NCBI RefSeq assembly: GCF_000024205.1
Contig: NC_013216.1
Location: forward strand, 3,534,001-3,598,000
Reading direction: 5' to 3'
Source: Desulfofarcimen acetoxidans DSM 771
GTDB lineage: Bacteria; Bacillota; Desulfotomaculia; Desulfotomaculales; Desulfofarciminaceae
Length of the DNA: 64,000 nucleotides
The position numbers were made by a program, and so were the translations under genes. Within the stretch, counting starts at the first letter, position 1. Every line of letters begins with the position of its first letter. A model generated the notes under the pieces. It was given only the letters and a program-made list of their open reading frames with translations. It was not told where the DNA came from and searched no databases. This document shows, piece by piece, positions 1 through 64,000 of the stretch.

Positions 1-214
1 TCCTGGCAACCCCGCCAAAAGGAAGCAATTCCACCTCAGAAACCGATATACCCATACGCCTGGCAGCTATAACATGAGCCAGCTCATGGCAGAGCACTGC
101 CGCAAAGGAAACCAGCCCGTGTCCTAAAACCCCGGCTGCAAAAAACAGCACCAGCATGGCCAAAAAAAAGGGGTTGACATATATAGCTACGCCATAAAAT
201 TTACCCAGTTTCAT
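1..214 (-). CDS. spoIVFB: SpoIVFB-type M50 site-2 protease (N-terminal part, runs off the window)
   Basis: Intramembrane zinc metalloprotease that in spore formers cleaves pro-sigma-K at the forespore membrane. Only the first 71 residues are in the window. They start MKLGKFYGVAIYVNPFF, run through a hydrophobic segment (about residues 15-42) and reach the zinc motif HELAH at residues 43-47, as expected for family M50. The ATG at 214 follows a GGGGG stretch and lies 12 bases after the stop of the M23 protein gene, so the two are one operon. The pairing of an M23/SpoIVFA-like protein with an M50 protein is the classical spoIVFA-spoIVFB arrangement. Confidence 0.9.
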   Translation of the reverse strand, partial: MKLGKFYGVAIYVNPFFLAMLVLFFAAGVLGHGLVSFAAVLCHELAHVIAARRMGISVSEVELLPFGGVAR

Positions 215-226
215 GTCTGCGTCCCC

Positions 227-997
227 CTACCAGGCCTGCCCGGAAAACTGCAGTTTTTTTAGGGGATCAACCAGTTTTTTGTCTTCCCGCATCTCAAAGT
301 GCAGACCGAAACCTTTTATATCTCCCACAGTACCGGCTTCACCAATAACCTGCCCGCTTTTAACCTGATCGCCTTCTTTGACGGAAATATTCTGGAGCTG
401 GGCGTATAAGGTGGTAATCCCGTTGTTGTGCTCCAAAAGCAGGTATTCCCCCAAACAAGCGTCTTTGCCGCTTTTCTTCACGGCACCATCCATTACCGCC
501 TGTACCAGGGCCTTCTCGCCTGTGGCAATATCAATTCCGGCATGATAACGTTCCATACCGTCCAGATCATCTTTTACCCAGCCAAAATTCTTTACCAGAC
601 GGCCTGAAACCGGCAGGGGCAAACCATGGCTGTTTTTTTGCGGAACAAATACGGGTACCGTTATTTCATTGCTGTCCACATTGGCCAATCTGAGTCCCAA
701 CTGCACAACTTTTTGCACTACAGGCTGATAATCCCACTCAGTGGTCAGTAAATAGCGCAGATCGGTTTTTATCTTTTGTCCCAGCGGGTCAGGCAGCTCC
801 CGCAAAGCCAATATAGATAAGAGGATTACCGCAGCCCAAACAGTTCTCGAAAACAATCGCCTGCCGAAAGTCTTTTTCTTAGCACAACTCTTCCCGGGTT
901 GGGGCAGATTAGCATAAGCTCCCCAATCATCACTGCTGTATAACGGCTTCCTTCTTCTGCGCAGCCAGTTTCTAAACCCATATATTATTTTTTTCAC
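227..997 (-). CDS. spoIVFA: SpoIVFA-like M23 (LytM) domain membrane protein
   Basis: 256 aa. A basic N-terminus (residues 1-50) precedes one membrane segment near residues 52-66. The C-terminal half is an M23/LytM fold with HAGID (about residues 152-156) and LHFEM (about 235-239), so the metal-binding residues look partly kept. In spore formers SpoIVFA holds the SpoIVFB protease inactive until signalled from the forespore. It stands directly upstream of the M50 gene, which supports this role over a general cell-wall hydrolase. The N-terminus contains a short RRRRK stretch and is probably cytoplasmic. Confidence 0.85.
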   Translation of the reverse strand: MKKIIYGFRNWLRRRRKPLYSSDDWGAYANLPQPGKSCAKKKTFGRRLFSRTVWAAVILLSILALRELPDPLGQKIKTDLRYLLTTEWDYQPVVQKVVQLGLRLANVDSNEITVPVFVPQKNSHGLPLPVSGRLVKNFGWVKDDLDGMERYHAGIDIATGEKALVQAVMDGAVKKSGKDACLGEYLLLEHNNGITTLYAQLQNISVKEGDQVKSGQVIGEAGTVGDIKGFGLHFEMREDKKLVDPLKKLQFSGQAW

Positions 998-1064
998 TGC
1001 CTGTCCCCCCTAACTTTTCATAGCCGGACAATAAAGTATATTGTCCGGAGGGGGGAAATATGCC

Positions 1065-1727
1065 TTACACTTCTCTGTGCAGTACAAAATCAACTTTGTC
1101 GTGCAGCATAACCACGGCTATACTGTCCTTGGGCTCATATCCCTCGGCTGAAGCCACTACCCGAAAGGTACCGGCTTTTATATCACTGAAATTATATTTG
1201 CCTTCACTGCCTGTTGTGGCAGTGAACATGGTTTCTCCATGTTCCAATTCCTGAACGCTAATCAAAGCATCGCGAATAGGTGAATTGGTTAAAAATTCCT
1301 TAACCGCGCCCATCAGGGTTGCTCTGGCTATATAGCCTATCTCCAGTTCAACGACCCCTTTGACATAAACCTGTCCGGGACGGTTTGCTGCTTTCTCTAC
1401 TATCAGTTTATGATTTACATACTGAATATCCTTTGTTGTCATATTGTGATGCATATTCACATAACCGGATACTTGAATAATGTTGGTATAAATTTTTTTT
1501 TCGTCGGAGTGTTCATTCAGCTCCTGCTCATTTTCCTCATCATGGACAACAAACAACTTTATATCGACATTTAATTGCAAAACATTTTTCTGCCAGGCTA
1601 TTGTTGGTTCCAGTTTTTCAACCCTGGCATATATGTTGGGTTTCCAGCCAAGTACCGGTACTGTAACTACACCTGACCAGTTAATATTCTTGTTAATAAT
1701 TTTTCTTACCGCATTATCCTCGGTCAT
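1065..1727 (-). CDS. DUF3794/SipL-like protein with C-terminal CarboxypepD_reg domain
   Basis: 220 aa, no signal peptide. Residues 15-145 have the beta-rich pattern of DUF3794/SipL-type domains, which occur in spore-coat and sporulation proteins; this is a family resemblance read by eye. Residues about 150-220 form a carboxypeptidase regulatory-like beta-sandwich (ALISVQ, GKYNFSDIKAGTFRVVASAEGY), a fold common as a structural module. It lies between rodA and spoIVFA on the same strand, which suggests a cell-envelope or spore-coat structural role. The function is not known. Confidence 0.7.
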   Translation of the reverse strand: MTEDNAVRKIINKNINWSGVVTVPVLGWKPNIYARVEKLEPTIAWQKNVLQLNVDIKLFVVHDEENEQELNEHSDEKKIYTNIIQVSGYVNMHHNMTTKDIQYVNHKLIVEKAANRPGQVYVKGVVELEIGYIARATLMGAVKEFLTNSPIRDALISVQELEHGETMFTATTGSEGKYNFSDIKAGTFRVVASAEGYEPKDSIAVVMLHDKVDFVLHREV

Positions 1728-1812
1728 ATAGCTCTCACCCGCATCTTATATATTTGAACAACTATACTTATATTGCCTAAAACTGCCGCCAAGGATACAT
1801 TCGCAGGTAAGT

Positions 1813-2964
1813 TTAAAACATCAGTTTCTGCCTTCTCATGTATATATTCAACAATATGCCTAAGGAACACATATTAGTCAGCATCGAACTGCCCCCGTAG
1901 CTGAAAAGCGGCAGCGGGACTCCGGTTACCGGCATGATCCCGGCTGTCATACCGACATTAACCATAATATGAAAGGCTAATTTGGATACCACACCTATTG
2001 CCAGCAAGTTACCATAGGTATCTTTGGCCTCACTCGCAATTTGAATACCCCGGTAAACCACAATGAAAAACATGACCAGCAGAGTAACGGTACCCACAAA
2101 ACCAAGCTCCTCACCTACTACGGAAAAAATAAAATCAGTATGCTGAATAGGCAGGAAATTCAACTGGCTTTGACTGCCGTTAAAAAGTCCTTTACCCCAA
2201 AGTCCTCCTGAACCTATGGCAATTTGTGACTGAATCATATGATAGCCGGCACCCTGCCAATCCTTCCAGGGATCCAGAAAGATAGTCAACCTGGTTATTT
2301 GGTAATCCTCAAGAGGTATCCAGACTCCAAAATTAAAATGGGCGTAGAGCCAGATACTGATGAAGCATACCCCTCCGCCGATAATCAGCAGCAGATGTGC
2401 AGGACGTGCGCCCGCGGCAAACAACATACCAAACATAATGGCTATAAAGACCAGTGAGGTGCCTAAATCCGGTTGTTTTAAAATTAATAGCATGGGTATT
2501 CCTATATAGGCAAAACAAGGAAATAAGTCCCTAAATCTTTTTAATCTCCCATCTCTTTTGGTTAGGAAATCAGCAAAAGTAATAATAATTATCACTTTTG
2601 CAAATTCCGAGGGCTGGAATATAAAAGGTCCCATGGCAATCCAGCGCTGAGCTCCCATCGCTGTGTGGCCCAGAACAAGTACGGAAGCCAGCATGACCAG
2701 ATTTAATCCGTATAGAAATTTACTGTAATTAACAAAATTCTCATAATGGACCATCATAACCAGAATGACCGCAACAACACCCATCAAGATCCAGATAAGC
2801 TGCTTCTTAACATAGTCATAAGAATCACTTTGATCACCGACAGCAGAGGTAACATGAGTGGCGCTGCTGATAATTACCAGGCTGAAGGCCAGGATTAGGA
2901 TAACTGTTAGAATTAATGTATAATCGAGATTCCTCAATAGTCTATTGTAACTCAAGCCAACCAC
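1813..2964 (-). CDS. rodA: Rod shape-determining protein RodA (SEDS glycosyltransferase)
   Basis: SEDS-family peptidoglycan polymerase that acts with a class B PBP in the elongasome. 383 aa with about ten membrane segments. SEDS signatures are present: QPSEFAKV (about residue 118), QPDLGTS (about 165) and GVPLPLFSYGGSS near the C-terminus. The called start is GTG at 2964; nearby codons are possible and no strong ribosome site decides. The gene follows minE after a strong terminator-like palindrome and probably has its own promoter in the AT-rich 2965-3070 stretch. RodA rather than FtsW is favoured by its place beside mreBCD and PBP2. Confidence 0.9.
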   Translation of the reverse strand: MVGLSYNRLLRNLDYTLILTVILILAFSLVIISSATHVTSAVGDQSDSYDYVKKQLIWILMGVVAVILVMMVHYENFVNYSKFLYGLNLVMLASVLVLGHTAMGAQRWIAMGPFIFQPSEFAKVIIIITFADFLTKRDGRLKRFRDLFPCFAYIGIPMLLILKQPDLGTSLVFIAIMFGMLFAAGARPAHLLLIIGGGVCFISIWLYAHFNFGVWIPLEDYQITRLTIFLDPWKDWQGAGYHMIQSQIAIGSGGLWGKGLFNGSQSQLNFLPIQHTDFIFSVVGEELGFVGTVTLLVMFFIVVYRGIQIASEAKDTYGNLLAIGVVSKLAFHIMVNVGMTAGIMPVTGVPLPLFSYGGSSMLTNMCSLGILLNIYMRRQKLMF

Positions 2965-3074
2965 CGCTTTCAGTAGAAAAAATTAAAACCATATCATTAT
3001 ACCATATTTAAAAATTTTTTTTAATAAATCTTATCCCACAAGAAAATCACCTTAAGCAATACATAATTTCCCAG

Positions 3075-3120
3075 GGTGCAACCTAAAAAAACCCCGTACG
3101 GGGTTTTTTTAGGTTGCACC
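3075..3120 (-). terminator. Perfect 46-bp palindrome ending minE
   Basis: Arms of 23 bases with no unpaired loop base in DNA; the stem runs GGTGCAACCT, A7, CCCCG and back. The minus-strand RNA would form a hairpin followed by a modest U content. The last four codons of minE (Gly, Ala, Thr, stop) form one side of the stem. It probably separates the mre-min transcript from rodA and works in either direction. Confidence 0.75.
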
Positions 3121-3390
3121 GTTTGCCGTTCTCTTCATGCTTCTCACCGGAATATTTGCCACCAGAGCCACGGAATCATTTTCACTGTCCAAAGTAATTT
3201 CTAAAGCATCTTCATCAATTTCCATGTACTTGGATATGAGACTGATTAACTCACCTTTTAGGGTATGCAGCAAATGAGGTGATATACTTGCCCGATCATG
3301 GATCAACACCAGGCGCAGCCTCTCCTTGGCTACATTTTTGGAGGTGCTTTCTTTATTGAACAGCTTACCGATAAACTCAAACACAGTCAT
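3109..3390 (-). CDS. minE: Cell division topological specificity factor MinE
   Basis: 93 aa from the ATG at 3390, which follows a GGAAGGGGGG ribosome site; a longer version would need the upstream TTG at 3408. The N-terminal FEFIGKLFNK helix (membrane targeting and MinD contact) and the C-terminal topological-specificity domain are both visible. MinE drives pole-to-pole MinCD oscillation, which confines the division inhibitor to the poles. It lies 36 bp after minD in the order minC-minD-minE. Presence of MinE in a Gram-positive spore former is usual in the Peptococcaceae and clostridia. Confidence 0.95.
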   Translation of the reverse strand: MTVFEFIGKLFNKESTSKNVAKERLRLVLIHDRASISPHLLHTLKGELISLISKYMEIDEDALEITLDSENDSVALVANIPVRSMKRTANGAT

Positions 3391-3426
3391 CCCCCCCCTT
3401 CCAAGCAACTAATAATTTTTATAAGA

Positions 3427-4221
3427 CTACTTAAGCCCGATAAACTTTTTGATCCTACTTACAAAACCTTCACTTTCTTCCAAGTTCATAAAAGGAATAT
3501 CTTCTCCTTTGATGCGCTGCACTATATTGCGGTAGGCCTGTCCGGATTTGGTACCATTACCCTGCACTACGGTCTCTCCCCGGTTGGTCGTTACAACAAT
3601 AGCTTCATCTTCAGGAATTACGCCGATTAATTCTATAGCCAGAATATCAATCATATCTTCAATATTCATCATATCACCCTGCCGGACCATCTTGGGCCTT
3701 ATACGGTTGATAATCAATTTCGGATTTCGAAGCTCAGCCGCTTCCAATAGACCTATAATCCTGTCGGCGTCACGCACTGCGGAAACCTCAGGAGTAGTAA
3801 CCACCAAAGCGGTGCTTGCCCCGGCAATCGCATTCTTAAATCCCTGCTCAATACCTGCCGGGCAATCCACAACCACATACTCAAACTCTTTGGCCAGCTC
3901 GGCACAGAGGTCACGCATTTGCTCTGGGGTTACCGCAGTCTTGTCCTTGGTCTGGGCTGCCGGCAGAAGATGAAGTCCTTCTATTCTTTTATCTTTAATC
4001 AGAGCCTGCCGCAGGCGGCAATTTCCGTTTACAACATCAACCAAATCATAAACAATTCGGTTCTCCAAACCCAAAACAACATCTAAATTGCGCAGTCCGA
4101 TATCAGCGTCCACCAGGGCTACTTTGTGTCCTACCGCCGCCAAACCGGTACCTATATTTGCTGTAGTGGTAGTTTTTCCTACGCCTCCCTTGCCGGAAGT
4201 CACTACAATTACCTCTCCCAT
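3427..4221 (-). CDS. minD: Septum site-determining ATPase MinD
   Basis: 264 aa ParA-superfamily ATPase with the deviant Walker A motif KGGVGKTT at residues 10-17, a VVDCPAGIEQG switch region at about 117, and a short amphipathic C-terminal tail (FVSRIKKFIGLK) typical of the MinD membrane-targeting helix. ATP-bound MinD dimerises on the membrane, recruits MinC, and is released by MinE. The length is normal. The ATG at 4221 is preceded by GAGGGAGG. Confidence 0.97.
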   Translation of the reverse strand: MGEVIVVTSGKGGVGKTTTTANIGTGLAAVGHKVALVDADIGLRNLDVVLGLENRIVYDLVDVVNGNCRLRQALIKDKRIEGLHLLPAAQTKDKTAVTPEQMRDLCAELAKEFEYVVVDCPAGIEQGFKNAIAGASTALVVTTPEVSAVRDADRIIGLLEAAELRNPKLIINRIRPKMVRQGDMMNIEDMIDILAIELIGVIPEDEAIVVTTNRGETVVQGNGTKSGQAYRNIVQRIKGEDIPFMNLEESEGFVSRIKKFIGLK

Positions 4222-4257
4222 TATTTTTCCTCCCTCTAATATCCAGATTTGCGGCTA

Positions 4258-4704
4258 TTAGCTGCCTTTTCTCTGCCTTTCACCACCGTTTTGGAAAGCT
4301 TCAATCGTAACAATCCCACCTTTTACTCTGGCAATTTCCGGTTGTTCAGATTTAACCTGCTCATCATCCGGCGCCCGTGTAATATGATTAGCTATGCGCA
4401 GTTGGGTAGGCAATAATTTAAAAGCAATGATTATAGCTTTCTCATCACCGTTTACACCGGCATGAACCACTCCGCGCAAGGTACCCAAAACAATAATGTT
4501 TCCTCCTGCCACCAGTTCGGCTCCGGGATTGACATCTCCAAGCAGAACAACGTTTCCGTCATGATATATACTCTGACCGGATCTTAAAGTTCGTTGAATT
4601 AATATAGTGTTTTCATCCACTAAATCTTCAATACCATTAGGCAACATTTCTCGGATATGAGATATGCCATCTGTCAAAATTTTACTACAATCGTCGGCAT
4701 TCAT
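4258..4704 (-). CDS. minC: Short MinC: beta-helical C-terminal domain only
   Basis: About 148 aa from ATG 4704 (GGGAGG lies 9 bases upstream; the ATGs at 4710 and 4713 and a TTG at 4728 are alternatives). The central part is the MinC C-terminal beta-helix: SGQSIYHDGNVVLLGDVNPG and GGNIIVLGTLRGVVHAG, the MinD-binding and dimerisation domain. Normal MinC is about 210-230 aa with an N-terminal FtsZ-inhibitory domain of about 100 aa. Only about 40 residues precede the beta-helix here, and the 140 bp upstream are AT-rich and non-coding. It may be a natural short form or an N-terminally decayed gene; the domain identity is sure, the activity is not. Confidence 0.85.
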   Translation of the reverse strand: MNADDCSKILTDGISHIREMLPNGIEDLVDENTILIQRTLRSGQSIYHDGNVVLLGDVNPGAELVAGGNIIVLGTLRGVVHAGVNGDEKAIIIAFKLLPTQLRIANHITRAPDDEQVKSEQPEIARVKGGIVTIEAFQNGGERQRKGS

Positions 4705-4871
4705 TGCCATCATCCTCCCGAACCACAACTGATTGTATAATTTCTACAATTGACCAGTAACTCCTGCTAATAAAATACAAAAAGACTGGCTTTTTTAAAT
4801 TTATTATTTTAATTGGTTAATTGTACAGTTTTCTTATACAGGAGACATATCTTTTTATAAAGATACGTTAT

Positions 4872-6857
4872 TTATTCAGGACTGGTGGGATTGGTAAGAC
4901 GTGTTCCATCTTTCACTTGAAAATACTCAGCCAGCAGTTCCCTGACCACGGGGCCCGCAGTGGTACCGCCATGACCGCCGTAATCTATAACTGAGGCTAT
5001 GGCTACTTCCGGCTTTTCATACGGGGCAAAACAAACAAACAGGGCATGGTTGTCCTTGCCGTGCACTTCCGCTGTTCCGGTTTTAGCTGCCACTGAAATA
5101 GGAAAACCGGCAAAAATTCCCGCGGCCGTACCATTTGGATACAAAGATACCATATGCATACCCTCCCTGATGATTTGCAAATTATCTTCGCTGACATTAA
5201 CTTTCCGTTTAACCACCGGGTTGAATTCCTTAATCACACTGCCTTTGGAATCTGTAATTTTCTTGACTATATAGGGCTGGTATAAAGTACCCCCGTTGGC
5301 AATTGCCGATATATAATTGGCCAGCTGGATGGGAGAATACTGGTTGTCACCCTGTCCGATAGACATATCCAGCGTATCATATTCACGCCATTCCAGTTCC
5401 CAGGCATAGCGATCCGCAGCGTATTTTTGCTCCACAGCTTTTAATTCCTTATCTTTTTCCGCCTGCAGTTTCTCCTTATTCTCTTCGGTAAAAGCTTTGG
5501 CAATTAAGTCGTCATACTTTTCATTTATTGATTGAATTTCCGGGCCGTACTTATTATCCAAAAGGCTTTTCCACTTATCATGCTTATAGGCAGGTGTAGG
5601 CACTACCCCGGAGCTCTCACCCGGCAGGTCAATTCCTGTCAACTGGCCCAATCCAAAGTCTGCGGCGAATTTACCTATCCTGTCAACTCCTACACTAAGG
5701 CCTATTTGCCAGAAATAAACGTCACAGGAAACCTGTATGGCTTTACGCATGTCAACCCGGCCGTGCCCGGCAGGATTCCAGTCTGTTTTATTTCTGAAAT
5801 GTCCCGGGTCATTTATTGCATATGTGGCACTTACTATTTTGTCCTCCAGAGCGGCAGCTGCCACGATCATTTTAAAGGTAGAACCAGGTGGGTAAATACC
5901 CAGAGCCCTATTGAAAAAAGGCCTGGTCGGATCCCTAAATATTGCATCCACATCGGCCTGGGTCATACTCCCGGTAAACTTAGCCGGGTCATAGGAGGGA
6001 CAGCTGGCCATAGCCAGTACTTGCCCGGTATGAACATCCAGCATAACTACGGCTCCTGCTCTGGCATCCCGAAAACCCTGCCTTTGAGCCTTGGCAACAG
6101 TATCAGCCAGGCCTTTTTCGGCAACTTCCTGCAATTTTGAATCAATGGTAAGCTGCAGGTTGCTTCCGGGAACAGGTGCTTTAACACCTAAATCACGTAC
6201 CGGCCTGGCCATATTATCCACTTCAACCTGCCTGGCACCCTTACCCCCCCGCAGGTATTTCTCATACTGGTTTTCCAGGCCGGATTGGCCGTATTCATCC
6301 CCCAGAACATAGCCTTCATCCTTATGCTCCTCTAACTGTTTTTCCTTAATTTCCTGAACATATCCCAGCACATGTGACAGCGAACTGCCGAAAGGATATT
6401 CGCGCACAGGCTCTACATCTATAATTACACCTGGCAGTTCCAGGCGCTTCTCTTCAATTTTAGTTAACGTTTCCACCGGAACATCAACAGCTACTTCCAC
6501 CGGCTGGTAAAGCTTCAGTTTCTGAGCATTGATTTTATCCTCAATGGATTTTGGATCTATGCCTAAAATATTGGCCAGACGCTTTACAACACTACTGGTG
6601 TCCTTTATGCCAAGGTATTCCAGGGATACGGTATAAATTGGCCTGTTGCCCACCAGCCGCACGTTTTTGCGATCAAAAATCTCCCCTCTGGGAGCATTAA
6701 TGGGGTTAATCCTGATGCGGTTCTCACGGGCCAGTGTCTGAAATCTGTCCGTCTGCACCAGCTGCAGATAAGATAAACGAAGAATCAGTATTATAAAGAT
6801 GCCCGACAAAATAAAGAGGAACATTTTCATTTTTTTATCTTTCAATTTGCTTTCCAT
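4872..6857 (-). CDS. mrdA: Penicillin-binding protein 2 (elongation-specific transpeptidase)
   Basis: 661 aa class B PBP. One N-terminal membrane anchor (residues 11-32) precedes the PBP dimerisation domain (NAPRGEIFDR at about 51) and the transpeptidase domain. The active-site serine is in PPGSTFKM (about residue 325), the second motif is SCD in QVSCDVYFWQ (about 380), and the third is KTGTAEV (about 590). A helical insertion rich in Lys and Glu (about residues 430-490) splits the transpeptidase domain. It cross-links lateral-wall peptidoglycan with RodA and the MreBCD scaffold. It is followed by minC after about 170 bp and preceded by mreD 17 bp away. Confidence 0.95.
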   Translation of the reverse strand: MESKLKDKKMKMFLFILSGIFIILILRLSYLQLVQTDRFQTLARENRIRINPINAPRGEIFDRKNVRLVGNRPIYTVSLEYLGIKDTSSVVKRLANILGIDPKSIEDKINAQKLKLYQPVEVAVDVPVETLTKIEEKRLELPGVIIDVEPVREYPFGSSLSHVLGYVQEIKEKQLEEHKDEGYVLGDEYGQSGLENQYEKYLRGGKGARQVEVDNMARPVRDLGVKAPVPGSNLQLTIDSKLQEVAEKGLADTVAKAQRQGFRDARAGAVVMLDVHTGQVLAMASCPSYDPAKFTGSMTQADVDAIFRDPTRPFFNRALGIYPPGSTFKMIVAAAALEDKIVSATYAINDPGHFRNKTDWNPAGHGRVDMRKAIQVSCDVYFWQIGLSVGVDRIGKFAADFGLGQLTGIDLPGESSGVVPTPAYKHDKWKSLLDNKYGPEIQSINEKYDDLIAKAFTEENKEKLQAEKDKELKAVEQKYAADRYAWELEWREYDTLDMSIGQGDNQYSPIQLANYISAIANGGTLYQPYIVKKITDSKGSVIKEFNPVVKRKVNVSEDNLQIIREGMHMVSLYPNGTAAGIFAGFPISVAAKTGTAEVHGKDNHALFVCFAPYEKPEVAIASVIDYGGHGGTTAGPVVRELLAEYFQVKDGTRLTNPTSPE

Positions 6858-6874
6858 GTAAATTCACCCTCTTT

Positions 6875-7375
6875 TTACATTTCCTTTTCCGAAAACAAAC
6901 CTCTGATTCTGGAACGGTAAAAGAGTTTAAAAAAGATGGGAACCAGCAGAGTATTATAAAAAGCCACAGGCAGAATAATCCTGAGCAAAGCCCAGAAAGG
7001 CGTGACCATAACACCTAGAATAATTAACAGAAGGTAATAAATGATCTGGCAAAGCACAGACGCCAGAAAAGTCACCCCAAACAAAACAAAAATGTTATCT
7101 TTAAATAATTTGGACTCGGCCAAGCCGACCAGATAACCGGAACCCATCTTGGCCAACGCATTAAAACCTATATAATTGCCGCTAAGCACATCCTGGCATA
7201 AACCGGCCAAAAAACCTAAAAAAGCCCCCTCCTTTGACCCCCGGAGGAAGGCGTTAAGAATTACGATAAGCAATACCAGATCCGGCTGCACTCCACCCAC
7301 CCGGATAAAACCCAGCACTGTCGACTGTATCAACATAGTTATTAATAAGATAATTAATACCGTAAAAACTCTCAA
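6875..7375 (-). CDS. mreD: Rod shape-determining protein MreD
   Basis: 166 aa integral membrane protein with five or so hydrophobic segments, starting MRVFTVLIILLITMLIQSTVLG and carrying the family hallmark GGVQPDLVLL (residues 26-35). It links MreC to the elongasome. Its start overlaps the mreC stop by 4 bases, indicating translational coupling. Confidence 0.95.
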   Translation of the reverse strand: MRVFTVLIILLITMLIQSTVLGFIRVGGVQPDLVLLIVILNAFLRGSKEGAFLGFLAGLCQDVLSGNYIGFNALAKMGSGYLVGLAESKLFKDNIFVLFGVTFLASVLCQIIYYLLLIILGVMVTPFWALLRIILPVAFYNTLLVPIFFKLFYRSRIRGLFSEKEM

Positions 7376-8250
7376 GGATTATCCCCCTCCGCCGGGAGTT
7401 TCTCGGGAAACTGGACTTTACCGGTCAGAATAATCACTTCTTCCAGCCGGTTAAAGTCCACATAAGGTTTTATCACTGCCGTCTTAAATAACCCTGAAGA
7501 TTCTTTGTAGAAACTTTCCACCTCTCCCACAGGTATGTCTTTAGGAAAAATACTGCCAACACCAGAGGTAATTACTACCTCGCCTTTTTTTATATCCTGA
7601 GCCACAGGCAGGTGAATAAGATTTAAAGTACCCGAGCCGCTGGCTACACCTTCCAAGATACCGGGAGTCCTGCTACCCTGTAAAATACAACCAACCCCGC
7701 TGCGGGGATCAGTAACTAAAAGCACCTCAGCCGTATGATTGGATACAGCTATTACCCTGCCGACCAAACCGGCAGGACTCGTAACGGTACAGTCTACCTT
7801 TACACTGTCAGCCAGGCCCCTGCTTACTGTAAAGGTACCAAACCAGTTGCCAGGGTCCCTGGCAATAATTGAAGCAACCACCGCGGCACCCTGCAATTTA
7901 TTATCATTTTCATAATCTAAAAGCTTTCTTAATCTTTCATTTTCCAATTCGTATTCCTTTATCTGGCGAACCTGTCCTTTAAGTTTGTCAACTTCCTCTT
8001 TAAGCTGCTTGTTTTCGCGTGAATAAAAAGCCATTTTAAAGGGAAAAACAATCCAACCCCGTGCGCTTGTACCCAAATGAAGAATACCTTTTTGCAGCGG
8101 CGCCAGGGTATCCTTGAGCATCGACTCAATTGGAGTTAAATTGCTTCTTCCAGGAGCTGTTATATGCATAGCAAAAACAGTGAACCCGACCAGTATTAAT
8201 AAAAAAACCAGATTCCTGGCAGAAACCAACCGGCGCAATCCCCCCAACAC
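7372..8250 (-). CDS. mreC: Rod shape-determining protein MreC
   Basis: 292 aa. A membrane anchor (residues 13-30), a coiled coil (about 75-110, rich in Lys, Glu and Leu) and the beta-barrel MreC domain (RDPGNWFGTF, about 130; TSPAGLVGRV, about 157). It is an extracytoplasmic scaffold that activates PBP2. The called start is GTG 8250, and a TTG a few codons in is possible. It sits between mreB and mreD as in most rods. Confidence 0.95.
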   Translation of the reverse strand: MLGGLRRLVSARNLVFLLILVGFTVFAMHITAPGRSNLTPIESMLKDTLAPLQKGILHLGTSARGWIVFPFKMAFYSRENKQLKEEVDKLKGQVRQIKEYELENERLRKLLDYENDNKLQGAAVVASIIARDPGNWFGTFTVSRGLADSVKVDCTVTSPAGLVGRVIAVSNHTAEVLLVTDPRSGVGCILQGSRTPGILEGVASGSGTLNLIHLPVAQDIKKGEVVITSGVGSIFPKDIPVGEVESFYKESSGLFKTAVIKPYVDFNRLEEVIILTGKVQFPEKLPAEGDNP

Positions 8251-8259
8251 CCCTTTAAC

Positions 8260-9291
8260 TTACGCCAATTTCTTTGGCTGAATCAGAACCCTGCGCAATA
8301 AATTAATATTCTCTAAAACCCTACCGGTACCATAAGCTACGGCCAGAAGTGGGTCATCAGCCATATGAACCGGCATACCTGTTTGCTCACTGACCAAATG
8401 ATCAAGACCTCTCAGCAAAGAGCCGCCGCCTGCCATAACAATCCCTTTATCCATAATATCCGCGGCTAACTCCGGGGGAGTCTGCTCCAGTGTTGTTTTA
8501 ATAGCATCGCAAATAGTGGCTACCGGTTCAGACAAAGCCTTGTAGATTTCCAGAGAAGTAATCTCCACTGTTTTGGGCAAACCGGTTAATAAATCCCTGC
8601 CCCGGATCTCTTCGTTTTCTATATCATTTAATTCATAGGCTGTGCCGACATTAATTTTTATCTGTTCGGCCGTGCGCTCACCGATAAGTAAATTATACTT
8701 CTTTTTCACATGGTAAATTATGGCATCGTCCATTTCGTCTCCGGCAACACGTATTGATTTGCTGGTAACGATGCCGCCCAAAGAGATGACAGCCACCTCG
8801 GTCGTCCCACCGCCTATATCCACTACCATATTGCCGGTAGGTTCATGTACCGGCAACCCGGAGCCTATGGCAGCAGCCATAGGCTCTTCCATTAAGTAAG
8901 CTTCTCTGGCTCCCGCCTGCAGCGCCGCCTCGCGCACAGCACGTTCCTCCACCGCAGTAACGCCGGAAGGCACGGACACTACCACTCTTGGTCTGATTAA
9001 GTAAGTGCGGCTGCGTTGAGCCTTATTTATAAAATACTTAATCATGGCCTGAGTAATGTCAAAATCCGCTATAACCCCGTCTTTCATGGGACGAATAGCT
9101 ATAATATTACCGGGAGTCCGGCCTATCATCTGTTTCGCCTCATCCCCTACCGCCAGTATCTGTCCCGTGTCCCTCTGAATTGCTACAACCGAAGGTTCCC
9201 GTAATACTATACCTTTGCCCTTTACGTACACCAATGAATTGGCGGTACCCAAATCTATCCCCATATCCTTGGAGAACAGACCAATTCGCAT
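8260..9291 (-). CDS. mreB: Actin-like rod shape-determining protein MreB
   Basis: 343 aa from the ATG at 9291 ([20 protein letters not shown]), preceded by GGAAAGGGG; a longer reading from 9324 lacks a ribosome site. Actin-fold motifs are present: DLGTANS (phosphate 1), [13 protein letters not shown] (phosphate 2) and [10 protein letters not shown] (adenosine). MreB filaments guide lateral wall synthesis. It is the first gene of the mreBCD-PBP2-min run. Confidence 0.97.
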
Positions 9292-9332
9292 TTTGCGGCC
9301 CCTTTCCTGGATTCTAATAATCAAAACAATGT

Positions 9333-10034
9333 TTAGAATAATCCTTTTACCTTCAAACTTACAAATTTATTATCTCCAATAATTATATGATCTAAGACAT
9401 CTATGCCGATAATTTTCCCCGCTTCTTCAAGCCTTTTGGTCACATCAATATCTTCTTTACTGGGAGCCGGATCACCGCTGGGATGATTATGAATGAGAAT
9501 TAAAGCAGCCGCGCTCTTTTTAATTGCTATTTTAAATAGCTCCCGCGGGTGCACAGCGGAAGAACTTAAGGTACCGACTGAAATAGTTTCCAAACTCAAG
9601 ACGCGGTTCTTAGTATTTAAAAGCATGGCCCTGAAGTACTCCCTGTCTAAATAGCGCATATCCTCCATAACCAGTCCCGCAACATCTTCCGGACTCTTAA
9701 TAAGAGGCTTGTCCTCCATAGTTTTCAAAGCCATACGTTTACCCAGCTCCAGTGCGGCTTTTATTTGAGCGGCTTTGGCCAAACCAATACCTTTAATCTC
9801 ATTTAATTCCTGCACTGTAGCATCCATTAAAGATCTTAAACCTTGAAAACCGGTCAGAATAATGGTTGCCAGTTCGATAGCTGAAACAGAAGCAGTCCCG
9901 GTTCTCAGCAGTATGGCCAGGAGTTCAATTTCAGACAGAGTTTCTACCCCTTCATTAAGAAGTCTTTCCCGTGGCCGCAAATCGGCAGGCATTTCTCTAA
10001 TGGTTAAACGGTAACCGGATTCCAAAAAAAACAC
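9333..10034 (-). CDS. radC: RadC/YeeS-family JAB-domain protein
   Basis: 233 aa. A helix-hairpin-helix part (residues 1-100; [19 protein letters not shown]) is followed by a JAB/MPN metal site with [14 protein letters not shown] (about residues 183-196). Its biochemical role is unsettled; despite the name, a direct repair role is not established. The start is GTG at 10034 with a weak ribosome site. The order maf-radC-mreB is conserved in Firmicutes. Confidence 0.93.
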
Positions 10035-10048
10035 CCCGCTGCAAGGTT

Positions 10049-10624
10049 TTAAAATACCCGCACTTCAAATGTTTTTAAAACTTCCGCCAACCTGTAAACA
10101 GGCAAACCCACTACATTAAAAAAGCAACCTCTGATACCTTTCACCAGCACACAGCCAATGCCCTGTGCCGCGTAAGCCCCGGCCTTATCCATAGGTTCGC
10201 CGGTATTTATATAGTCTTCTATTTCCTCTCCGGTCAGGTCTTTTAATATAACTTCCGTTCTCTCACTGAAAACTTGCTTTCTACCGTCGGCAGCATTAAT
10301 TACTGCTACACCTGTCCAAACCTCATGGCTGCCGCCGGAAAGAAATTTCAGCATCTCAGCGGCATGAAGCCGGCTGTTTGGTTTACCTAGAATACGACCG
10401 TTCTTAACGACTACGGTATCTGCCCCAATAACTATTCCTCTGCTTAATTCCTGCGCTACCGCACTAGCCTTACGCAGGGAAAGCAACTCGACATTTTGGG
10501 CAGGTGTCAGTTTTTCGTCAATATTCTCGTCCACGTCACGAACTATAGTATCGAAAGGGAGTTTTATCAGTTTTAACAGGTCATGACGCCGGGGTGAGGA
10601 TGAAGCCAGTATGATTGGTTGCAC
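10049..10624 (-). CDS. maf: Maf nucleotide pyrophosphatase
   Basis: 191 aa when read from GTG 10624, which has AGGGGG six bases upstream and gives the usual family start (V/M)QPIILASSSPRR; a GTG at 10639 would add five residues with no ribosome site. Signatures are ASSSPRR at the N-terminus, GADTVV (about 72) and GEPMDKAGAYAAQG (about 145). Maf proteins hydrolyse dTTP/UTP or modified nucleotides and are linked to arrest of septation. Confidence 0.95.
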   Translation of the reverse strand: MQPIILASSSPRRHDLLKLIKLPFDTIVRDVDENIDEKLTPAQNVELLSLRKASAVAQELSRGIVIGADTVVVKNGRILGKPNSRLHAAEMLKFLSGGSHEVWTGVAVINAADGRKQVFSERTEVILKDLTGEEIEDYINTGEPMDKAGAYAAQGIGCVLVKGIRGCFFNVVGLPVYRLAEVLKTFEVRVF

Positions 10625-10640
10625 GGTATGCCCCCTCACC

Positions 10641-10898
10641 TTATGTCCTTTGATATATTAAATAGGCTAAACCCAGACCAAGAATTGTTAACGGATTAAT
10701 GGCTAATGATACACCAAAAGTAACATCTAAGAAGCTCAAATCCAGTGTTGTAGGGGGAAAACCAATTGCCGTGGCAGATTTCAGCCAAGAAAACTTCGGA
10801 GCCAGCATAGCCCCAACCGCACTTCCCGATATTCCTCCGACCATCAACAGCAAAAACAAGGTCCAGTTATTTCTCCCACCTCGGTTAATCTTGGCCAT
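10641..10898 (-). CDS. DUF4321 small membrane protein
   Basis: 85 aa with a basic start (MAKINRGGRNNW) and two hydrophobic segments (residues 13-32 and 60-82). This family (DUF4321) sits beside maf in many clostridial and Peptococcaceae genomes. It is 16 bp from maf on the same strand and is probably the first gene of the maf-radC-mre transcript. No biochemical function is known. Confidence 0.8.
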   Translation of the reverse strand: MAKINRGGRNNWTLFLLLMVGGISGSAVGAMLAPKFSWLKSATAIGFPPTTLDLSFLDVTFGVSLAINPLTILGLGLAYLIYQRT

Positions 10899-11016
10899 AA
10901 ATTAATTCACCCACATCAATATTTTATATTACATAAGCAAGAACTTAACCTGTACAAGCACTATACTACAGTTTAACACCTCTATACCTTTATGACAAGC
11001 ATGGTCAACTTGAAGA

Positions 11017-11475
11017 TTAACGGATCTGCACAATCATTTCCAGCTCTACGGCCGCATTTAACGGCAATTCGCTAACTCCCACAGCTGAACGGGCATGCCT
11101 GCCTTTTTCGCCAAAAATCTCAGCTAACAACTCTGAAGCGCCGTTAATTACTTGCGGTTGACCGGTAAAGCCCCGGCCGCTGTTGACAAAACCAGTCAGT
11201 CTGATAATCTGGACTATCTCATCCAGGCTGCCCGTGAAGCTTTTAACCGCTGCCAAACAATTTAAGGCGCAGATTTTAGCCGCCTCATATCCTTCCTCCA
11301 ACACTAAATCTTGACCTATTTTGCCTGTATACTTCAATTCACCTGCAACCAGCGGCAATTGTCCGGAGGTGTAGATATAGGAACCGCTTTTTACCGCCGG
11401 GACATAGGCGGCTACAGGCTGCGGCGCAGGCGGCACGCTAAGACCAAGGGATTTAATTTTTTCTTCGGGGGACAT
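11017..11475 (-). CDS. RidA/YjgF-YER057c-UK114 family protein (long subfamily)
   Basis: 152 aa from ATG 11475, preceded by GGGAGGT; an upstream ATG at 11490 would add 5 residues. It has the RidA-superfamily core, but with the extra N-terminal stretch ([19 protein letters not shown]) of the about 150-residue subfamily rather than the 125-residue RidA. Canonical RidA deaminates reactive enamine/imine intermediates; whether this subfamily does so is not established. It stands alone, followed by a cation exchanger on the same strand. Confidence 0.85.
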
Positions 11476-11544
11476 TTTATTACCTCCCATATTTTTCTAT
11501 TATAATTTTAAAATTTCAACTAATGGTTAAAAAAAATATAACCT

Positions 11545-12552
11545 TCACTTTATCTGTCCGCTAACCACTGCTCCCACAAAAATTATGTAAAATAAGCCGC
11601 CAAAGCCTGCCAGGAGGCGGCTGTCCATACGGCCTTGCCTGCGTACTGCTATATAGGCGGCCAGCGCTGAGATGATAGCTAAAACACAGCTTAAAATGGC
11701 AATGGGACTGAGTTCCCAGGGTGTCAGAAAAATGCCGACAGCCGGGATGAGTGAGCTTTGAAATACCATGGCACCGGTCAGATTGCCCATGGCTATTGTA
11801 TCTTTACTCTGGCCAATCCAGATAAAGCTGTTAACTTTCTCCGGCAGTTCGGTAGCTACGGGAGCTACCAGCAGGGAGAAGATAAAAGCCGGTACACCCA
11901 GTAAAGTTGATATGCGGCCTATACCGTCAACAAAGTACTTAGCTCCGATGATTATTAATATAAAAGCTATTACAACTTGAGTAATAATCATGCCGGTATG
12001 TGGCTTTTCTTTATTCCGGGCAAAATAAAGAGCAGCCAAAGCCTCATCTTCACCGCACTCCCGGCCATCTGTCAATGTTTTATAGACAAAATAGATATAA
12101 GCTGCAACCAGAAATGCAGCTGATGCATATTTACCCGCTGAAGGTAAAAATGAAGCGGCAATAGCTACACTGTAAACGATTAGGAAAAAACCCAGATCCC
12201 TGCGCATTACTAACGGATCGGCATTCAACCAAGGGTATTCTTTCCTCTTGTGGCGGTAAAATACAGCAGCTAAACCGACAAGAAAAAAGGCAATAGTGCT
12301 TAACATAAAGGGTGCTCCCAGAATTGCCCCGATGCCAATGTCGTGAGCGGACTCACCGCTGGCAAAGAGCACAGCAATTATGGGAATAACCGTTTCCGGC
12401 ATGGCAGTCCCTACAGCGGCCAAAATACTGCCTACCGCACCCTCGGTCAGTCCCATTTTCCTCCCCAACCACTCAACACCGTTGGTAAAAAGCCCGGCAG
12501 CAACCAGAATTACACCCAGGCTTATAATCAGTAAAGCAACATCATAAAGCAC
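11545..12552 (-). CDS. Sodium/calcium exchanger (CaCA family) membrane protein
   Basis: 335 aa with about ten membrane segments and the two inverted alpha-repeat motifs of CaCA antiporters: AAVGTAMPETVIPI (about residue 46) and APVATELPEKVNSFIW (about 230). It probably exports Ca2+ or another cation against Na+ or H+. The E in each repeat is the expected ion ligand. It is an isolated gene whose start (GTG/ATG region at 12552) faces a 440-bp gap. Confidence 0.85.
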   Translation of the reverse strand: MLYDVALLIISLGVILVAAGLFTNGVEWLGRKMGLTEGAVGSILAAVGTAMPETVIPIIAVLFASGESAHDIGIGAILGAPFMLSTIAFFLVGLAAVFYRHKRKEYPWLNADPLVMRRDLGFFLIVYSVAIAASFLPSAGKYASAAFLVAAYIYFVYKTLTDGRECGEDEALAALYFARNKEKPHTGMIITQVVIAFILIIIGAKYFVDGIGRISTLLGVPAFIFSLLVAPVATELPEKVNSFIWIGQSKDTIAMGNLTGAMVFQSSLIPAVGIFLTPWELSPIAILSCVLAIISALAAYIAVRRQGRMDSRLLAGFGGLFYIIFVGAVVSGQIK

Positions 12553-12999
12553 CGGATCACCTCATTGTTTTATTGTTTCTAATTACTGCTGTAAGTCAAA
12601 TTATAAACCTATCAGGTAATGAAATCCACTTTTTTAGCGACATAAAAGGCTCCATTAAATATTTTCAGATTTCTCAAATAACTCATAATTAGAAAGTCTC
12701 AACGGAAGACTAAAACAGGCTATTGCCGGATCAAACTATTTTCTCATCCACCCTTACAATTTTATAAAGTGATTCTTGATTACAGTTGCGGTCTGATATA
12801 TACAAAGATACAATTATAGCTTGCCTGTTAAAAGGCTCTCTTAATCGCAAACCTTAAATCAACTATAAAAGAATTTTCAGCTTTACCAAATGAATTTAAA
12901 CAACCACGCGACCGGTAAATAAAAAGGTTTTTTAATCCACGCAACGAATATATAATTTGCATATGTGAAGTCTGAAAATTCCTTGAGGAGATGATAGCC
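12553..12999. other. Intergenic gap before folC
   Basis: AT-rich 447 bp with no convincing ORF on either strand. A TATAAT box at about 12951 could serve folC, but no clear -35 box is seen. GAGGAG at 12985-12990 is the folC ribosome site. I see no riboswitch or repeat here. Confidence 0.5.
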
Positions 13000-14289
13000 T
13001 TGGAATACAAGGAAGCTATGAATTACCTGGAGAACTTAACCAAGTTCGGTTTTAATTTTGGTCTGGGAAGAATTGAAGAATTATTGCGTCGCCTGGGCAA
13101 TCCACATACTAAAATAAAAGCGATTCATATCGGCGGCACCAACGGCAAGGGCTCTACTACGGCCATGCTGTCCGCCGTTTTAAAAGAAGCCGGTTTACGC
13201 GTGGGTATGTTTACTTCACCTCACCTGCATTCTTATACTGAAAGATACAGGATTAACGGCGAGCCGGTCGGACAGGAACGGATAGCGAAAATGATCACCA
13301 GGCTGCGCCCTCATTTGGAGGACATGGTTCGGGAAGGCTTTGAACATCCCACGGAATTCGAAGCTGGTACAGCCATGGCTTTTCTCTATTTCGCCGAGGA
13401 AAAGGTTGACCTGCTGCTGCTGGAAGTCGGGCTGGGCGGAGCCATAGATTCCACCAATGTAATTACGCCTGTAGTTTCCGTGCTGACCAACATTGCCATG
13501 GATCACATGGACTACTTGGGTAATACTATTCAGGAAATTACTGCTGTCAAAACAGGCATCATCAAATCTGGAATTCCGGTGGTAACCTCGGCCAAAAACC
13601 CGGAAGCGCTAAAAATTATTGAGGCTGCCTGCCGGGAAAAAGCAGCTCAGTTAACTGTTGTCGGAAACCAAGTGACTGTGGAACAGAAAGAGTTTTCCAC
13701 TGCCGGACAGAAATTTTCTATATTCACTGACAGTAACCACTATGAGGATTTGACCTTGCCGCTTTTGGGGCGACATCAAATAACCAATGCCGCAGGTGTT
13801 GTGGCGGTAATTGAGGTACTGCAGCAGTTGGGTTATACTATACCGAAAGAAGCAGTGCACAGCGGTCTGGCTAAAACCGATTGGCCCGCCAGACTGGAAA
13901 TTATGCGTCAGAAACCGACCGTCCTGATCGATGCCGCCCATAACCTGGACGGGGTGCAAAGCTTAAAGCAGGCTCTTTTGGATTATTTCCCCTCTAAAAA
14001 AGTAACTTTGGTTTTAGGCATGCTGGGCGATAAGGAGCGTTCAAAGGTAGTAGCTGAATTAACACCGCTGGCTGAAGCAGTGGTAATCACCAAGCCAAAC
14101 AGTCCCAGAGCCGGTGATTGGGAACTGCTGGCAGATGAGGCCAGGAGGTTTACGGATAAAGTTACCTTGATTGAAAATATCACTGAAGCGGTTGACGCGG
14201 CTATGAGTATGGCCGGGGAAGAAGATTTAGTCTGTATCACCGGGTCTTTTTATATGGTGGCTGAAGCCCGCGAGCATGTTATGCATTAG
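13000..14289 (+). CDS. folC: Folylpolyglutamate synthase / dihydrofolate synthase
   Basis: 429 aa from TTG 13000, chosen because GAGGAG ends 9 bases upstream; the ATG at 12991 abuts that site directly and is a poor start. Mur-ligase-fold enzyme that adds glutamate to folates. The P-loop is GGTNGKGSTTAML (about residue 45), followed by GLGGAIDSTN (about 145), NIAMDHMDYLG (about 165) and DAAHNLDG in the C-terminal domain (about 312). The length is normal. It is divergently placed relative to its usual partner valS, which lies downstream on the opposite strand. Confidence 0.95.
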   Translation: MEYKEAMNYLENLTKFGFNFGLGRIEELLRRLGNPHTKIKAIHIGGTNGKGSTTAMLSAVLKEAGLRVGMFTSPHLHSYTERYRINGEPVGQERIAKMITRLRPHLEDMVREGFEHPTEFEAGTAMAFLYFAEEKVDLLLLEVGLGGAIDSTNVITPVVSVLTNIAMDHMDYLGNTIQEITAVKTGIIKSGIPVVTSAKNPEALKIIEAACREKAAQLTVVGNQVTVEQKEFSTAGQKFSIFTDSNHYEDLTLPLLGRHQITNAAGVVAVIEVLQQLGYTIPKEAVHSGLAKTDWPARLEIMRQKPTVLIDAAHNLDGVQSLKQALLDYFPSKKVTLVLGMLGDKERSKVVAELTPLAEAVVITKPNSPRAGDWELLADEARRFTDKVTLIENITEAVDAAMSMAGEEDLVCITGSFYMVAEAREHVMH

Positions 14290-14529
14290 TGCTTAATAAT
14301 TATGATTAGTTCATCCATCTATATTACTCGTTTTTCGAGTCAATTAGAAAATAATTAGATTTAGCCATATCCATATTTACTATTTTGTATTAAAATATTA
14401 AGCTTGGGGTTATTGTAAAGGCAGTCTTCCTATCAAGCAATAATTCACTGATGTTATATTTTGTTCTATTATTCTTGCTATAACTGCCTTTAAGAACCTC
14501 AATATTATTGTTGCCAGGTACCGTATTTT

Positions 14530-15068
14530 TTTTCTATAAAAACTTTTCATTGTCCAGTCATTAATATGTCGAATTTTAATCTCTATAGGAGCATCTCCCA
14601 TAGAGATTCGCTGTGTTCCTGAACAGTGATTTGCTCTGCTCAGGAGACATCAGCCTGAAAAGTTTTCCTGGCTGAGTAGTAATCATTGTCGTCTTCTCTG
14701 AAATTCCAGCAATCCGCAACACCACTTATGCTGAGATGAGGTTCCTTATATCTTTGTTGCTCCTGCCACTCTCCATAGCTATTAGGTTCATATCCTATAG
14801 CACTACCCGCATTGTTATTTACTCTCATCTGTCTATCTCTATGATAACTATTTGCAGGACATTTTGGTGCGTTAACCGGTATCTGATGATGGTTGACACC
14901 AGGTCTATATCTTCGCGTATCGCCATAAGAGAACAATCCGCCCCGAAGCATTTTATCCGGGGAAAAACCTATTCCCGGAACTATATTTGCGAAATTAAAT
15001 GCTGCTTGCTCAACTTCTGCAAAACAGTTTTCAATAATTTTTATTGTTTTAAATTGATTAAAATCCAA
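14530..15068 (-). pseudogene. Decayed catalase (KatA-type) C-terminal relic
   Basis: Reading the minus strand from about 15068 gives an unmistakable monofunctional catalase C-terminal region: [60 protein letters not shown] and [12 protein letters not shown]. The frame then shifts near 14675 to continue [20 protein letters not shown], and shifts again near 14600 to MGDAPIEIKIRHINDW. The first three quarters of the protein, including the catalytic His and Asn, are absent. It is therefore a 5'-deleted gene with at least two frameshifts, not a working enzyme. Confidence 0.9.
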
Positions 15069-15205
15069 TCAGCCTGTGCTCAGATTTTAGTCATTAAGGA
15101 GCCGGTTTGATAATAAAAACCTGGCAGATACCTGCTTTTTCAAATCGTTAACCACTGGCATATATTTTGCGTGTGCAGATAATAAGTTATCTCATCAAAC
15201 ACAAT

Positions 15206-15234
15206 ATTTGAACTTTTCTGACTTTCAATACTTA
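15206..15234 (+). promoter_or_regulatory. Candidate promoter of the 47-aa mini-gene
   Basis: TTGAAC followed by about 17 bases and CTTAAT is a plausible sigma-A-like promoter about 55 bp upstream of the small ORF. A CATATTAAC stretch closer to the gene could instead be a sporulation-sigma -10 box. Neither is decisive. Confidence 0.3.
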
Positions 15235-15287
15235 ATCATAAAAAAATTAAACTTTACATATTAACAAAATTACAGGAGGTGCGGATT

Positions 15288-15431
15288 ATGAACAAATGTG
15301 TGGTTAGTTGGCCCTGCAGTCGCAGTGAAATATTGGAGGTTGTTTATAACATCGGCTGCGGAAGATGTGAAGTGAAAAAAAGAAGCAGTATCAGCAAGTT
15401 GTGGTCGGCCATCATTTCTCTTATTTCTTAA
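15288..15431 (+). CDS. 47-aa cysteine-containing small protein
   Basis: ATG 15288 lies 7-8 bases after a perfect AGGAGGT ribosome site, and the ORF ends at TAA 15431, just before a strong hairpin. The peptide starts MNKCVVSWPCSRSEIL, has a CGRC motif (C24-x2-C27), four cysteines in all, a basic middle (KKRSS) and a hydrophobic end (LWSAIISLIS). The complete expression layout (ribosome site, ORF, terminator) argues it is real. No family is recognised. A CxxC pair suggests metal binding or redox chemistry; a membrane-associating tail is possible. Confidence 0.6.
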   Translation: MNKCVVSWPCSRSEILEVVYNIGCGRCEVKKRSSISKLWSAIISLIS

Positions 15432-15450
15432 ATTGTCATCCTCATTTAAA

Positions 15451-15472
15451 AGCCACCCGGATCCGGGTGGCT
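15451..15472. terminator. Bidirectional hairpin terminator between the mini-gene and valS
   Basis: AGCCACCCGGATCCGGGTGG(CT) is a 22-bp palindrome with T-rich stretches on both sides. It serves the small plus-strand ORF and the convergent valS gene. Confidence 0.85.
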
Positions 15473-15488
15473 TTATTTCTTTTCACAT

Positions 15489-18134
15489 TTACTTCAACAC
15501 AGAAATTCTCTCCGCCAAAGCTTTTTCCTTGGCCGCAAGCTCTGCCTCTTTGCCCCGGTCTTTTTCAATCACTTCTGCCGGTGCCTTGGCCAGGTAACCG
15601 GAGTTGTTCAGCTTGCCCCGCACTTTGGCCAAATCCTGCTTAACTGATTTAAGTTCTTTTTCCAGCCGGGCAATTTCTTTGTCTATATCAATAAGACCCT
15701 TCAGCGGCACGTAAACCTCTACGCCGTGGGTCACCGCGTGAACAGCCTGTCCCAAGTCATCTTTCAACTGGCTGACTGTTTGCGAGCTGCAGCGAGCCAA
15801 ATTTTCTATATAGGAAATGCCGCCTGTCAGTATTTCCCGCACTTCCTCGTCTTCCACCAGCAATATCGCCTCAGCCTGCTTGGATGGCGGCACGTTCATT
15901 TCACTGCGGATGCGCCGGATTTCTTTGGTTACTTCCATCAAAATTTCCATACGTTTTTCTGCTTCCGGGTCGATTAAGTCCTCTTTATAGACCGGCCAGG
16001 CGGCGTGCATGACAGTCTGCCCGTCATGCGGCAGGTGCTGCCAGATTTCCTCTGTAATAAAAGGCATGAAGGGGTGCAATAATTCCAGGGTACCCTTCAA
16101 CACTGAAGCCAAAACCCGCTGGGCTGTATGGCGGGCCTTTTCACCTTCCTTGCCGTAAACCCTGGGCTTGATCAGTTCAAGATACCAGTCGCAAAACTCA
16201 CCCCAGATAAATTCATATAGTGAACGGGCAGCCTCACCCAGTTCATAGGCCTCCAGGTTTTTGGTCACACTTTTTACAGTTGCCTGGTAGCGGCTGATCA
16301 TCCAGCGGTCAGCCAGACTGTAATCCTGACTGTCCACCGGCTTCTCCGGATCATAGTCAGACAAGTTCATAAGTGAGAAACGCGAAGCATTCCACAGCTT
16401 ATTGGCAAAATTGCGTGCTCCGTCCAGCCTTTCGAAATGAAAGCGCAGGTCATTGCCGGGGGTATTGCCCGTAACCAGCATGAAACGCAGGCTGTCGGCA
16501 CCGTGGCTCTCGATTAAATCTATAGGATCAATACCGTTGCCCAAGGATTTGCTCATCTTGCGGCCCAGAGCGTCTAAAACCAGGCCGTGGATAAATACTT
16601 CTCTGAAGGGCACTTCTTCCATGAATTCCAGTCCGGAAAAAATCATGCGGGCCACCCAGAAGAATATAATGTCCCGCCCGGTAACCAGCACAGAAGTAGG
16701 ATAGAAATGCTTCAATTCCGCTGTCTCCGAGGGCCAGCCCAGTGTGGAGAAAGGCCAGAGCGCCGAAGAAAACCAGGTATCCAGAACATCAGGATCCTGC
16801 TCCAATTGCGTGCCGCCGCACTTGGGACAAACTGTCACCGGTGTTTTGGAGGCTACCAGCTCGTCACAAGCCCGGCAATACCAAACAGGTATGCGGTGTC
16901 CCCACCAGAGCTGGCGGGAAATACACCAGTCACGAATGTTTTCCATCCAGTTTAAATATATTTTAGTAAAACGTTCGGGTATAAACTTTACACTGCCGTC
17001 CACGGCAGCTTTTATGGCAGGTTCGGCTAAGGGACGCATGCGAACAAACCACTGCTTGGAAAGCATTGGTTCAATAACTGTATTACAGCGGTAACAGTGA
17101 CCTACAGCATGGTCATGATCGTCAATTTTAATCAAGTAACCCTGAGCATCCAGATCTTTAACGATTTTCTTTCTGCATTCCCAGCGGTCTAACCCCCGGT
17201 AGCGGCCCGCTGTTTCATTCATCACCCCGTGCTTGTCAATTACCTGAACTGAAGGCAAATCGTGTCTCTGGGCAACTTCAAAGTCGTTGGGGTCATGAGC
17301 CGGGGTAATCTTCAAGGCGCCTGTACCAAATGCCGGGTCAACATATTCATCGGCAATAACAGGTATCTCCCGGCCAACCAAAGGCAAAATAACGGTCTTG
17401 CCCACCAGGTGTTTATAGCGAGCGTCTTCCGGATGCACTGCCACGGCAACATCACCCAGCATGGTTTCCGGGCGGGTAGTAGCCACCACCAGATAATCTG
17501 CACTGTCTTTGGCCGGGTATTTAAGGTGGTAAAGGTGACCCGGCTTGTCCAGGTGCTCCACTTCAATATCGGAAATGGTGGTGTGGCATTTGGGACACCA
17601 GTTGGTAATATAATTGCCCCGGTAGATTAAACCTTTTTCATAAAGCCGGATAAATACTTCTCTCACAGCGGAGGAACAGCCTTCATCCATGGTAAATCTC
17701 TCTCTCTCCCAGTCACAGGAAGCACCCAGTCTCCTAAGCTGGTGCGTAATGCGCCCGCCGTACCGCTCTTTCCAGGCCCAAACACGCTCCAGGAATTTCT
17801 CTCTGCCCAGTTCGTGTTTCGTGGTGCCTTCCTGAGCGAGCTGTTCTTCCACCTTGGCCTGGGTGGCTATGCCTGCATGGTCTGTTCCCGGCAGCCATAA
17901 AGTATTGCAGCCCTGCATACGGCGAAAACGAGTTAAGATATCCTGCAGAGTGTTATCCAGCGCATGCCCTCCATGCAGCTGCCCGGTTACATTGGGTGGC
18001 GGCATGACAATACAAAAAGGCTTGGCCGAAAGATCGACTTCTGTGTGAAAAAAGTGGTTTTCTTCCCAGTGTTGATACCACTTCTCCTCTACTTCTTTAG
18101 GGTTATAGACGGTAGAAATATCGGGTTTATTCAA
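15489..18134 (-). CDS. valS: Valyl-tRNA synthetase
   Basis: 881 aa class I aminoacyl-tRNA synthetase of normal length. Signature HIGH-like motif [15 protein letters not shown] (about residue 46), the CP1 editing domain ([19 protein letters not shown], about 220), the KMSKS loop in [11 protein letters not shown] (about 520) and a C-terminal coiled coil ([20 protein letters not shown]). It charges tRNA-Val and edits mischarged Thr. It starts at TTG 18134 after GGGAGGT. The leader upstream carries strong secondary structure, see that entry. Confidence 0.97.
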
Positions 18135-18189
18135 CTATATTTACCTCCCTGAGGGTCAGTCAAAAGCTTAACCCTTTTTCACATTTATT

Positions 18190-18310
18190 AAACTAATCAA
18201 CCCCGCAAAAGCACCTGCAAGAGCTACTTTTCGGGGTTGGGACAGTCATTGGCCGGAGGTGCCCGCAAACCATATATGAAATTTAAGGCAGCTAAAACCA
18301 CCCTACCTCC
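18190..18310 (-). promoter_or_regulatory. Structured valS leader, possible T-box-like attenuator
   Basis: On the minus strand, AGGGTGGTTTTAGC (18291-18304) resembles the start of a T-box motif (consensus AGGGTGGNACCGCG). About 50 bases later comes a long hairpin whose arms are CAACCCCGAAAAG and CTTTTGCGGGGTTG with one bulge (18199-18240). Firmicute valS genes are often T-box controlled. The second half of the T-box is poor, the spacing is unusual and I could not place a valine specifier loop, so this is tentative. Confidence 0.35.
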
Positions 18311-18439
18311 AAACCTTTATCATCAATATATTACTCATTTTTACCCTGGCTGTCAACTTATTACCCTCCCTGGCAAGCTTGAGAGGATTTTCAATGATAC
18401 ACGCCATTTATTACAGGCAAGTTATATTATCTGTCAGCA

Positions 18440-18886
18440 TCAATAAGGAAATCTGGCCCTGCGGTAAACACGGCGATGTGCAGGCAGTTTAACTCCCCAA
18501 ATCCCCCCCACTGACCCGGCTATAAGTAAAGGCAGCATTTTAAAAAAAACCGCTAATAAATCCAAGGCCCGGCTATTTACAAAACCAGTCAGGCCCGTCA
18601 ATAACAGAACATAAACGAGCCCTACCAGCATACCGTGCAGCCATCCCTGTTCACCGGCCACCCGCCCGCTGACAATCCCCCCAACAGTAACACCGCCCAA
18701 GGTAATCAGACTGGTTAAACCGCTAAGATAAAAAACTTCCCGGTTGCTGAACATTACCCAGAAGACTGTTAATGTAAAAGCAGCCACAATCACAGACAAA
18801 GCCCAAACTGTTCCCGACAAAACGGCTTTTGGACTTAAGCTTTGTCTAACCGGTCTGCGTCTTCTGAGAAAAGCAATTTTTATCAT
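18440..18886 (-). CDS. TIGR04086-family membrane protein
   Basis: 148 aa with a basic N-terminus (RRRRPVR) and four hydrophobic segments. The pattern of Gly-rich helices (GGVTVGGIVSGRVAGEQGWLHG) fits the YrzE/TIGR04086 family of small membrane proteins found widely in Firmicutes. No function is known. It is upstream of valS on the same strand, separated by the 305-bp structured leader. Confidence 0.65.
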   Translation of the reverse strand: MIKIAFLRRRRPVRQSLSPKAVLSGTVWALSVIVAAFTLTVFWVMFSNREVFYLSGLTSLITLGGVTVGGIVSGRVAGEQGWLHGMLVGLVYVLLLTGLTGFVNSRALDLLAVFFKMLPLLIAGSVGGIWGVKLPAHRRVYRRARFPY

Positions 18887-19015
18887 GCCGACACCTCATC
18901 CTTGGTTTAAATGCGCAATTTTATAGTGTAAATTATTCGGTTGCTGCGGCAGATATGACAGGGAAGACTGTTCTTATTTTTTTTATTCACTAATATCATA
19001 TATGGGGGTGGTTTT

Positions 19016-20110
19016 TTGCGCTTACATAAAAGAACTCTTGTCATAATAGCAGCATTTGCAATCTTCATAATAACGCCGGCCTTATATTTCTATTTCAACA
19101 AGCTGCATAAAACCGCAGCAGCTGATACTCTTCCTGTAATAGAGGATTGCCGGTCTCTATCCGGGCTGCCGCAATATATTGCCATGAAAAAAGGATATTT
19201 TGAAGAGCAAAATCTGAAAATTGAACTCAAAACAGCCTCAACTTCGCAGGAATTGCATGAAGCTGTCAAAACTAAAAAGCGCTCAATAGTATTATGCGGC
19301 TCAGAAACAATAGTAAATTACCTCTCCCAAGACTCCTGCAATATGATGGTATTTGCCGGCTTAACAGACAGGGAAGATTCATTTTTACTGGGAAGGCCCG
19401 ATGTTTCCGAATTCACAAAGGAAAAAGTCCGTGGTAATTCAATTATAGTAAGCAGCCCTGATTCACTGCAGAGCATGGTTTTAGAGAATATCCTGAGAGA
19501 GAAAAAGATTTGGCCCAATTACGAGGTTAACCTGATGCAAAATCTGCCGGACAATTTAAAAAGAGGCGCTTTTAAATCCGGCACAGCCACTTTTATAGTT
19601 TTAACAGAACCGGAAGCCACACTTCTGGAAACTGCCCGGGAGGCTAAAACTCTGCTTGCTTTTGCCGCAGCGGGGGGAGAACTGCCTGCCGTGGTTCTGG
19701 CCTGCGATAAACAATTATTATTAAGTAAACCGCAAACCGTACAAAAATATACTAACGCTGTCTATAAGGCCATCCTCTGGATAAACTGTCACAATACCGG
19801 GGATATTGTTGCTTTAATCAAAGAATTTTATCCGAATACTGATCAAAAGCTCCTGATATCCGCTGTCAACAGGTATAAAGATCTGTCCATATGGACTGAG
19901 ACACCGGTCATAACACAAAAGAGCTACGAAAATCTTTTAAATATTATGGAGAATTCAGGTGAGCTGACCCGCCCTAAGAAATATAATGATGTTATAGATA
20001 ATCGATTTGCCACCGAAGCAGTTCAAAGTATTACCTATACACCGGAAGAAGAGCAAAAGAAGGGATTTTTCAACACCATATTTAAACATTTTAACTTTTG
20101 GCAGCGCTGA
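19016..20110 (+). CDS. NMT1/THI5-like ABC-transporter substrate-binding protein (orphan)
   Basis: 364 aa. TTG start after GGGGGTGG. The N-terminal membrane or signal segment is residues 5-27, without an obvious lipobox Cys. The mature part starts with SLSGLPQYIAMKKGYFEEQN, the typical entry of nitrate/taurine/thiamine-precursor binding proteins (NMT1-like), and continues with LCGSETIVNYL and VVLACDKQLL. No permease or ATPase gene is next to it, so the transported ligand is not evident; it may be a membrane-anchored binding or sensory protein. Confidence 0.75.
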   Translation: MRLHKRTLVIIAAFAIFIITPALYFYFNKLHKTAAADTLPVIEDCRSLSGLPQYIAMKKGYFEEQNLKIELKTASTSQELHEAVKTKKRSIVLCGSETIVNYLSQDSCNMMVFAGLTDREDSFLLGRPDVSEFTKEKVRGNSIIVSSPDSLQSMVLENILREKKIWPNYEVNLMQNLPDNLKRGAFKSGTATFIVLTEPEATLLETAREAKTLLAFAAAGGELPAVVLACDKQLLLSKPQTVQKYTNAVYKAILWINCHNTGDIVALIKEFYPNTDQKLLISAVNRYKDLSIWTETPVITQKSYENLLNIMENSGELTRPKKYNDVIDNRFATEAVQSITYTPEEEQKKGFFNTIFKHFNFWQR

Positions 20111-20118
20111 ATCATGCA

Positions 20119-20153
20119 AATATAAGAAAGTCGCTTAAAGCGACTTTCTTATA
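20119..20153. terminator. Convergent terminator; half-copy of the dispersed double-hairpin repeat
   Basis: ATATAAGAAAGTCGCTT and its exact reverse complement enclose one base, giving 17-bp arms. It ends the plus-strand binding-protein gene and the minus-strand Uma2 gene. The core matches the first hairpin of the repeats at 20862, 29140 and 48256. Confidence 0.8.
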
Positions 20154-20180
20154 TCCAGAGGTACTACATGCCCCGCAAAA

Positions 20181-20726
20181 TTATGAGAAAATATCTTTCA
20201 ATAGTATAGACAAATCGGTGAATATACTTGATTTCACTGTATCATTCTTTGAATATACTACCGGTTCTGAATATATTCCATTTTCTAAGGTAAATATTTC
20301 TAATGATTTATTTTTAGGCGACACTATCCAGTATTCTTGTATTCCAAATCTCATATATAAATCCATTTTTATTATATAGTCTTTAGATGATGTAGACGGA
20401 GATAATACCTCAATAGCAATTGTTGGTACTCCTGTGTAGTTGTTTTCATTTAAGCCACTCTTATCGCAAATAATAGTTATATCCGGTTGCACTCTGTGTT
20501 TTTCTTTTTTATCTTGAAGAACAACATCAAAAGGTTCAACAAAGTGTCTGCATTTTTTCCCTTTTAAATAAATACCAAACTCTGTGGACAAATTAGTTAC
20601 TGCGCTCTGATGTTCAACGGAGGGTGCTGATTGCAAATACACCTCTCCATTAATATACTCTAATCTATCGTCACTGTTATCCATTTTCAAAAATTCCTCA
20701 TATGTAACATTTTTAATTTTCGGCAA
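20181..20726 (-). CDS. Uma2-family (DUF820) putative endonuclease
   Basis: 181 aa of the Uma2/DUF820 family, a restriction-endonuclease-like PD-(D/E)XK fold. It starts with TYEEFLKMDNSDDRLEYING, has VQPDITIICDK (about residue 77, the catalytic Asp) and IAIEVLSPSTSSKDYIIK (about 104, E-x-L with Lys further on). These genes are abundant in cyanobacteria and some Firmicutes, often as many paralogues. Their biological role is unknown. The gene is more AT-rich than its neighbours and may be a later arrival. Confidence 0.85.
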   Translation of the reverse strand: MPKIKNVTYEEFLKMDNSDDRLEYINGEVYLQSAPSVEHQSAVTNLSTEFGIYLKGKKCRHFVEPFDVVLQDKKEKHRVQPDITIICDKSGLNENNYTGVPTIAIEVLSPSTSSKDYIIKMDLYMRFGIQEYWIVSPKNKSLEIFTLENGIYSEPVVYSKNDTVKSSIFTDLSILLKDIFS

Positions 20727-20816
20727 TAAATCAAACCACCCCTGGTCCCATTTATTGGGTTTTATTTATTTTACCATATTAATTTTCTTTAAGCTATATT
20801 ATTTATTAGCAAGTGA

Positions 20817-20860
20817 AAAGCACAAAACACCTGCCATCTCTGCCAGGTGTTTTGTGCTTT
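20817..20860. terminator. Strong bidirectional hairpin after engB
   Basis: Arms AAAGCACAAAACACCTG and its exact complement (17 bp) enclose a 10-base loop. The minus-strand RNA from lon-engB would end in U-rich sequence. Confidence 0.85.
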
Positions 20861-20861
20861 C

Positions 20862-20910
20862 AAGAAAGTCGCCTTAAGCGACTTTCGAACAGCCGCAGGC
20901 ACTCGTGCTC
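20862..20910. repeat. Dispersed double-hairpin repeat, copy B
   Basis: AAGAAAGTCGCCTTAAGCGA then CTTTCGAACAGCCGCAGGCA then CTCGTGCTC: a first hairpin (GAAAGTCGC/GCGACTTTC) and a second, weaker one. The same unit occurs at 29140 and 48256 and as half a copy at 20119. It lies between the engB terminator and the engB stop codon. Confidence 0.8.
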
Positions 20911-20971
20911 CAGGAAATTATGCAGTACTAACCTTAACTTATCCACAGATCCATTACAAGCATAATTTCCT
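20911..20971. repeat. Inverted repeat next to repeat copy B
   Basis: CAGGAAATTATG at 20911 and its complement CATAATTTCCTG at about 20960 bracket some 37 bases. Part of the interior (CAGATCCATTACAAGCA) matches sequence directly after copy C at 29194, so the repeat unit may be longer than the 50-bp core. Confidence 0.55.
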
Positions 20972-20984
20972 GGAGTATATAAAA

Positions 20985-21590
20985 TTATTCTGCTTGCTCA
21001 GTTCCCGGCTGAACAATCTCCTCCAGCAGGCTCAGAAGTTCATCCTTGCCCTGCCCTGTAAGAGAAGAAAACAACAGTATTTTCTCCTGTTCACGTCCCA
21101 AGGCGGTTCTGATTACTTTCTCCTGTTTAATCTGCTGGCTGCGCGACAATTTATCAGCCTTGGTGGCTACCAACAGAGTAGGTATTTCGTAATGCTGCAG
21201 CCAGTCGAACATCTGCACATCCTGAGCGGTTGGCTTATGCCTGATATCCAGCAGAAGCACCACCCCGCTGAGTTCTTTGCGGTTTTTCAGGTACCCCTCT
21301 ATCATCTTGCCCCAGCCGGCCCTGACGCTCTGGGGCACTTTAGCGTAACCGTAGCCGGGAAAATCAACTATATAAAAAGCCCTGTTAATCAAAAAGTAGT
21401 TTAACAGTTGGGTACGGCCGGGTGTTTTACTGGTTCGGGCCAGGTTTTTGCGGTTAACCAGCTTATTTATAAGCGAGGACTTGCCTACATTGGAACGCCC
21501 GGCAAAACCTATTTCCGGGTACTCCTGCCCTTCCGGGCAGAGTTTGATACCGGGCGAGCTGATAACAAATTCGGCACTGGTTACTTTCAT
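20985..21590 (-). CDS. engB: Ribosome-biogenesis GTPase EngB (YsxC/YihA)
   Basis: 201 aa TRAFAC GTPase. P-loop [11 protein letters not shown] (about residue 31), G2 TPGRTQ (about 57), G3 DFPGYG (about 74), G4 ATKAD (about 141) and G5 SSLTG. It helps assemble the large ribosomal subunit and is essential in Bacillus subtilis. The ATG at 21590 overlaps the lon stop by 4 bases, so it is translationally coupled to lon. Confidence 0.95.
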
Positions 21591-24007
21591 GAATAGTTGT
21601 GGGTACCCTTCTCATTAATAACCGACTGGTAGCCCGCTTCTTCCGCGGTAATCATCGATTCTACCGGAATAAGGTCATCCGGCAAGCCGGAACTTTCAGC
21701 CAGAGCGATTTCCAGCACCCGGTCCATGTGCTCTACCAGTATAAACTCTAAACTGCTCTTAATGTTAGCAGGAATTTCCTCCATATCTTTCTTGTTTTCC
21801 GAAGGCATTATTATTGTGGTAATACCTGCCCTATGGGCAGCCAGCACCTTCTCTTTAATGCCCCCTACCGGCAATACTCTGCCGCGCAGTGTTACTTCAC
21901 CGGTCATGGCCACTTCATGCTTGATTTTGCGGCCGCTTAAAGCCGAAGCCAGAGCGCTGGCCATGGTAATACCGGCAGACGGCCCGTCCTTGGGAATAGC
22001 TCCTTCCGGTACGTGCACATGTATATCCAGTTTCTTATGGAAATCAGGATCGATACCCAATTCATCAGCTTTACTGCGAATATAGCTGTAGGCGGCCTGG
22101 GCTGATTCTTTCATCACATCACCCAGTTTACCGGTCAGGGTCAAAAGGCCTTTGCCGGGGAAAGTAGTGATTTCAATAGCTAAAGTGTCACCGCCCATTT
22201 CCGTCCAGGCCAGGCCGGTGGCAACTCCCACCTGATCATCCTGCTCGGCTACCCCGAAACGGTAACGCGGAATACCCAGATAAGATTCCAGATCCTGGAC
22301 CCCGATTCCGATCTCTTTAATCTCCTCGTCCGTCACTATTTTTCTGGCTGATTTACGGCACAGCGAAGCTATTTCCCGCTCCAGATTTCTTACCCCTGAT
22401 TCTCTGGTATACTCACGGATAATCTTGCGAAGCGTATTTTCTGTAATATTGATTTGCTCCTCCTTTAAACCATGCTCTTTGATCTGCTTGGGCAAAAGGT
22501 GCTGCAAAGCAATCTGCAGTTTTTCTTCTTCCGTATAGCCGGAAATATGAATAACTTCCATTCTGTCTAAAAGAGGCCTGGGAATATTATGCGCGCCGTT
22601 AGCGGTGGTAATAAACATGACGTTGGAGAGATCAAAAGGAGTCTCTACATAATGATCGCTAAAAGCATTGTTCTGTTCCGGATCAAGTACTTCCAACAGA
22701 GCCGAGGACGGATCTCCCCTGAAATCCATGCTCATCTTGTCAATCTCATCCAAAAGGAATACCGGATTTTTGGTCCCTACCTGCTTCATACCCTGTATAA
22801 TTCGGCCTGGCATAGCTCCCACATAGGTTCTCCTGTGTCCCCTGATCTCAGCTTCATCCCGAACACCACCCAACGACATGCGATAAAACTTACGCTCTAA
22901 AGCACGCGCAATGGATTTGCCCAGAGAGGTTTTACCTACACCGGGAGGCCCGACAAAGCAAATTATAGGGCCTTTCATCTTCTTAGCCAACTTCCGAATG
23001 GCCAGATATTCTAATATACGATCTTTTACCTTTTTCAGACCATAGTGATCTTCATCCAGAATTTGCTCGGCTATTTTTAAGTCCAACCGGTCTTTAGTGG
23101 TTTTACTCCACGGCAAAGCCAGCAGGGTATCCAGGTAATTGCGCACTACCACAGCCTCTGCAGCCATTTGAGGCATCTTCTCAAGGCGCTCTAACTCTTT
23201 CATTACCTTTTCTTCCACGGCTTTAGGCAGCTTGGCTTTGGCAATCTTTTCTCTTAATTCCTCACACTCTGCTACTCTTTCATCTTTTTCGCCCAGCTCT
23301 TTTTGTATAGCCTTAATTTGCTCACGCAGGTAATATTCTTTCTGCGTTTTCTCCATTTGCTTGCGAACCCGGACATTGATTTTGCGTTCCAATTCAACAA
23401 TTTCCAGTTCTCTTACCACCATAGCACAGAGCTTTTCCAAACGCTCGACCATGCCCACTGACTCCAGAATTACCTGGCGGTCATCAACCTTAAGATTCAT
23501 ATGAGAAGCGATAATATCAGCCAGTCTGCCAGGTTCCTCTAAATTAACCACTGAAACTACTGTTTCAGGCGGAATGCGTTTGGACAGTTTGACATACTGC
23601 TCAAACTGGTATACCAAACTGCGCATAAGTGCTTCAATTTCCGCTGTTTTAACCGTAAGATCTTTTAACTCCTCAATCTCAACACGGAAGAACGGTTCAT
23701 TCGCGGTATAATTAAGTACTCTGCCCCTGGAAATACCCTCCACCAGCACTCTTATGGTACCACCCGGCAATTTCAGCAACTGCTTAATTTCAGCAAGGGT
23801 TCCAACCACATATATGTCTTCCTCTGTTGGATCATCTCTTTGCGCCTCTTTTTGTGTGGCCAAAAAAATCTTGCGATCTAAAAGCATGGCTTCCTCTATG
23901 GCTTGAACTGACTTTTCCCTACCTACATCCAGGTGAATGACCATATATGGAAAAACCAGCACACCCCTCAATGGGAGTAAAGGCAATTCACTTCTTACAG
24001 GATCCAC
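21587..24007 (-). CDS. lon: ATP-dependent protease Lon (LonA)
   Basis: 806 aa from GTG 24007, chosen because AAGGAGGT lies 8 bases upstream; the longer frame from 24061 has no support. It comprises the LON substrate-binding domain (residues 8-200), a coiled coil (about 190-260), the AAA+ module with [10 protein letters not shown] (about 355) and DEIDKM, and the protease domain with the catalytic Ser in [11 protein letters not shown] (about 678) and Lys about 43 residues later. It degrades misfolded and regulatory proteins in the cytoplasm. Confidence 0.97.
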
Positions 24008-24124
24008 AAGCCTGCACCTCCTTAATGTATTGTATCTTGCAGGTTCATATACGCAGATCACAGCTATATTCTATCATATAATACAAAAGTTCTGCTAGAC
24101 TCAATAATTGTCAACAACACAAGA

Positions 24125-24145
24125 AACCCGGCGCTATGCTGGGTT
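24125..24145 (-). terminator. Hairpin between lonB and lon
   Basis: AACCCGGCGCTATGCTGGGT(T) can fold with short GC-rich arms and is followed on the minus strand by TTTCTT. A modest terminator of lonB is likely. Confidence 0.5.
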
Positions 24146-24269
24146 ATTGTGAAATAATAGACCTGTTTAATAATAATGCCCTTTTCAAATAAAGATTATT
24201 TGAAAATTTAATAATATTCTTATTATATATAATATAGTTGTAAAGTATATAGAATTGTGCTAAAAATTT

Positions 24270-25997
24270 TTACGAAGTTGCTTCCGCAGCTTGTTGCCCG
24301 GACAAGACTCCTTGAGCGGCAGCCAGCTCAACCTTGTTAAACAAACCGGCTTTCTTTTCCGGCACTGCAGTGCGAAGCAAAGCCGCTTCCAGTACTTCTT
24401 CCAGCCTTTCAACGGCAATTATCTCAATCCCATCAATACTACGGTATATATCGTGCAGGTTTTCTTTGGGGATAAATACTTTTTCAGCTCCGGCCAGACA
24501 AGCTGCCTCCACCTTGGCCATGACACCGCCTACAGGCTTGACCATTCCTCTTATTGAGACCTCCCCTGTAATAGCAAGCTTATTATCCACCGGCAAACAG
24601 GTAATGGCTGAGTAAACAGCAACTGCTATGGCTACACCGGCAGAAGGACCGTCAATTGGCCCGCCTCCGGGAAAGTTAACATGTATGTCATAATCGCGCG
24701 GGTCTACTTCGGTTACCCGCTGCAATACAGTCAGGACATTCTCCACCGAATTCCTGGCCATACTCTTGCGCCGTATGGTCCTGGACTTGCTGCCCAGTTC
24801 CTCCTCTTCCACAACCCCGGTAACAGTAACTTTGCCCTGGCCTTTAGCTACCGGCAGAGCTCCTACTTCTAATTCCAGCAGCATGCCAATATTCGAGCCG
24901 TAAACCGCCAATCCATTGACCAGGCCCACTTGAGGCTGCAACGGAACCTTTATTTCAGTACGGGGTGAATACTGAGCGCTGTGCACCACCCACTCAACAT
25001 CACTCTTGCGTATTTGCTTATAGCCTTCTGTCGTGGCAATACCGGCAGCCAGCTGCACAATATTGACAGCCTCTCTGCCGTTGGCAGCATATTTCTTAAT
25101 TACCTCCAACACACCGTCCTCAGGCTTAAAAGCAACCTTCCGTACAGCTTTTTCAGCTATAGTCTCAATTTCAGAAGCTAACAGCGGTCTAAAGAAAACC
25201 TCCAGGCACCTGGATCTGATAGCCGGAGGAATATCCTCAGGGCTGCGTGTAGTAGCTCCGACCAGGCGAAAATCCGCCGGCAGACCGTTTTGAAAGATAT
25301 CATGGATATGTCCGGGTATATTCCCGTCCTCAGAACTGTAATAGGCACTCTCCAGGATAACTTTGCGGTCTTCCATGACTTTTAAAAGTTTGTTCATCTG
25401 CACCGGGTGCAATTCCCCTATCTCATCGATAAACAATATGCCCCCATGCGCTTTGGTCACGGCACCCTGTTTGGGCTGGGGGATACCGGCCATACCCAGC
25501 GGCCCGGCTCCCTGGTAAATTGGATCATGCACTGAACCAATCAGCGGATCCGCTATACCTCTCTCATCAAAACGAGAGGTGGTGGCGTCCACTTCTACGA
25601 ACCTGGCTTTTTCCTTGAAAGGCGAGTGAGGATTTTTTTTGGCCTGCTCCAGCACCAGCCTGGCAGCGGCTGTTTTTCCGACTCCGGGCGAACCGTAAAT
25701 AATCACATGCTGCGGGTTCGGCCCGCAGAGAGCCGCACGCAAAGATTTCAGTCCTTCTTCCTGCCCCACAATATCTTCAAAAGCAGACGGCCTGGTTTTG
25801 GCCGCCAGAGGCTCGGTCAAAGAAACCGCGCGCAATCGCTGCAGTTTCTCCAATTCCTTTCTTGATTCTTTCTCTACCGCAGTTTTATTCCCCTGCTGGG
25901 TTTTTAGCAAATTCCAGAAATACATGCCGATGACAGCGGCGAAAAAAACCTGTACAACGGTCAGAATACCACCTATACCTATACTCAGGTCAGCCAC
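24270..25997 (-). CDS. lonB: Sporulation-type membrane-anchored protease LonB
   Basis: 575 aa. One N-terminal membrane segment (residues 8-28) replaces the long LON domain of LonA. Then come the AAA+ module with GSPGVGKTAAARL (about residue 105) and LFIDEIGELH (about 189), and the protease domain with the catalytic Ser in IDGPSAGVAIA (about 457) and a Lys in GGVMAKVEAA. LonB is forespore-expressed under sigma-F in B. subtilis; here it keeps the conserved place between clpX and lon. Confidence 0.93.
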   Translation of the reverse strand: MADLSIGIGGILTVVQVFFAAVIGMYFWNLLKTQQGNKTAVEKESRKELEKLQRLRAVSLTEPLAAKTRPSAFEDIVGQEEGLKSLRAALCGPNPQHVIIYGSPGVGKTAAARLVLEQAKKNPHSPFKEKARFVEVDATTSRFDERGIADPLIGSVHDPIYQGAGPLGMAGIPQPKQGAVTKAHGGILFIDEIGELHPVQMNKLLKVMEDRKVILESAYYSSEDGNIPGHIHDIFQNGLPADFRLVGATTRSPEDIPPAIRSRCLEVFFRPLLASEIETIAEKAVRKVAFKPEDGVLEVIKKYAANGREAVNIVQLAAGIATTEGYKQIRKSDVEWVVHSAQYSPRTEIKVPLQPQVGLVNGLAVYGSNIGMLLELEVGALPVAKGQGKVTVTGVVEEEELGSKSRTIRRKSMARNSVENVLTVLQRVTEVDPRDYDIHVNFPGGGPIDGPSAGVAIAVAVYSAITCLPVDNKLAITGEVSIRGMVKPVGGVMAKVEAACLAGAEKVFIPKENLHDIYRSIDGIEIIAVERLEEVLEAALLRTAVPEKKAGLFNKVELAAAQGVLSGQQAAEATS

Positions 25998-26076
25998 ATC
26001 TTTTTCCTCCTCATAAAGCAGTATATTTCTAGTATTGCTATTTATAGTTAAATTTATCCTCCTTTCTCAATAAAAA

Positions 26077-26098
26077 AACACGCCCGACTAGGCGTGTT
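26077..26098 (-). terminator. Terminator after clpX
   Basis: AACACGCCCGACTAGGCGTG(TT) forms an 8-bp stem. The minus-strand RNA continues into seven U residues, a canonical intrinsic terminator. Confidence 0.9.
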
Positions 26099-26106
26099 CT
26101 TTATTA

Positions 26107-27357
<1,251 letters not shown>

Positions 27358-27483
27358 ATATCCACCTCTTTTACCTTTGCTTGCTGACCGCAAATACCTC
27401 TTACATCTCTATGGCTGTGGCCATTTTAGCTTATTTCAATATTACAGCATTTATTATAGTCAGGCAATATATAGACTATAAAT

Positions 27484-27517
27484 ATTTACGGAATTCCAGA
27501 TATAGAATTCCGTAAAT
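27484..27517 (-). terminator. Inverted repeat after tig
   Basis: ATTTACGGAATTC and GAATTCCGTAAAT (13-bp perfect arms) enclose 8 bases. It sits between tig and clpX where clpP would be expected, and separates the two transcripts. The minus-strand RNA beyond it is AU-rich (ATTTATAG) but has no clean U-run. Confidence 0.65.
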
Positions 27518-27580
27518 AAAATTTTTAACCTTAAAACACACTCTAATAATATTCCGAAAAAGCGGTTAATGTTACTGTTT

Positions 27581-28888
27581 TTATTCGGCTGCAGCCTGCT
27601 CAACTATATTGGATTTCTCTATTATTAACTTAACCGTTTTTTCACGTTGAATACCCTCAACAAAAACTTCATATCTTCCCTGGCTTTTCATAATCTTGCG
27701 CAGAATCTCGGCATCCTGGTTATACTGCTTACTTAAATTTTCAAATGCTTCGTTTACTTCTTCTTCAGTCGCCTCAACACTCAGAGCTTTGCCGATAGCT
27801 TCTAATACAAGACTGGTCTTAACAGCTTTTTCCGCATCAACACGCAGTTCCGCTCTCATCTGCTCTCTGCTGGAATTGGTAAATTTCAAATAATCGTCAA
27901 GAGAAACTTTTTGCGCCATCAGCCTGTGTTCCATATTAGACATCATGTCATCTATCTGAGCATTAATCATTACTTCAGGTATTTCCGCTTCGGCGTTGGC
28001 TACAACCTTATCAACTGCTTGATCTTCTAAACTTTGCTGTACTTGTGTCTCAGCATTTAGCTTTAATTTATTCAGCAAGTCTTCCTTTAATTCCTCCAGC
28101 GTGTCAAACTCGCTGACATCTTTGGCAAACTCATCGTCAAGGGGAGCTATATCTTTACGCTTGATGGTTTTAACAGTTACCGTAAATACCGCGTCTTTAG
28201 CGGCTAAATTCTCTGCATGATAATCCTGCGGGAAGGTAACATTAATTTCTTTAGTCTCTCCGGAGGACATCCCTACCATTTGCTCTTCAAAACCGGCAAT
28301 AAAGCTGCTTGATCCTATTTGCAGGGAATAATCCTGGGCTTTGCCACCGGCAAATTCTTCGCCGTCTGCTTTACCGACAAAATCCATAATTACAGTATCC
28401 CCGTCCTGCACCTGTCCTTCATCCAGGTTGATCAATTTAGCATAGCGGTTTTGCAGAGCTTCAAGTTCTTTGGCCAAATCTTCTTCCGCAACTTCTATTA
28501 CAGGCCTGACCAGTTCCAAATCAGTGTACTGGCCTAATTCCACTTCAGGCTTAACTGTGACCGTAGCCTTAAAGATTACGGGCTTGCCCTCTTCAACTTG
28601 AACCAATTCCATCTGGGGCTGGTCAATGGGAAATATATTTTGTTCCTCAACAGCTTTCATGTAGGCATCGGGTATAATAGCTTCCACCGCTTCATTATAG
28701 AGAGCTTCTTTGCCAAAGTAGCGCTCAATAACCCTCTTAGGTGCTTTCCCTTTACGAAAGCCCGGAATATTTACATTCTTTACAACTTTACGATAAGCAT
28801 CATTTAATGCCTGGGAAAATTGCTCCTGATCCACTTCAACTTCCAGCAGAACAGTATTTTTTTCTATCCTGTCTACAGTAGCTTTCAT
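27581..28888 (-). CDS. tig: Trigger factor (ribosome-associated chaperone, prolyl isomerase)
   Basis: 435 aa. Ribosome-binding N-terminal domain with the signature GFRKGKAPKRVIERYFG (about residues 42-58), an FKBP-type PPIase domain (DGDTVIMDFVGKADGEEFAGG, about 162-182, quoted in part) and a helical C-terminal arm. It shields nascent chains at the ribosome exit. ATG 28888 is preceded by GGGGGAG. Gene order tig-clpX-lonB-lon-engB is standard for Firmicutes, apart from the missing clpP. Confidence 0.97.
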   Translation of the reverse strand: MKATVDRIEKNTVLLEVEVDQEQFSQALNDAYRKVVKNVNIPGFRKGKAPKRVIERYFGKEALYNEAVEAIIPDAYMKAVEEQNIFPIDQPQMELVQVEEGKPVIFKATVTVKPEVELGQYTDLELVRPVIEVAEEDLAKELEALQNRYAKLINLDEGQVQDGDTVIMDFVGKADGEEFAGGKAQDYSLQIGSSSFIAGFEEQMVGMSSGETKEINVTFPQDYHAENLAAKDAVFTVTVKTIKRKDIAPLDDEFAKDVSEFDTLEELKEDLLNKLKLNAETQVQQSLEDQAVDKVVANAEAEIPEVMINAQIDDMMSNMEHRLMAQKVSLDDYLKFTNSSREQMRAELRVDAEKAVKTSLVLEAIGKALSVEATEEEVNEAFENLSKQYNQDAEILRKIMKSQGRYEVFVEGIQREKTVKLIIEKSNIVEQAAAE

Positions 28889-29482
28889 TATTTTTTGCTC
28901 CCCCTTATTATATTAAAAATGAATTATTATTTTCCGATTTTTATTAAGTCATCATATTATAAATATTCTAGTAAGCAACCCTGTTTCCCTTTGTCATAAG
29001 CGATATTTAAGATTAGTTCTTACCAGTTTTGCTTAAAATCATAAAGTATATTATAAACCCTTATTAATAAATTATCAACTCTTTATATATTAAATTACGG
29101 AATTTTTTTACATTATGTCTAAAACAACTCCGCAAACACAAGAAAGTCGCTTAAAGCGACTTTCGAGCAGCCACAGGCACCGTGCTCGTGGTACAGATCC
29201 ATCATAAGCAAATTTGCCGAAGCAAAATAAAAAGCCCCTGATGGGGCGAGGAAAATGGGATGAGGGAAATATTTAAATCAGTTGATTGACTTTCATTGAT
29301 AAGATTTTACTTCTAGCAGTCCATTTAAGATATAGTTTAGGGCCGAAAAGACATTTTTGCGCATTAAAAGGGCGATATAGTTGTTGAAAAGCCGTTTGTT
29401 TGCAGTGAAAACATGCTTTGTCTGCTCTCAAAGATAGGACCCGGCAGTTGACGTTCACTGCTGCCTAACAGGCATAATTGTA
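28889..29482. other. Intergenic region with repeat copy C
   Basis: About 600 bp without a convincing gene. It holds AT-rich sequence upstream of tig (its promoter must be here), repeat copy C (29140-29187), a small AAGCCCCTGATGGGGC hairpin (29230-29247) and a 61-codon minus-strand reading frame (29273-29458) that I do not trust, since it has neither ribosome site nor recognisable family. Confidence 0.5.
29140..29187. repeat. Dispersed double-hairpin repeat, copy C
   Basis: AAGAAAGTCGCTTAAAGCGA continued by CTTTCGAGCAGCCACAGGCA and CCGTGCTC. Nearly identical to copies at 20862 and 48256. The following CAGATCCATCATAAGCA matches the interior of the extension next to copy B. Confidence 0.85.
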
Positions 29483-29511
29483 AAAGGCCGGTTATATAAC
29501 AACCGGCCTTT
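29483..29511 (-). terminator. Terminator after the SleB-type hydrolase gene
   Basis: AAAGGCCGGTT and AACCGGCCTTT enclose a 7-base loop. The minus-strand RNA ends in UUUU. Confidence 0.85.
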
Positions 29512-29540
29512 AATTTAGTCTTTTATAATTGTATAATCAA

Positions 29541-30167
29541 TTAAAAAGAAAATACTAATTTACCCAACACTATACTTATCTTCTTAGCCCACAAGTAACT
29601 GTTGGTCACATCATTGTTGAAGAAGTATAGCGCACCGTTGGTCGGATCCCAGCCGTTCAGGGCATCTTGTGCTGCTTTGACAGAATCAGCATTGGCCGGG
29701 TAGTTGATTCTCCCGTTTAGTACCGGCTCAAACTGGTAATGGCCGTCTGTGACCTGATAGATAACACCTGCAATACTGTTAGGGAAAATCGGGCTGCTTA
29801 CCCTGTTCAGTATTACTGCACCGACCGCAACTTTAGCTTTGTACTGCTCACCTTCAGCTTCTGAGTGGATTATGCGGGCTAAAAGGTCAATATCAGACCT
29901 GCTGATGTTGCCCATACCCCTGCTCACAGTTGAACTGCTTTTCCGCGAGTTGTCCGGAATATAAAGCTTTTGGCCTGGATAAATTGCGTTATCCTTGAGA
30001 CCGTTAGCCGCTTTTACAGTATCAACAGTTGTTCCGTACCAACTGCTTATTTGGTAAAGGCTTTCTCCTCTGCTCACTGTGTGGGTAGCGGCAAATGCTG
30101 CTGACGGCAGTATTACGGTAATACACAAAGCTAATAATATTACTCGTATCCGGAAAAAAAAGTCCAT
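29541..30167 (-). CDS. Secreted LysM plus SleB-type spore-cortex hydrolase
   Basis: 208 aa. Signal peptide (residues 1-26, cut after AFA), one LysM peptidoglycan-binding domain (about 28-72: THTVSRGESLYQISSWYG) and a Hydrolase_2/SleB catalytic domain with the expected Glu in ARIIHSEAEGE (about residue 103) and a C-terminal NGALYFFNND. SleB/CwlJ enzymes cleave muramic-lactam cortex peptidoglycan during germination, though this short form could also act in vegetative wall turnover. It stands alone with its own terminator. Confidence 0.88.
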   Translation of the reverse strand: MDFFFRIRVILLALCITVILPSAAFAATHTVSRGESLYQISSWYGTTVDTVKAANGLKDNAIYPGQKLYIPDNSRKSSSTVSRGMGNISRSDIDLLARIIHSEAEGEQYKAKVAVGAVILNRVSSPIFPNSIAGVIYQVTDGHYQFEPVLNGRINYPANADSVKAAQDALNGWDPTNGALYFFNNDVTNSYLWAKKISIVLGKLVFSF

Positions 30168-30302
30168 CTCGTCTACCTCCTCATGTATACCATATTTGGT
30201 TGGCTAATATGGCTTTTGTTTTCCAGTTATAATTATACTAACTTTCCTTTGCTCTGACCATTCCTTAAATCCTGGACAGGCTGCCGTCTAAACCCAAGGG
30301 TT

Positions 30303-30551
30303 TTATATCAGAACTAAATTGTAGTATACCTTAGTATCACTCCCGCAGTTAGGACAAACAAAGAGATGCAGGCATTGGCCGTTTTCCAGTTCAGACATGC
30401 CTGAACCAAGGATAGTATCCCTTGATTCATAAGGGCTGTAAGAATCATAATAATCGCTCAGTTTACCACCGTCTTCCATTTTTGAACAGCAATGATGACA
30501 ATTTTTGCTTATTTCAGTCATGCCATTACATAATTTACATACTAGTTCCAT
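30303..30551 (-). CDS. Small zinc-ribbon-like protein
   Basis: About 82 aa from ATG 30551 (GGGAGAG is 9 bases upstream; in-frame ATGs at 30557 and 30572 are alternatives). The Cys pairs CKLC (about residue 4), CHHCC (about 18) and CPNCGSD (about 66) suggest one or two zinc ribbons. The middle is acidic and Tyr-rich (DYYDSYSPYESRD). No family is recognised. It lies divergently upstream of the adenine deaminase gene. Confidence 0.6.
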   Translation of the reverse strand: MELVCKLCNGMTEISKNCHHCCSKMEDGGKLSDYYDSYSPYESRDTILGSGMSELENGQCLHLFVCPNCGSDTKVYYNLVLI

Positions 30552-30625
30552 TAACATTCTCTCCCTATGCATTCATATTTATCATAGGTTTCCCTTTAAA
30601 TTAGAAATTATTGAGGAGATGTATC

Positions 30626-32437
30626 ATGAAAAACTATAACAAGAGGCAACAAAAATGGGAAATAACCAGGGATTTAACATTGGCTGCTCAGGGAAAATTA
30701 AAAGCTGATCTGGTAATCAAAGGGGGTAAACTGGTTAATGTAAACACCGCGGAAATCATCCCCGATATTGATGTGGCTGTTAAACACGGCCGTGTTGTAC
30801 TGGTGGGTCAAGCTGGCCATACTGTCGGCCCGCAAACAAGTATAATCGACGCGAACGGCTTTTACCTGGTACCCGGTCTCATGGACGGGCATATTCATGT
30901 AGAAAGCAGCATGGTAACAGTCAGTCAGTATGCCAGAGCAGTTCTACCTCACGGAACAACAGCTATCTTTATGGATCCTCATGAGATTGCCAATGTATTA
31001 GGGCTGGAAGGGGTCAAATTAATGATGCGGGAAGCTGAGAATTTACCGCTCAAAGTTTTCACTACAATGCCATCCTGCGTTCCCGCAGCCCCCGGCTTCG
31101 AGGATGCCGGTGCCCAATTCGGCCCGCAGGAGATTGAAACAGGCCTAAAATTGCCCGGTATTATCGGCCTGGGTGAAATGATGAATTTCCCCGGCGTTTT
31201 AGCCGGTAACGAAGATGTTCACAAGGAACTGGAAGCCACCCTAAAAACAGGCAAGGTGATAACAGGTCACTACTCCATCCCGGAAACAGAGGTGGGCCTG
31301 CAGGCATACACAGCTGCAGGGATCAGTTCCTGCCACGAATCAACAAGAGCGGATGAGGCGCTGGCCAAAATGCGGCTGGGCATGTACGCCATGCTGCGGG
31401 AAGGCTCGGCCTGGCATGATGTGAAAGCAACTATTAAAGCCATTACTGAAACTAACATCGATTCCCGTTTTGGAATTCTGGTATCTGATGATACTCATCC
31501 CCACACCCTGCTCTCGGACGGTCACCTGGATTATGTGGTAAGGCGTGCCATCAGGGAAGGCTTGAATCCGCTGCGGGCTATACAAATGGTGACTGTCAAC
31601 ACTGCCCAGTATTTTGGTGTGTCTGAAGATTTAGGCAGTATTGCACCCGGCAAGTGCGCGGATATTCTGTTGGTAAAAGATTTGACGGAAATGAGCATTC
31701 ACATGGTTATTGCAGACGGTAAGGTTACAGCCAGGGAAGGCAAGTTTTTACCTGAACTGCCGTCCTTCAATTACCCTCAGTCAGCTAAAAACTCGGTAAA
31801 GCTAAAAAGTGCTTTAGAGGCACAGGATTTTATAATCAAGGCTCCCGGTGTATCCAAAGCTCTGTGCAGGGTTATGGAAGTAATTGAGGCACAAGTGACT
31901 AACAGGCACAGGCAGGTTGAGGTTCCTGTCATAGAAGGGCAGATTATGGCCTCAACAAAACAGGATCTGGCTAAACTAATGTGCTTGGAGCGTCATGGAG
32001 GTCCCGGTACGGCCGGTTTGGGCCTGGTCAGAGGCTTCCAACTGCAATGTGGCGCGGCAGCTTCTACTGTAGCCCATGACAGCCATAATCTTTTAATCAT
32101 GGGCATGAACGATGCGGATATGGCACTGGCCGGAAATACTCTGATCAAATGCGGAGGAGGCATGGCAGTAGTAAAAAACGGAGAGATACTGGCTTTGCTG
32201 CCGCTGCCTATTGCCGGTCTGATGTCTGACCTGGCTGTGGAAACTGTGGCAGAACAAGTAGCGGCATTGGATCAGGCATGGAAAGCCCTTGGCTGCCGGC
32301 TGGTTTCACCGTTTATGACCATGGCGCTGCTGTCACTGCCGGTAATACCGGAATTAAGGTTAACCAACCGGGGCCTGGTAGATGTTATAAACCTCAAGTT
32401 TGTCGAGCCAGTGCTGCCGTCAATTTATTTACCCTAG
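30626..32437 (+). CDS. ade: Adenine deaminase (amidohydrolase superfamily)
   Basis: 603 aa from ATG 30626, with GAGGAG upstream; the frame is open a little further but without a better start. It converts adenine to hypoxanthine in purine salvage. Motifs are MDGHIHVESSMVT (about residue 87, metal ligands), DPHEIANVLG (about 118), a GHYSIP (about 214) and SDDTHPHTLLSDGHLDYV (about 286), plus the Ade C-terminal domain (CLERHGGPGTAGLGLVRGF). Length and order are normal for Ade. Confidence 0.96.
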   Translation: MKNYNKRQQKWEITRDLTLAAQGKLKADLVIKGGKLVNVNTAEIIPDIDVAVKHGRVVLVGQAGHTVGPQTSIIDANGFYLVPGLMDGHIHVESSMVTVSQYARAVLPHGTTAIFMDPHEIANVLGLEGVKLMMREAENLPLKVFTTMPSCVPAAPGFEDAGAQFGPQEIETGLKLPGIIGLGEMMNFPGVLAGNEDVHKELEATLKTGKVITGHYSIPETEVGLQAYTAAGISSCHESTRADEALAKMRLGMYAMLREGSAWHDVKATIKAITETNIDSRFGILVSDDTHPHTLLSDGHLDYVVRRAIREGLNPLRAIQMVTVNTAQYFGVSEDLGSIAPGKCADILLVKDLTEMSIHMVIADGKVTAREGKFLPELPSFNYPQSAKNSVKLKSALEAQDFIIKAPGVSKALCRVMEVIEAQVTNRHRQVEVPVIEGQIMASTKQDLAKLMCLERHGGPGTAGLGLVRGFQLQCGAAASTVAHDSHNLLIMGMNDADMALAGNTLIKCGGGMAVVKNGEILALLPLPIAGLMSDLAVETVAEQVAALDQAWKALGCRLVSPFMTMALLSLPVIPELRLTNRGLVDVINLKFVEPVLPSIYLP

Positions 32438-32485
32438 AAGAACATAGCAAAAATATGTTCATAATTATATGATTTCCCGGAATAC

Positions 32486-32518
32486 AAAAAAGACCACCTT
32501 CCGTAAAGTGGTCTTTTT
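32486..32518. terminator. Convergent terminator between ade and rsgI
   Basis: AAAAAGACCACC and GTGGTCTTTTT pair around TTCCGTAAA. T-runs on both strands allow it to serve both genes. Confidence 0.85.
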
Positions 32519-32547
32519 ACATTAATCAATTATATTTTTTTCAGAAA

Positions 32548-33639
32548 TTACCTGCCCCAGTACTTATGATTATTTTTATCAGCATTGCCTCTTGGAATAG
32601 AACTTTTTACACTATTATTTGTTTTTATCTGCTGCTTATCGGTTTTTCTTATCGGATGCATATTGTCTTTCTGTTTTTTTAGACGCCGCTGTTGGGTAAT
32701 ATTATTTTCGGTGGTTGCTTTATTGTCAGCTGATTTTGATATGCCGTTTAAAGTTTTTACGGGTTGAGACGCGCCAGGTTTGTTCTGTGACCGGGCTTTA
32801 TCGGTTTGACTGAATTTATTGGTTTTATTATCGAAATTTTGATACACATTCGGATGTTCTGATCGTTTCTGCTCAGGCACGCGCTTTGGAATAAGTTCTC
32901 GTATTTTAATCTTCTTATCATTTTGCAATTGGTTTATATCAGACTTTTTCAACTCAGTTATACTGATAGGTACGCCTTTTTTTTGGGCCTGCACATATAA
33001 AAGATATTTGCCGGTAGAAACTCCTGCTTTTTTAGCCTTTAACTCGGTGTCCTGATCAGCGGTTCCAACCAGCACCTCAGTCTTAATATCGGTGGCTTTC
33101 AAAGTCTTGTTGATTGCATTATAGACATTTTGCTCACTGACCGGTGATTTTGCGTCCTGTGCCGGTGTTACAGCAGATAGCACTATATTCTCCTTTGAGC
33201 TTTCCAAATAATTACTTTTTACGGCTTCAGTTATTACCAATTCTATCCCCTTGTATATATCCAGGTTTACTGTCTCAATTCTATGCAGCAGTTCTTCGCC
33301 CTCTGTGTTCAGTCCACTGGCCTTAATAATCTTTTGCTCGGAGTCAACCGCAAATTCCACACTGGGGTTTATATCCAAAGACACATAGGCAGCCGCCGCA
33401 GGTGTCAGGGGAAACAATCCCCTATACGCAGGAACGGCACAAAGCACTAATAAAATAGAAGCTGCCACCAGAAAAATTTTTCTATATTCAAATAGCTTAT
33501 TAACAGGATTAATAATAACTTCTTCACCCAGTTGCACCGTTCTTCCGGGCATAGGTATTTTACAAAACTCCCCTTCCGGGGTCAGGACGATGCAGGACCG
33601 GCTCTGTTTTTTTAATACCAGCCCCTTCTTTTTCTCCAT
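32548..33639 (-). CDS. rsgI: RsgI-type anti-sigma-I factor with a disordered basic tail
   Basis: 363 aa from ATG 33639; a TTG at 33645 overlapping the sigI stop is also possible. The N-terminal RsgI domain (KKGLVLKKQSRSCIVLTPEG) binds sigma-I inside the cell. One membrane segment follows (about residues 56-80). The extracytoplasmic part begins with the conserved AAAAYVSLDINPSVEFAVDS. From about residue 250 the protein is a Lys, Asn and Gln-rich low-complexity tail without a carbohydrate-binding sensor domain, unlike clostridial cellulosome RsgI proteins. It overlaps sigI and is co-translated with it. Confidence 0.9.
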   Translation of the reverse strand: MEKKKGLVLKKQSRSCIVLTPEGEFCKIPMPGRTVQLGEEVIINPVNKLFEYRKIFLVAASILLVLCAVPAYRGLFPLTPAAAAYVSLDINPSVEFAVDSEQKIIKASGLNTEGEELLHRIETVNLDIYKGIELVITEAVKSNYLESSKENIVLSAVTPAQDAKSPVSEQNVYNAINKTLKATDIKTEVLVGTADQDTELKAKKAGVSTGKYLLYVQAQKKGVPISITELKKSDINQLQNDKKIKIRELIPKRVPEQKRSEHPNVYQNFDNKTNKFSQTDKARSQNKPGASQPVKTLNGISKSADNKATTENNITQQRRLKKQKDNMHPIRKTDKQQIKTNNSVKSSIPRGNADKNNHKYWGR

Positions 33640-33641
33640 CC

Positions 33642-34379
33642 TCAACTTTCTCCTTTCCCTGAACCGGGGATATTAACATAAGAACTTAAATAGAGAAAAT
33701 CTTCGTGGTAATAAAATATCAAAGCAGTAGCAATAATGTATTTGCGGCCCCTTTCCAGTGTTTTTCGGTGTATACCCGCTATTAAAGATAGTTCTTGAAT
33801 AGGCAGCTTTTTTTTAGTTAAGAGATCTTGCATCAGGTTTGTATCAGAGGCCAATATGCGGGCCGCTTGTAATTGCGCCAGCCTGCTGTCACGGTGCTTT
33901 GGCGAGGATTTTACAAGGTTATCGAAACTGATACCGTAATTGCTTAACATTTTCTCGTACTGAAGGATTTCCAGCTCACTTTCCCTGGCAGCCACTTCCT
34001 GGTAATAATTATCCCACGATTTAGCAATTTCCGCCGGGTTTTCTCCCTGCTCACCATCGTTGAAAAACGGCTGGAGGTTGGCTGCATTATGCCTGGCTTC
34101 CTTTCGAAAATAATCGGTCAGCCTGCTCCTGACAACTATTCGCGCGTAAGCCGGAAAAGGTACCCGGCAATCCTCCTTATACCGGTCTATGGCTTCATTA
34201 AAAGCAATTAATCCAATACTTAATTCATCATCTCTGCCCCATTCCAACCTGCGCTGGCATAGATTTGACGTAATTTTGCCGATTAATGGTTTATACATTT
34301 CCAAAATGTCTTCCCTGGACTTAGCGTCACCTTCCCTGGCTATCCTTAGCTTATCTATTAAATCATATTTCGGAAGCAA
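33642..34379 (-). CDS. sigI: RNA polymerase sigma factor SigI
   Basis: About 245 aa from TTG 34379, where AAGGGAG is 7 bases upstream; the open frame to 34526 would add 49 residues unlike the family. Sigma-70 region 2 is visible (AREGDAKSREDILEMYKPLI, and RDDELSIGLIAFNEAIDRY with region 2.2-2.4), followed by a SigI-type C-terminal region (LPIQELSLIAGIHRKTLERG) acting as the -35 reader. SigI controls heat or wall-stress genes and is held by RsgI, encoded directly downstream. Confidence 0.9.
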   Translation of the reverse strand: MLPKYDLIDKLRIAREGDAKSREDILEMYKPLIGKITSNLCQRRLEWGRDDELSIGLIAFNEAIDRYKEDCRVPFPAYARIVVRSRLTDYFRKEARHNAANLQPFFNDGEQGENPAEIAKSWDNYYQEVAARESELEILQYEKMLSNYGISFDNLVKSSPKHRDSRLAQLQAARILASDTNLMQDLLTKKKLPIQELSLIAGIHRKTLERGRKYIIATALIFYYHEDFLYLSSYVNIPGSGKGES

Positions 34380-34554
34380 ACTGTCACTCCCTTCTCCCCC
34401 GCTGGAACAGCCACCTCTTTCCGACAAATTGCCCTCATCAATGATTATACGTAAAAAGAAATTTTTTTCAGGGGGTTTATAGAAATTTATCACAATATTT
34501 ATTACAGATAAATCAATCAATAACATAAAAGTACCTATTATATTTTTTATGGAA

Positions 34555-34579
34555 AACGCCCACTTGTCCAGTGAGCGTT
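34555..34579 (-). terminator. Hairpin downstream of the beta-propeller gene
   Basis: AACGCCCACT and AGTGAGCGTT pair imperfectly around 5 bases. The minus-strand RNA continues with UUUUCC. A likely weak terminator. Confidence 0.55.
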
Positions 34580-34580
34580 G

Positions 34581-34675
34581 GTTGCAAATAAATATATGCA
34601 GGCTACGGTTTACTCAATAATTGCTGTGTCTGCTAAAACTTCTGCGTTGCAAATAAATATATGCAGGCTACGGTT
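34581..34675. repeat. Two 30-bp direct repeats 35 bp apart (CRISPR-like spacing)
   Basis: GTTGCAAATAAATATATGCA followed by GGCTACGGTT occurs at 34581-34610 and again at 34646-34675. The spacer is 35 bp. The repeat resembles in outline the type I-B/III repeats that run GTTTCAAT...AGGTAGGCTA...AAAC. There are only two units, no cas gene and no leader I can name; the second unit touches the stop codon of the beta-propeller gene. It may be a relic mini-array or just a short duplication. Confidence 0.5.
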
Positions 34676-36769
34676 TTACTGTAAGGCAATCTCTTTAATT
34701 TCGCGCAAACCTGTTAAATCATTCAGCTTAATCTCCGCATCTGACATAGTGTAAAGTACATTTTCAATATAAAGGGAGCGGCGAACTTCTGACCTGTGTT
34801 CAACTTTATTCATCAATTTAATGCCTTCTTCCAGGGAAACTTTGAATGCATAAGCTCCCTGCCATGGCTGCTCATAAGCATCATGCTTCTGTTGGGCTGC
34901 AATACGAAAGAGCCTGTCTGATACAGGCAAAACCAGAAGGTTTTTCTCCCTGCTAAACAATACCGCCCTGTGATCATGAAGAGCCGCGGAATCAGAATTA
35001 TCGCTCTCCACAACATACTTAGACATTTCCTTAGGTGCGGCAGGGTTGCTTACATCAAACAGAGCAATCTTTACACCTTTCTCTCTACTCACCGGCTCAA
35101 TTATCATTTGCTTCTGAGAAAGCTGCCCAGGCAGACGCTCGACAACTTCTTTGCCTATACCAATTATATGATTCTCATCGTAAGGATGCAGGTAGTCCGA
35201 ATAACCAGGTATTTTCAGTTCGCCGGCTACTCTGGGAAAGGCCGGATCTTTTAAATCAATAACAAAAAGCGGGTCAGTTTTGCGGAAAGTGACCAGATAA
35301 GCTCGCTCTCCCATAAACCTGGCACTAAAAATCCTCTCATTGACAGCCAGGCCAAGGAGTTTTCCTGTTATCTGCATATTTTCATCTAAAACATAAATGT
35401 TATTTTTAGGTGCCGGCGACTGCCCGGTTATGCTCCAGCTGCCCTGGGAAGTGGTAGCGATACGAAAATATCCGTTGTGTTCATCCATAGAGAACTGGTT
35501 TAACACATAGCCGTCAACTTCTCCTTTGCACTTGTAAACAACCTGCCCGGCATCAACCGCCAGCTTGTATATGACAGTTTTATTGTTTTCCCTCTCAATA
35601 TCTCGCCGGTAACCTTCTACAATCCGGTTGATCTTTTCTTCTATTGCCGAAGCTTGCCGGTAATCAAGGCTGATTAAGTATTCACCTGCAATTTCCTCTA
35701 ATATTTGCAGTCTCTGCGCATAGGTATTGCAGGAAGCCTGGCTCTCATTTATTGTACTTTGCACTTGTTCCGGCATAAGTGAGAGCAAGCTTTTATAGAG
35801 TTTCTCTCCATAAAACTCATAATCGGGAGATTTATTGCCGGTTAAATAAATGTTATTCTCAGAAGCAAAGATATTTTGCGATGTTCCGGTGAGATAAATC
35901 CTGCTCCGGAAATTTTTGCTGTCTTTTTTCATACTGACAGACGCCATTATTGAATAATTATAAGAGCTATCGGTACGGTCAAAATAATAGATTTCTTTCG
36001 GCTGAACAATTTTCTTAATACCGTTGTTAGTGAACACAGGCAGGGCAATATTCTGACCTGTCGCCTCGTTATAGCGGTAAACGGGAGTGTTGATTACTGC
36101 ATAGACATTCTCTCCGATTTTCCTGGAAGTAACATAATTGCCGTCACAAGTTAACTCCTGCAGCATTAAAGGTGATTTACGGTCGGCAATATCATATTTG
36201 CGTAAAAACATCTTTTGCCGATCGGCTGAACTGCCAAAGACCAGCAAACTGTCTCCGTCAATAAATATCTCCTGCGGACGGCCGTCAAAACTTATTTCTG
36301 TTAGTTTTTTTGCTTCCTGAGCAGGATAAGCCTGCAGAATGACTAATTTTCCGTTGTTAACCAGATAAATATAACTGCCATCTGTCTTAACCAGATCAGC
36401 CTCATCCACCCCCCGCACCTGGTTGTTGGTCTCTGAGAAATCAGCTTTTTCTTTTGCCGCAGAAGCTTTCTTTTGATTAACCGCCATATCTGCTTTCATG
36501 GCAAAACCATTATCCACACTGTTTAACGGCAAAGACAAAGATTCTTCCATAACGAGTCCCCGGTGCGTCGTGCTCAGTCCAAAAACACCTGATACTTTAT
36601 TGCTGTTTTTGATATACTCGGACAACTGTTCATAATCCGGAAAACTTTTCAGCTGCCCGGACGAAGAACCCGCCGGCTGCTCTGATGCCATGCTATTAAC
36701 CGTCAAAATAAGCAGTATGCATACCAAGAGCGGCCATAATTTTCCGACTATTGCTACCTTTCCCTTCAC
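34676..36769 (-). CDS. Secreted beta-propeller domain protein
   Basis: 697 aa. Signal peptide or membrane anchor at residues 8-28, then a linker and a large domain of the 'beta-propeller domain' family (PF09826-like): NQVRGVDEADLVKTDGSYIY (about residue 112) is the family signature entry, followed by repeated blade-like strands and a helical insertion (about 330-400). The end is TMSDAEIKLNDLTGLREI. It is exported and probably wall or surface-located. The role is unknown; relatives are common in Desulfotomaculum-like genomes and archaea. Confidence 0.85.
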   Translation of the reverse strand: MKGKVAIVGKLWPLLVCILLILTVNSMASEQPAGSSSGQLKSFPDYEQLSEYIKNSNKVSGVFGLSTTHRGLVMEESLSLPLNSVDNGFAMKADMAVNQKKASAAKEKADFSETNNQVRGVDEADLVKTDGSYIYLVNNGKLVILQAYPAQEAKKLTEISFDGRPQEIFIDGDSLLVFGSSADRQKMFLRKYDIADRKSPLMLQELTCDGNYVTSRKIGENVYAVINTPVYRYNEATGQNIALPVFTNNGIKKIVQPKEIYYFDRTDSSYNYSIMASVSMKKDSKNFRSRIYLTGTSQNIFASENNIYLTGNKSPDYEFYGEKLYKSLLSLMPEQVQSTINESQASCNTYAQRLQILEEIAGEYLISLDYRQASAIEEKINRIVEGYRRDIERENNKTVIYKLAVDAGQVVYKCKGEVDGYVLNQFSMDEHNGYFRIATTSQGSWSITGQSPAPKNNIYVLDENMQITGKLLGLAVNERIFSARFMGERAYLVTFRKTDPLFVIDLKDPAFPRVAGELKIPGYSDYLHPYDENHIIGIGKEVVERLPGQLSQKQMIIEPVSREKGVKIALFDVSNPAAPKEMSKYVVESDNSDSAALHDHRAVLFSREKNLLVLPVSDRLFRIAAQQKHDAYEQPWQGAYAFKVSLEEGIKLMNKVEHRSEVRRSLYIENVLYTMSDAEIKLNDLTGLREIKEIALQ

Positions 36770-36846
36770 AGATATACCTCCTTAAATTCTCTTTTCTAAA
36801 TTGACGAATATAATAGATAATTGTTCCAATTAAAGATAAAAATTTA

Positions 36847-36890
36847 GGGCGAGCTTGCTTATCCAAATAAGTAGATAAGCAAGCTCGCCC
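36847..36890 (-). terminator. Strong hairpin after ogt
   Basis: GGGCGAGCTTGCTTATC and its exact complement (17-bp arms) enclose a 10-base loop; TAAATTTTT follows on the minus strand. Confidence 0.85.
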
Positions 36891-36894
36891 AACA

Positions 36895-37479
36895 TTAAAG
36901 AGATTTACGCAATTCTTCAGATTCCCACGCAAGCAATCTTTTTTTATATTCCGGCCTGCCGGCAAACCCGCCCAGACTGCCGTCCTGCCGGATAACGCGG
37001 TGACAGGGCAGTACCAGAAGATGCCGGTTGGCTGACAAAGCGTTGCCGACAGCTCTGGCAGCACGAGGCCTGCCGATTTTTTCAGCCAACTGGCAGTAAG
37101 ATAAAACCTGGCCGCAAGGAATCTGCCTTAAAGCCTCCAAAACCTGTTTCTGAAACAAAGTATAGCCGGTCCAGTCTATCTTAATATCCGGCTGAAACCG
37201 CTGCCCGGAAAAATAACCTGTCAGCCAGTTTTTTAACTGGAAAACACCGGTTAAGTCAGTCTGAACTGAGGCTAAGGCTTCAACCGGCATATTTTCGAAA
37301 AGAATCGCCGGCCTGGATAATTCCTCACCTTTCAAAAACTTTCTGACAGCCATTTTATTGGTTAAAAACTCATGGGACTCTGAAGGATTTTTTTCCGGCA
37401 GGGTGACTGCGGCCAATCCCTCTGCTGACCAGGCAGCACACACCCACCCCCAGGCTGTTTCCATTGACAGGTAAAACAT
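36895..37479 (-). CDS. ogt: Methylated-DNA-protein cysteine methyltransferase
   Basis: 194 aa. It transfers the alkyl group from O6-methylguanine to its own Cys in the PCHRVI motif (about residue 157). The helix-turn-helix with the arginine finger is RPRAARAVGNALSANRH (about 135-151). The N-terminal half is the divergent domain of the Ogt class. ATG 37479 follows GGGGTG. It is 15 bp downstream of the cysK stop codon, so both are probably one transcript. Confidence 0.93.
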   Translation of the reverse strand: MFYLSMETAWGWVCAAWSAEGLAAVTLPEKNPSESHEFLTNKMAVRKFLKGEELSRPAILFENMPVEALASVQTDLTGVFQLKNWLTGYFSGQRFQPDIKIDWTGYTLFQKQVLEALRQIPCGQVLSYCQLAEKIGRPRAARAVGNALSANRHLLVLPCHRVIRQDGSLGGFAGRPEYKKRLLAWESEELRKSL

Positions 37480-37494
37480 TTAATCACCCCAATC

Positions 37495-38409
37495 CTAAAA
37501 AACACCGGCAGACAGGTACCGCTCCCCTCCGTCGGGCAGCAATACCACTACCAGTTTACCCTGATTAGTCGCTTTTTCAGCCAGTTTCAGGGCAGCGTGC
37601 ACGGCGGCTCCGGAGGAAATACCGGCTAAAACGCCTAATTCCCCGGCTAACCTGCGAGTCATGTTAAAAGCAGCTTCATCTGTAACGGCAACTATTTCAT
37701 CCAGAAGTTCTGTTTGCAAAACCTCCGGTATAAAACCTGCTCCTATACCCTGAATTTTATGTAAACCGGCTTTGCCACCGCTTAATACAGGAGAAGCGGC
37801 AGGCTCTACAGCCACTATCCTGACTTCCGGCTTATTTTTTTTCAAAGCCTGCGCCACTCCGGTAATTGTACCGCCCGTACCCACACAGGCCACAAAAATA
37901 TCCACCTGACCGCCGGTTTGCTGCCAGATTTCTTCACCGGTAGCTAAATGAGCTGCCGGGTTAGCCGGGTTAGTAAACTGCATAGGCATAAATGAATCCG
38001 GAATTTGACCGGCCAGTTCCTCAGCTCTGGCAATAGCTCCTCTCATTCCGTCAGCGCCTGGCGTCAGCACTGTCTCCGCGCCATAAGCCTGCAGAAGCTT
38101 GCGCCTCTCTTCACTCATTGTATCAGGCATAGTTAAAATCAACCGCCAGCCACTGGCAGCGCAAATAAGAGCCAGAGCTATACCTGTATTGCCGCTGGTC
38201 GGTTCAATTATTACACTGTCTTTATTAAGCAAGCCTTGCTCCCGAGCGGCCCGGATCATGGAAGAGGCGGTGCGATCCTTAACACTGCCGCCGGGATTGA
38301 ACATCTCCAATTTGCCTAATAATCGGGCGGGCAAATACTTTTCTAATTTATTTAAACTGAGTAAAGGTGTCTGCCCTACTAATGAGGTAATATCATCAAC
38401 GATTTGCAT
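37495..38409 (-). CDS. cysK: Cysteine synthase A (O-acetylserine sulfhydrylase)
   Basis: 304 aa from ATG 38409, chosen for the AAAGGAGG just upstream; the frame is open 59 codons further without homology. PLP fold-type II enzyme: the PLP lysine is in GGSVKDRTA (about residue 43), TSGNTG (about 71) binds the substrate, and GTGGTITG (about 177) binds the phosphate. It makes cysteine from O-acetylserine and sulfide. No serine acetyltransferase is adjacent. Confidence 0.95.
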
Positions 38410-38497
38410 AAGCCGCCTCCTTTTTGTCACAAATCTATCACTTCCCAATAATAATGTCAATGAGTTTACCCCGGCCACGAAAAGGAGATAAGATTTA

Positions 38498-39580
38498 TCA
38501 ATTGCGTGCTTTTGCTGCTGCCCAAAGAAGCAGGGGTATTCCGTACTCAAAAGGAATGGCGTAATAAGGCCAGATTTCAGAGGCAAAGCTTATTTCTTCC
38601 ACATAATTGGAATAAACAAAAAATGAAAGTGCTATTATCAGTATTCCTATTGGTATCATGATACTTCTGTAGTTTTGAATGCCCAAGCAATTTGCCAATC
38701 CCCAGTTAAACGCATAATAACAAATAGCAAACTTAATAAACATAAAACAAAACCAGTTAATTGTAACTATAGGAGCAAAAATATTGCCCACCAAAGACAT
38801 GAAAGTAGATCCAAGAACAGGAAATAAATAACGACCTGAGCTTTCGACGCCTAAAACAAAAATCGAACGCAAGACCCCTACTTCTAAAACAATGAAGGCA
38901 ACTAATATGCCAAATACAGCATGCAATAATAAGTTTCGTGATTTATTTATATTTTGATGATTAAAAAATAAAAACGCAAAAATTATCATTTCTCCGAAAG
39001 GAAAAGATACAGGTTCTATTGCACCCCTAATTATAGGTATATATCCATTTTCATTAATAGGGGTAATGCGACTAAAGTCAGCATTTAACAAGGACAGGAA
39101 AGAGAGCACCAGAAAAAATATTAACAATATTGGCATAATAAGAACCGTTATTCTGGCCAGCACCTCAAATCCCCCTATTAAAGCACCGAAAGTTACAATA
39201 ACAATGACTATGGCTATTAAAACCGGGGGCGTTCTGGGCAATAACAGTAACTGAACAAAGTCTTCCGCATCTCGAAGAACCAGGACAGAAAGGTGTAAAA
39301 CAAACCAGAGCAATAGGCCATTAATTATTTTACCAAATGGGTAGCCTAAAATTTGAACGCTGTACTGGATGATAGATTGACCCGGAAACATTCTTTGTAA
39401 TGATATTAATACGTTGACAATAATAATAGAAGGAAATACTGCTATTAACACAGACAGCCATGCATCCTGCTTGGCATCCGAAATCACAGCGGACGGTACA
39501 AGCATTATTGCTGTTCCGATAAGAAAGCCAATAATTAAAAATGTAAAAGCAATTTCAGAAATATGTTGTTTATTACTCAT
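38498..39580 (-). CDS. GerAB/EndB-type spore germination permease (orphan)
   Basis: 360 aa with ten membrane segments, of the GerAB family (APC superfamily) that forms the ligand-binding membrane subunit of germinant receptors. The first segment is [20 protein letters not shown]; a conserved [10 protein letters not shown] occurs about residue 195. The usual partners GerAA and GerAC are not next to it, so it is a lone subunit that may pair with others elsewhere. ATG 39580. Confidence 0.85.
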
Positions 39581-39714
39581 AATACTTCCTTAAACGGTAT
39601 ATTTATATAAGATTATTATTAGTACAATTATGTTTTTGTATGTGCCTTGCGCAATTTTAAGTTCCGCTATCAGCAGCAAAATATGAAAAACCTCTCCAAA
39701 GTCAAGCAAGAAAA

Positions 39715-39737
39715 AGATCTGTCAACGTAGACAGATC
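39715..39737 (-). terminator. Terminator after the chemoreceptor gene
   Basis: GATCTGTCAACGTAGACAGA(TC) pairs with 8-bp arms; the minus-strand RNA ends in UUUUUC. Confidence 0.8.
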
Positions 39738-39831
39738 AAAAGAAAGATATCATGAATATAAGACGCCCCGGCAAGGCTGTTCTATCTTTACATACGTAAT
39801 TTTATCGTTATTGCAGCCAACATGCCATATT

Positions 39832-41391
39832 TTATATTTTAAAATTAACAACTATCGAATTAAGATCACCGGCTAACTTGTCTAAATTTCCGGCGGCGTT
39901 AGAAACTTCCTCCATAGCAGCTGTTTGTTCCTCTGTTGTCCCGGCAACATTTTGTACACCTGCGGAAACCTGTTCAGTAGATGCCGCTATAGTTTGCACC
40001 TGTTCACTGAGTTCCTGAACTGCCTTTATTATTTCATTAAAACTCTGTCCCACTTCGTTTGCCACCTCATTACCCTGTTCAACTTTTTCATCCCCTAATT
40101 TTATGGCTTGCACAGCCTGAATAGAATACCCTTCAATTTCATTCATTAGCTGTACTATCTCTTTTGTGGATTGTGCTGATTGCTCAGCCAGTTTTCTTAC
40201 CTCTTCGGCTACAACAGCAAAACCTCTTCCCGCATCACCTGCTCTTGCTGCTTCAATAGCAGCGTTCAATGCCAGTAAATTTGTTTGATCTGCAATATTA
40301 GTAATAACTTCAACAAATTGCCCTATTTTGCTTATTGCCGTATTTAAATCTTTAATTGAAGTGCCTACCTGCATAGTAGATGTAGATATTTCCTTCATTT
40401 GATTATTCACCATTTCAATGCCTTGATGTCCTCTATCTGCATATTGTGAAGCTATACCGGCCCGATGAGAAACATCCTGCGCATTTTGTGACATGTTGTC
40501 TACCGTGCCGGCAATTTCACTCATTGTAGCGGCTGTTTCTGATGACCCTGCAGAGGTTTGCTGAGCTTGAGCAACCATCTGTGCAACCGACTCATTTATC
40601 TGTTTGGAGGAATTTATCAACTTTTGAATTATATCTTGAATGCTCTTCTGCATTTTAGTTAGCGAAACTGCCAGTTGACCCAATTCATCAGTCGATTTAA
40701 TCTCAATTGCTTCTCTAAAATCTCCCCCGGCATATTTAGAGGAAATATCACTGATTTTCTTGAGAGCTATTGTAATTGGCCTGGTAATATAAAAAGCAAG
40801 TGTTAATCCTAATATTACTCCAAAGACAAGTATTACTAATGAAAAGGTTCTCGTTTTTATTGCTCTGTTTTGTACATTATCTCCTTCTTGTTGAATCTTT
40901 TGTTTTTGTATAACTATAAAATTATTTATCTCATTAATAGCTCTTTCATTAGCCGGAGCGGTAATGCCAGTCATGTATGAGGCAGCAGCTTTTTGTCCCT
41001 GTTCTTTATACATTGAAATTATTGCCATAGGATATTGTTCAAAATCATTTATAGCACTCTTAACTTGAGCAAAAAGCTGTTTATTTTCATCACTTGCAAG
41101 ATTCTTTTCAATGTAAGCGGTTTCCTCATCTGATTCTTTTTTTGCCCGGGAATACTCATCTATAAATTTTTCGTTGCCGGTTGCTAAATAACCGCGAATA
41201 CCCGCTGCTTGACGGGCAAAATTTAATGCCAGCTGGTATGAAGTATTTGTCATCGGAATTCTATGCTGAGATAAAGCTTCAGATTGGTCAACCAACTGTC
41301 CCAACTGATAGTAAGTGATACCTACCATGATTGTCATCAGTACCAATAAAGATGTAAAGCCTACCCAAATTTTAGTTGAAATTTTTTTCAT
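39832..41391 (-). CDS. Methyl-accepting chemotaxis protein with periplasmic four-helix sensor
   Basis: 519 aa. Two membrane segments (residues about 7-27 and 181-203) flank an extracytoplasmic four-helix-bundle (4HB_MCP/HBM-like) domain. A HAMP (about 204-257) and a coiled-coil signalling domain follow, with the conserved tip [19 protein letters not shown] (about residue 352). No CheR-binding pentapeptide is seen at the end (VVNFKI). It is preceded by a cyclic-di-GMP riboswitch, which ties its production to the sessile/motile signal. Confidence 0.95.
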
Positions 41392-41535
41392 TTTAATCCA
41401 CCCCTAATTTTTTAAGCAAATTATGCAAAAATAACCCTGCTTAGTTTTAAGAACTGATATGCTCCAACTAACTCAGAATAACTTTCCAACCCCCTTTTGT
41501 TATTATTTATACTAACCGATAAATCAAAATAAAAA

Positions 41536-41557
41536 AGGAGGGCTGCTTTCCCCTCCT
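41536..41557 (-). terminator. Expression-platform terminator of the c-di-GMP riboswitch
   Basis: AGGAGGGCTGCTTTCCCCTC(CT) forms a GC-rich stem immediately downstream (minus strand) of the aptamer and is followed by UUUUUUAUUUU. Formation probably depends on ligand binding. Confidence 0.85.
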
Positions 41558-41569
41558 AAAGAATTTAGG

Positions 41570-41656
41570 TATTTGCAGCCTGGCAATCATAGCCATATTT
41601 TATGACCTTAGATCCAAGGTTTTGCGTCACCATCTTTCGTATGGTTTTGCCCATTA
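41570..41656 (-). promoter_or_regulatory. Cyclic di-GMP-I (GEMM) riboswitch
   Basis: On the minus strand the class I GEMM core is readable: GGGCAAAACC, then a GAAA-type loop region (ACGAAAGATGG), GTGACGCAAAACC, and GGATCTAAGG, closing with ATGATTGCCAGGCTGC. These match the conserved GCAAACC, GACGCAAAGCC and GCCAGGNTGC elements. It lies upstream of a chemoreceptor gene and is followed by an intrinsic terminator, a transcriptional control layout. Confidence 0.9.
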
Positions 41657-41905
41657 GTTATTTTTTATTTTTTAGACATTATAGCACAAAATCCTTGTTT
41701 TACACATAAATATATATTTTTCAAAGATAAATCACTAAAGCGTTGGCCTTCCATCAACCTAGAAAATTAAACTAATCATGGTTAATTGCTTCCGATTTTG
41801 CCAATAAATCCCTCACAATCAATATGTGTTAAACGTATATCTACTGAATTCAGAGAGATACTAAGCAAGGAAAATATCAATATAACTCACGAAAGGAATG
41901 ATAAA

Positions 41906-42175
41906 ATGAATCAGAATATTCGTTGTACTGTAGCTGACTGTCACTATTGGGCCTCAGGAAATATGTGTGCAGCCAACCAAATTCTTGTCACCACTGATAA
42001 CGTTGCAGCTGTCGCACCTCCTCAAATTGACGCTAATATGGCCCATGCTATTGCACCTACAGCAGCAGGATTATCAATGGCTACAGCTTGCAAAACGTAT
42101 GTGCAAAGAGGTTCCAATCAAGCCCTTGCAAACAATGTTGTGGGTATATCAAATTCAGGATTTAGGTTTATATAA
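41906..42175 (+). CDS. DUF1540-domain protein
   Basis: 89 aa from ATG 41906 after AAAGGA. The N-terminal DUF1540 motif is CTVADCHYWASGNMCAANQI (residues 7-26), a short Cys cluster thought to bind metal. A further Cys lies in ATACKTYVQ (about 62). Proteins of this kind are small, abundant in spore formers, and of unknown function. It is followed by its own terminator. Confidence 0.8.
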   Translation: MNQNIRCTVADCHYWASGNMCAANQILVTTDNVAAVAPPQIDANMAHAIAPTAAGLSMATACKTYVQRGSNQALANNVVGISNSGFRFI

Positions 42176-42197
42176 ACAATCAGTCTTGTCTGTTTTA

Positions 42198-42228
42198 AAA
42201 GGCGAGAGCTCACAGCTCACGCCTTTCT
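42198..42228 (+). terminator. Terminator after the DUF1540 gene
   Basis: AAAGGCGAGAGCT and AGCTCACGCCTTT pair around CAC. T-rich sequence follows. Confidence 0.75.
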
Positions 42229-42266
42229 TATAATCTGATTACTAAAAATATATAACAGGTGATGAA

Positions 42267-42518
42267 ATGGAAAAAGCAATGTTGTTTGTCCGTGAACAAA
42301 GCAAATTGAGATCAAACGGAGAGAATCCAAGTTTTATCTATGAAGGTTCAGTTGGAACCGATTTAAGAATCAATTTTAAGCATATTAGAAAAATAGAAAT
42401 TGAGCAAATCGCTAAGCTGATCGGAGCGGAAGTGGTTTACCTGAAAGCATCCCAAAATGATGAGGAAAATAAGGATTCAGCCTCATCCTGGTACTATAAA
42501 CTCTTTTGGAATATTTAA
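42267..42518 (+). CDS. Small hypothetical protein
   Basis: 83 aa, ATG preceded by AGGTGATGAA. Charged, with IRKIEIEQIAKLIGAEVVYL as the only helix-like stretch and a Trp/Tyr-rich end (SSWYYKLFWNI). No signal peptide or recognised domain. It follows the DUF1540 gene by 91 bp across a terminator. Confidence 0.45.
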   Translation: MEKAMLFVREQSKLRSNGENPSFIYEGSVGTDLRINFKHIRKIEIEQIAKLIGAEVVYLKASQNDEENKDSASSWYYKLFWNI

Positions 42519-42557
42519 TAAGCTATCCCTAAAATTATTGCAAACATTATTGTATAT

Positions 42558-42726
42558 TACTAAAGAATTAATTAATAATATTATGGTGAACTTCGGGCCG
42601 TAGAGAATTGAGGGGGAAGACGAACAAAAGCGGAGGCAGGATGGGCTTGCGGTTTTATAGTCATATCGTGACCAAGCAAGTAAAAAGAGACCTCTCAAAA
42701 ATTCAACGAACTAATGAAAGGCCTCG
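42558..42726 (+). repeat. Duplicated ~170-bp block, copy 1 (degenerate)
   Basis: About 80% identical by eye to 44838-45008. Shared landmarks are ACTAAAGAATT, GAGAATTGAGG, AAAGCGGAGGC, GGATGGGC, CGGTTTTATAG and CTAATGAAAGGCCTC. In this copy the short ORF seen in copy 2 is broken. Confidence 0.75.
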
Positions 42727-42789
42727 TTTTGTTATATATGAAGAAGCAAGCATCATTATTAAGTGTTGGCTTTTTTTCAGAGCTTTGTT

Positions 42790-43077
42790 CTAAGCAATAA
42801 GTTTTTCTGAGGCTGATTCAAAAACATACTCAAAATTTGAAACTACATCATTGATAAGGTATTGATTCTGGAAACAAGTTACCGGCTTAGGGGGAATGCA
42901 TTTATCCGGTGGGCATCCACAGGCTAAAATCAGACAACAAATTAGCAGCAGAATAAACACCAGAGTCAAAATTAAAATAATCTTTTGTAGTCTTTCTTTC
43001 TTTCTTTTCTTTTCTTTCCTTCTTTTCTTTTTCTCTTTCCTCTCTTTTTCTTTCCTTTCTTCTTCGTGGTGGCACAT
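42790..43077 (-). CDS. Lys/Glu-repetitive membrane-anchored small protein
   Basis: 95 aa, ATG preceded by GGAGGG. The first 32 residues are nearly only K, E and R (for example EKERKEKKKRRKEKKRKKER). A hydrophobic segment (about residues 33-52, IILILTLVFILLLICCLIL) and a Cys/Pro-rich stretch (CGCPPDKCIPPKP) follow, then a polar tail. The topology is probably a cytoplasmic charged head with one membrane helix. No family is recognised. The head is encoded by an uninterrupted homopurine tract. Confidence 0.55.
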   Translation of the reverse strand: MCHHEEERKEKERKEKKKRRKEKKRKKERLQKIILILTLVFILLLICCLILACGCPPDKCIPPKPVTCFQNQYLINDVVSNFEYVFESASEKLIA

Positions 43078-43432
43078 AATATCCCTCCTTATCCTATAAT
43101 TTAAAAAACCAGACCTGCTTCCTACTCAAAACACATCCATAAAAACTTTATATGGTATATTATGGATAATTTATAATATGAACTCGATAATTAATTGGTT
43201 ACATAATTGTAATAATACTTTCTACACTATTAATATGGATATCGGATTAATAGCTATAGATATGAATTTTTGCTATTGGTTGTTATTTTTTGATGTTTTA
43301 TTGTTTAGGCTAACAATTTAGGCTGGTCCGGCATAGAATAATCCAATGCCAAATGTTTTGACAACAGGCAGTTCTCAAAACCAGCCGATCTGGCAGCACA
43401 ATCTCAACTTGTAAAATAAGGAGATTCTGATA
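43078..43432. other. Intergenic gap between divergent genes
   Basis: 355 bp of AT-rich sequence between the divergent Lys/Glu-rich and ligase genes. It must hold both promoters. AAGGAG at about 43420 is the ribosome site for the ligase-like gene. I see no repeat or RNA gene. Confidence 0.4.
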
Positions 43433-44674
43433 ATGGAGCTGTTAAAAACTCGGCGGGAAATGAGTTTCCTTATACTTTGGTTCACGGCAGCTATCTATCC
43501 CCTGGTAGTCATCCCTTACAAGCTTTGTTCCTCTTTTCCTTCAATTAACCAGTATTTTCTGGACTGCTTTTACGCACCCAGGTATATTATGCTGGCTGTT
43601 TTAGGTATCATGTCTTTAGTTATTCTAAGCAATGACCGGATACAGTTAAAACACCCTGCTTTTATTCCTCTGGGTTTATTTATATTCTTTGGCTTGCTTT
43701 CTACCCTTTTCGCCCCTGAACCCGTCACTGCCTGGATCGGCAATCCTTACCGCTACACTGGTTATACCACTTACCTGTTTTGTTTGCTGCTGTTTATTCT
43801 TGCTTATCGCAGCAATCATGCTGAACAAATATTAAAATATGCTGTTTGTACCGCAGTACTGGTATCATTTATTGCACTGCTGCAGTATTTAGGCTATAAC
43901 CCGGTGCCTCATGAGCCCTACCGGGAAGGTATTCGCAGTTACAGTACTCTGGGAAATCCCGATTTTCTAGGCAGTTACCAGGTTTTTATCCTGCCGGCAG
44001 CTATGTTTTTCTACCTGAGAAAAAAAAAGCTGCGCTGGTTGATTTCCAGCGCCCTTATATACCTCGGCCTTATAGTATGTCAGACCAGGAGTTCATGGAT
44101 AGCATTTTTTACTACATTTACATTTATCCTCCTTTACGCTTTGCCCCTTCCCAAGATAAGGAAACCAGCGGCCCTTTTATTGATAACATTTTTTGTTATT
44201 TTCTGCTTGTGTTCATTGAGCAAGGGGGGTGTCGTGTTTCTTAACAGGGCCGGCAGTATTGCCGGAGAGGCGTCAGCCGCACTGCGTTTTGAGGAAAATG
44301 CCGGCAATGGCAGGGTTATGATATGGAAAGAAACGCTGAAGTTATTGCCCGCTCATTGGGCTTTTGGTCTTGGACCGGATCACTTGGGCTATGCCGGGTT
44401 GAAAACTAAGCACCAGCATCCCATTGACAAAGCGCACAACATATTTTTGGAAATAGCTATTACAATGGGGGTTTTTGCTCTTCTTTTCTACCTGGCATTT
44501 TTGTCTTTCTTCTTATCTTTATATAGAACTAAATATGGGTTAATGTATTTGGCTATGATACTGGCTTATATTATCCAGGGATTGTTTAGTATAGAGGTAG
44601 TTTTGATTATGCCTTTGTTTTGGATTGTGCTGGGATTCTCACTCAGGTATACGGCGGGGGAGAAAGAGGGATGA
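43433..44674 (+). CDS. O-antigen ligase / Wzy-family membrane protein
   Basis: 413 aa with about eleven membrane segments. The Wzy_C-type signature loop lies near residue 320, with KAHNIFLEIAITMGVFALLF (about 339) and a preceding Gly-rich GLGPDHLGYAG. Family members polymerise or ligate polysaccharide units outside the cell; in a Gram-positive the product could be a wall glycan, teichuronic-type polymer or glycosylated protein. No glycosyltransferases are adjacent. Confidence 0.8.
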   Translation: MELLKTRREMSFLILWFTAAIYPLVVIPYKLCSSFPSINQYFLDCFYAPRYIMLAVLGIMSLVILSNDRIQLKHPAFIPLGLFIFFGLLSTLFAPEPVTAWIGNPYRYTGYTTYLFCLLLFILAYRSNHAEQILKYAVCTAVLVSFIALLQYLGYNPVPHEPYREGIRSYSTLGNPDFLGSYQVFILPAAMFFYLRKKKLRWLISSALIYLGLIVCQTRSSWIAFFTTFTFILLYALPLPKIRKPAALLLITFFVIFCLCSLSKGGVVFLNRAGSIAGEASAALRFEENAGNGRVMIWKETLKLLPAHWAFGLGPDHLGYAGLKTKHQHPIDKAHNIFLEIAITMGVFALLFYLAFLSFFLSLYRTKYGLMYLAMILAYIIQGLFSIEVVLIMPLFWIVLGFSLRYTAGEKEG

Positions 44675-44776
44675 TGTTTTGTTACTCTATAAATAGTAAA
44701 TATCAGTATATACATCGCCTCTTGTTGTATAACAACTTGGGGCTTTACTTTTGGTCAGATAAGGACAAGTAATTCA

Positions 44777-44805
44777 TTGACAATAAGCTTTGTTAGTGTT
44801 AATAT
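44777..44805 (+). promoter_or_regulatory. Near-consensus sigma-A promoter
   Basis: TTGACA (44777-44782), a 17-base spacer and TAATAT (44800-44805). It lies 34 bp upstream of a short ORF with a strong ribosome site, and belongs to copy 2 of a duplicated block. Confidence 0.75.
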
Positions 44806-44837
44806 GGTCAAGTCACTGCTCGGAAGGAGGTGAAAGT

Positions 44838-45008
44838 ATTGACTAAAGAATTGATAAATGAGATCCTGGAGAGCGTTGGGCTGGAGAGAATTGAGGAGGA
44901 AGACAAATAAAAGCGGAGGCGGGATGGGCCTTCGGTTTTATAGTTATATTATACCAAGCCGGTAAAAAAGAAACCTCTCAAAAGTTCAATGAACTAATGA
45001 AAGGCCTC
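44838..45008 (+). repeat. Duplicated ~170-bp block, copy 2
   Basis: Matches 42558-42726. The two copies flank the Lys/Glu-rich gene and the ligase-like gene in direct orientation, so recombination between them would delete both. Confidence 0.75.
44839..44910 (+). CDS. 23-aa short ORF with strong expression signals
   Basis: TTG start after GGAAGGAGG and the promoter at 44777. The peptide is MTKELINEILESVGL followed by ERIEEEDK, predicted as an acidic helix. It could be a truncated leader of a decayed longer gene or a real micropeptide. The copy at 42558 has lost the frame. Confidence 0.4.
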   Translation: MTKELINEILESVGLERIEEEDK

Positions 45009-45079
45009 TAATCTAACGTTACCTTTTGGGCAACATGGATATTATAAAGTCTTAATTCTACAGGGCTTCAAGGCACTTA

Positions 45080-46738
<1,659 letters not shown>

Positions 46739-46779
46739 TTAAATTCGATATGATTATTTATGATTTATCCCCGTTTCAA

Positions 46780-47064
46780 TTACTCAATTACGCCAAGAAT
46801 GTCCATTTCACGAAGGATTAAATATTCTACATCGTCAATTTTGATTTCATTGCCGGCGTACTTGGAGAATAAAATTTCATCACCGACTTTTAAGTCCATT
46901 GGCACACGCTGGCCTGTTTCTAAAAGACGTCCACTCCCAACAGCTACAACCTCACCTTTCTGAGGCTTCTCCTTAGCTGTATCCGGAAGAACGATACCAC
47001 TCTTTGTTACCTCTTCCTTTGCTGCAGGTTTTACTACAACCCGATCTCCTAAAGGTCTGATCAT
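46780..47064 (-). CDS. groES: Co-chaperonin GroES (Hsp10)
   Basis: 94 aa. [13 protein letters not shown] start, the mobile loop around residue 20-30 ([20 protein letters not shown]), [12 protein letters not shown] and a GVIE end. It caps the GroEL ring. ATG 47064 follows GGAGGG. First gene of the groES-groEL operon. Confidence 0.98.
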
Positions 47065-47097
47065 TTAAAACCCTCCTTATTATATTTATTCAAGTTG

Positions 47098-47124
47098 TTA
47101 GCACTCACTCACTATGAGTGCTAG
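47098..47124 (-). promoter_or_regulatory. CIRCE operator (HrcA-binding site)
   Basis: TTAGCACTC, 9 bases, GAGTGCTAG: the CIRCE inverted repeat with one mismatch in the last base. It sits 34 bp upstream of the groES start, as expected for heat-shock repression by HrcA. Confidence 0.97.
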
Positions 47125-47452
47125 TATTTACCCAAGTAATATAATATAGAATTAGAAAACCAAAAGCAAATTTTTTATTAGGCAAATAATAGGCATTTAA
47201 ACCTGTTTAGATAAAATATTATCTTATTGCTTATATTTTCTCGCTCTATATAATTATTACTTGTGTTTACAATTATTATGGCAATATCTAGACATATTTT
47301 TTCCGCAAGTTTAGGTTTTTATACAGGTAATACCAAATATTTTTTCATGTTTTTCCACACTTGCCGAAGTATTCATTTCAGGGTAAAATATCTGCAGGTT
47401 AAAACAGCCGCAAGGCAATTAATCACTAAGACAATTTCCGGGGGGGTATGTT
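47125..47452. other. Intergenic gap between the groES promoter and fdhD
   Basis: About 330 AT-rich bp that must hold the groES promoter (minus strand) and the fdhD promoter (plus strand). GGGGGGG just before fdhD ATG is part of its ribosome site. No further signal is seen. Confidence 0.4.
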
Positions 47453-48235
47453 ATGAAAAAAATAACCCTTAAGCTGCCTGTCACTAAGATCAATAACGGT
47501 ATTGCAATTACTGAAAAAGATGCAGTGGCGCGTGAAACACCGCTTACCATTTTTCTAAACAACGGAGAATTTGTAACTCTCGTATGCTCACCGCAATATC
47601 TTTGCGAATTAGCCGTAGGATTTTTGTGTTCCGAAGGAATTTTAAGAAACAGACAGGATTTGACCGACATTAAACTGGAAGAAAATAAAGGAATTATTCT
47701 GGTCGAAACTGCTCAACCTGTATTAGAAGAAGAAAGGTTCATGCGGCGGTATATAACTTCCTGCTGCGGCAAAAGCAGATCGTCTTTCTATTTTATTAAT
47801 GACGCGGCTACCGAACCGGTACACGGAAGCACCTGTGTTTCCGTGCAGCAAATCAGAATCTTAACAGACAAATTGGAAAACAAGGCTCAAGTATTCCGCA
47901 CTACCGGAGGAACACATGGAGCAGCACTTTGTTCGGCAACAGAAATGCTGTTCTTTTACGAGGACATTGGAAGACATAATGCGGTAGACAAGCTTTTCGG
48001 CAAAGCTTTTTTCGAGTTGATTAATCTGGATGACAAAATTTTAGTTCTAAGCGGCCGCATTTCTTCAGAAATATTAATCAAAACAGCCAAAATGGGTATC
48101 CCTGTCATCATATCCCGCGCAGCACCCACCGATCTGGCCGTAAAAATGGCCGGAGAACTGGGTATTACTGTAGTCGGCTTTGCCAGGGGCAACAGGATGA
48201 ATGTTTATACTCATCCTGACCGGATTCACCGCTAA
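47453..48235 (+). CDS. fdhD: Formate dehydrogenase accessory sulfurtransferase FdhD
   Basis: 260 aa. FdhD passes sulfur to the Mo/W-bisMGD cofactor of formate dehydrogenase. The sulfur-carrying Cys pair is in TSCCGKSR (about residue 103-110), and the family motifs GTHGAALC (about 153) and YEDIGRHNAVDKLFG (about 169) are intact. No formate dehydrogenase gene is within the window. The divergent neighbour moeA further on also belongs to molybdenum-cofactor synthesis. Confidence 0.95.
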   Translation: MKKITLKLPVTKINNGIAITEKDAVARETPLTIFLNNGEFVTLVCSPQYLCELAVGFLCSEGILRNRQDLTDIKLEENKGIILVETAQPVLEEERFMRRYITSCCGKSRSSFYFINDAATEPVHGSTCVSVQQIRILTDKLENKAQVFRTTGGTHGAALCSATEMLFFYEDIGRHNAVDKLFGKAFFELINLDDKILVLSGRISSEILIKTAKMGIPVIISRAAPTDLAVKMAGELGITVVGFARGNRMNVYTHPDRIHR

Positions 48236-48255
48236 ACCGGTCAGTCCCTCCCCGC

Positions 48256-48305
48256 AAGAAAGTCGCCTTAAGCGCGACTTTCGAGCAGCCACAGGCACGT
48301 TGCTC
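48256..48305. repeat. Dispersed double-hairpin repeat, copy D
   Basis: AAGAAAGTCGCCTTAAGCGC, then GACTTTCGAGCAGCCACAGG, then CACGTTGCTC. It lies between convergent fdhD and the TDT transporter gene and probably also acts as their terminator. Confidence 0.85.
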
Positions 48306-48312
48306 AATATTC

Positions 48313-49365
48313 TCATAGGAAAACCTCTGACTTTATAACCCCTTTTATTGTTTTAACTAATACAACAAACCACAGAGTAAGCAATAAATATAAGCAAAAA
48401 TATCCATAGCTTAAAACCGCTGAAGAATTTAAAACAGTTGAAACTAAATAAGTTGCACCTGTATATGCACCAAGTGGGAAAGTAAAAGCCCACCACGATA
48501 AGCTAAAAGGCAGGTTTTTTTGACTTAAATAATAGGATGTTAGTACCAGTGCACACATTAACCACCAAAAACCGAAACCCCAAAGAAAGAGAGCGCCTAT
48601 ATTAAGAACGGACTGAACATATTCTCCTAAAGTAGAAACACTAGCAGTACCAAGGTTTATTAGTGAAATCGTACCCACTCCAATAGGTCCTAAATTAATC
48701 CAAACAGTAGGTGCCAGCTTGCCGGGCAAAAGTGGACAACAAATAAACCTGTAAATACATATTACTTCTAATATTAGAAAAAGGAAAAACCCGCCGCTCC
48801 ATGAAATATAATTAAAAACCAGCATTGATTGCTGCCACGAGATTGGCCAAAAAGGAATTAGTTTAGTACCGGCAACAGGTATCACGATTAAACTAACCGG
48901 CGGCATAAACCATGCGGGATTTATATTTTCTATTTTCACATCCTGGTTGATAAAATTCTGCAGCGGAATAATAATAGAACCTGGCAGTGCTATTAATACT
49001 CCGGTTAACCAAAAAGTTTTTGCTAACTGAATTGCAATATCTGCATTCATATAATGTATGCCGACAATCATTAAATCTACCGCTATAACTAAACAAGCTA
49101 TCGGCATGGTAGCATAGAATTGGCCTGTAACAGCATCCTTAAAATCCAATGATGCTTCCTTTTTATATAACATAAATCTGAGTACCCACGGAATTAAAAT
49201 TATCAGAAAAAAGAGCATAGTAAAAACCCAACTTATTATAGCCAATCTTTTTAGGAAAATACACTGCTCGGCATAAAGATAACTGTCTACGGCAACTATT
49301 CCCGTACCCATAACACAGGCAAACCAGGACGGTGAAAACTTTTGAATTATATATGATTTGGCCAA
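48313..49365 (-). CDS. TDT/SLAC1-family membrane transporter (TehA-like)
   Basis: About 350 aa from TTG 49365, which begins one base after the moeA stop and uses the GGGGTG inside the last moeA codons as ribosome site; ATG 49383 is an alternative. About ten membrane segments; FSPSWFACVMGTGIVAVDS at the start and a GPIGVGTISLINLG (about residue 230) fit the tellurite-resistance/dicarboxylate transporter family, whose members carry malate, sulfite or anions. The substrate cannot be read from sequence. Confidence 0.8.
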   Translation of the reverse strand: MAKSYIIQKFSPSWFACVMGTGIVAVDSYLYAEQCIFLKRLAIISWVFTMLFFLIILIPWVLRFMLYKKEASLDFKDAVTGQFYATMPIACLVIAVDLMIVGIHYMNADIAIQLAKTFWLTGVLIALPGSIIIPLQNFINQDVKIENINPAWFMPPVSLIVIPVAGTKLIPFWPISWQQSMLVFNYISWSGGFFLFLILEVICIYRFICCPLLPGKLAPTVWINLGPIGVGTISLINLGTASVSTLGEYVQSVLNIGALFLWGFGFWWLMCALVLTSYYLSQKNLPFSLSWWAFTFPLGAYTGATYLVSTVLNSSAVLSYGYFCLYLLLTLWFVVLVKTIKGVIKSEVFL

Positions 49366-49366
49366 C

Positions 49367-50641
49367 TTAATCACCCCGTACATCCATAGCAATATCGTGA
49401 CTGCCGATTACTACAGTGGTTTCCAGTACTTCATCAAGGGGCCTATGCAGTTCTACCTGCACAGTTTCAGCAGCGTTAAAACCCTCACTGGTTCTAGGCA
49501 CACGGAGCATCCCGTCGGCCCGCACCATGGACATAATTACTCCCGCACCGCGCGAAATGGGCGTGGCAATAATCTTTTCTCCCACCCGCCCCAGCTTAAC
49601 CTGCACAAACTCCTCCAGGCCCAGAGGGGATACAAGTTTCCGGGAAACAATGGCTTCGGTTTTGGCTACCGGCGGGGGCAGCAGGCCCTGCTTTCTATAG
49701 ATAATCGGTTTCAAAAATAAATCCATGCAGAGTATGGCAGATACAGGATAACCGGGCACTCCGATAACCGGTTTTCCCTTAATAACCCCGAGAATAGTTG
49801 GCTTACCAGGCTTTATGGCTACACCGTGCGTAACCATGACACCCAGTTCACTAATCAGACTGCTGGTAAAGTCCTCCCTGCCTGCAGACGATCCGGCATT
49901 AATAAGTAGAATATCCGCTTCTTCCACAGCGGACAGCATGGTTTTTTTCAATAAATCATAATCGTCCACCGTAATCTCACGCCTGATAGGAATACCGCCC
50001 CACTGACGCACCATGGCAGCCAAAACCCCGGTATTATACTCAATGATATCCCCCGGCTTTAACTCGCTGCCCGGCTGCACGAGTTCCGTGCCGGTTGGCA
50101 TCAAGGCCACCTTAGGCCTGGCATGAACAGCTATTTCAGTTATACCTCCCGCCAGCACGCCACCTATATCGGCAGGCTTAATCTTATGGTTGCCCGGCAG
50201 AATCATTTCCGCAGCCACTATATCTTCACCCATCAGGCGCACATGCTGCCAGGGTGAAGCCTCAGCCATAATCTCTATAGTCTCATTATCCGGATAATTA
50301 ACATCTTCTATCATAATAACCGCATCAAAATCTGGGGGTATTGGGTCACCTGTGTCCACCACAACAAAGTCCTGATCAACTTTCAGCTGCCTCGGAGAGG
50401 TTTCGGAAGCGCCGGTTGTTTTAGCCGCTAATACCGCTACCCCGTCCATGGCCGAAGCATTATAATGAGGAGAGGAAATTCTGGCATAGATCGGCCCGGC
50501 AGTAATTCTGTCCAGCGCCTCCTCAACAGGGATTGTTTCAGGCGTCCCTGCAGTTAAAGCACCCTCTTCCGACAAAAAGCGCATAAAGTTTTCTAAAGCC
50601 TCTTCCAGTGGTTGATTGTTCAAATATACATCCCTTTTCAA
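49367..50641 (-). CDS. moeA: Molybdopterin molybdenumtransferase MoeA
   Basis: 424 aa. MoeA inserts molybdate into molybdopterin-AMP. Motifs: SPHYNASAMDGVAV (about 59-72), VDTGDPIPPDFDAV (about 95), ALMPTGTELVQPG (about 177), INAGSSAGREDF (about 248) and GVPGYPVSAIL (about 292). ATG 50641 begins the MoeA-TDT transporter pair. The transporter start follows the stop with one base between. Confidence 0.95.
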   Translation of the reverse strand: MKRDVYLNNQPLEEALENFMRFLSEEGALTAGTPETIPVEEALDRITAGPIYARISSPHYNASAMDGVAVLAAKTTGASETSPRQLKVDQDFVVVDTGDPIPPDFDAVIMIEDVNYPDNETIEIMAEASPWQHVRLMGEDIVAAEMILPGNHKIKPADIGGVLAGGITEIAVHARPKVALMPTGTELVQPGSELKPGDIIEYNTGVLAAMVRQWGGIPIRREITVDDYDLLKKTMLSAVEEADILLINAGSSAGREDFTSSLISELGVMVTHGVAIKPGKPTILGVIKGKPVIGVPGYPVSAILCMDLFLKPIIYRKQGLLPPPVAKTEAIVSRKLVSPLGLEEFVQVKLGRVGEKIIATPISRGAGVIMSMVRADGMLRVPRTSEGFNAAETVQVELHRPLDEVLETTVVIGSHDIAMDVRGD

Positions 50642-50954
50642 AAAGACACCAACTCCTTGTTTTATCTCAAACCAAATTTATTAGCTTATTCAACTTAATT
50701 AAATAAAACCTTAACTTAGCTTATCTTCTAAAATATATATTTGACATGTTCAGCCGAAAAAGTCTATACTCTGCTGGAATTCAATTTATTAATTCGCATT
50801 ACTATCTTTTTCGATAGCTGGCTGACTTATCCTGCCCGTTCTTATATTAACGAAAAAATATTTGCGGCGCACGGCAGCTATAAAACAACCGCCATGCTGT
50901 TTTTCTCAAGCTGCGTGTTATAATTAATTCAAATTACTTGGGAGAAGATATCAT
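50642..50954. other. Intergenic region between moeA and hemZ
   Basis: 313 bp between divergent genes. It carries AT-rich promoter-like sequence and GGGAGA, the ribosome site of hemZ. A 60-codon plus-strand frame here (50741-50923) has no ribosome site or family and is left out. Confidence 0.4.
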
Positions 50955-52484
50955 ATGACCAATGTTTTCTTAACAGCTCACGATAAAGATTTTTTACCCG
51001 GTATGCAGGACGTGCTTCGCCTATTTTTTCAAGACCAGTCGATCCATACTGCTTCAACTGCCGTACCCGCCGAGGAGGATTTGCAGATCCGGGCAAATGC
51101 AACAAAACAAAATAACCGTCTCACCGCCGTAGTCTCTCTGAAAAAAGACCGGCAAACCATTACCCATTATGAAACAGCTGAAGACAACCCCGTTGACAGC
51201 CAAAATGAAAGCAAGCGCCTGGTCAGGCTGGCTCTCTTCCGCTTATTAGAAAAAACAACAGGTGAGACTCCCAGTCCATGGGGCATACTTACAGGTATTC
51301 GACCTACCAAAGTCTTGCAAAGGCTCTTTGATACAGGCTATGAACGGCGGGAAATTATAAATAAATTGGTAGCTGAATATGCTGTGTTCCCGAATAAAGC
51401 CGAACTGATCACGTCCATAGCTTCCGTGCAGCGCAAGTTCTTGCCTGCCAATACACAAGCGGAAAAAACCGTCAGCATATACATAGGCATCCCGTTTTGC
51501 CCTACCCGTTGTCTTTATTGTTCTTTTACAGCCTACCCGGTTAAAAAATTTAAAGCCTGGGTAGAACCTTATTTAAACGCCCTGATAAAAGAGATTAAGG
51601 AAACAGGCAGGGCACTTAAAGAAAACGGTCTATCCGTGCAAACCATATATTTTGGCGGCGGCACCCCGACCAGCATCAATCCCGAGCAGCTGGCCTCACT
51701 TTTAAATAATGCAAATAGCTGCCTGCGCGGACCGCAAACCATCGAAGTGACCATGGAAGGTGGCAGACCGGATACTTTAACAGAGGAAGTTCTTCATATC
51801 TGCTCGGCTGCCGGTGTTGACAGACTTAGTATTAACCCTCAAACGATGCTCGATCAAACACTCAAGCTAATCGGGCGCAATCACAGTGTTGAAGATATTT
51901 ACCGGGCCATGCAATCAGCCAGAGCAGCCGGGTTTCCGGTTATCAACATGGATATAATTGTAGGCCTGCCGGGCGAAAATGAAACCTCTGTAATGCAAAC
52001 AATCGAGCTGCTAAAACCGCTCAAACCGGAAAACCTGACTGTTCACGCGCTGGCATTAAAAAACGCCTCGCTTCTTAAACAGGAAATTGCTCAGCATAAT
52101 ATGCCGGCAGCAAAAGAAGTCCTAAAGATGTGGGAAATAGCTCAAAAGGGCTGCGGCGATATGGGCATGCTTCCCTATTACCTGTACAGGCAAAAAAGAA
52201 TCACCGGAAACCTGGAGAATATCGGCTACGCCCTGCCGGGAAAGGAATGCATCTATAATATTCAAATGATCGAAGAAAGACAAACAATTATCGGACTGGG
52301 CACAGGAGGCAGTTCCAAACTGGTACAGGCCGACAAACAACATCTTAATCGCTACAACCCCAAAGATCCTCTGTTATATATAGAAAGAATAGACGAGCTG
52401 ATCAGCCGGAAGTTAAAAGAAATTACAGATCAGGGGTCTTTGCTAAATAAAAATACTGATTATAAAACAAACCGGTCAATCTAA
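50955..52484 (+). CDS. hemZ: Coproporphyrinogen dehydrogenase-like radical SAM protein HemZ
   Basis: 509 aa. The N-terminal part (about residues 1-165) is the HemZ-specific extension. The radical SAM core begins IGIPFCPTRCLYCSFTAYPV with the CxxxCxxC cluster (about residue 182-189) and continues with FGGGTPTSI (about 235), SINPQTMLDQTLKLIGRNHS (about 294) and VGLPGE (about 336). HemZ resembles the oxygen-independent HemN, but its in vivo role in haem synthesis is less certain. A short hairpin follows. Confidence 0.93.
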   Translation: MTNVFLTAHDKDFLPGMQDVLRLFFQDQSIHTASTAVPAEEDLQIRANATKQNNRLTAVVSLKKDRQTITHYETAEDNPVDSQNESKRLVRLALFRLLEKTTGETPSPWGILTGIRPTKVLQRLFDTGYERREIINKLVAEYAVFPNKAELITSIASVQRKFLPANTQAEKTVSIYIGIPFCPTRCLYCSFTAYPVKKFKAWVEPYLNALIKEIKETGRALKENGLSVQTIYFGGGTPTSINPEQLASLLNNANSCLRGPQTIEVTMEGGRPDTLTEEVLHICSAAGVDRLSINPQTMLDQTLKLIGRNHSVEDIYRAMQSARAAGFPVINMDIIVGLPGENETSVMQTIELLKPLKPENLTVHALALKNASLLKQEIAQHNMPAAKEVLKMWEIAQKGCGDMGMLPYYLYRQKRITGNLENIGYALPGKECIYNIQMIEERQTIIGLGTGGSSKLVQADKQHLNRYNPKDPLLYIERIDELISRKLKEITDQGSLLNKNTDYKTNRSI

Positions 52485-52995
52485 AAATTTCTATCAGGCT
52501 CATATATCATGAAGGATTTTTATATCCCCCGTCAAATATGTATAACAAGGGAAAACCTTGTTTTAGGCAACAATATTAACCATAATATTGAATTTGACTT
52601 TTATATAAGATGTTGCAACCCTCTGCAATAGTTTGCCCAATCAATTCTCTCGCTTTAACTTCAATCAATCCACAATTCTATCACATCCCTATCTGACAAC
52701 GGCGTCAGGTAGAAATCCCAATACGATTTGTGTTGATAAGGAAATGATTATATTGCAACACCCTAAATGTTGAAAAATACATTTAGGTTATTTTCATGCA
52801 TGCCTATAATAAGATATTTTATTAAATCTAATAAATTAGTCATATTTAATTCTTCAATTGCATGAAATATAAAACATAGTAACGCAAAAGGCCATATACA
52901 CCAGTATATTTTAATCTTAAATTATCTGACTATAATCGCACCAGCACTTCTCAACTACTGAACGGCCTAGCTTTGCTTTACCAAGGGGTGTTTGA
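52485..52995. other. Intergenic region downstream of hemZ
   Basis: About 510 bp. It holds the hemZ terminator-like hairpin AACAAGGGAAAACCTTGTTTT (52544-52563, quoted here in part form AACAAGG...CCTTGTT). Beyond it, 52610-52760 reads on the minus strand like a decayed coding stretch (GLIEVKARELIGQTIAEG) with stops, which I cannot assign. AT-rich sequence before the HdrA-like gene holds its promoter. Confidence 0.45.
52544..52562 (+). terminator. Short terminator after hemZ
   Basis: AACAAGG, 5 bases, CCTTGTT, then TTAGG on the plus strand. Confidence 0.55.
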
Positions 52996-55839
52996 ATGAA
53001 ATCAGTAATGGTAGTAGGTGCGGGTCTGGCAGGGACAAAAATTGCTATAGACCTGGCAGAAGTAGGATTCGAGGTATACCTGGTAGAGAAATCAGCTTCT
53101 ACCGGAGGAACTATGCAAAAGCTCGACAAAATGTTTCCTACTCACGATTGCTCACTATGTACTTTAGCACCGGATACAATGGATTTCGGCTGCAAATTAT
53201 CTTCTGTTAACAGTCACCCAAACATAAAAACCATCGTTAATGCCGAAATTCTTGACTTTGCCGGAATTCCTAATAATTTTGAAGTTACCATAAGAGGAAC
53301 ACTGCATACACCGGAAGAGCGGCCGGTTTCCTGCGATAAGGATTTTAATTTATCTGTTATCAAGATAAATATAGATTTTGTAATATTAAGCACGGGCTTT
53401 AAAACTACCGATCCATCAGAACAAAGCTATTACGGCTATGGTAAATACCCCAATGTGATCACGTCTCTGGAGTTTGAGGCACTGCTAAAAGAAGCTCGAA
53501 TTTTTCATACAAAAATCTTTAGACCGGGCGACCGGAAGAAGGTAGAGAAAATTGCCTGGCTGCAATGCGTGGGTTCCAGAAACGAAAGAATAGGAAGACC
53601 TTATTGTTCCTCTATTTGCTGTATGGTTGCAGTAAAAGAAGCGATAATGGCCAGGGAGATTTCCTCTGATACCAAGACTAACATTTTCCTGATGGACATA
53701 AGATCACATGGTAAAGGCTATCATGATTATCAACAAAAGGCGGAAAAGGATTTCCAGGTTGGCTTTATTTATTCCAGAATTTATGGCGTTTCTAAAGACC
53801 CCACCGGGAACTTAGTAATTCGTTATGCTACAGAAAACGGCAATATAATCACTGAAGATTTCGATCTGGTCGTATTATCTACCGGCATCGAACAACCGGA
53901 AGATATAAAAGATTTAGCCGAAAAATTTGGTATTATGCTGGATGAATATAATTTTGCTTTAACTCAGGCTTTCTCAGGAGTATGCAGCAGCAGGCCTGGT
54001 ATTTTTATTGCCGGAGCCTTTGCCGGTCCCATGGACATACAGGAAAGTCTTACCCTGGCATCAGCCTGCGTGGCGGAAATTATCTCAAGCAGCGGTATTA
54101 ATGAAAAACGTATCGGAAAAAAACCTTTCAATAATCATACCTCCAGGCAATTAGCTATCTCTGAAGAGCCAAACATCGGGGTATTCTTGTGCAGTTGCAA
54201 CAGCCGCCTGGACAATATTCTTGACTTCCCTAAGCTAACAGGGGAATTGAAGAATAATCAAGTCCACATATTTTCAGATTTATGTTCCTTATCAGGCAAA
54301 GAAGCCGCGCAAAAGATTATACTTCAGAAAAGGCTAAACAGAATCGTAATAGCCGCCTGCAGCAGTAAAATTAATTCTTCTATAATGAAAAAGTTAGTTG
54401 CCGAATGCGGCCTGTCCGAAAATATGCTGCAGATAGTAAATATACGGGAACAATGCGCCTGGGTACATATGGATAAACCGAAAAAAGCAACCTATAAAGC
54501 TCTCGAACAAATAAGAATGGCGGTTATTAAATTATCTTTGTCAACAGACTTTACCCAGCACACTTCACAAATAACACAAGAGGCTCTCATCGTTGGCGGC
54601 GGACTGGCCGGGCTAACCTCTGCTCTTTACCTGGCTAAACTCGGATGCAAAGTTCACCTGGTAGAAAAAACTGCCGCTCTGGGTGGATTAGCGGCACAAA
54701 CTATGCTTAGCAGCGATACAAATGATGAGAATATTTCCAAACATCTAAATCTACTGATTAATGAAACAACCGGTCGCTCTGAGGTAAATATATATCTAAA
54801 TACAGAGGTAAAAAGCTGTACCGGTTACGTCGGTAATTTCATATCCAGACTGTCTGACAGCACAGTGCTGAACCACGCAGTTACTATAATTGCTGCCGGG
54901 GGGCAAGAAGCGGGTCATAACAATGACGGTTCGGCAAAAGAATATTTATACGGCAAAAGCAAGCTTGTCTATACACAAATGGAGTTGGAAGCATTAATTT
55001 CGCTTAATGATCCGCTTTTAAACAAAGCAAGAAATATTGTGATGATTCAGTGCGTAGGTTCTCGCGAAAAAAGCTATAGGCATTACTGCAGCAGAATCTG
55101 CTGTACACAATCAATAAAACAGGCACTGCGGTTAAAAGAAAGAGATCCTCATAAAAATATCTTCATATTATATAGAGATATTACGACCTACGGAAGCCTG
55201 GAAAAGTATTATACAGAAGCGAGAAGCAAAGGAATTATCTTTATCAGGTATAATATTAACAACAAGCCGACTGCGGAAGAAATCTCGATTCCGAATAAAA
55301 AGTTTATTAAGATACTGGTGGATGACCATATATTGGGCAATACAATTGAATTGGAAACCGATATACTTTGCCTGGCCACCGGAATCGAAGCTTCACCGGA
55401 CAATCCCAAAATTGCCTCTGTATTTAATGTTTCTCTGGATGATAATAATTTTTTCAAAGAAAGACATATAAAATTAAAACCGGTTGATTTAAATAACGAC
55501 GGTATATTTGCCTGCGGACTGTCTCACGCTCCCAAATCCGCAGAGGAGACTATTACTCAGGCCAAAGCGGCGGTTGGAAGAGCCTGCACCATTCTATGCA
55601 AGGGGATTTTACAAGCACACAAAACGGTGGCTGTCAATACCGGTGACTGCGCCGCGTGTTTAACCTGCCTGCGCACCTGTCCTTACAGCGTACCCAAAAT
55701 CGTTGAGCACAAAGTATTCATCAATCCGGTTCAATGCAGGGGCTGCGGCATATGTACTTCTGAGTGCCCTCTAAACGCTCTTGAATTGCAAAATTTATCC
55801 AATGAGATCATGGATGCCATGATTGAAAGTTTGTTTTAG
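52996..55839 (+). CDS. Fused double HdrA-like FAD/iron-sulfur oxidoreductase
   Basis: 947 aa. It carries two HdrA-type FAD modules in one chain. The first has GAGLAGTKIAIDLAEVGFEV (residue 7 on) with HDCSLC (about 50), and LQCVGSRN/YCSSICC. A linker region (about 390-520) starts GVFLCSCNSRLD, like the N-terminal domain of HdrA. The second module has GGGLAGLTSALYLAKLGCKV (about 532), a second IQCVGSRE and YCSRICC. Two [4Fe-4S] ferredoxin motifs close the protein (CAACLTCLRTCPYS and CRGCGICTSECPLNA, about 885-930). HdrA-like proteins bifurcate electrons between ferredoxin and other carriers. No hdrB/hdrC, mvhD or qmo partner is adjacent. Confidence 0.85.
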   Translation: MKSVMVVGAGLAGTKIAIDLAEVGFEVYLVEKSASTGGTMQKLDKMFPTHDCSLCTLAPDTMDFGCKLSSVNSHPNIKTIVNAEILDFAGIPNNFEVTIRGTLHTPEERPVSCDKDFNLSVIKINIDFVILSTGFKTTDPSEQSYYGYGKYPNVITSLEFEALLKEARIFHTKIFRPGDRKKVEKIAWLQCVGSRNERIGRPYCSSICCMVAVKEAIMAREISSDTKTNIFLMDIRSHGKGYHDYQQKAEKDFQVGFIYSRIYGVSKDPTGNLVIRYATENGNIITEDFDLVVLSTGIEQPEDIKDLAEKFGIMLDEYNFALTQAFSGVCSSRPGIFIAGAFAGPMDIQESLTLASACVAEIISSSGINEKRIGKKPFNNHTSRQLAISEEPNIGVFLCSCNSRLDNILDFPKLTGELKNNQVHIFSDLCSLSGKEAAQKIILQKRLNRIVIAACSSKINSSIMKKLVAECGLSENMLQIVNIREQCAWVHMDKPKKATYKALEQIRMAVIKLSLSTDFTQHTSQITQEALIVGGGLAGLTSALYLAKLGCKVHLVEKTAALGGLAAQTMLSSDTNDENISKHLNLLINETTGRSEVNIYLNTEVKSCTGYVGNFISRLSDSTVLNHAVTIIAAGGQEAGHNNDGSAKEYLYGKSKLVYTQMELEALISLNDPLLNKARNIVMIQCVGSREKSYRHYCSRICCTQSIKQALRLKERDPHKNIFILYRDITTYGSLEKYYTEARSKGIIFIRYNINNKPTAEEISIPNKKFIKILVDDHILGNTIELETDILCLATGIEASPDNPKIASVFNVSLDDNNFFKERHIKLKPVDLNNDGIFACGLSHAPKSAEETITQAKAAVGRACTILCKGILQAHKTVAVNTGDCAACLTCLRTCPYSVPKIVEHKVFINPVQCRGCGICTSECPLNALELQNLSNEIMDAMIESLF

Positions 55840-55878
55840 GCAACCGACAATAGCCCGTCGATAAAATATAATTAACTG

Positions 55879-55925
55879 CTAAAGGCGACTGAAAAACCCT
55901 TAATACATTGGTTAACTGTCGCCTT
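55879..55925 (+). terminator. Inverted repeat downstream of the HdrA-like gene
   Basis: TAAAGGCGAC (55877 on) and GTCGCCTTA at the far side pair around about 28 bases. A plausible terminator; the loop is long. Confidence 0.45.
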
Positions 55926-56086
55926 ACTTATTGTTTTGAAAAGAAATACTGTTGTGCCGGGACAGTAAAACTGTTCAGCCCGGTAGTTTCCGGATAGGTT
56001 TTCAGGATGAGGCCTTCTGCAGGCACATCACAAGATGAATTGATTATGCTTGTACATACGCCAATTCACCATGAGGGGCGTATCCG

Positions 56087-56132
56087 TGAGGGTGCGGGTT
56101 CAAGTCCCTCCTCCGACACCAGAAAAATGAAA
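56087..56132 (+). tRNA. tRNA 3'-end fragment (leucine-type), possible attachment-site scar
   Basis: GTGAGGGTGCGGGTTCAAGT followed by CCCTCCTCCGACACCA has a T-arm with TTCAAGT loop, a 3' acceptor half CTCCGAC, discriminator A and CCA. The expected 5' half (GTCGGAG...) is not found in the 100 bp upstream, and the cloverleaf does not close there. It is therefore a 3' fragment, probably of a class II (Leu-like) tRNA. Such fragments are commonly left at one end of elements integrated into tRNA genes. Confidence 0.6.
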
Positions 56133-56216
56133 CCGAATGTTGATAAAATGTTCGGTTTTTTTATTTCTCCCGGTCAGTAGATAATGTTATACGATGCAAC
56201 TTACAGAAGCTGCCTT

Positions 56217-56945
56217 TTATCTACTTATTTCAACTCCAAAAAAATTCTTACTGTCTAATCTAACTTTATTGCTCTTATCATCAGTTAGTACAATTTCTTG
56301 AACGACACCACGTCCGGATACATTTTGAAGCTCTCTTCCACCAACAACATCATATCTATCTAGACTTAATGAGAAGGATTTAGTCTCATTACCTTCTAAC
56401 TGGAAAATTGCTCGCTTCCCATCAAAAGTGTAAAAACTAATCTCTTCAATTCTTTTTTCTCTATCAAAAGGATTATTAATACATAAATAAAAAGTCTTTT
56501 TTTCGTTACTATAGTTAGTTAGTTTAAATTTAGCTGTAAATTCAACTAACTTATTATCTTCGGATCTGTAATTTATACTGCTATCACTGGAGTTGTATCC
56601 TATTGACAATAGTCCTGCCGAATTACTTTTAACATGTTTCACAGTCACTCCCGTAATTGAAGAAAAAACTATCATTAATACTACAGAAATAAAAAATACG
56701 CTTCTTCCCCTAATATTAAAACGTTTTATAGCATATTTTTCTACTAGAAACAAACTTAGAATAAAAAGTACTCCAAAATATATTACTGTTAGATGTATAC
56801 CGCTATAATCACCCGTCCATGATTTTAATCCTATAAATTCTAACATATAATCACCTAAAGCATGGGTATATTTAGTTGTAAGCATCATATAAAAGGTCAC
56901 TGACATAAAGAATATTAAAAGTCCGCCTTTTACCTTATCATTCAC
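56217..56945 (-). CDS. Membrane protein with C-terminal beta-rich outer domain, unknown
   Basis: 242 aa. Three membrane segments (about residues 7-27, 48-66, 82-102) are followed by a beta-rich domain (about 115-242) with NKLVEFTAKFKLTNYSNEKK and EGNETKSFSLSLDRYDVVGG, which reads like an Ig-like or adhesion fold. AT-rich (codon use unlike the core genes). A 180-bp block directly upstream is duplicated in front of the small membrane gene at 62298. No family is recognised; probably part of the accessory region. Confidence 0.5.
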   Translation of the reverse strand: MNDKVKGGLLIFFMSVTFYMMLTTKYTHALGDYMLEFIGLKSWTGDYSGIHLTVIYFGVLFILSLFLVEKYAIKRFNIRGRSVFFISVVLMIVFSSITGVTVKHVKSNSAGLLSIGYNSSDSSINYRSEDNKLVEFTAKFKLTNYSNEKKTFYLCINNPFDREKRIEEISFYTFDGKRAIFQLEGNETKSFSLSLDRYDVVGGRELQNVSGRGVVQEIVLTDDKSNKVRLDSKNFFGVEISR

Positions 56946-56967
56946 AATAACTCCACCTTCTTTGTCA

Positions 56968-57150
56968 CATTTATCATCTAATGTTCATTATAATCTTGCT
57001 CCTTGTGCTGCTGCAATAAATTATATTTTACTTACATCAAAAACATATAACCGAAAAAGTAAACCTTTCTCCCCAAAATAAAAGGCTCACCAGACTAAGG
57101 GGCTGTTGACAAACTATGTTTTTATATAAAAAAGGTGGTTGAGAACCCAA
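56968..57150. repeat. Duplicated ~180-bp upstream block, copy 1
   Basis: CATTTATCATCTAATGTTCA to about 57150 aligns with 62536-62722 (CATTTATTATCTAATGTTCA...). Both copies include GTTGACAAACTATG and end at TGAGAACCCA. Each lies directly upstream (minus strand) of a small membrane-protein gene that shows no resemblance to the other. Confidence 0.75.
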
Positions 57151-57217
57151 GAAAATCAAGGATTTTCAGGCACCTTTTTCGTGAAAGATTGATCTTATGT
57201 CATTTGTCAACAGCCCC
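57099..57217. mobile_element. MITE-like element with 15-bp terminal inverted repeats
   Basis: GGGGCTGTTGACAAA (57099-57113) and TTTGTCAACAGCCCC (57203-57217) bound 119 bp with no ORF. The interior also folds (AAAAAGGTG...CACCTTTTT). The ends resemble those of IS elements that leave short non-autonomous copies. Copy 2 of the duplicated block has only the left end. Confidence 0.7.
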
Positions 57218-57279
57218 CAACCGGTTCATTTTCAATTACTCTTTTTATCGGCACCCCCTTTTTCCTGGGCAATAAAAAA

Positions 57280-57306
57280 CCTTGCTAAAATTGTCCTTTA
57301 GCAAGG
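57280..57306 (-). terminator. Terminator of the minus-strand small-peptide transcript
   Basis: CCTTGCTAAA and TTTAGCAAGG enclose 7 bases; the minus-strand RNA continues with UUUUUUAUU. It would end a transcript running from about 57655, through the 28-aa ORF and across the antisense RNA gene. Confidence 0.8.
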
Positions 57307-57358
57307 CTACATCCTCTCTCATTAGCAAAATTACTTCCATATATTTACACAAATATAC

Positions 57359-57388
57359 TTGACGAGCGTTTTTTATATGTGTTAATAT
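57359..57388 (+). promoter_or_regulatory. Sigma-A promoter for the convergent small RNA
   Basis: TTGACG (57359), 18 bases, TAATAT (57383-57388). The likely start is the G at about 57394. The same promoter-plus-5'-end sequence appears in inverted form upstream of the small peptide gene. Confidence 0.7.
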
Positions 57389-57392
57389 AAAT

Positions 57393-57429
57393 GGGAATAC
57401 TAATAACTAACAAAACGGCTCTGGTTGCC
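57393..57429 (+). repeat. Left arm of inverted promoter/5'-end repeat
   Basis: GGGAATACTAATAACTAACA AAACGGCTC... on the plus strand matches GGGAATACATAACTAAGCAA AACGGAGCC... on the minus strand (57655-57619). The two converging transcripts therefore start with nearly the same sequence. Confidence 0.8.
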
Positions 57430-57447
57430 TCGTCTACCGAGGTTTTC
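57394..57447 (+). ncRNA. Candidate antisense antitoxin RNA (~54 nt)
   Basis: It runs from the promoter at 57359 to an intrinsic terminator (CCTCG-TCTAC-CGAGG at 57428-57442, then TTTT). No ORF. It lies antisense to the 3' untranslated part of the small hydrophobic peptide mRNA, which seems to end only at 57280. This is the layout of type I toxin-antitoxin RNAs. Read-through to the second hairpin (57455-57484) would give a longer form. Expression is not known. Confidence 0.55.
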
Positions 57448-57454
57448 ATTTAGT

Positions 57455-57484
57455 CCCTTGAAACTGTTCCAGCAGTTTCAAGGG
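57455..57484. other. Strong hairpin between peptide ORF and antisense RNA
   Basis: CCCTTGAAACTG and its near-complement CAGTTTCAAGGG pair around 6 bases. It lies directly after the small-peptide stop codon and may stabilise the mRNA or act in RNA-RNA pairing. Confidence 0.7.
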
Positions 57485-57495
57485 CTTTCAATTAC

Positions 57496-57582
57496 TTACC
57501 TGCTATTAGTTAATTGAACAACGAGGGATAGTAGGATTAACACCGCTATAACGATCTGTATTGTATCGCTTATAGAGATCAT
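57496..57582 (-). CDS. 28-aa hydrophobic peptide, candidate type I toxin
   Basis: ATG 57582 follows AAAGGGGGTGGGG, a strong ribosome site, and the ORF ends at TAA 57496. The peptide is MISISDTIQIVIAVLILLSL followed by VVQLTNSR: one membrane helix with a short polar tail. Size and shape match holin-like/Fst-type toxin peptides. Stable hairpins follow, and a converging antisense RNA gene overlaps its 3' region. Family assignment by eye only; the layout is what makes it convincing. Confidence 0.65.
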   Translation of the reverse strand: MISISDTIQIVIAVLILLSLVVQLTNSR

Positions 57583-57618
57583 CCGCCCCACCCCCTTTCA
57601 GGATTTGTTTCATCCCCG

Positions 57619-57655
57619 GCAGGTGAGGCTCCGTTTTGCTTAGTTATGTATTCCC
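57619..57655 (-). promoter_or_regulatory. 5' end and inverted copy of the sRNA promoter region for the 28-aa peptide
   Basis: Read on the minus strand, GGGAATACATAACTAAGC is preceded by TAGAATAAAATGC (-10 region) and, about 16 bases earlier, TAAGGT (weak -35). The order of elements parallels the plus-strand promoter at 57359, so the two promoters are inverted duplicates. Confidence 0.6.
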
Positions 57656-57687
57656 GCATTTTATTCTACCACATTTTTCTGCTCACC

Positions 57688-57948
57688 TTACTTATTCCTT
57701 AAAATATCGTGGTGACCAATAGCATGAAGAATTAACGTATCGCTGTTGCGTTCAAAGATGATCCTAATATCCATGTTCACATAAGCTTCCCAAAAAGGAA
57801 CACCTTTAATACGGTGTATTTGTAGATATGGATGTTTAGGATTATTATTTAACAATCGTAAAGATTTTCTTGCCTGTTTCTGTTCGGATTGTGTTAAATT
57901 CCGGAAGTCGATTTCAAATGGTTTAGTTAGTATTATTGTCGGCATCAT
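57688..57948 (-). CDS. RelE/ParE-superfamily toxin
   Basis: About 86 aa from ATG 57948, after GGTGAAG; the open frame continues to 58017 but overlaps the antitoxin gene more than needed. It shows the compact RelE-like fold: TIILTKPFEIDFRNLTQSEQ, a helix-rich first part, then IHRIKGVPFWEAYVNMDIRIIFER and HAIGHHDILRNK at the end. Members cleave mRNA or inhibit gyrase. Which activity applies here is not readable. It overlaps the antitoxin gene by about 26 bases. Confidence 0.8.
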   Translation of the reverse strand: MMPTIILTKPFEIDFRNLTQSEQKQARKSLRLLNNNPKHPYLQIHRIKGVPFWEAYVNMDIRIIFERNSDTLILHAIGHHDILRNK

Positions 57949-58222
57949 CTTCACCAAGCTCTCTAAGTAAATCATCCATGTTGTTAAACGTCTTAATCTG
58001 TCCGTTTTGTAAAGCATCGGCGCTGCGCTTCATTTTTTCCTGCCATCTACTGGACCAGAAATATTCCTGGTTTTTGTCATGCCATGAAACAGGACGTATA
58101 AATATACCTCCATCCCGTTCTTCTAATAATACATAATCTCCTTCCTGAATATTTAATACTTTTGCAATTTGCGCCAGACTGATCAACATACGTTTTTGAA
58201 CTTGTTGAATTAATTCAGGCAT
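57923..58222 (-). CDS. AbrB-like antitoxin of the RelE-like pair
   Basis: 99 aa. The N-terminal half (MPELIQQVQKRMLISLAQIA to about 45: VLNIQEGDYVLLEERDGGIF) is a swapped-hairpin AbrB/SpoVT-type DNA-binding domain. The C-terminal half is charged and helical and would neutralise the toxin. It is upstream of the toxin gene and overlaps it, the standard order. ATG 58222 follows AGAGGGA. Confidence 0.8.
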   Translation of the reverse strand: MPELIQQVQKRMLISLAQIAKVLNIQEGDYVLLEERDGGIFIRPVSWHDKNQEYFWSSRWQEKMKRSADALQNGQIKTFNNMDDLLRELGEDDADNNTN

Positions 58223-58337
58223 TATTATCCCTCTTTCTTTTCTATGCTGTAATTACAGTTTAGCTGAATAATATACTACCGTCAAGAAGGCACTGTCAAT
58301 AAGTCAAAACTACTCCGATATTTACATTTTTCTACAT

Positions 58338-58494
58338 CTAACTCCCCTTTTTCTTCAAATCATACTCCAACAATGGAACCTTGTTTATCTTTTCGTTAAG
58401 CAATGCAACATCAGGAACGTTGTATTTCACCCATTCAATTGCCTCTTCAGCGGATGCGAAAACATCAAACACAAAACCGTCCAAGATGCTGTTT
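58338..58494 (-). pseudogene. 3' fragment of an unidentified gene
   Basis: The plausible part reads GFVFDVFASAEEAIEWVKYN then VPDVALLNEKINKVPLLEYD and LKKKGS, then stop. Upstream of about 58494 the frame enters the antisense of the next gene fragment, so the 5' part is missing. No family is recognised. Confidence 0.45.
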
Positions 58495-58884
58495 TTTGAG
58501 TTTACCGAGATGCTGAAAAACGGGCAGTATGTGAAGCGATGCAAGCTCTGTGGGCGGTATTTCGTGCTGGCCGATAAGCGCAAACGGGATTTCTGCGACA
58601 GACCATACAAGGGGAAGCGGACTTGCAAACAGGTAGGGGCAAAGCTGTTCTTCGAAAAAGGGATCGAGGTCGACACATTTCTACAGCGATATCTCACGGA
58701 GTACAATAAGGTTTACTCCCGCCGGTACCGGGCGGCGGGAAAGTACGCCGAGGAGCACAGCGGCAAGGATTTAACCGAGGAACAATTCAAGGCTTGGTCT
58801 GCCGCCGCCCGTCAGGCCCGGCGGGATTATGCGGAGGGCAATATTTCCGGCGATGAAATGCTGGCGAAAGTGCGATTGGATTGA
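58494..58884 (+). pseudogene. 3' fragment of a DUF6076-type gene
   Basis: About 130 aa: FTEMLKNGQYVKRCKLCGRY then FVLADKRKRDFCDRPYKGKR then TCKQ, with the Cys pairs CKLC and C..P...K.TC, and a charged helical end (SAAARQARRDYAEGNISGDE). This looks like the C-terminal part of DUF6076 proteins. The preceding 110 bp in this frame match nothing and overlap the neighbouring fragment, so the 5' end is lost. It is GC-rich compared with its surroundings, a sign of transfer. Confidence 0.6.
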
Positions 58885-58903
58885 AGACGAAAGGAGATAA
58901 GTG

Positions 58904-58912
58904 ATGAAACAA
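58904..58912 (+). pseudogene. First three codons of the response-regulator gene, cut by the IS200/IS605 element
   Basis: ATG AAA CAA follows AAAGGAG. The rest of the gene resumes in the same frame at 60664 after the element. See the response-regulator entry. Confidence 0.65.
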
Positions 58913-58992
58913 TTGACATTCTCCCCATGGCTAAAGCAAGGGGATTCCGAGGTCGAACCCCGAGGGCAGTACAATCACCTCTAAGCAGTCGC

Positions 58993-60315
58993 TTACGCCG
59001 CTGCCTTACTTTTCTTTTTCTGGACTACCAGTGGTTTCTTACGGGGTGTATTTAGAACCTGCACCCGGTAGGGATTTAAGAATATATCCTTATCCAGGAC
59101 GGAAAAATCCCCATCCGACCGGTACTTGCGGATGATATTCGCTGCACCGTTGATGTCGGCATGAATAACACAACCGTTTTTTGTTCGATACAACCCCCGC
59201 TTAATCCGTCTACCGCTGAAGGTATATTCATTTTTGTTCGCGGAATCGTACTCCGGCAAAAAATCCTTATCAAGGAAGCTGGCTTTACTGGTGTAGCTCT
59301 CCTCTACCTCAATATAGGTGATACCGTACTTATCACAGAGATTTTTCAGAATACGCCGGAACTTCCAGAGGGGGATTTGCACAAAGTTCTGGTTGTTAAC
59401 ATGGCCAATGTTGACTCCCTGCTTTTGTTCCTTATTTACACCTACTACCACGGTGCCAATCTCCAAGGAGATACTGAATTCCACAATATGTTTGGCAGCT
59501 TTCCGCAAGTAGTCGGTGATAAAATTTTCCCGGGATACGGCAAGGGCAGCCAGCTTGTGGGTTTCACTCTTAATGTTGTGCAGATCTTTAATAGACTGCA
59601 GCCTGGCTCTTTCTTTGTTATACCACTGGTTGGCGGCCTTGAGTTGCTTGCCGTCAATTAATAAGACATGCCCAGTGGTGGATGCACAGGCAGCCAGGTT
59701 ATCTACACCCAGATCTATACCCAGGATGCGATTGCTATCCAGGGAAGGCAGCACTACTGGCTTGTCACGGTAGATATACTCCACTTCAAAGAAGTGGGCC
59801 TTATGAGCCGGATTGATGCGTACCTCCCGAATACTGGTTTTATCTAATCGCTCGGGAAACGGAAACCGGATGTCCTTGGCCTCCGGGTGGTCTTTTTTGA
59901 ATACGTTTGATAACGGCAGCTGCAGGTACCCGGCATTTATGGTTATTGCGTTGGTTGACAGTACCAGTTGAAAGTAGCCGTCTTTTTTCAGGTAGCGTGG
60001 GATACGGACTTTCTCTGCCGGGTACTGGCCTTTAGCTGCTAACCTTTTCAATCCGAGAAAGCTTTTGAAACTTTGGGTAGCTACCCGGATGATCTGCTGG
60101 GAAACACCGGCCTGCAGCATCTTAAAGTTTTCGTTGGTTTTGCACAGGGCACAGTTTTTGGCGTAGCTTAGAAGCTTGCCGGTGACAAAGTAGTGCTGCC
60201 GTATGTTGTACAATGCCACATTGTACAGGTTTTTGGCATACCGGCAGAGGTTTTGCAGTAGAGCATATTGCTCTTTAGTTAGATGTTTAATACGGTTCTT
60301 TTGGGTTGCAAACAT
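58993..60315 (-). CDS. tnpB: TnpB, IS605-type RNA-guided nuclease
   Basis: 440 aa, normal length. RuvC-type active site: D201 in LGIDLGVDNLAAC, E339 in VEESYTSKASF and D387 in HADINGAANII, all in place. The N-terminal half has the usual helical and beta modules (ATQKNRIKHLTKEQYALL). The zinc knuckle (two CxxC pairs) seen in many TnpB proteins is missing between residues 345 and 385; instead the chain reads FSGRRIKRGLYRT, as in one known TnpB subgroup. It should cleave DNA next to a target-adjacent motif using an omega-RNA from the right end. Confidence 0.95.
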   Translation of the reverse strand: MFATQKNRIKHLTKEQYALLQNLCRYAKNLYNVALYNIRQHYFVTGKLLSYAKNCALCKTNENFKMLQAGVSQQIIRVATQSFKSFLGLKRLAAKGQYPAEKVRIPRYLKKDGYFQLVLSTNAITINAGYLQLPLSNVFKKDHPEAKDIRFPFPERLDKTSIREVRINPAHKAHFFEVEYIYRDKPVVLPSLDSNRILGIDLGVDNLAACASTTGHVLLIDGKQLKAANQWYNKERARLQSIKDLHNIKSETHKLAALAVSRENFITDYLRKAAKHIVEFSISLEIGTVVVGVNKEQKQGVNIGHVNNQNFVQIPLWKFRRILKNLCDKYGITYIEVEESYTSKASFLDKDFLPEYDSANKNEYTFSGRRIKRGLYRTKNGCVIHADINGAANIIRKYRSDGDFSVLDKDIFLNPYRVQVLNTPRKKPLVVQKKKSKAAA

Positions 60316-60352
60316 TTGGTTTCACCTCCCCTCTATGTAGAGATTTAGTGTC

Positions 60353-60556
60353 TTATACTTTCTTTTGGTTCTCAATGTACTGTTTAATAATTTCTAACTC
60401 CAGGATTTCTGATTGATGTTCGCTGCAAATCTGATATATCAACTCCTTTAGTCGAACATCTACACCTTGGGTTAGCACTTCACGACGATATTTAGGACAC
60501 CATACTACATGATATTTGCATGAGTACACTACATTGTTGTTGGATTTATATTCCAT
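60353..60556 (-). pseudogene. tnpA: Internally deleted TnpA (IS200-type Y1 transposase)
   Basis: 67 codons from ATG 60556. The N-terminal part (MEYKSNNNVVYSCKYHVVWC then PKYRREVLTQGVDVRLKELI) is typical of IS200/IS605 TnpA, and the last residues IIKQYIENQKKV carry the catalytic-Tyr helix. Everything between, including the HUH metal motif (HVHLL) and dimer core, is missing: about 60-70 residues. The frame is kept, so it looks like a clean in-frame deletion and the protein cannot be active. Confidence 0.85.
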
Positions 60557-60663
60557 GATATTATTATACAACATAAAGTTATATAACTAAATAGCAAGAT
60601 TGCATAATTATCGGGCTTCGCCCGATGGCCCTTATATCCCCATGGCTAAAGCCAGGGGCTTTA

Positions 60664-61095
60664 CGGGCCGTCCCGGTAATCATTGTCGAAGATGATCACA
60701 ATCTGAACCAAGGTTTGTGCCTTGCTTTAAAAGATCAGGACCTTCAGATTGTTCCGTGTTTTGATTTAAAATCCGCCCGTGAACAGCTTGCTGATAGCGC
60801 GGCGGATTTGGTTTTGCTCGATATCAATCTTCCCGATGGCAACGGGTTGGAGTTGCTTCACAAAATTAAAACCGGGAGTGAACCTATTCCGGTGATTCTT
60901 TTAACTGCCAATGATACCGAGATGGACGTGGTCATGGGTTTGGAGCACGGTGCGGACGATTATATCACAAAGCCTTTTAGCCTGACGATCCTGCGCGCGC
61001 GAGTAAAGGCCCAGCTGCGCCGTGACTTGGCCCGTGTGTCCAAACCGTCTGTCATTGACGAGAAATATCTGGCCTGTCTTCGTGAGCAGGTGTAG
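60664..61095 (+). pseudogene. Response-regulator receiver domain, split by the IS element and truncated
   Basis: Reads VPVIIVEDDHNLNQGLCLAL with the acidic pair in VEDD, phospho-acceptor D in LVLLDINLPDG and the conserved Lys in YITKPFSL. This is an OmpR/VanR-type receiver of about 125 aa. The DNA-binding domain that should follow is absent; the frame ends at TAG 61095. Joined to the ATG AAA CAA at 58904-58912 it starts MKQRAVPVIIVEDD. GC content is higher than in the neighbours. Confidence 0.75.
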
Positions 61096-61124
61096 ACAGC
61101 CTTCCAAGAGAGGGTAACGTCACT

Positions 61125-61331
61125 TTGGGTAAATTCCGCACGCTCGTCGAGGAAGTATCCCAAAAATATGCGGGTATCGAATTTGTTTATGGCAAAGAAA
61201 AGCGGAAATCGGCGGAACAGCGCGAACTGGAGAAACTTCAGGAATGGCTTATCCGATGGGAAGGTTATGAAAAACAGCTGGTCATCATGGGAAAAGGCCG
61301 CAACAGTTATTCGCGGACAGACCAGGTTTAA
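61125..61331 (+). pseudogene. IS1182-type transposase internal fragment
   Basis: GKFRTLVEEVSQKYAGIEFV then YGKEKRKSAEQRELEKLQEW then LIRWEGYEKQLVIMGKGRNS and YSRTDQV. The NSYSRTD (normally NSYSKTDPDATF) is the characteristic site of IS1182-family DDE transposases. It is cut off both upstream (after the truncated regulator) and right after TD. Confidence 0.6.
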
Positions 61332-61839
61332 CCGTCAAATATTTATCCAAAGCTAATCCCAGTCTAGACCATCCAAGCTCTTTAACTTGCTTTAAAGGCC
61401 AACCTGCCTCACGCAAATCCTTAACTAACTCTATTAAGGCGGCCTTATCTTCAGAGTTAACAATTCCTTTGGTAATCAATATTCGCTTAGCCGACGGGAT
61501 ATAGTTTTGTTGAAGACGAAAAGATAATTCACCCAATTTAGAACCAACTTGTGATGGTGTTCCACTAGTAAGTCCAACCATTAGCTCAGCAGTTTGAGAC
61601 CATTGTTTTGCCTCAAGAATCTGTCCGTAAACAATTGTTTTGAAAGCAGGATCCTCCCAGTTAATTTTTGGATCACTTATTATTCCTACCAGTGCGTTTA
61701 ATCCACCTATAGTTAAATTTGAGAATGATGTTAGCCTATCAAGTGCAATATCCTCCCTATTCTTAATTTGAAGACATAACCAAATACCAGATACCATGGT
61801 AATTATAAGTAGCATCAATGATATAATTTTTGTTCTCAT
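61285..61839 (-). CDS. Membrane-anchored hypothetical protein, 3' end replaced
   Basis: 184 codons. N-terminal membrane segment (residues 5-24, KIISLMLLIITMVSGIWLCL), then a helical extracytoplasmic part (LGELSFRLQQNYIPSAKRIL). The last about 16 codons (TVKPGLSANNCCGLFP) run antisense into the IS1182-type fragment, so the natural C-terminus is lost near 61333. ATG 61839 is 4 bases after the stop of the 53-aa gene upstream; the two form an operon. No family is recognised. Confidence 0.5.
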   Translation of the reverse strand: MRTKIISLMLLIITMVSGIWLCLQIKNREDIALDRLTSFSNLTIGGLNALVGIISDPKINWEDPAFKTIVYGQILEAKQWSQTAELMVGLTSGTPSQVGSKLGELSFRLQQNYIPSAKRILITKGIVNSEDKAALIELVKDLREAGWPLKQVKELGWSRLGLALDKYLTVKPGLSANNCCGLFP

Positions 61840-61843
61840 TTTG

Positions 61844-62005
61844 TTATGCCTTTCTGAATCTATTTCTTCTTATTAGCCCCCATAAATCCTGAAGTATGTT
61901 ATATATGCCTATACAATTACCCACATAGCTTGCTGCTTTCATCAAAATTCCGATTAATATTATGTTCATAAAAAAGAATACGATGGTCTTAAGTATGCTA
62001 TCCAT
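61844..62005 (-). CDS. 53-aa small membrane protein
   Basis: ATG 62005 after AAGGAGC, stop at 61844. The peptide reads MDSILKTIVFFFMNIILIGI then LMKAASYVGNCIGIYNILQD then LWGLIRRNRFRKA: one long hydrophobic segment and a basic tail. No family is recognised. Good ribosome site and close coupling to the next gene suggest it is translated. Confidence 0.55.
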   Translation of the reverse strand: MDSILKTIVFFFMNIILIGILMKAASYVGNCIGIYNILQDLWGLIRRNRFRKA

Positions 62006-62089
62006 AATACGCTCCTTTACTTCAAACTATTTTTACAGGAAAATATCCTTTTTAAGGTTACTGTGCAAATATTCTATAGACTGAGCCTA

Positions 62090-62208
62090 AGAGAGTGTTT
62101 CAAAAATCATAATTTTAAAAATTAACCACTATATATAGTTAAAATTAGAAGTATAAATAGTAGATATGGAAATCAAGAGATAAAAAATCTATTTTTGAAA
62201 CGGTCTCT
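62090..62208. mobile_element. MITE-like element with ~18-bp inverted ends
   Basis: AGAGAGTGTTTCAAAAAT (62090-62107) and ATTTTTGAAACGGTCTCT (62191-62208) bound 119 bp of AT-rich sequence without an ORF. The outer ends are imperfect. Short, non-coding and with inverted ends, it is a typical non-autonomous IS derivative. Confidence 0.6.
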
Positions 62209-62297
62209 AGAGGCAGACTCTAATCCTAGTCTTGCTTAGAATAGATGATATAAATTATATTTTTGTTTCTATGTATTGAAAATAGAGTCACCTAATA

Positions 62298-62501
62298 CTA
62301 AAGTAATTTATTATGGCGGTAAAAAATATATATTGGTATAATCAAAGGGCAGAAAAACATCCATGCTAAAGTAGCAGGTATCGACAATTTAGTAATTTTT
62401 CGATCTGTCCATATAAACCATGCTGCAAATATTCCTATTCCAAAATACATTATTAAAGAAATCATTTCAGTTAAATTGCTAATGAAATTGATTACATTCA
62501 T
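62298..62501 (-). CDS. 67-aa membrane protein
   Basis: Two membrane segments (about residues 13-31 and 40-60), start MNVINFISNLTEMISLIMYF, end IFYRHNKLL. Ribosome site AAGGAG. Duplicated 180-bp block upstream, shared with the gene at 56217. No recognised family. Confidence 0.5.
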   Translation of the reverse strand: MNVINFISNLTEMISLIMYFGIGIFAAWFIWTDRKITKLSIPATLAWMFFCPLIIPIYIFYRHNKLL

Positions 62502-62535
62502 AAAATAAAATTACTCCTTAAAAGGTTTTTATGCT

Positions 62536-62722
62536 CATTTATTATCTAATGTTCATTATAACCTTGCTTTTCCGCTGTTGCAATAAATTAACATGATTTG
62601 CAACAAAAATATTTTACCGAAAGAGTAAACCTTTTCACCAAAAATAAACAACAAGGCCGCCAGCCAAAGGACCAGTTGACAAACTATGCTTCTATACAAA
62701 AAAGGGGATTGAGAACCCAGCG
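62536..62722. repeat. Duplicated ~180-bp upstream block, copy 2 (with truncated MITE left end)
   Basis: Matches 56968-57150. It contains AGTTGACAAACTATG, corresponding to the left terminal repeat of the MITE at 57099, but the right end is absent; the match stops near GAGAACCCAGCG. Confidence 0.7.
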
Positions 62723-62754
62723 AGCCTTTTGTTTTCTCCCCATATAAACTGGTT

Positions 62755-63135
62755 TCAAACCGCTTCCCTGTAATAATTCTCCGATAAATTCATAAATGGC
62801 GTATTCCATACAATATCTACATCCAGCTTCGGCCTATTGTACTCACCGATTTCATCTGTTTCCCTTATGACTATATTATCAATCAGCAAGCTAATATTCG
62901 TATTTGTAAGGGCTTTCTTATGAATAATTTCTTTCAGTACATCTATACTTTTAATAATATTTTCCTTCTCATATTCGTTCGACTCCTCAAGCTTCTCCAA
63001 TTCGGAAAGCTATTCTTCAAATTTGGCCAGTTCCCTATTTGCATCGCCTGATAGCTCCAGGAACAATTTCTCATTGATAAAGCCCTGGGCCAACTGCTTT
63101 GAGTATCCCTTAATTTCTTCTTCCTCTTTATGTTA
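62755..63135 (-). pseudogene. C-terminal relic of a large serine recombinase
   Basis: The last 81 codons (MEKLEESNEYEKENIIKSID then VLKEIIHKKALTNTNISLLI then DNIVIRET) resemble the end of TnpX/Tn4451-type serine recombinases. Upstream the frame continues as EEEEIKGYSKQLAQGFINEK then LFLELSGDANRELAKFEE but is broken by a TAG before LSELEK. The catalytic N-terminal domain is absent. Non-functional. Confidence 0.6.
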
Positions 63136-63246
63136 CCTTTGGCATAGCATTCCCGTAATGGTTGTAAATGAAGTTGAATAAATAAAAAATTCCTGGTATA
63201 AAAGAAGGTGCCAACCAAATCTCAAATACCAGGAGGTAAAACCGAT

Positions 63247-64000
63247 ATGAAAAAACTTGTGATAGACCCTAAATACCTTGTAGTAGGCATCGACATTACC
63301 AAATCAATACATTGGGTGCAGTGCATAGATCCATTTGGTAATAAGTTGGGTAAACCTTTTGCCTTTCAGAATAACAGAGAAGGTTTCAAAAATCTAGTAC
63401 TAAGGATTAATGAGTGTTCAAAAAATCATGGTTTTGAGAAAGTGGTATTCGGTATGGAACCTACAGACCACTACGGAAAGGCACTTGTTGAATATCTGGT
63501 AGACCTGGAACATACTTTTGTTCTTGTTAATCCTATGCACGTCAAAAAAAGCAAGGAGTTTAACGATAACAGTCCCAGTAAAAATGACCGCAAAGATGCA
63601 TATACAATTGGAATGCTAACCGAAGTTTCGATTTTCCAGCTCAAAAATAGCAAAAAAATAAAATTCTGATCTCGTATTTACTGGGCTCAAAGGTTCAAAA
63701 ATGGCCAAAAATGCAAAAGTAGTGACCCAAATAAATTTCCATGGAATCTAATTCCATTTACTAGATATCATTACTTTGATAGACTTTATATGGGAAAAAT
63801 ATGTGCATTTCATGGAGATATTCTACTAAATATAACCATAATTCAAAAGGACTGGTTTAGCAGAGTATCTACAAAGCATTCCCGGAGTGGGAGAAATCAC
63901 AGGAGCAATGTTTCTAGCAGAAATCGGTGATCCAACAAATTATCATAACTGGTGTGAAATTCAAAAACTGGCCGGCCTAAATATTCGGGAAAATGATTCT
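63247..64000 (+). pseudogene. Degenerate IS110-family transposase, continuing past the window
   Basis: ATG 63247 after AGGAGG. The N-terminal DEDD domain is readable: VVGIDITKSIHWVQCIDPFG, then MEPTDHYG and NDRKDAYTIGMLTE, ending prematurely at about 63669. After about 180 bp of uninterpretable sequence the C-terminal part resumes at about 63850: QSIPGVGEITGAMFLAEIGD, then NYHNWCEIQKLAGLNIRE. A broken copy. Confidence 0.8.

Follow-up and report, generated by a model that had tools for sequence, protein, structure and literature searches.

A displaced 3' fragment of tRNA-Leu(GAG) as the probable relic of an island attachment site

The 64,000-nucleotide stretch of DNA considered here (the window, positions 3534001-3598000 of the single-contig, 4545624-base genome of Desulfofarcimen acetoxidans DSM 771) contains, at 56072-56121 on the + strand, the 3' part of a tRNA-Leu(GAG) gene recognized by its match to the intact gene. 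This fragment is probably a relic attachment (att) site, ectopic and decayed, of a family of tyrosine-integrase islands that targets the anticodon loop of that tRNA. In the most likely reading, an island of the type called E3/E4 below decayed at an ectopic place, and the fragment is its tRNA-side end.

The tRNA-derived stretch is 50 nt long: it starts at T33 of the anticodon loop, takes in the variable arm, the T arm, and the 3' strand of the acceptor, and ends with CCA; the 5' half of the tRNA is absent at 56072-56121. It is identical to the intact tRNA-Leu(GAG) of the genome in 48 of 50 bases, with 2 mismatches, a match far beyond chance in a search of the genome sequence (E = 1.1e-18). Compared with the intact tRNA-Leu(GAG) of a relative, G030, whose gene is the closest among the 29 relative loci examined, there is 1 mismatch in 50, and both differences from the host tRNA are also present in the G030 gene; these two bases may point to a foreign origin, or to chance decay. 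The first-pass annotation had described a T arm, acceptor half, and CCA without a 5' half at 56030-56132: the fragment is real and has all of these, as well as the anticodon loop and variable arm, within narrower limits. An intact tRNA at that place, the objection then foreseen, is excluded because neither ARAGORN nor Rfam shows one: ARAGORN finds no tRNA in the whole window, and Rfam finds no tRNA family at the fragment at the gathering score and none at E<=10 in 55830-56260. The low scorers of that Rfam search (trpB, patAB, SNORD73, C0465, and tmRNA, the last matching 13 nt of the T loop with 8 bits) fall below gathering and were taken as chance. The fragment pattern gave 0 matches in viral contigs.

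How was this half-tRNA cut? The left junction lies at 56071-56072, where tRNA homology starts at TGAGGGG (base counts by eye), inside the anticodon loop. Three other fragments of the genome, at 2686683, 2692677, and 2713732, start at the same point, and a fourth starts 8 bases earlier; in relatives the start is earlier by 1 base in G001, 2 in G020, 5 in G026, and 1 in G030 (all by eye). Such a pattern of crossover positions is as expected of a tyrosine integrase. The anticodon loop is a class of crossover subsite named in passages of PMC4383910, and the homology of the window fragment begins at this known subsite. A 7-bp inverted repeat (ATACGCC-14-GGCGTAT, 56056-56083) spans the junction, and its arms are possible candidates for core-type sites of the integrase.

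Downstream of the fragment, at 56130-56162 on the + strand, lies a terminator-like hairpin with a T run, identified by homology and also present as a hairpin in the predicted fold. Its homologs stand 3' of the fragments at 2686683 and 2692677, and a tRNA-less copy is found near 2715282. Fragment and terminator together match the junction at 2692672 with 89% identity over 102 columns (E 4e-31) and that at 2686678 with 87% over 102 columns (E 2.6e-29); the alignment to the intact gene stops six bases past CCA. Because the E3/E4 junction matches run through the terminator, the window copy belongs with those island ends, and its nearest kin in this genome are the starts of islands E3 and E4 rather than the tRNA gene as it now stands. 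Past the terminator the homology is not convincing, given that shuffles score as high in 29 of 500 cases for E3, 325 of 500 for E4, and 15 of 500 for E6. To the left of 56072, the genome holds no other copy of the sequence beyond the crossover bases and weak matches (E>=0.5).

The intact tRNA-Leu(GAG) lies at 2598366-2598448, in the same replicon and on the same strand as the fragment, 0.99 Mb away; it is the only one found by a sequence search and an RF00005 search in which 150 of 254 first-look candidates were scored. The first-pass annotation had suggested that an intact tRNA with the same 3' end be sought at the other boundary of the island, and that finding none in the genome would speak against an att site. 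Such a gene exists, which disposes of the second concern, but it is 0.99 Mb off and is not the other boundary of this island. The genes before it are polA, mutM, coaE, and a lytic transglycosylase (slt-like) gene. The coaE- and slt-like genes also precede the intact gene in G001 and G026, and in G030 it is preceded by the slt-like gene plus one more. All of these are by-eye readings of ORF translations, as are moeA, hemZ, prkA, the "molybdenum genes", and the other gene types given here without a Pfam call.

Beside the intact gene is an 82-kb ICE-like element (genome 2598448-2680457, L092-L096), for which Pfam matches can be given for 7 of 9 proteins. Directly past the tRNA comes a tyrosine integrase at 2598569-2599576 (PF00589, 132 bits), with a second one in opposite orientation, and the element also encodes ParB, a ParA-like ATPase, a T4SS coupling protein, and a T2SSE-type ATPase. 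Sequence search then reveals four further 3' fragments, at 2680457, 2686683, 2692677, and 2713732, so that the array extends over 115 kb; in 49 bases these have 0, 1, 1, and 0 mismatches, respectively. The segments between them are 6.2, 5.9, and 21.0 kb long, their GC content is 34-38%, and they have no PF00589 match in a search in which all 35 candidates were scored. Segments E2-E4 have att-type ends; of the window island, one end has been found. On its sequence, the array is the picture of tandem accretion, an ICE followed by integrase-less islands. An intact gene and a 3' fragment bounding one island within 200 kb, together with an integrase, occur at the array (2598-2714 kb); the window fragment is too far from the gene for such a pairing, and no integrase was found for its element (PF00589, 3079-3849 kb).

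This tRNA is, as far as sequence comparison tells, a recurrent target in the order. With window 55600-57300 as query, matches were obtained in 35 of 40 genomes (own genome included), some of them exclusively outside the tRNA piece. Among 29 relative loci, 23 have an intact tRNA-Leu(GAG), 4 a 3' piece without the 5' half, and 2 neither. Intact gene and fragment lie on one contig 11.8 kb apart in G001, 16.7 kb in G030, and 3.6 kb in G026, with a relative of the ICE integrase just past the tRNA (45%, 47%, and 40% identity, respectively). Left of the fragments 2686683, 2692677, and 2713732 stands the motif CGAAGTAACGCGACCATGAGGGG or a close variant, taken here as the putative right end (P arm) of one subfamily. 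At <=3 mismatches it is found in 4 of 113 genomes of the order (3 times in the own genome, 2 in G097, and once each in G100 and G101), and a reversed control pattern in 0 of 113. A related exact pattern retrieved one record of genome_contigs, a collection that may leave out records of the window's own genome: Pelotomaculum propionicicum, by position the G101 place. The ICE and the elements of G001, G020, G026, and G030 have different right ends. As a separate observation, the right-end motif and a tRNA 3' fragment stand in G097 (L194:6582-6956) ∼300 bp ahead of another tRNA-Leu(GAG), the second, which looks degenerate and has a differing 3' end and yet is called by ARAGORN.

On the right of the scar, an accessory region begins at 56217, continues to the end of the window at 64000, and goes on to about 3629 kb (right edge by eye, from the ORF list). 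It contains an unknown protein that matches no Pfam family, a MazE-like/YafQ-like pair (24.8 bits, just above the cut-off, and 21.2 bits, under the curated cut-off), TnpB, a response-regulator piece, a DUF4368 piece like those in E2/E3, and an IS110-type transposase piece. The 8 kb to the right had been presented as AT-rich and laden with IS and toxin-antitoxin genes; IS and TA-like genes are indeed there, and the GC content is 38.8% (56122-64000) vs 43.1% for 1-56070, a value equal to three digits to the minimum of 97 same-length windows on the left, but "AT-rich" applies in part, since 58-61 kb has 43-47%. The DUF4368 pieces lie at window 62755-63000, L096:12573-12914, and L096:19186-19569 (22.3, 20.1, and 25.7 bits; cut-off 25); in DNA those of the window island, E2, and E3 are about 89% identical, and they are likely C-terminal remnants of large serine recombinases. 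The IS605-type TnpB (OrfB_IS605, with a Cas12f1-like TNB domain) occupies window 58993-60574, beside an apparent truncated TnpA piece (by eye). No IS-like ORF was recognized adjoining the junction, and the nearest repeat found, 1 kb away on the right (window 57099-57217), is MITE-like and 119 bp long; its terminal inverted repeats (GGGGCTGTTGACAAA/TTTGTCAACAGCCCC) are perfect over 15 bp, and similar copies lie at genome 3608763, 2924352, and 2950034. The search for PF00589 came up empty from 3079 to 3849 kb, and in 3510-3650 kb the 24-base right-end motif has 3 matches, each with 8 mismatches and without a tRNA piece; nothing closer occurs there apart from the short core at the scar itself. 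The island looks like a relic because neither a PF00589 integrase nor a far-end motif was found.

On the left, the last gene before the junction encodes an HdrA-like FAD/Fe-S protein (52996-55839, + strand). The moeA-hemZ-like gene order left of the scar is kept in G001. In that genome the HdrA-like gene is not adjacent to the hemZ-like gene, which is followed by a dehydrogenase-like gene; the latter had no match in the present genome, in a search run without a positive control. ARAGORN calls no tRNA in the 56 kb left of the scar, and no empty site was found among the 40 genomes, the nearest of which belongs to another genus. The same side carries a c-di-GMP-I riboswitch (window 41571-41661, - strand, 69.7 bits in Rfam).

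Where, then, did the element lie? In the usual geometry, the intact tRNA, the island, and the 3' fragment follow each other on the same strand, so that a + fragment places the element on the left. A left element is disfavored because of the moeA-hemZ-like synteny there, while an island on the right is favored by the IS, TA-like, and DUF4368 pieces and the lower GC on that side, together with the core-like synteny on the left. The sequences point toward the fragment being the tRNA-side end carried by the right-hand island itself, because fragment and terminator are homologous to the starts of E3/E4. The element may also have been on the left of the scar, since the ACCA left of the crossover occurs in the E3/E4 right ends as well. 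As for the first-pass annotation, which saw in the fragment the att scar of an element in the 8 kb to the right, the 3' scar of a leucine-tRNA-targeting element holds, the intact gene as a boundary of this island does not, and the right-hand position would fit if the fragment is the element's own end.

In the preferred reading, the integrase would exchange strands in the anticodon loop, and the island would carry the tRNA 3' end and terminator as its left end, rebuilding the gene upon integration. One island, or the tandem junction of two, would have come between the hemZ/HdrA-like and the molybdenum-cofactor-like genes. There, ∼1 Mb from the tRNA gene, this end would have been left as a useless half-tRNA, and integrase and far end would have been lost by decay. 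Integration at a secondary site ranks somewhat above the relocation of a finished junction.

That relocation is rather unlikely, but it carries some weight: a junction of two accreted islands would have been moved en bloc from the tRNA-Leu array, leaving element DNA on both sides. The bases left of the crossover, ACCATGAGGGG, recur in E4 and at the Pelotomaculum junction L179, and E3 shares ACCATGA with this place; fragment and terminator resemble the array junctions; and the HdrA-like gene, which would here be element DNA, does not come after the hemZ-like gene in G001. The 30 nt upstream score 11.5 against seven right-end motifs, and five unrelated right ends score between -1.5 and 1.5, but true members of the motif score 30-40 against each other and 437 of 20000 random genomic 30-mers reach 11.5, so that a right-end motif left of the scar was set aside as weak. 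The left edge, moreover, has the genomic matches described above and nothing stronger.

A further scenario is doubtful, and starts from the islands themselves: integrase-poor islands with a ∼20-nt right end, CGAAGTAACGC[CG]ACCATGAGGGGCG, would use integrases of the tRNA-Leu(GAG) type and land repeatedly off-tRNA, the window scar being one such landing. As part of the same scenario, the islands would carry the tRNA 3' half and terminator as their left end. The junction in G100 looks alike, as it adjoins prkA-like and core-like genes (by eye), and no tRNA was found on its 29.9-kb contig.

Could the gene itself have been here? A second tRNA-Leu(GAG) might have received an element that was later deleted together with the intact half, so that the 3' scar and the original terminator stayed. 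The orientation and position of the fragment fit a classical right-hand scar with the element formerly on the left, but the coaE/slt-like home of the gene looks conserved elsewhere (here, G001, and G026; partly G030), the genome has no second intact copy, and the genes on the left are core-like, which makes such a history very improbable. It is hard to credit that a chromosomal inversion carried off one array fragment, as passages of PMC9897764 report for Thermococcus, where a tRNA fragment lies on the other strand at a distance of about 179 kb: here the junction is in the anticodon loop, where the family's other fragments break too, and a single inversion is insufficient because fragment and gene share a strand. 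Finally, a functional small RNA or tRNA-derived regulator instead of a scar can practically be dismissed, for although a 241-nt region has a better fold than its shuffled versions (z -3.5; equalled by 2 of 200), the T stem has a C/T mismatch (GCGGG/CCCTC), the acceptor 5' strand is missing, no Rfam family is above threshold, and the terminator hairpin and GC-rich arms may account for much of the fold.

The relic att site in the window implies that tRNA 3' scars can occur elsewhere than at the border of an island delimited by the intact gene, and that methods pairing fragments and tRNAs within 200 kb would miss it. If ectopic landing is what took place, tRNA-targeted islands would have a route of escape to sites where they are fixed.

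Among the matches listed for the literature on this tRNA as a target in these bacteria and for tRNA fragments at secondary sites, the locus is absent, and comparison is with related systems. The tDNA islands of the Islander type, in the passages of PMC4383910 that describe them, share the same-strand 3' fragment, the anticodon-loop crossover, and the tyrosine integrase beside the intact gene. The difference is that the window fragment lies 0.99 Mb away, and because this exceeds the 200-kb limit, the Islander filter would not pair fragment and gene. ICESt1-type ICE-CIME arrays are similar in having an integrase-bearing ICE-like element by the gene and then att-bounded segments without PF00589, a CIME being defined in an excerpt of PMC5704250 as keeping attL and attR but lacking genes for integration and transfer; here, however, one att copy is outside the array, and the segments are known from sequence. 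The ssrA islands of Dehalococcoides are likewise stacked, many of them integrase-less, with a short conserved motif upstream of 3' direct repeats (parts of PMC3146451), but they combine a serine recombinase with a tmRNA target, in place of the tyrosine integrase and tRNA-Leu(GAG) of the present case. Polypartite symbiosis ICEs, as portrayed in sections of PMC9174649, are also split, portions of a single element lying far apart on the chromosome, although neither a second integrase nor a partner site is shown here. Overall, the locus is of a known kind, that of tRNA-targeted islands with ICE-CIME-like accretion, and is unusual only in its ectopic place.
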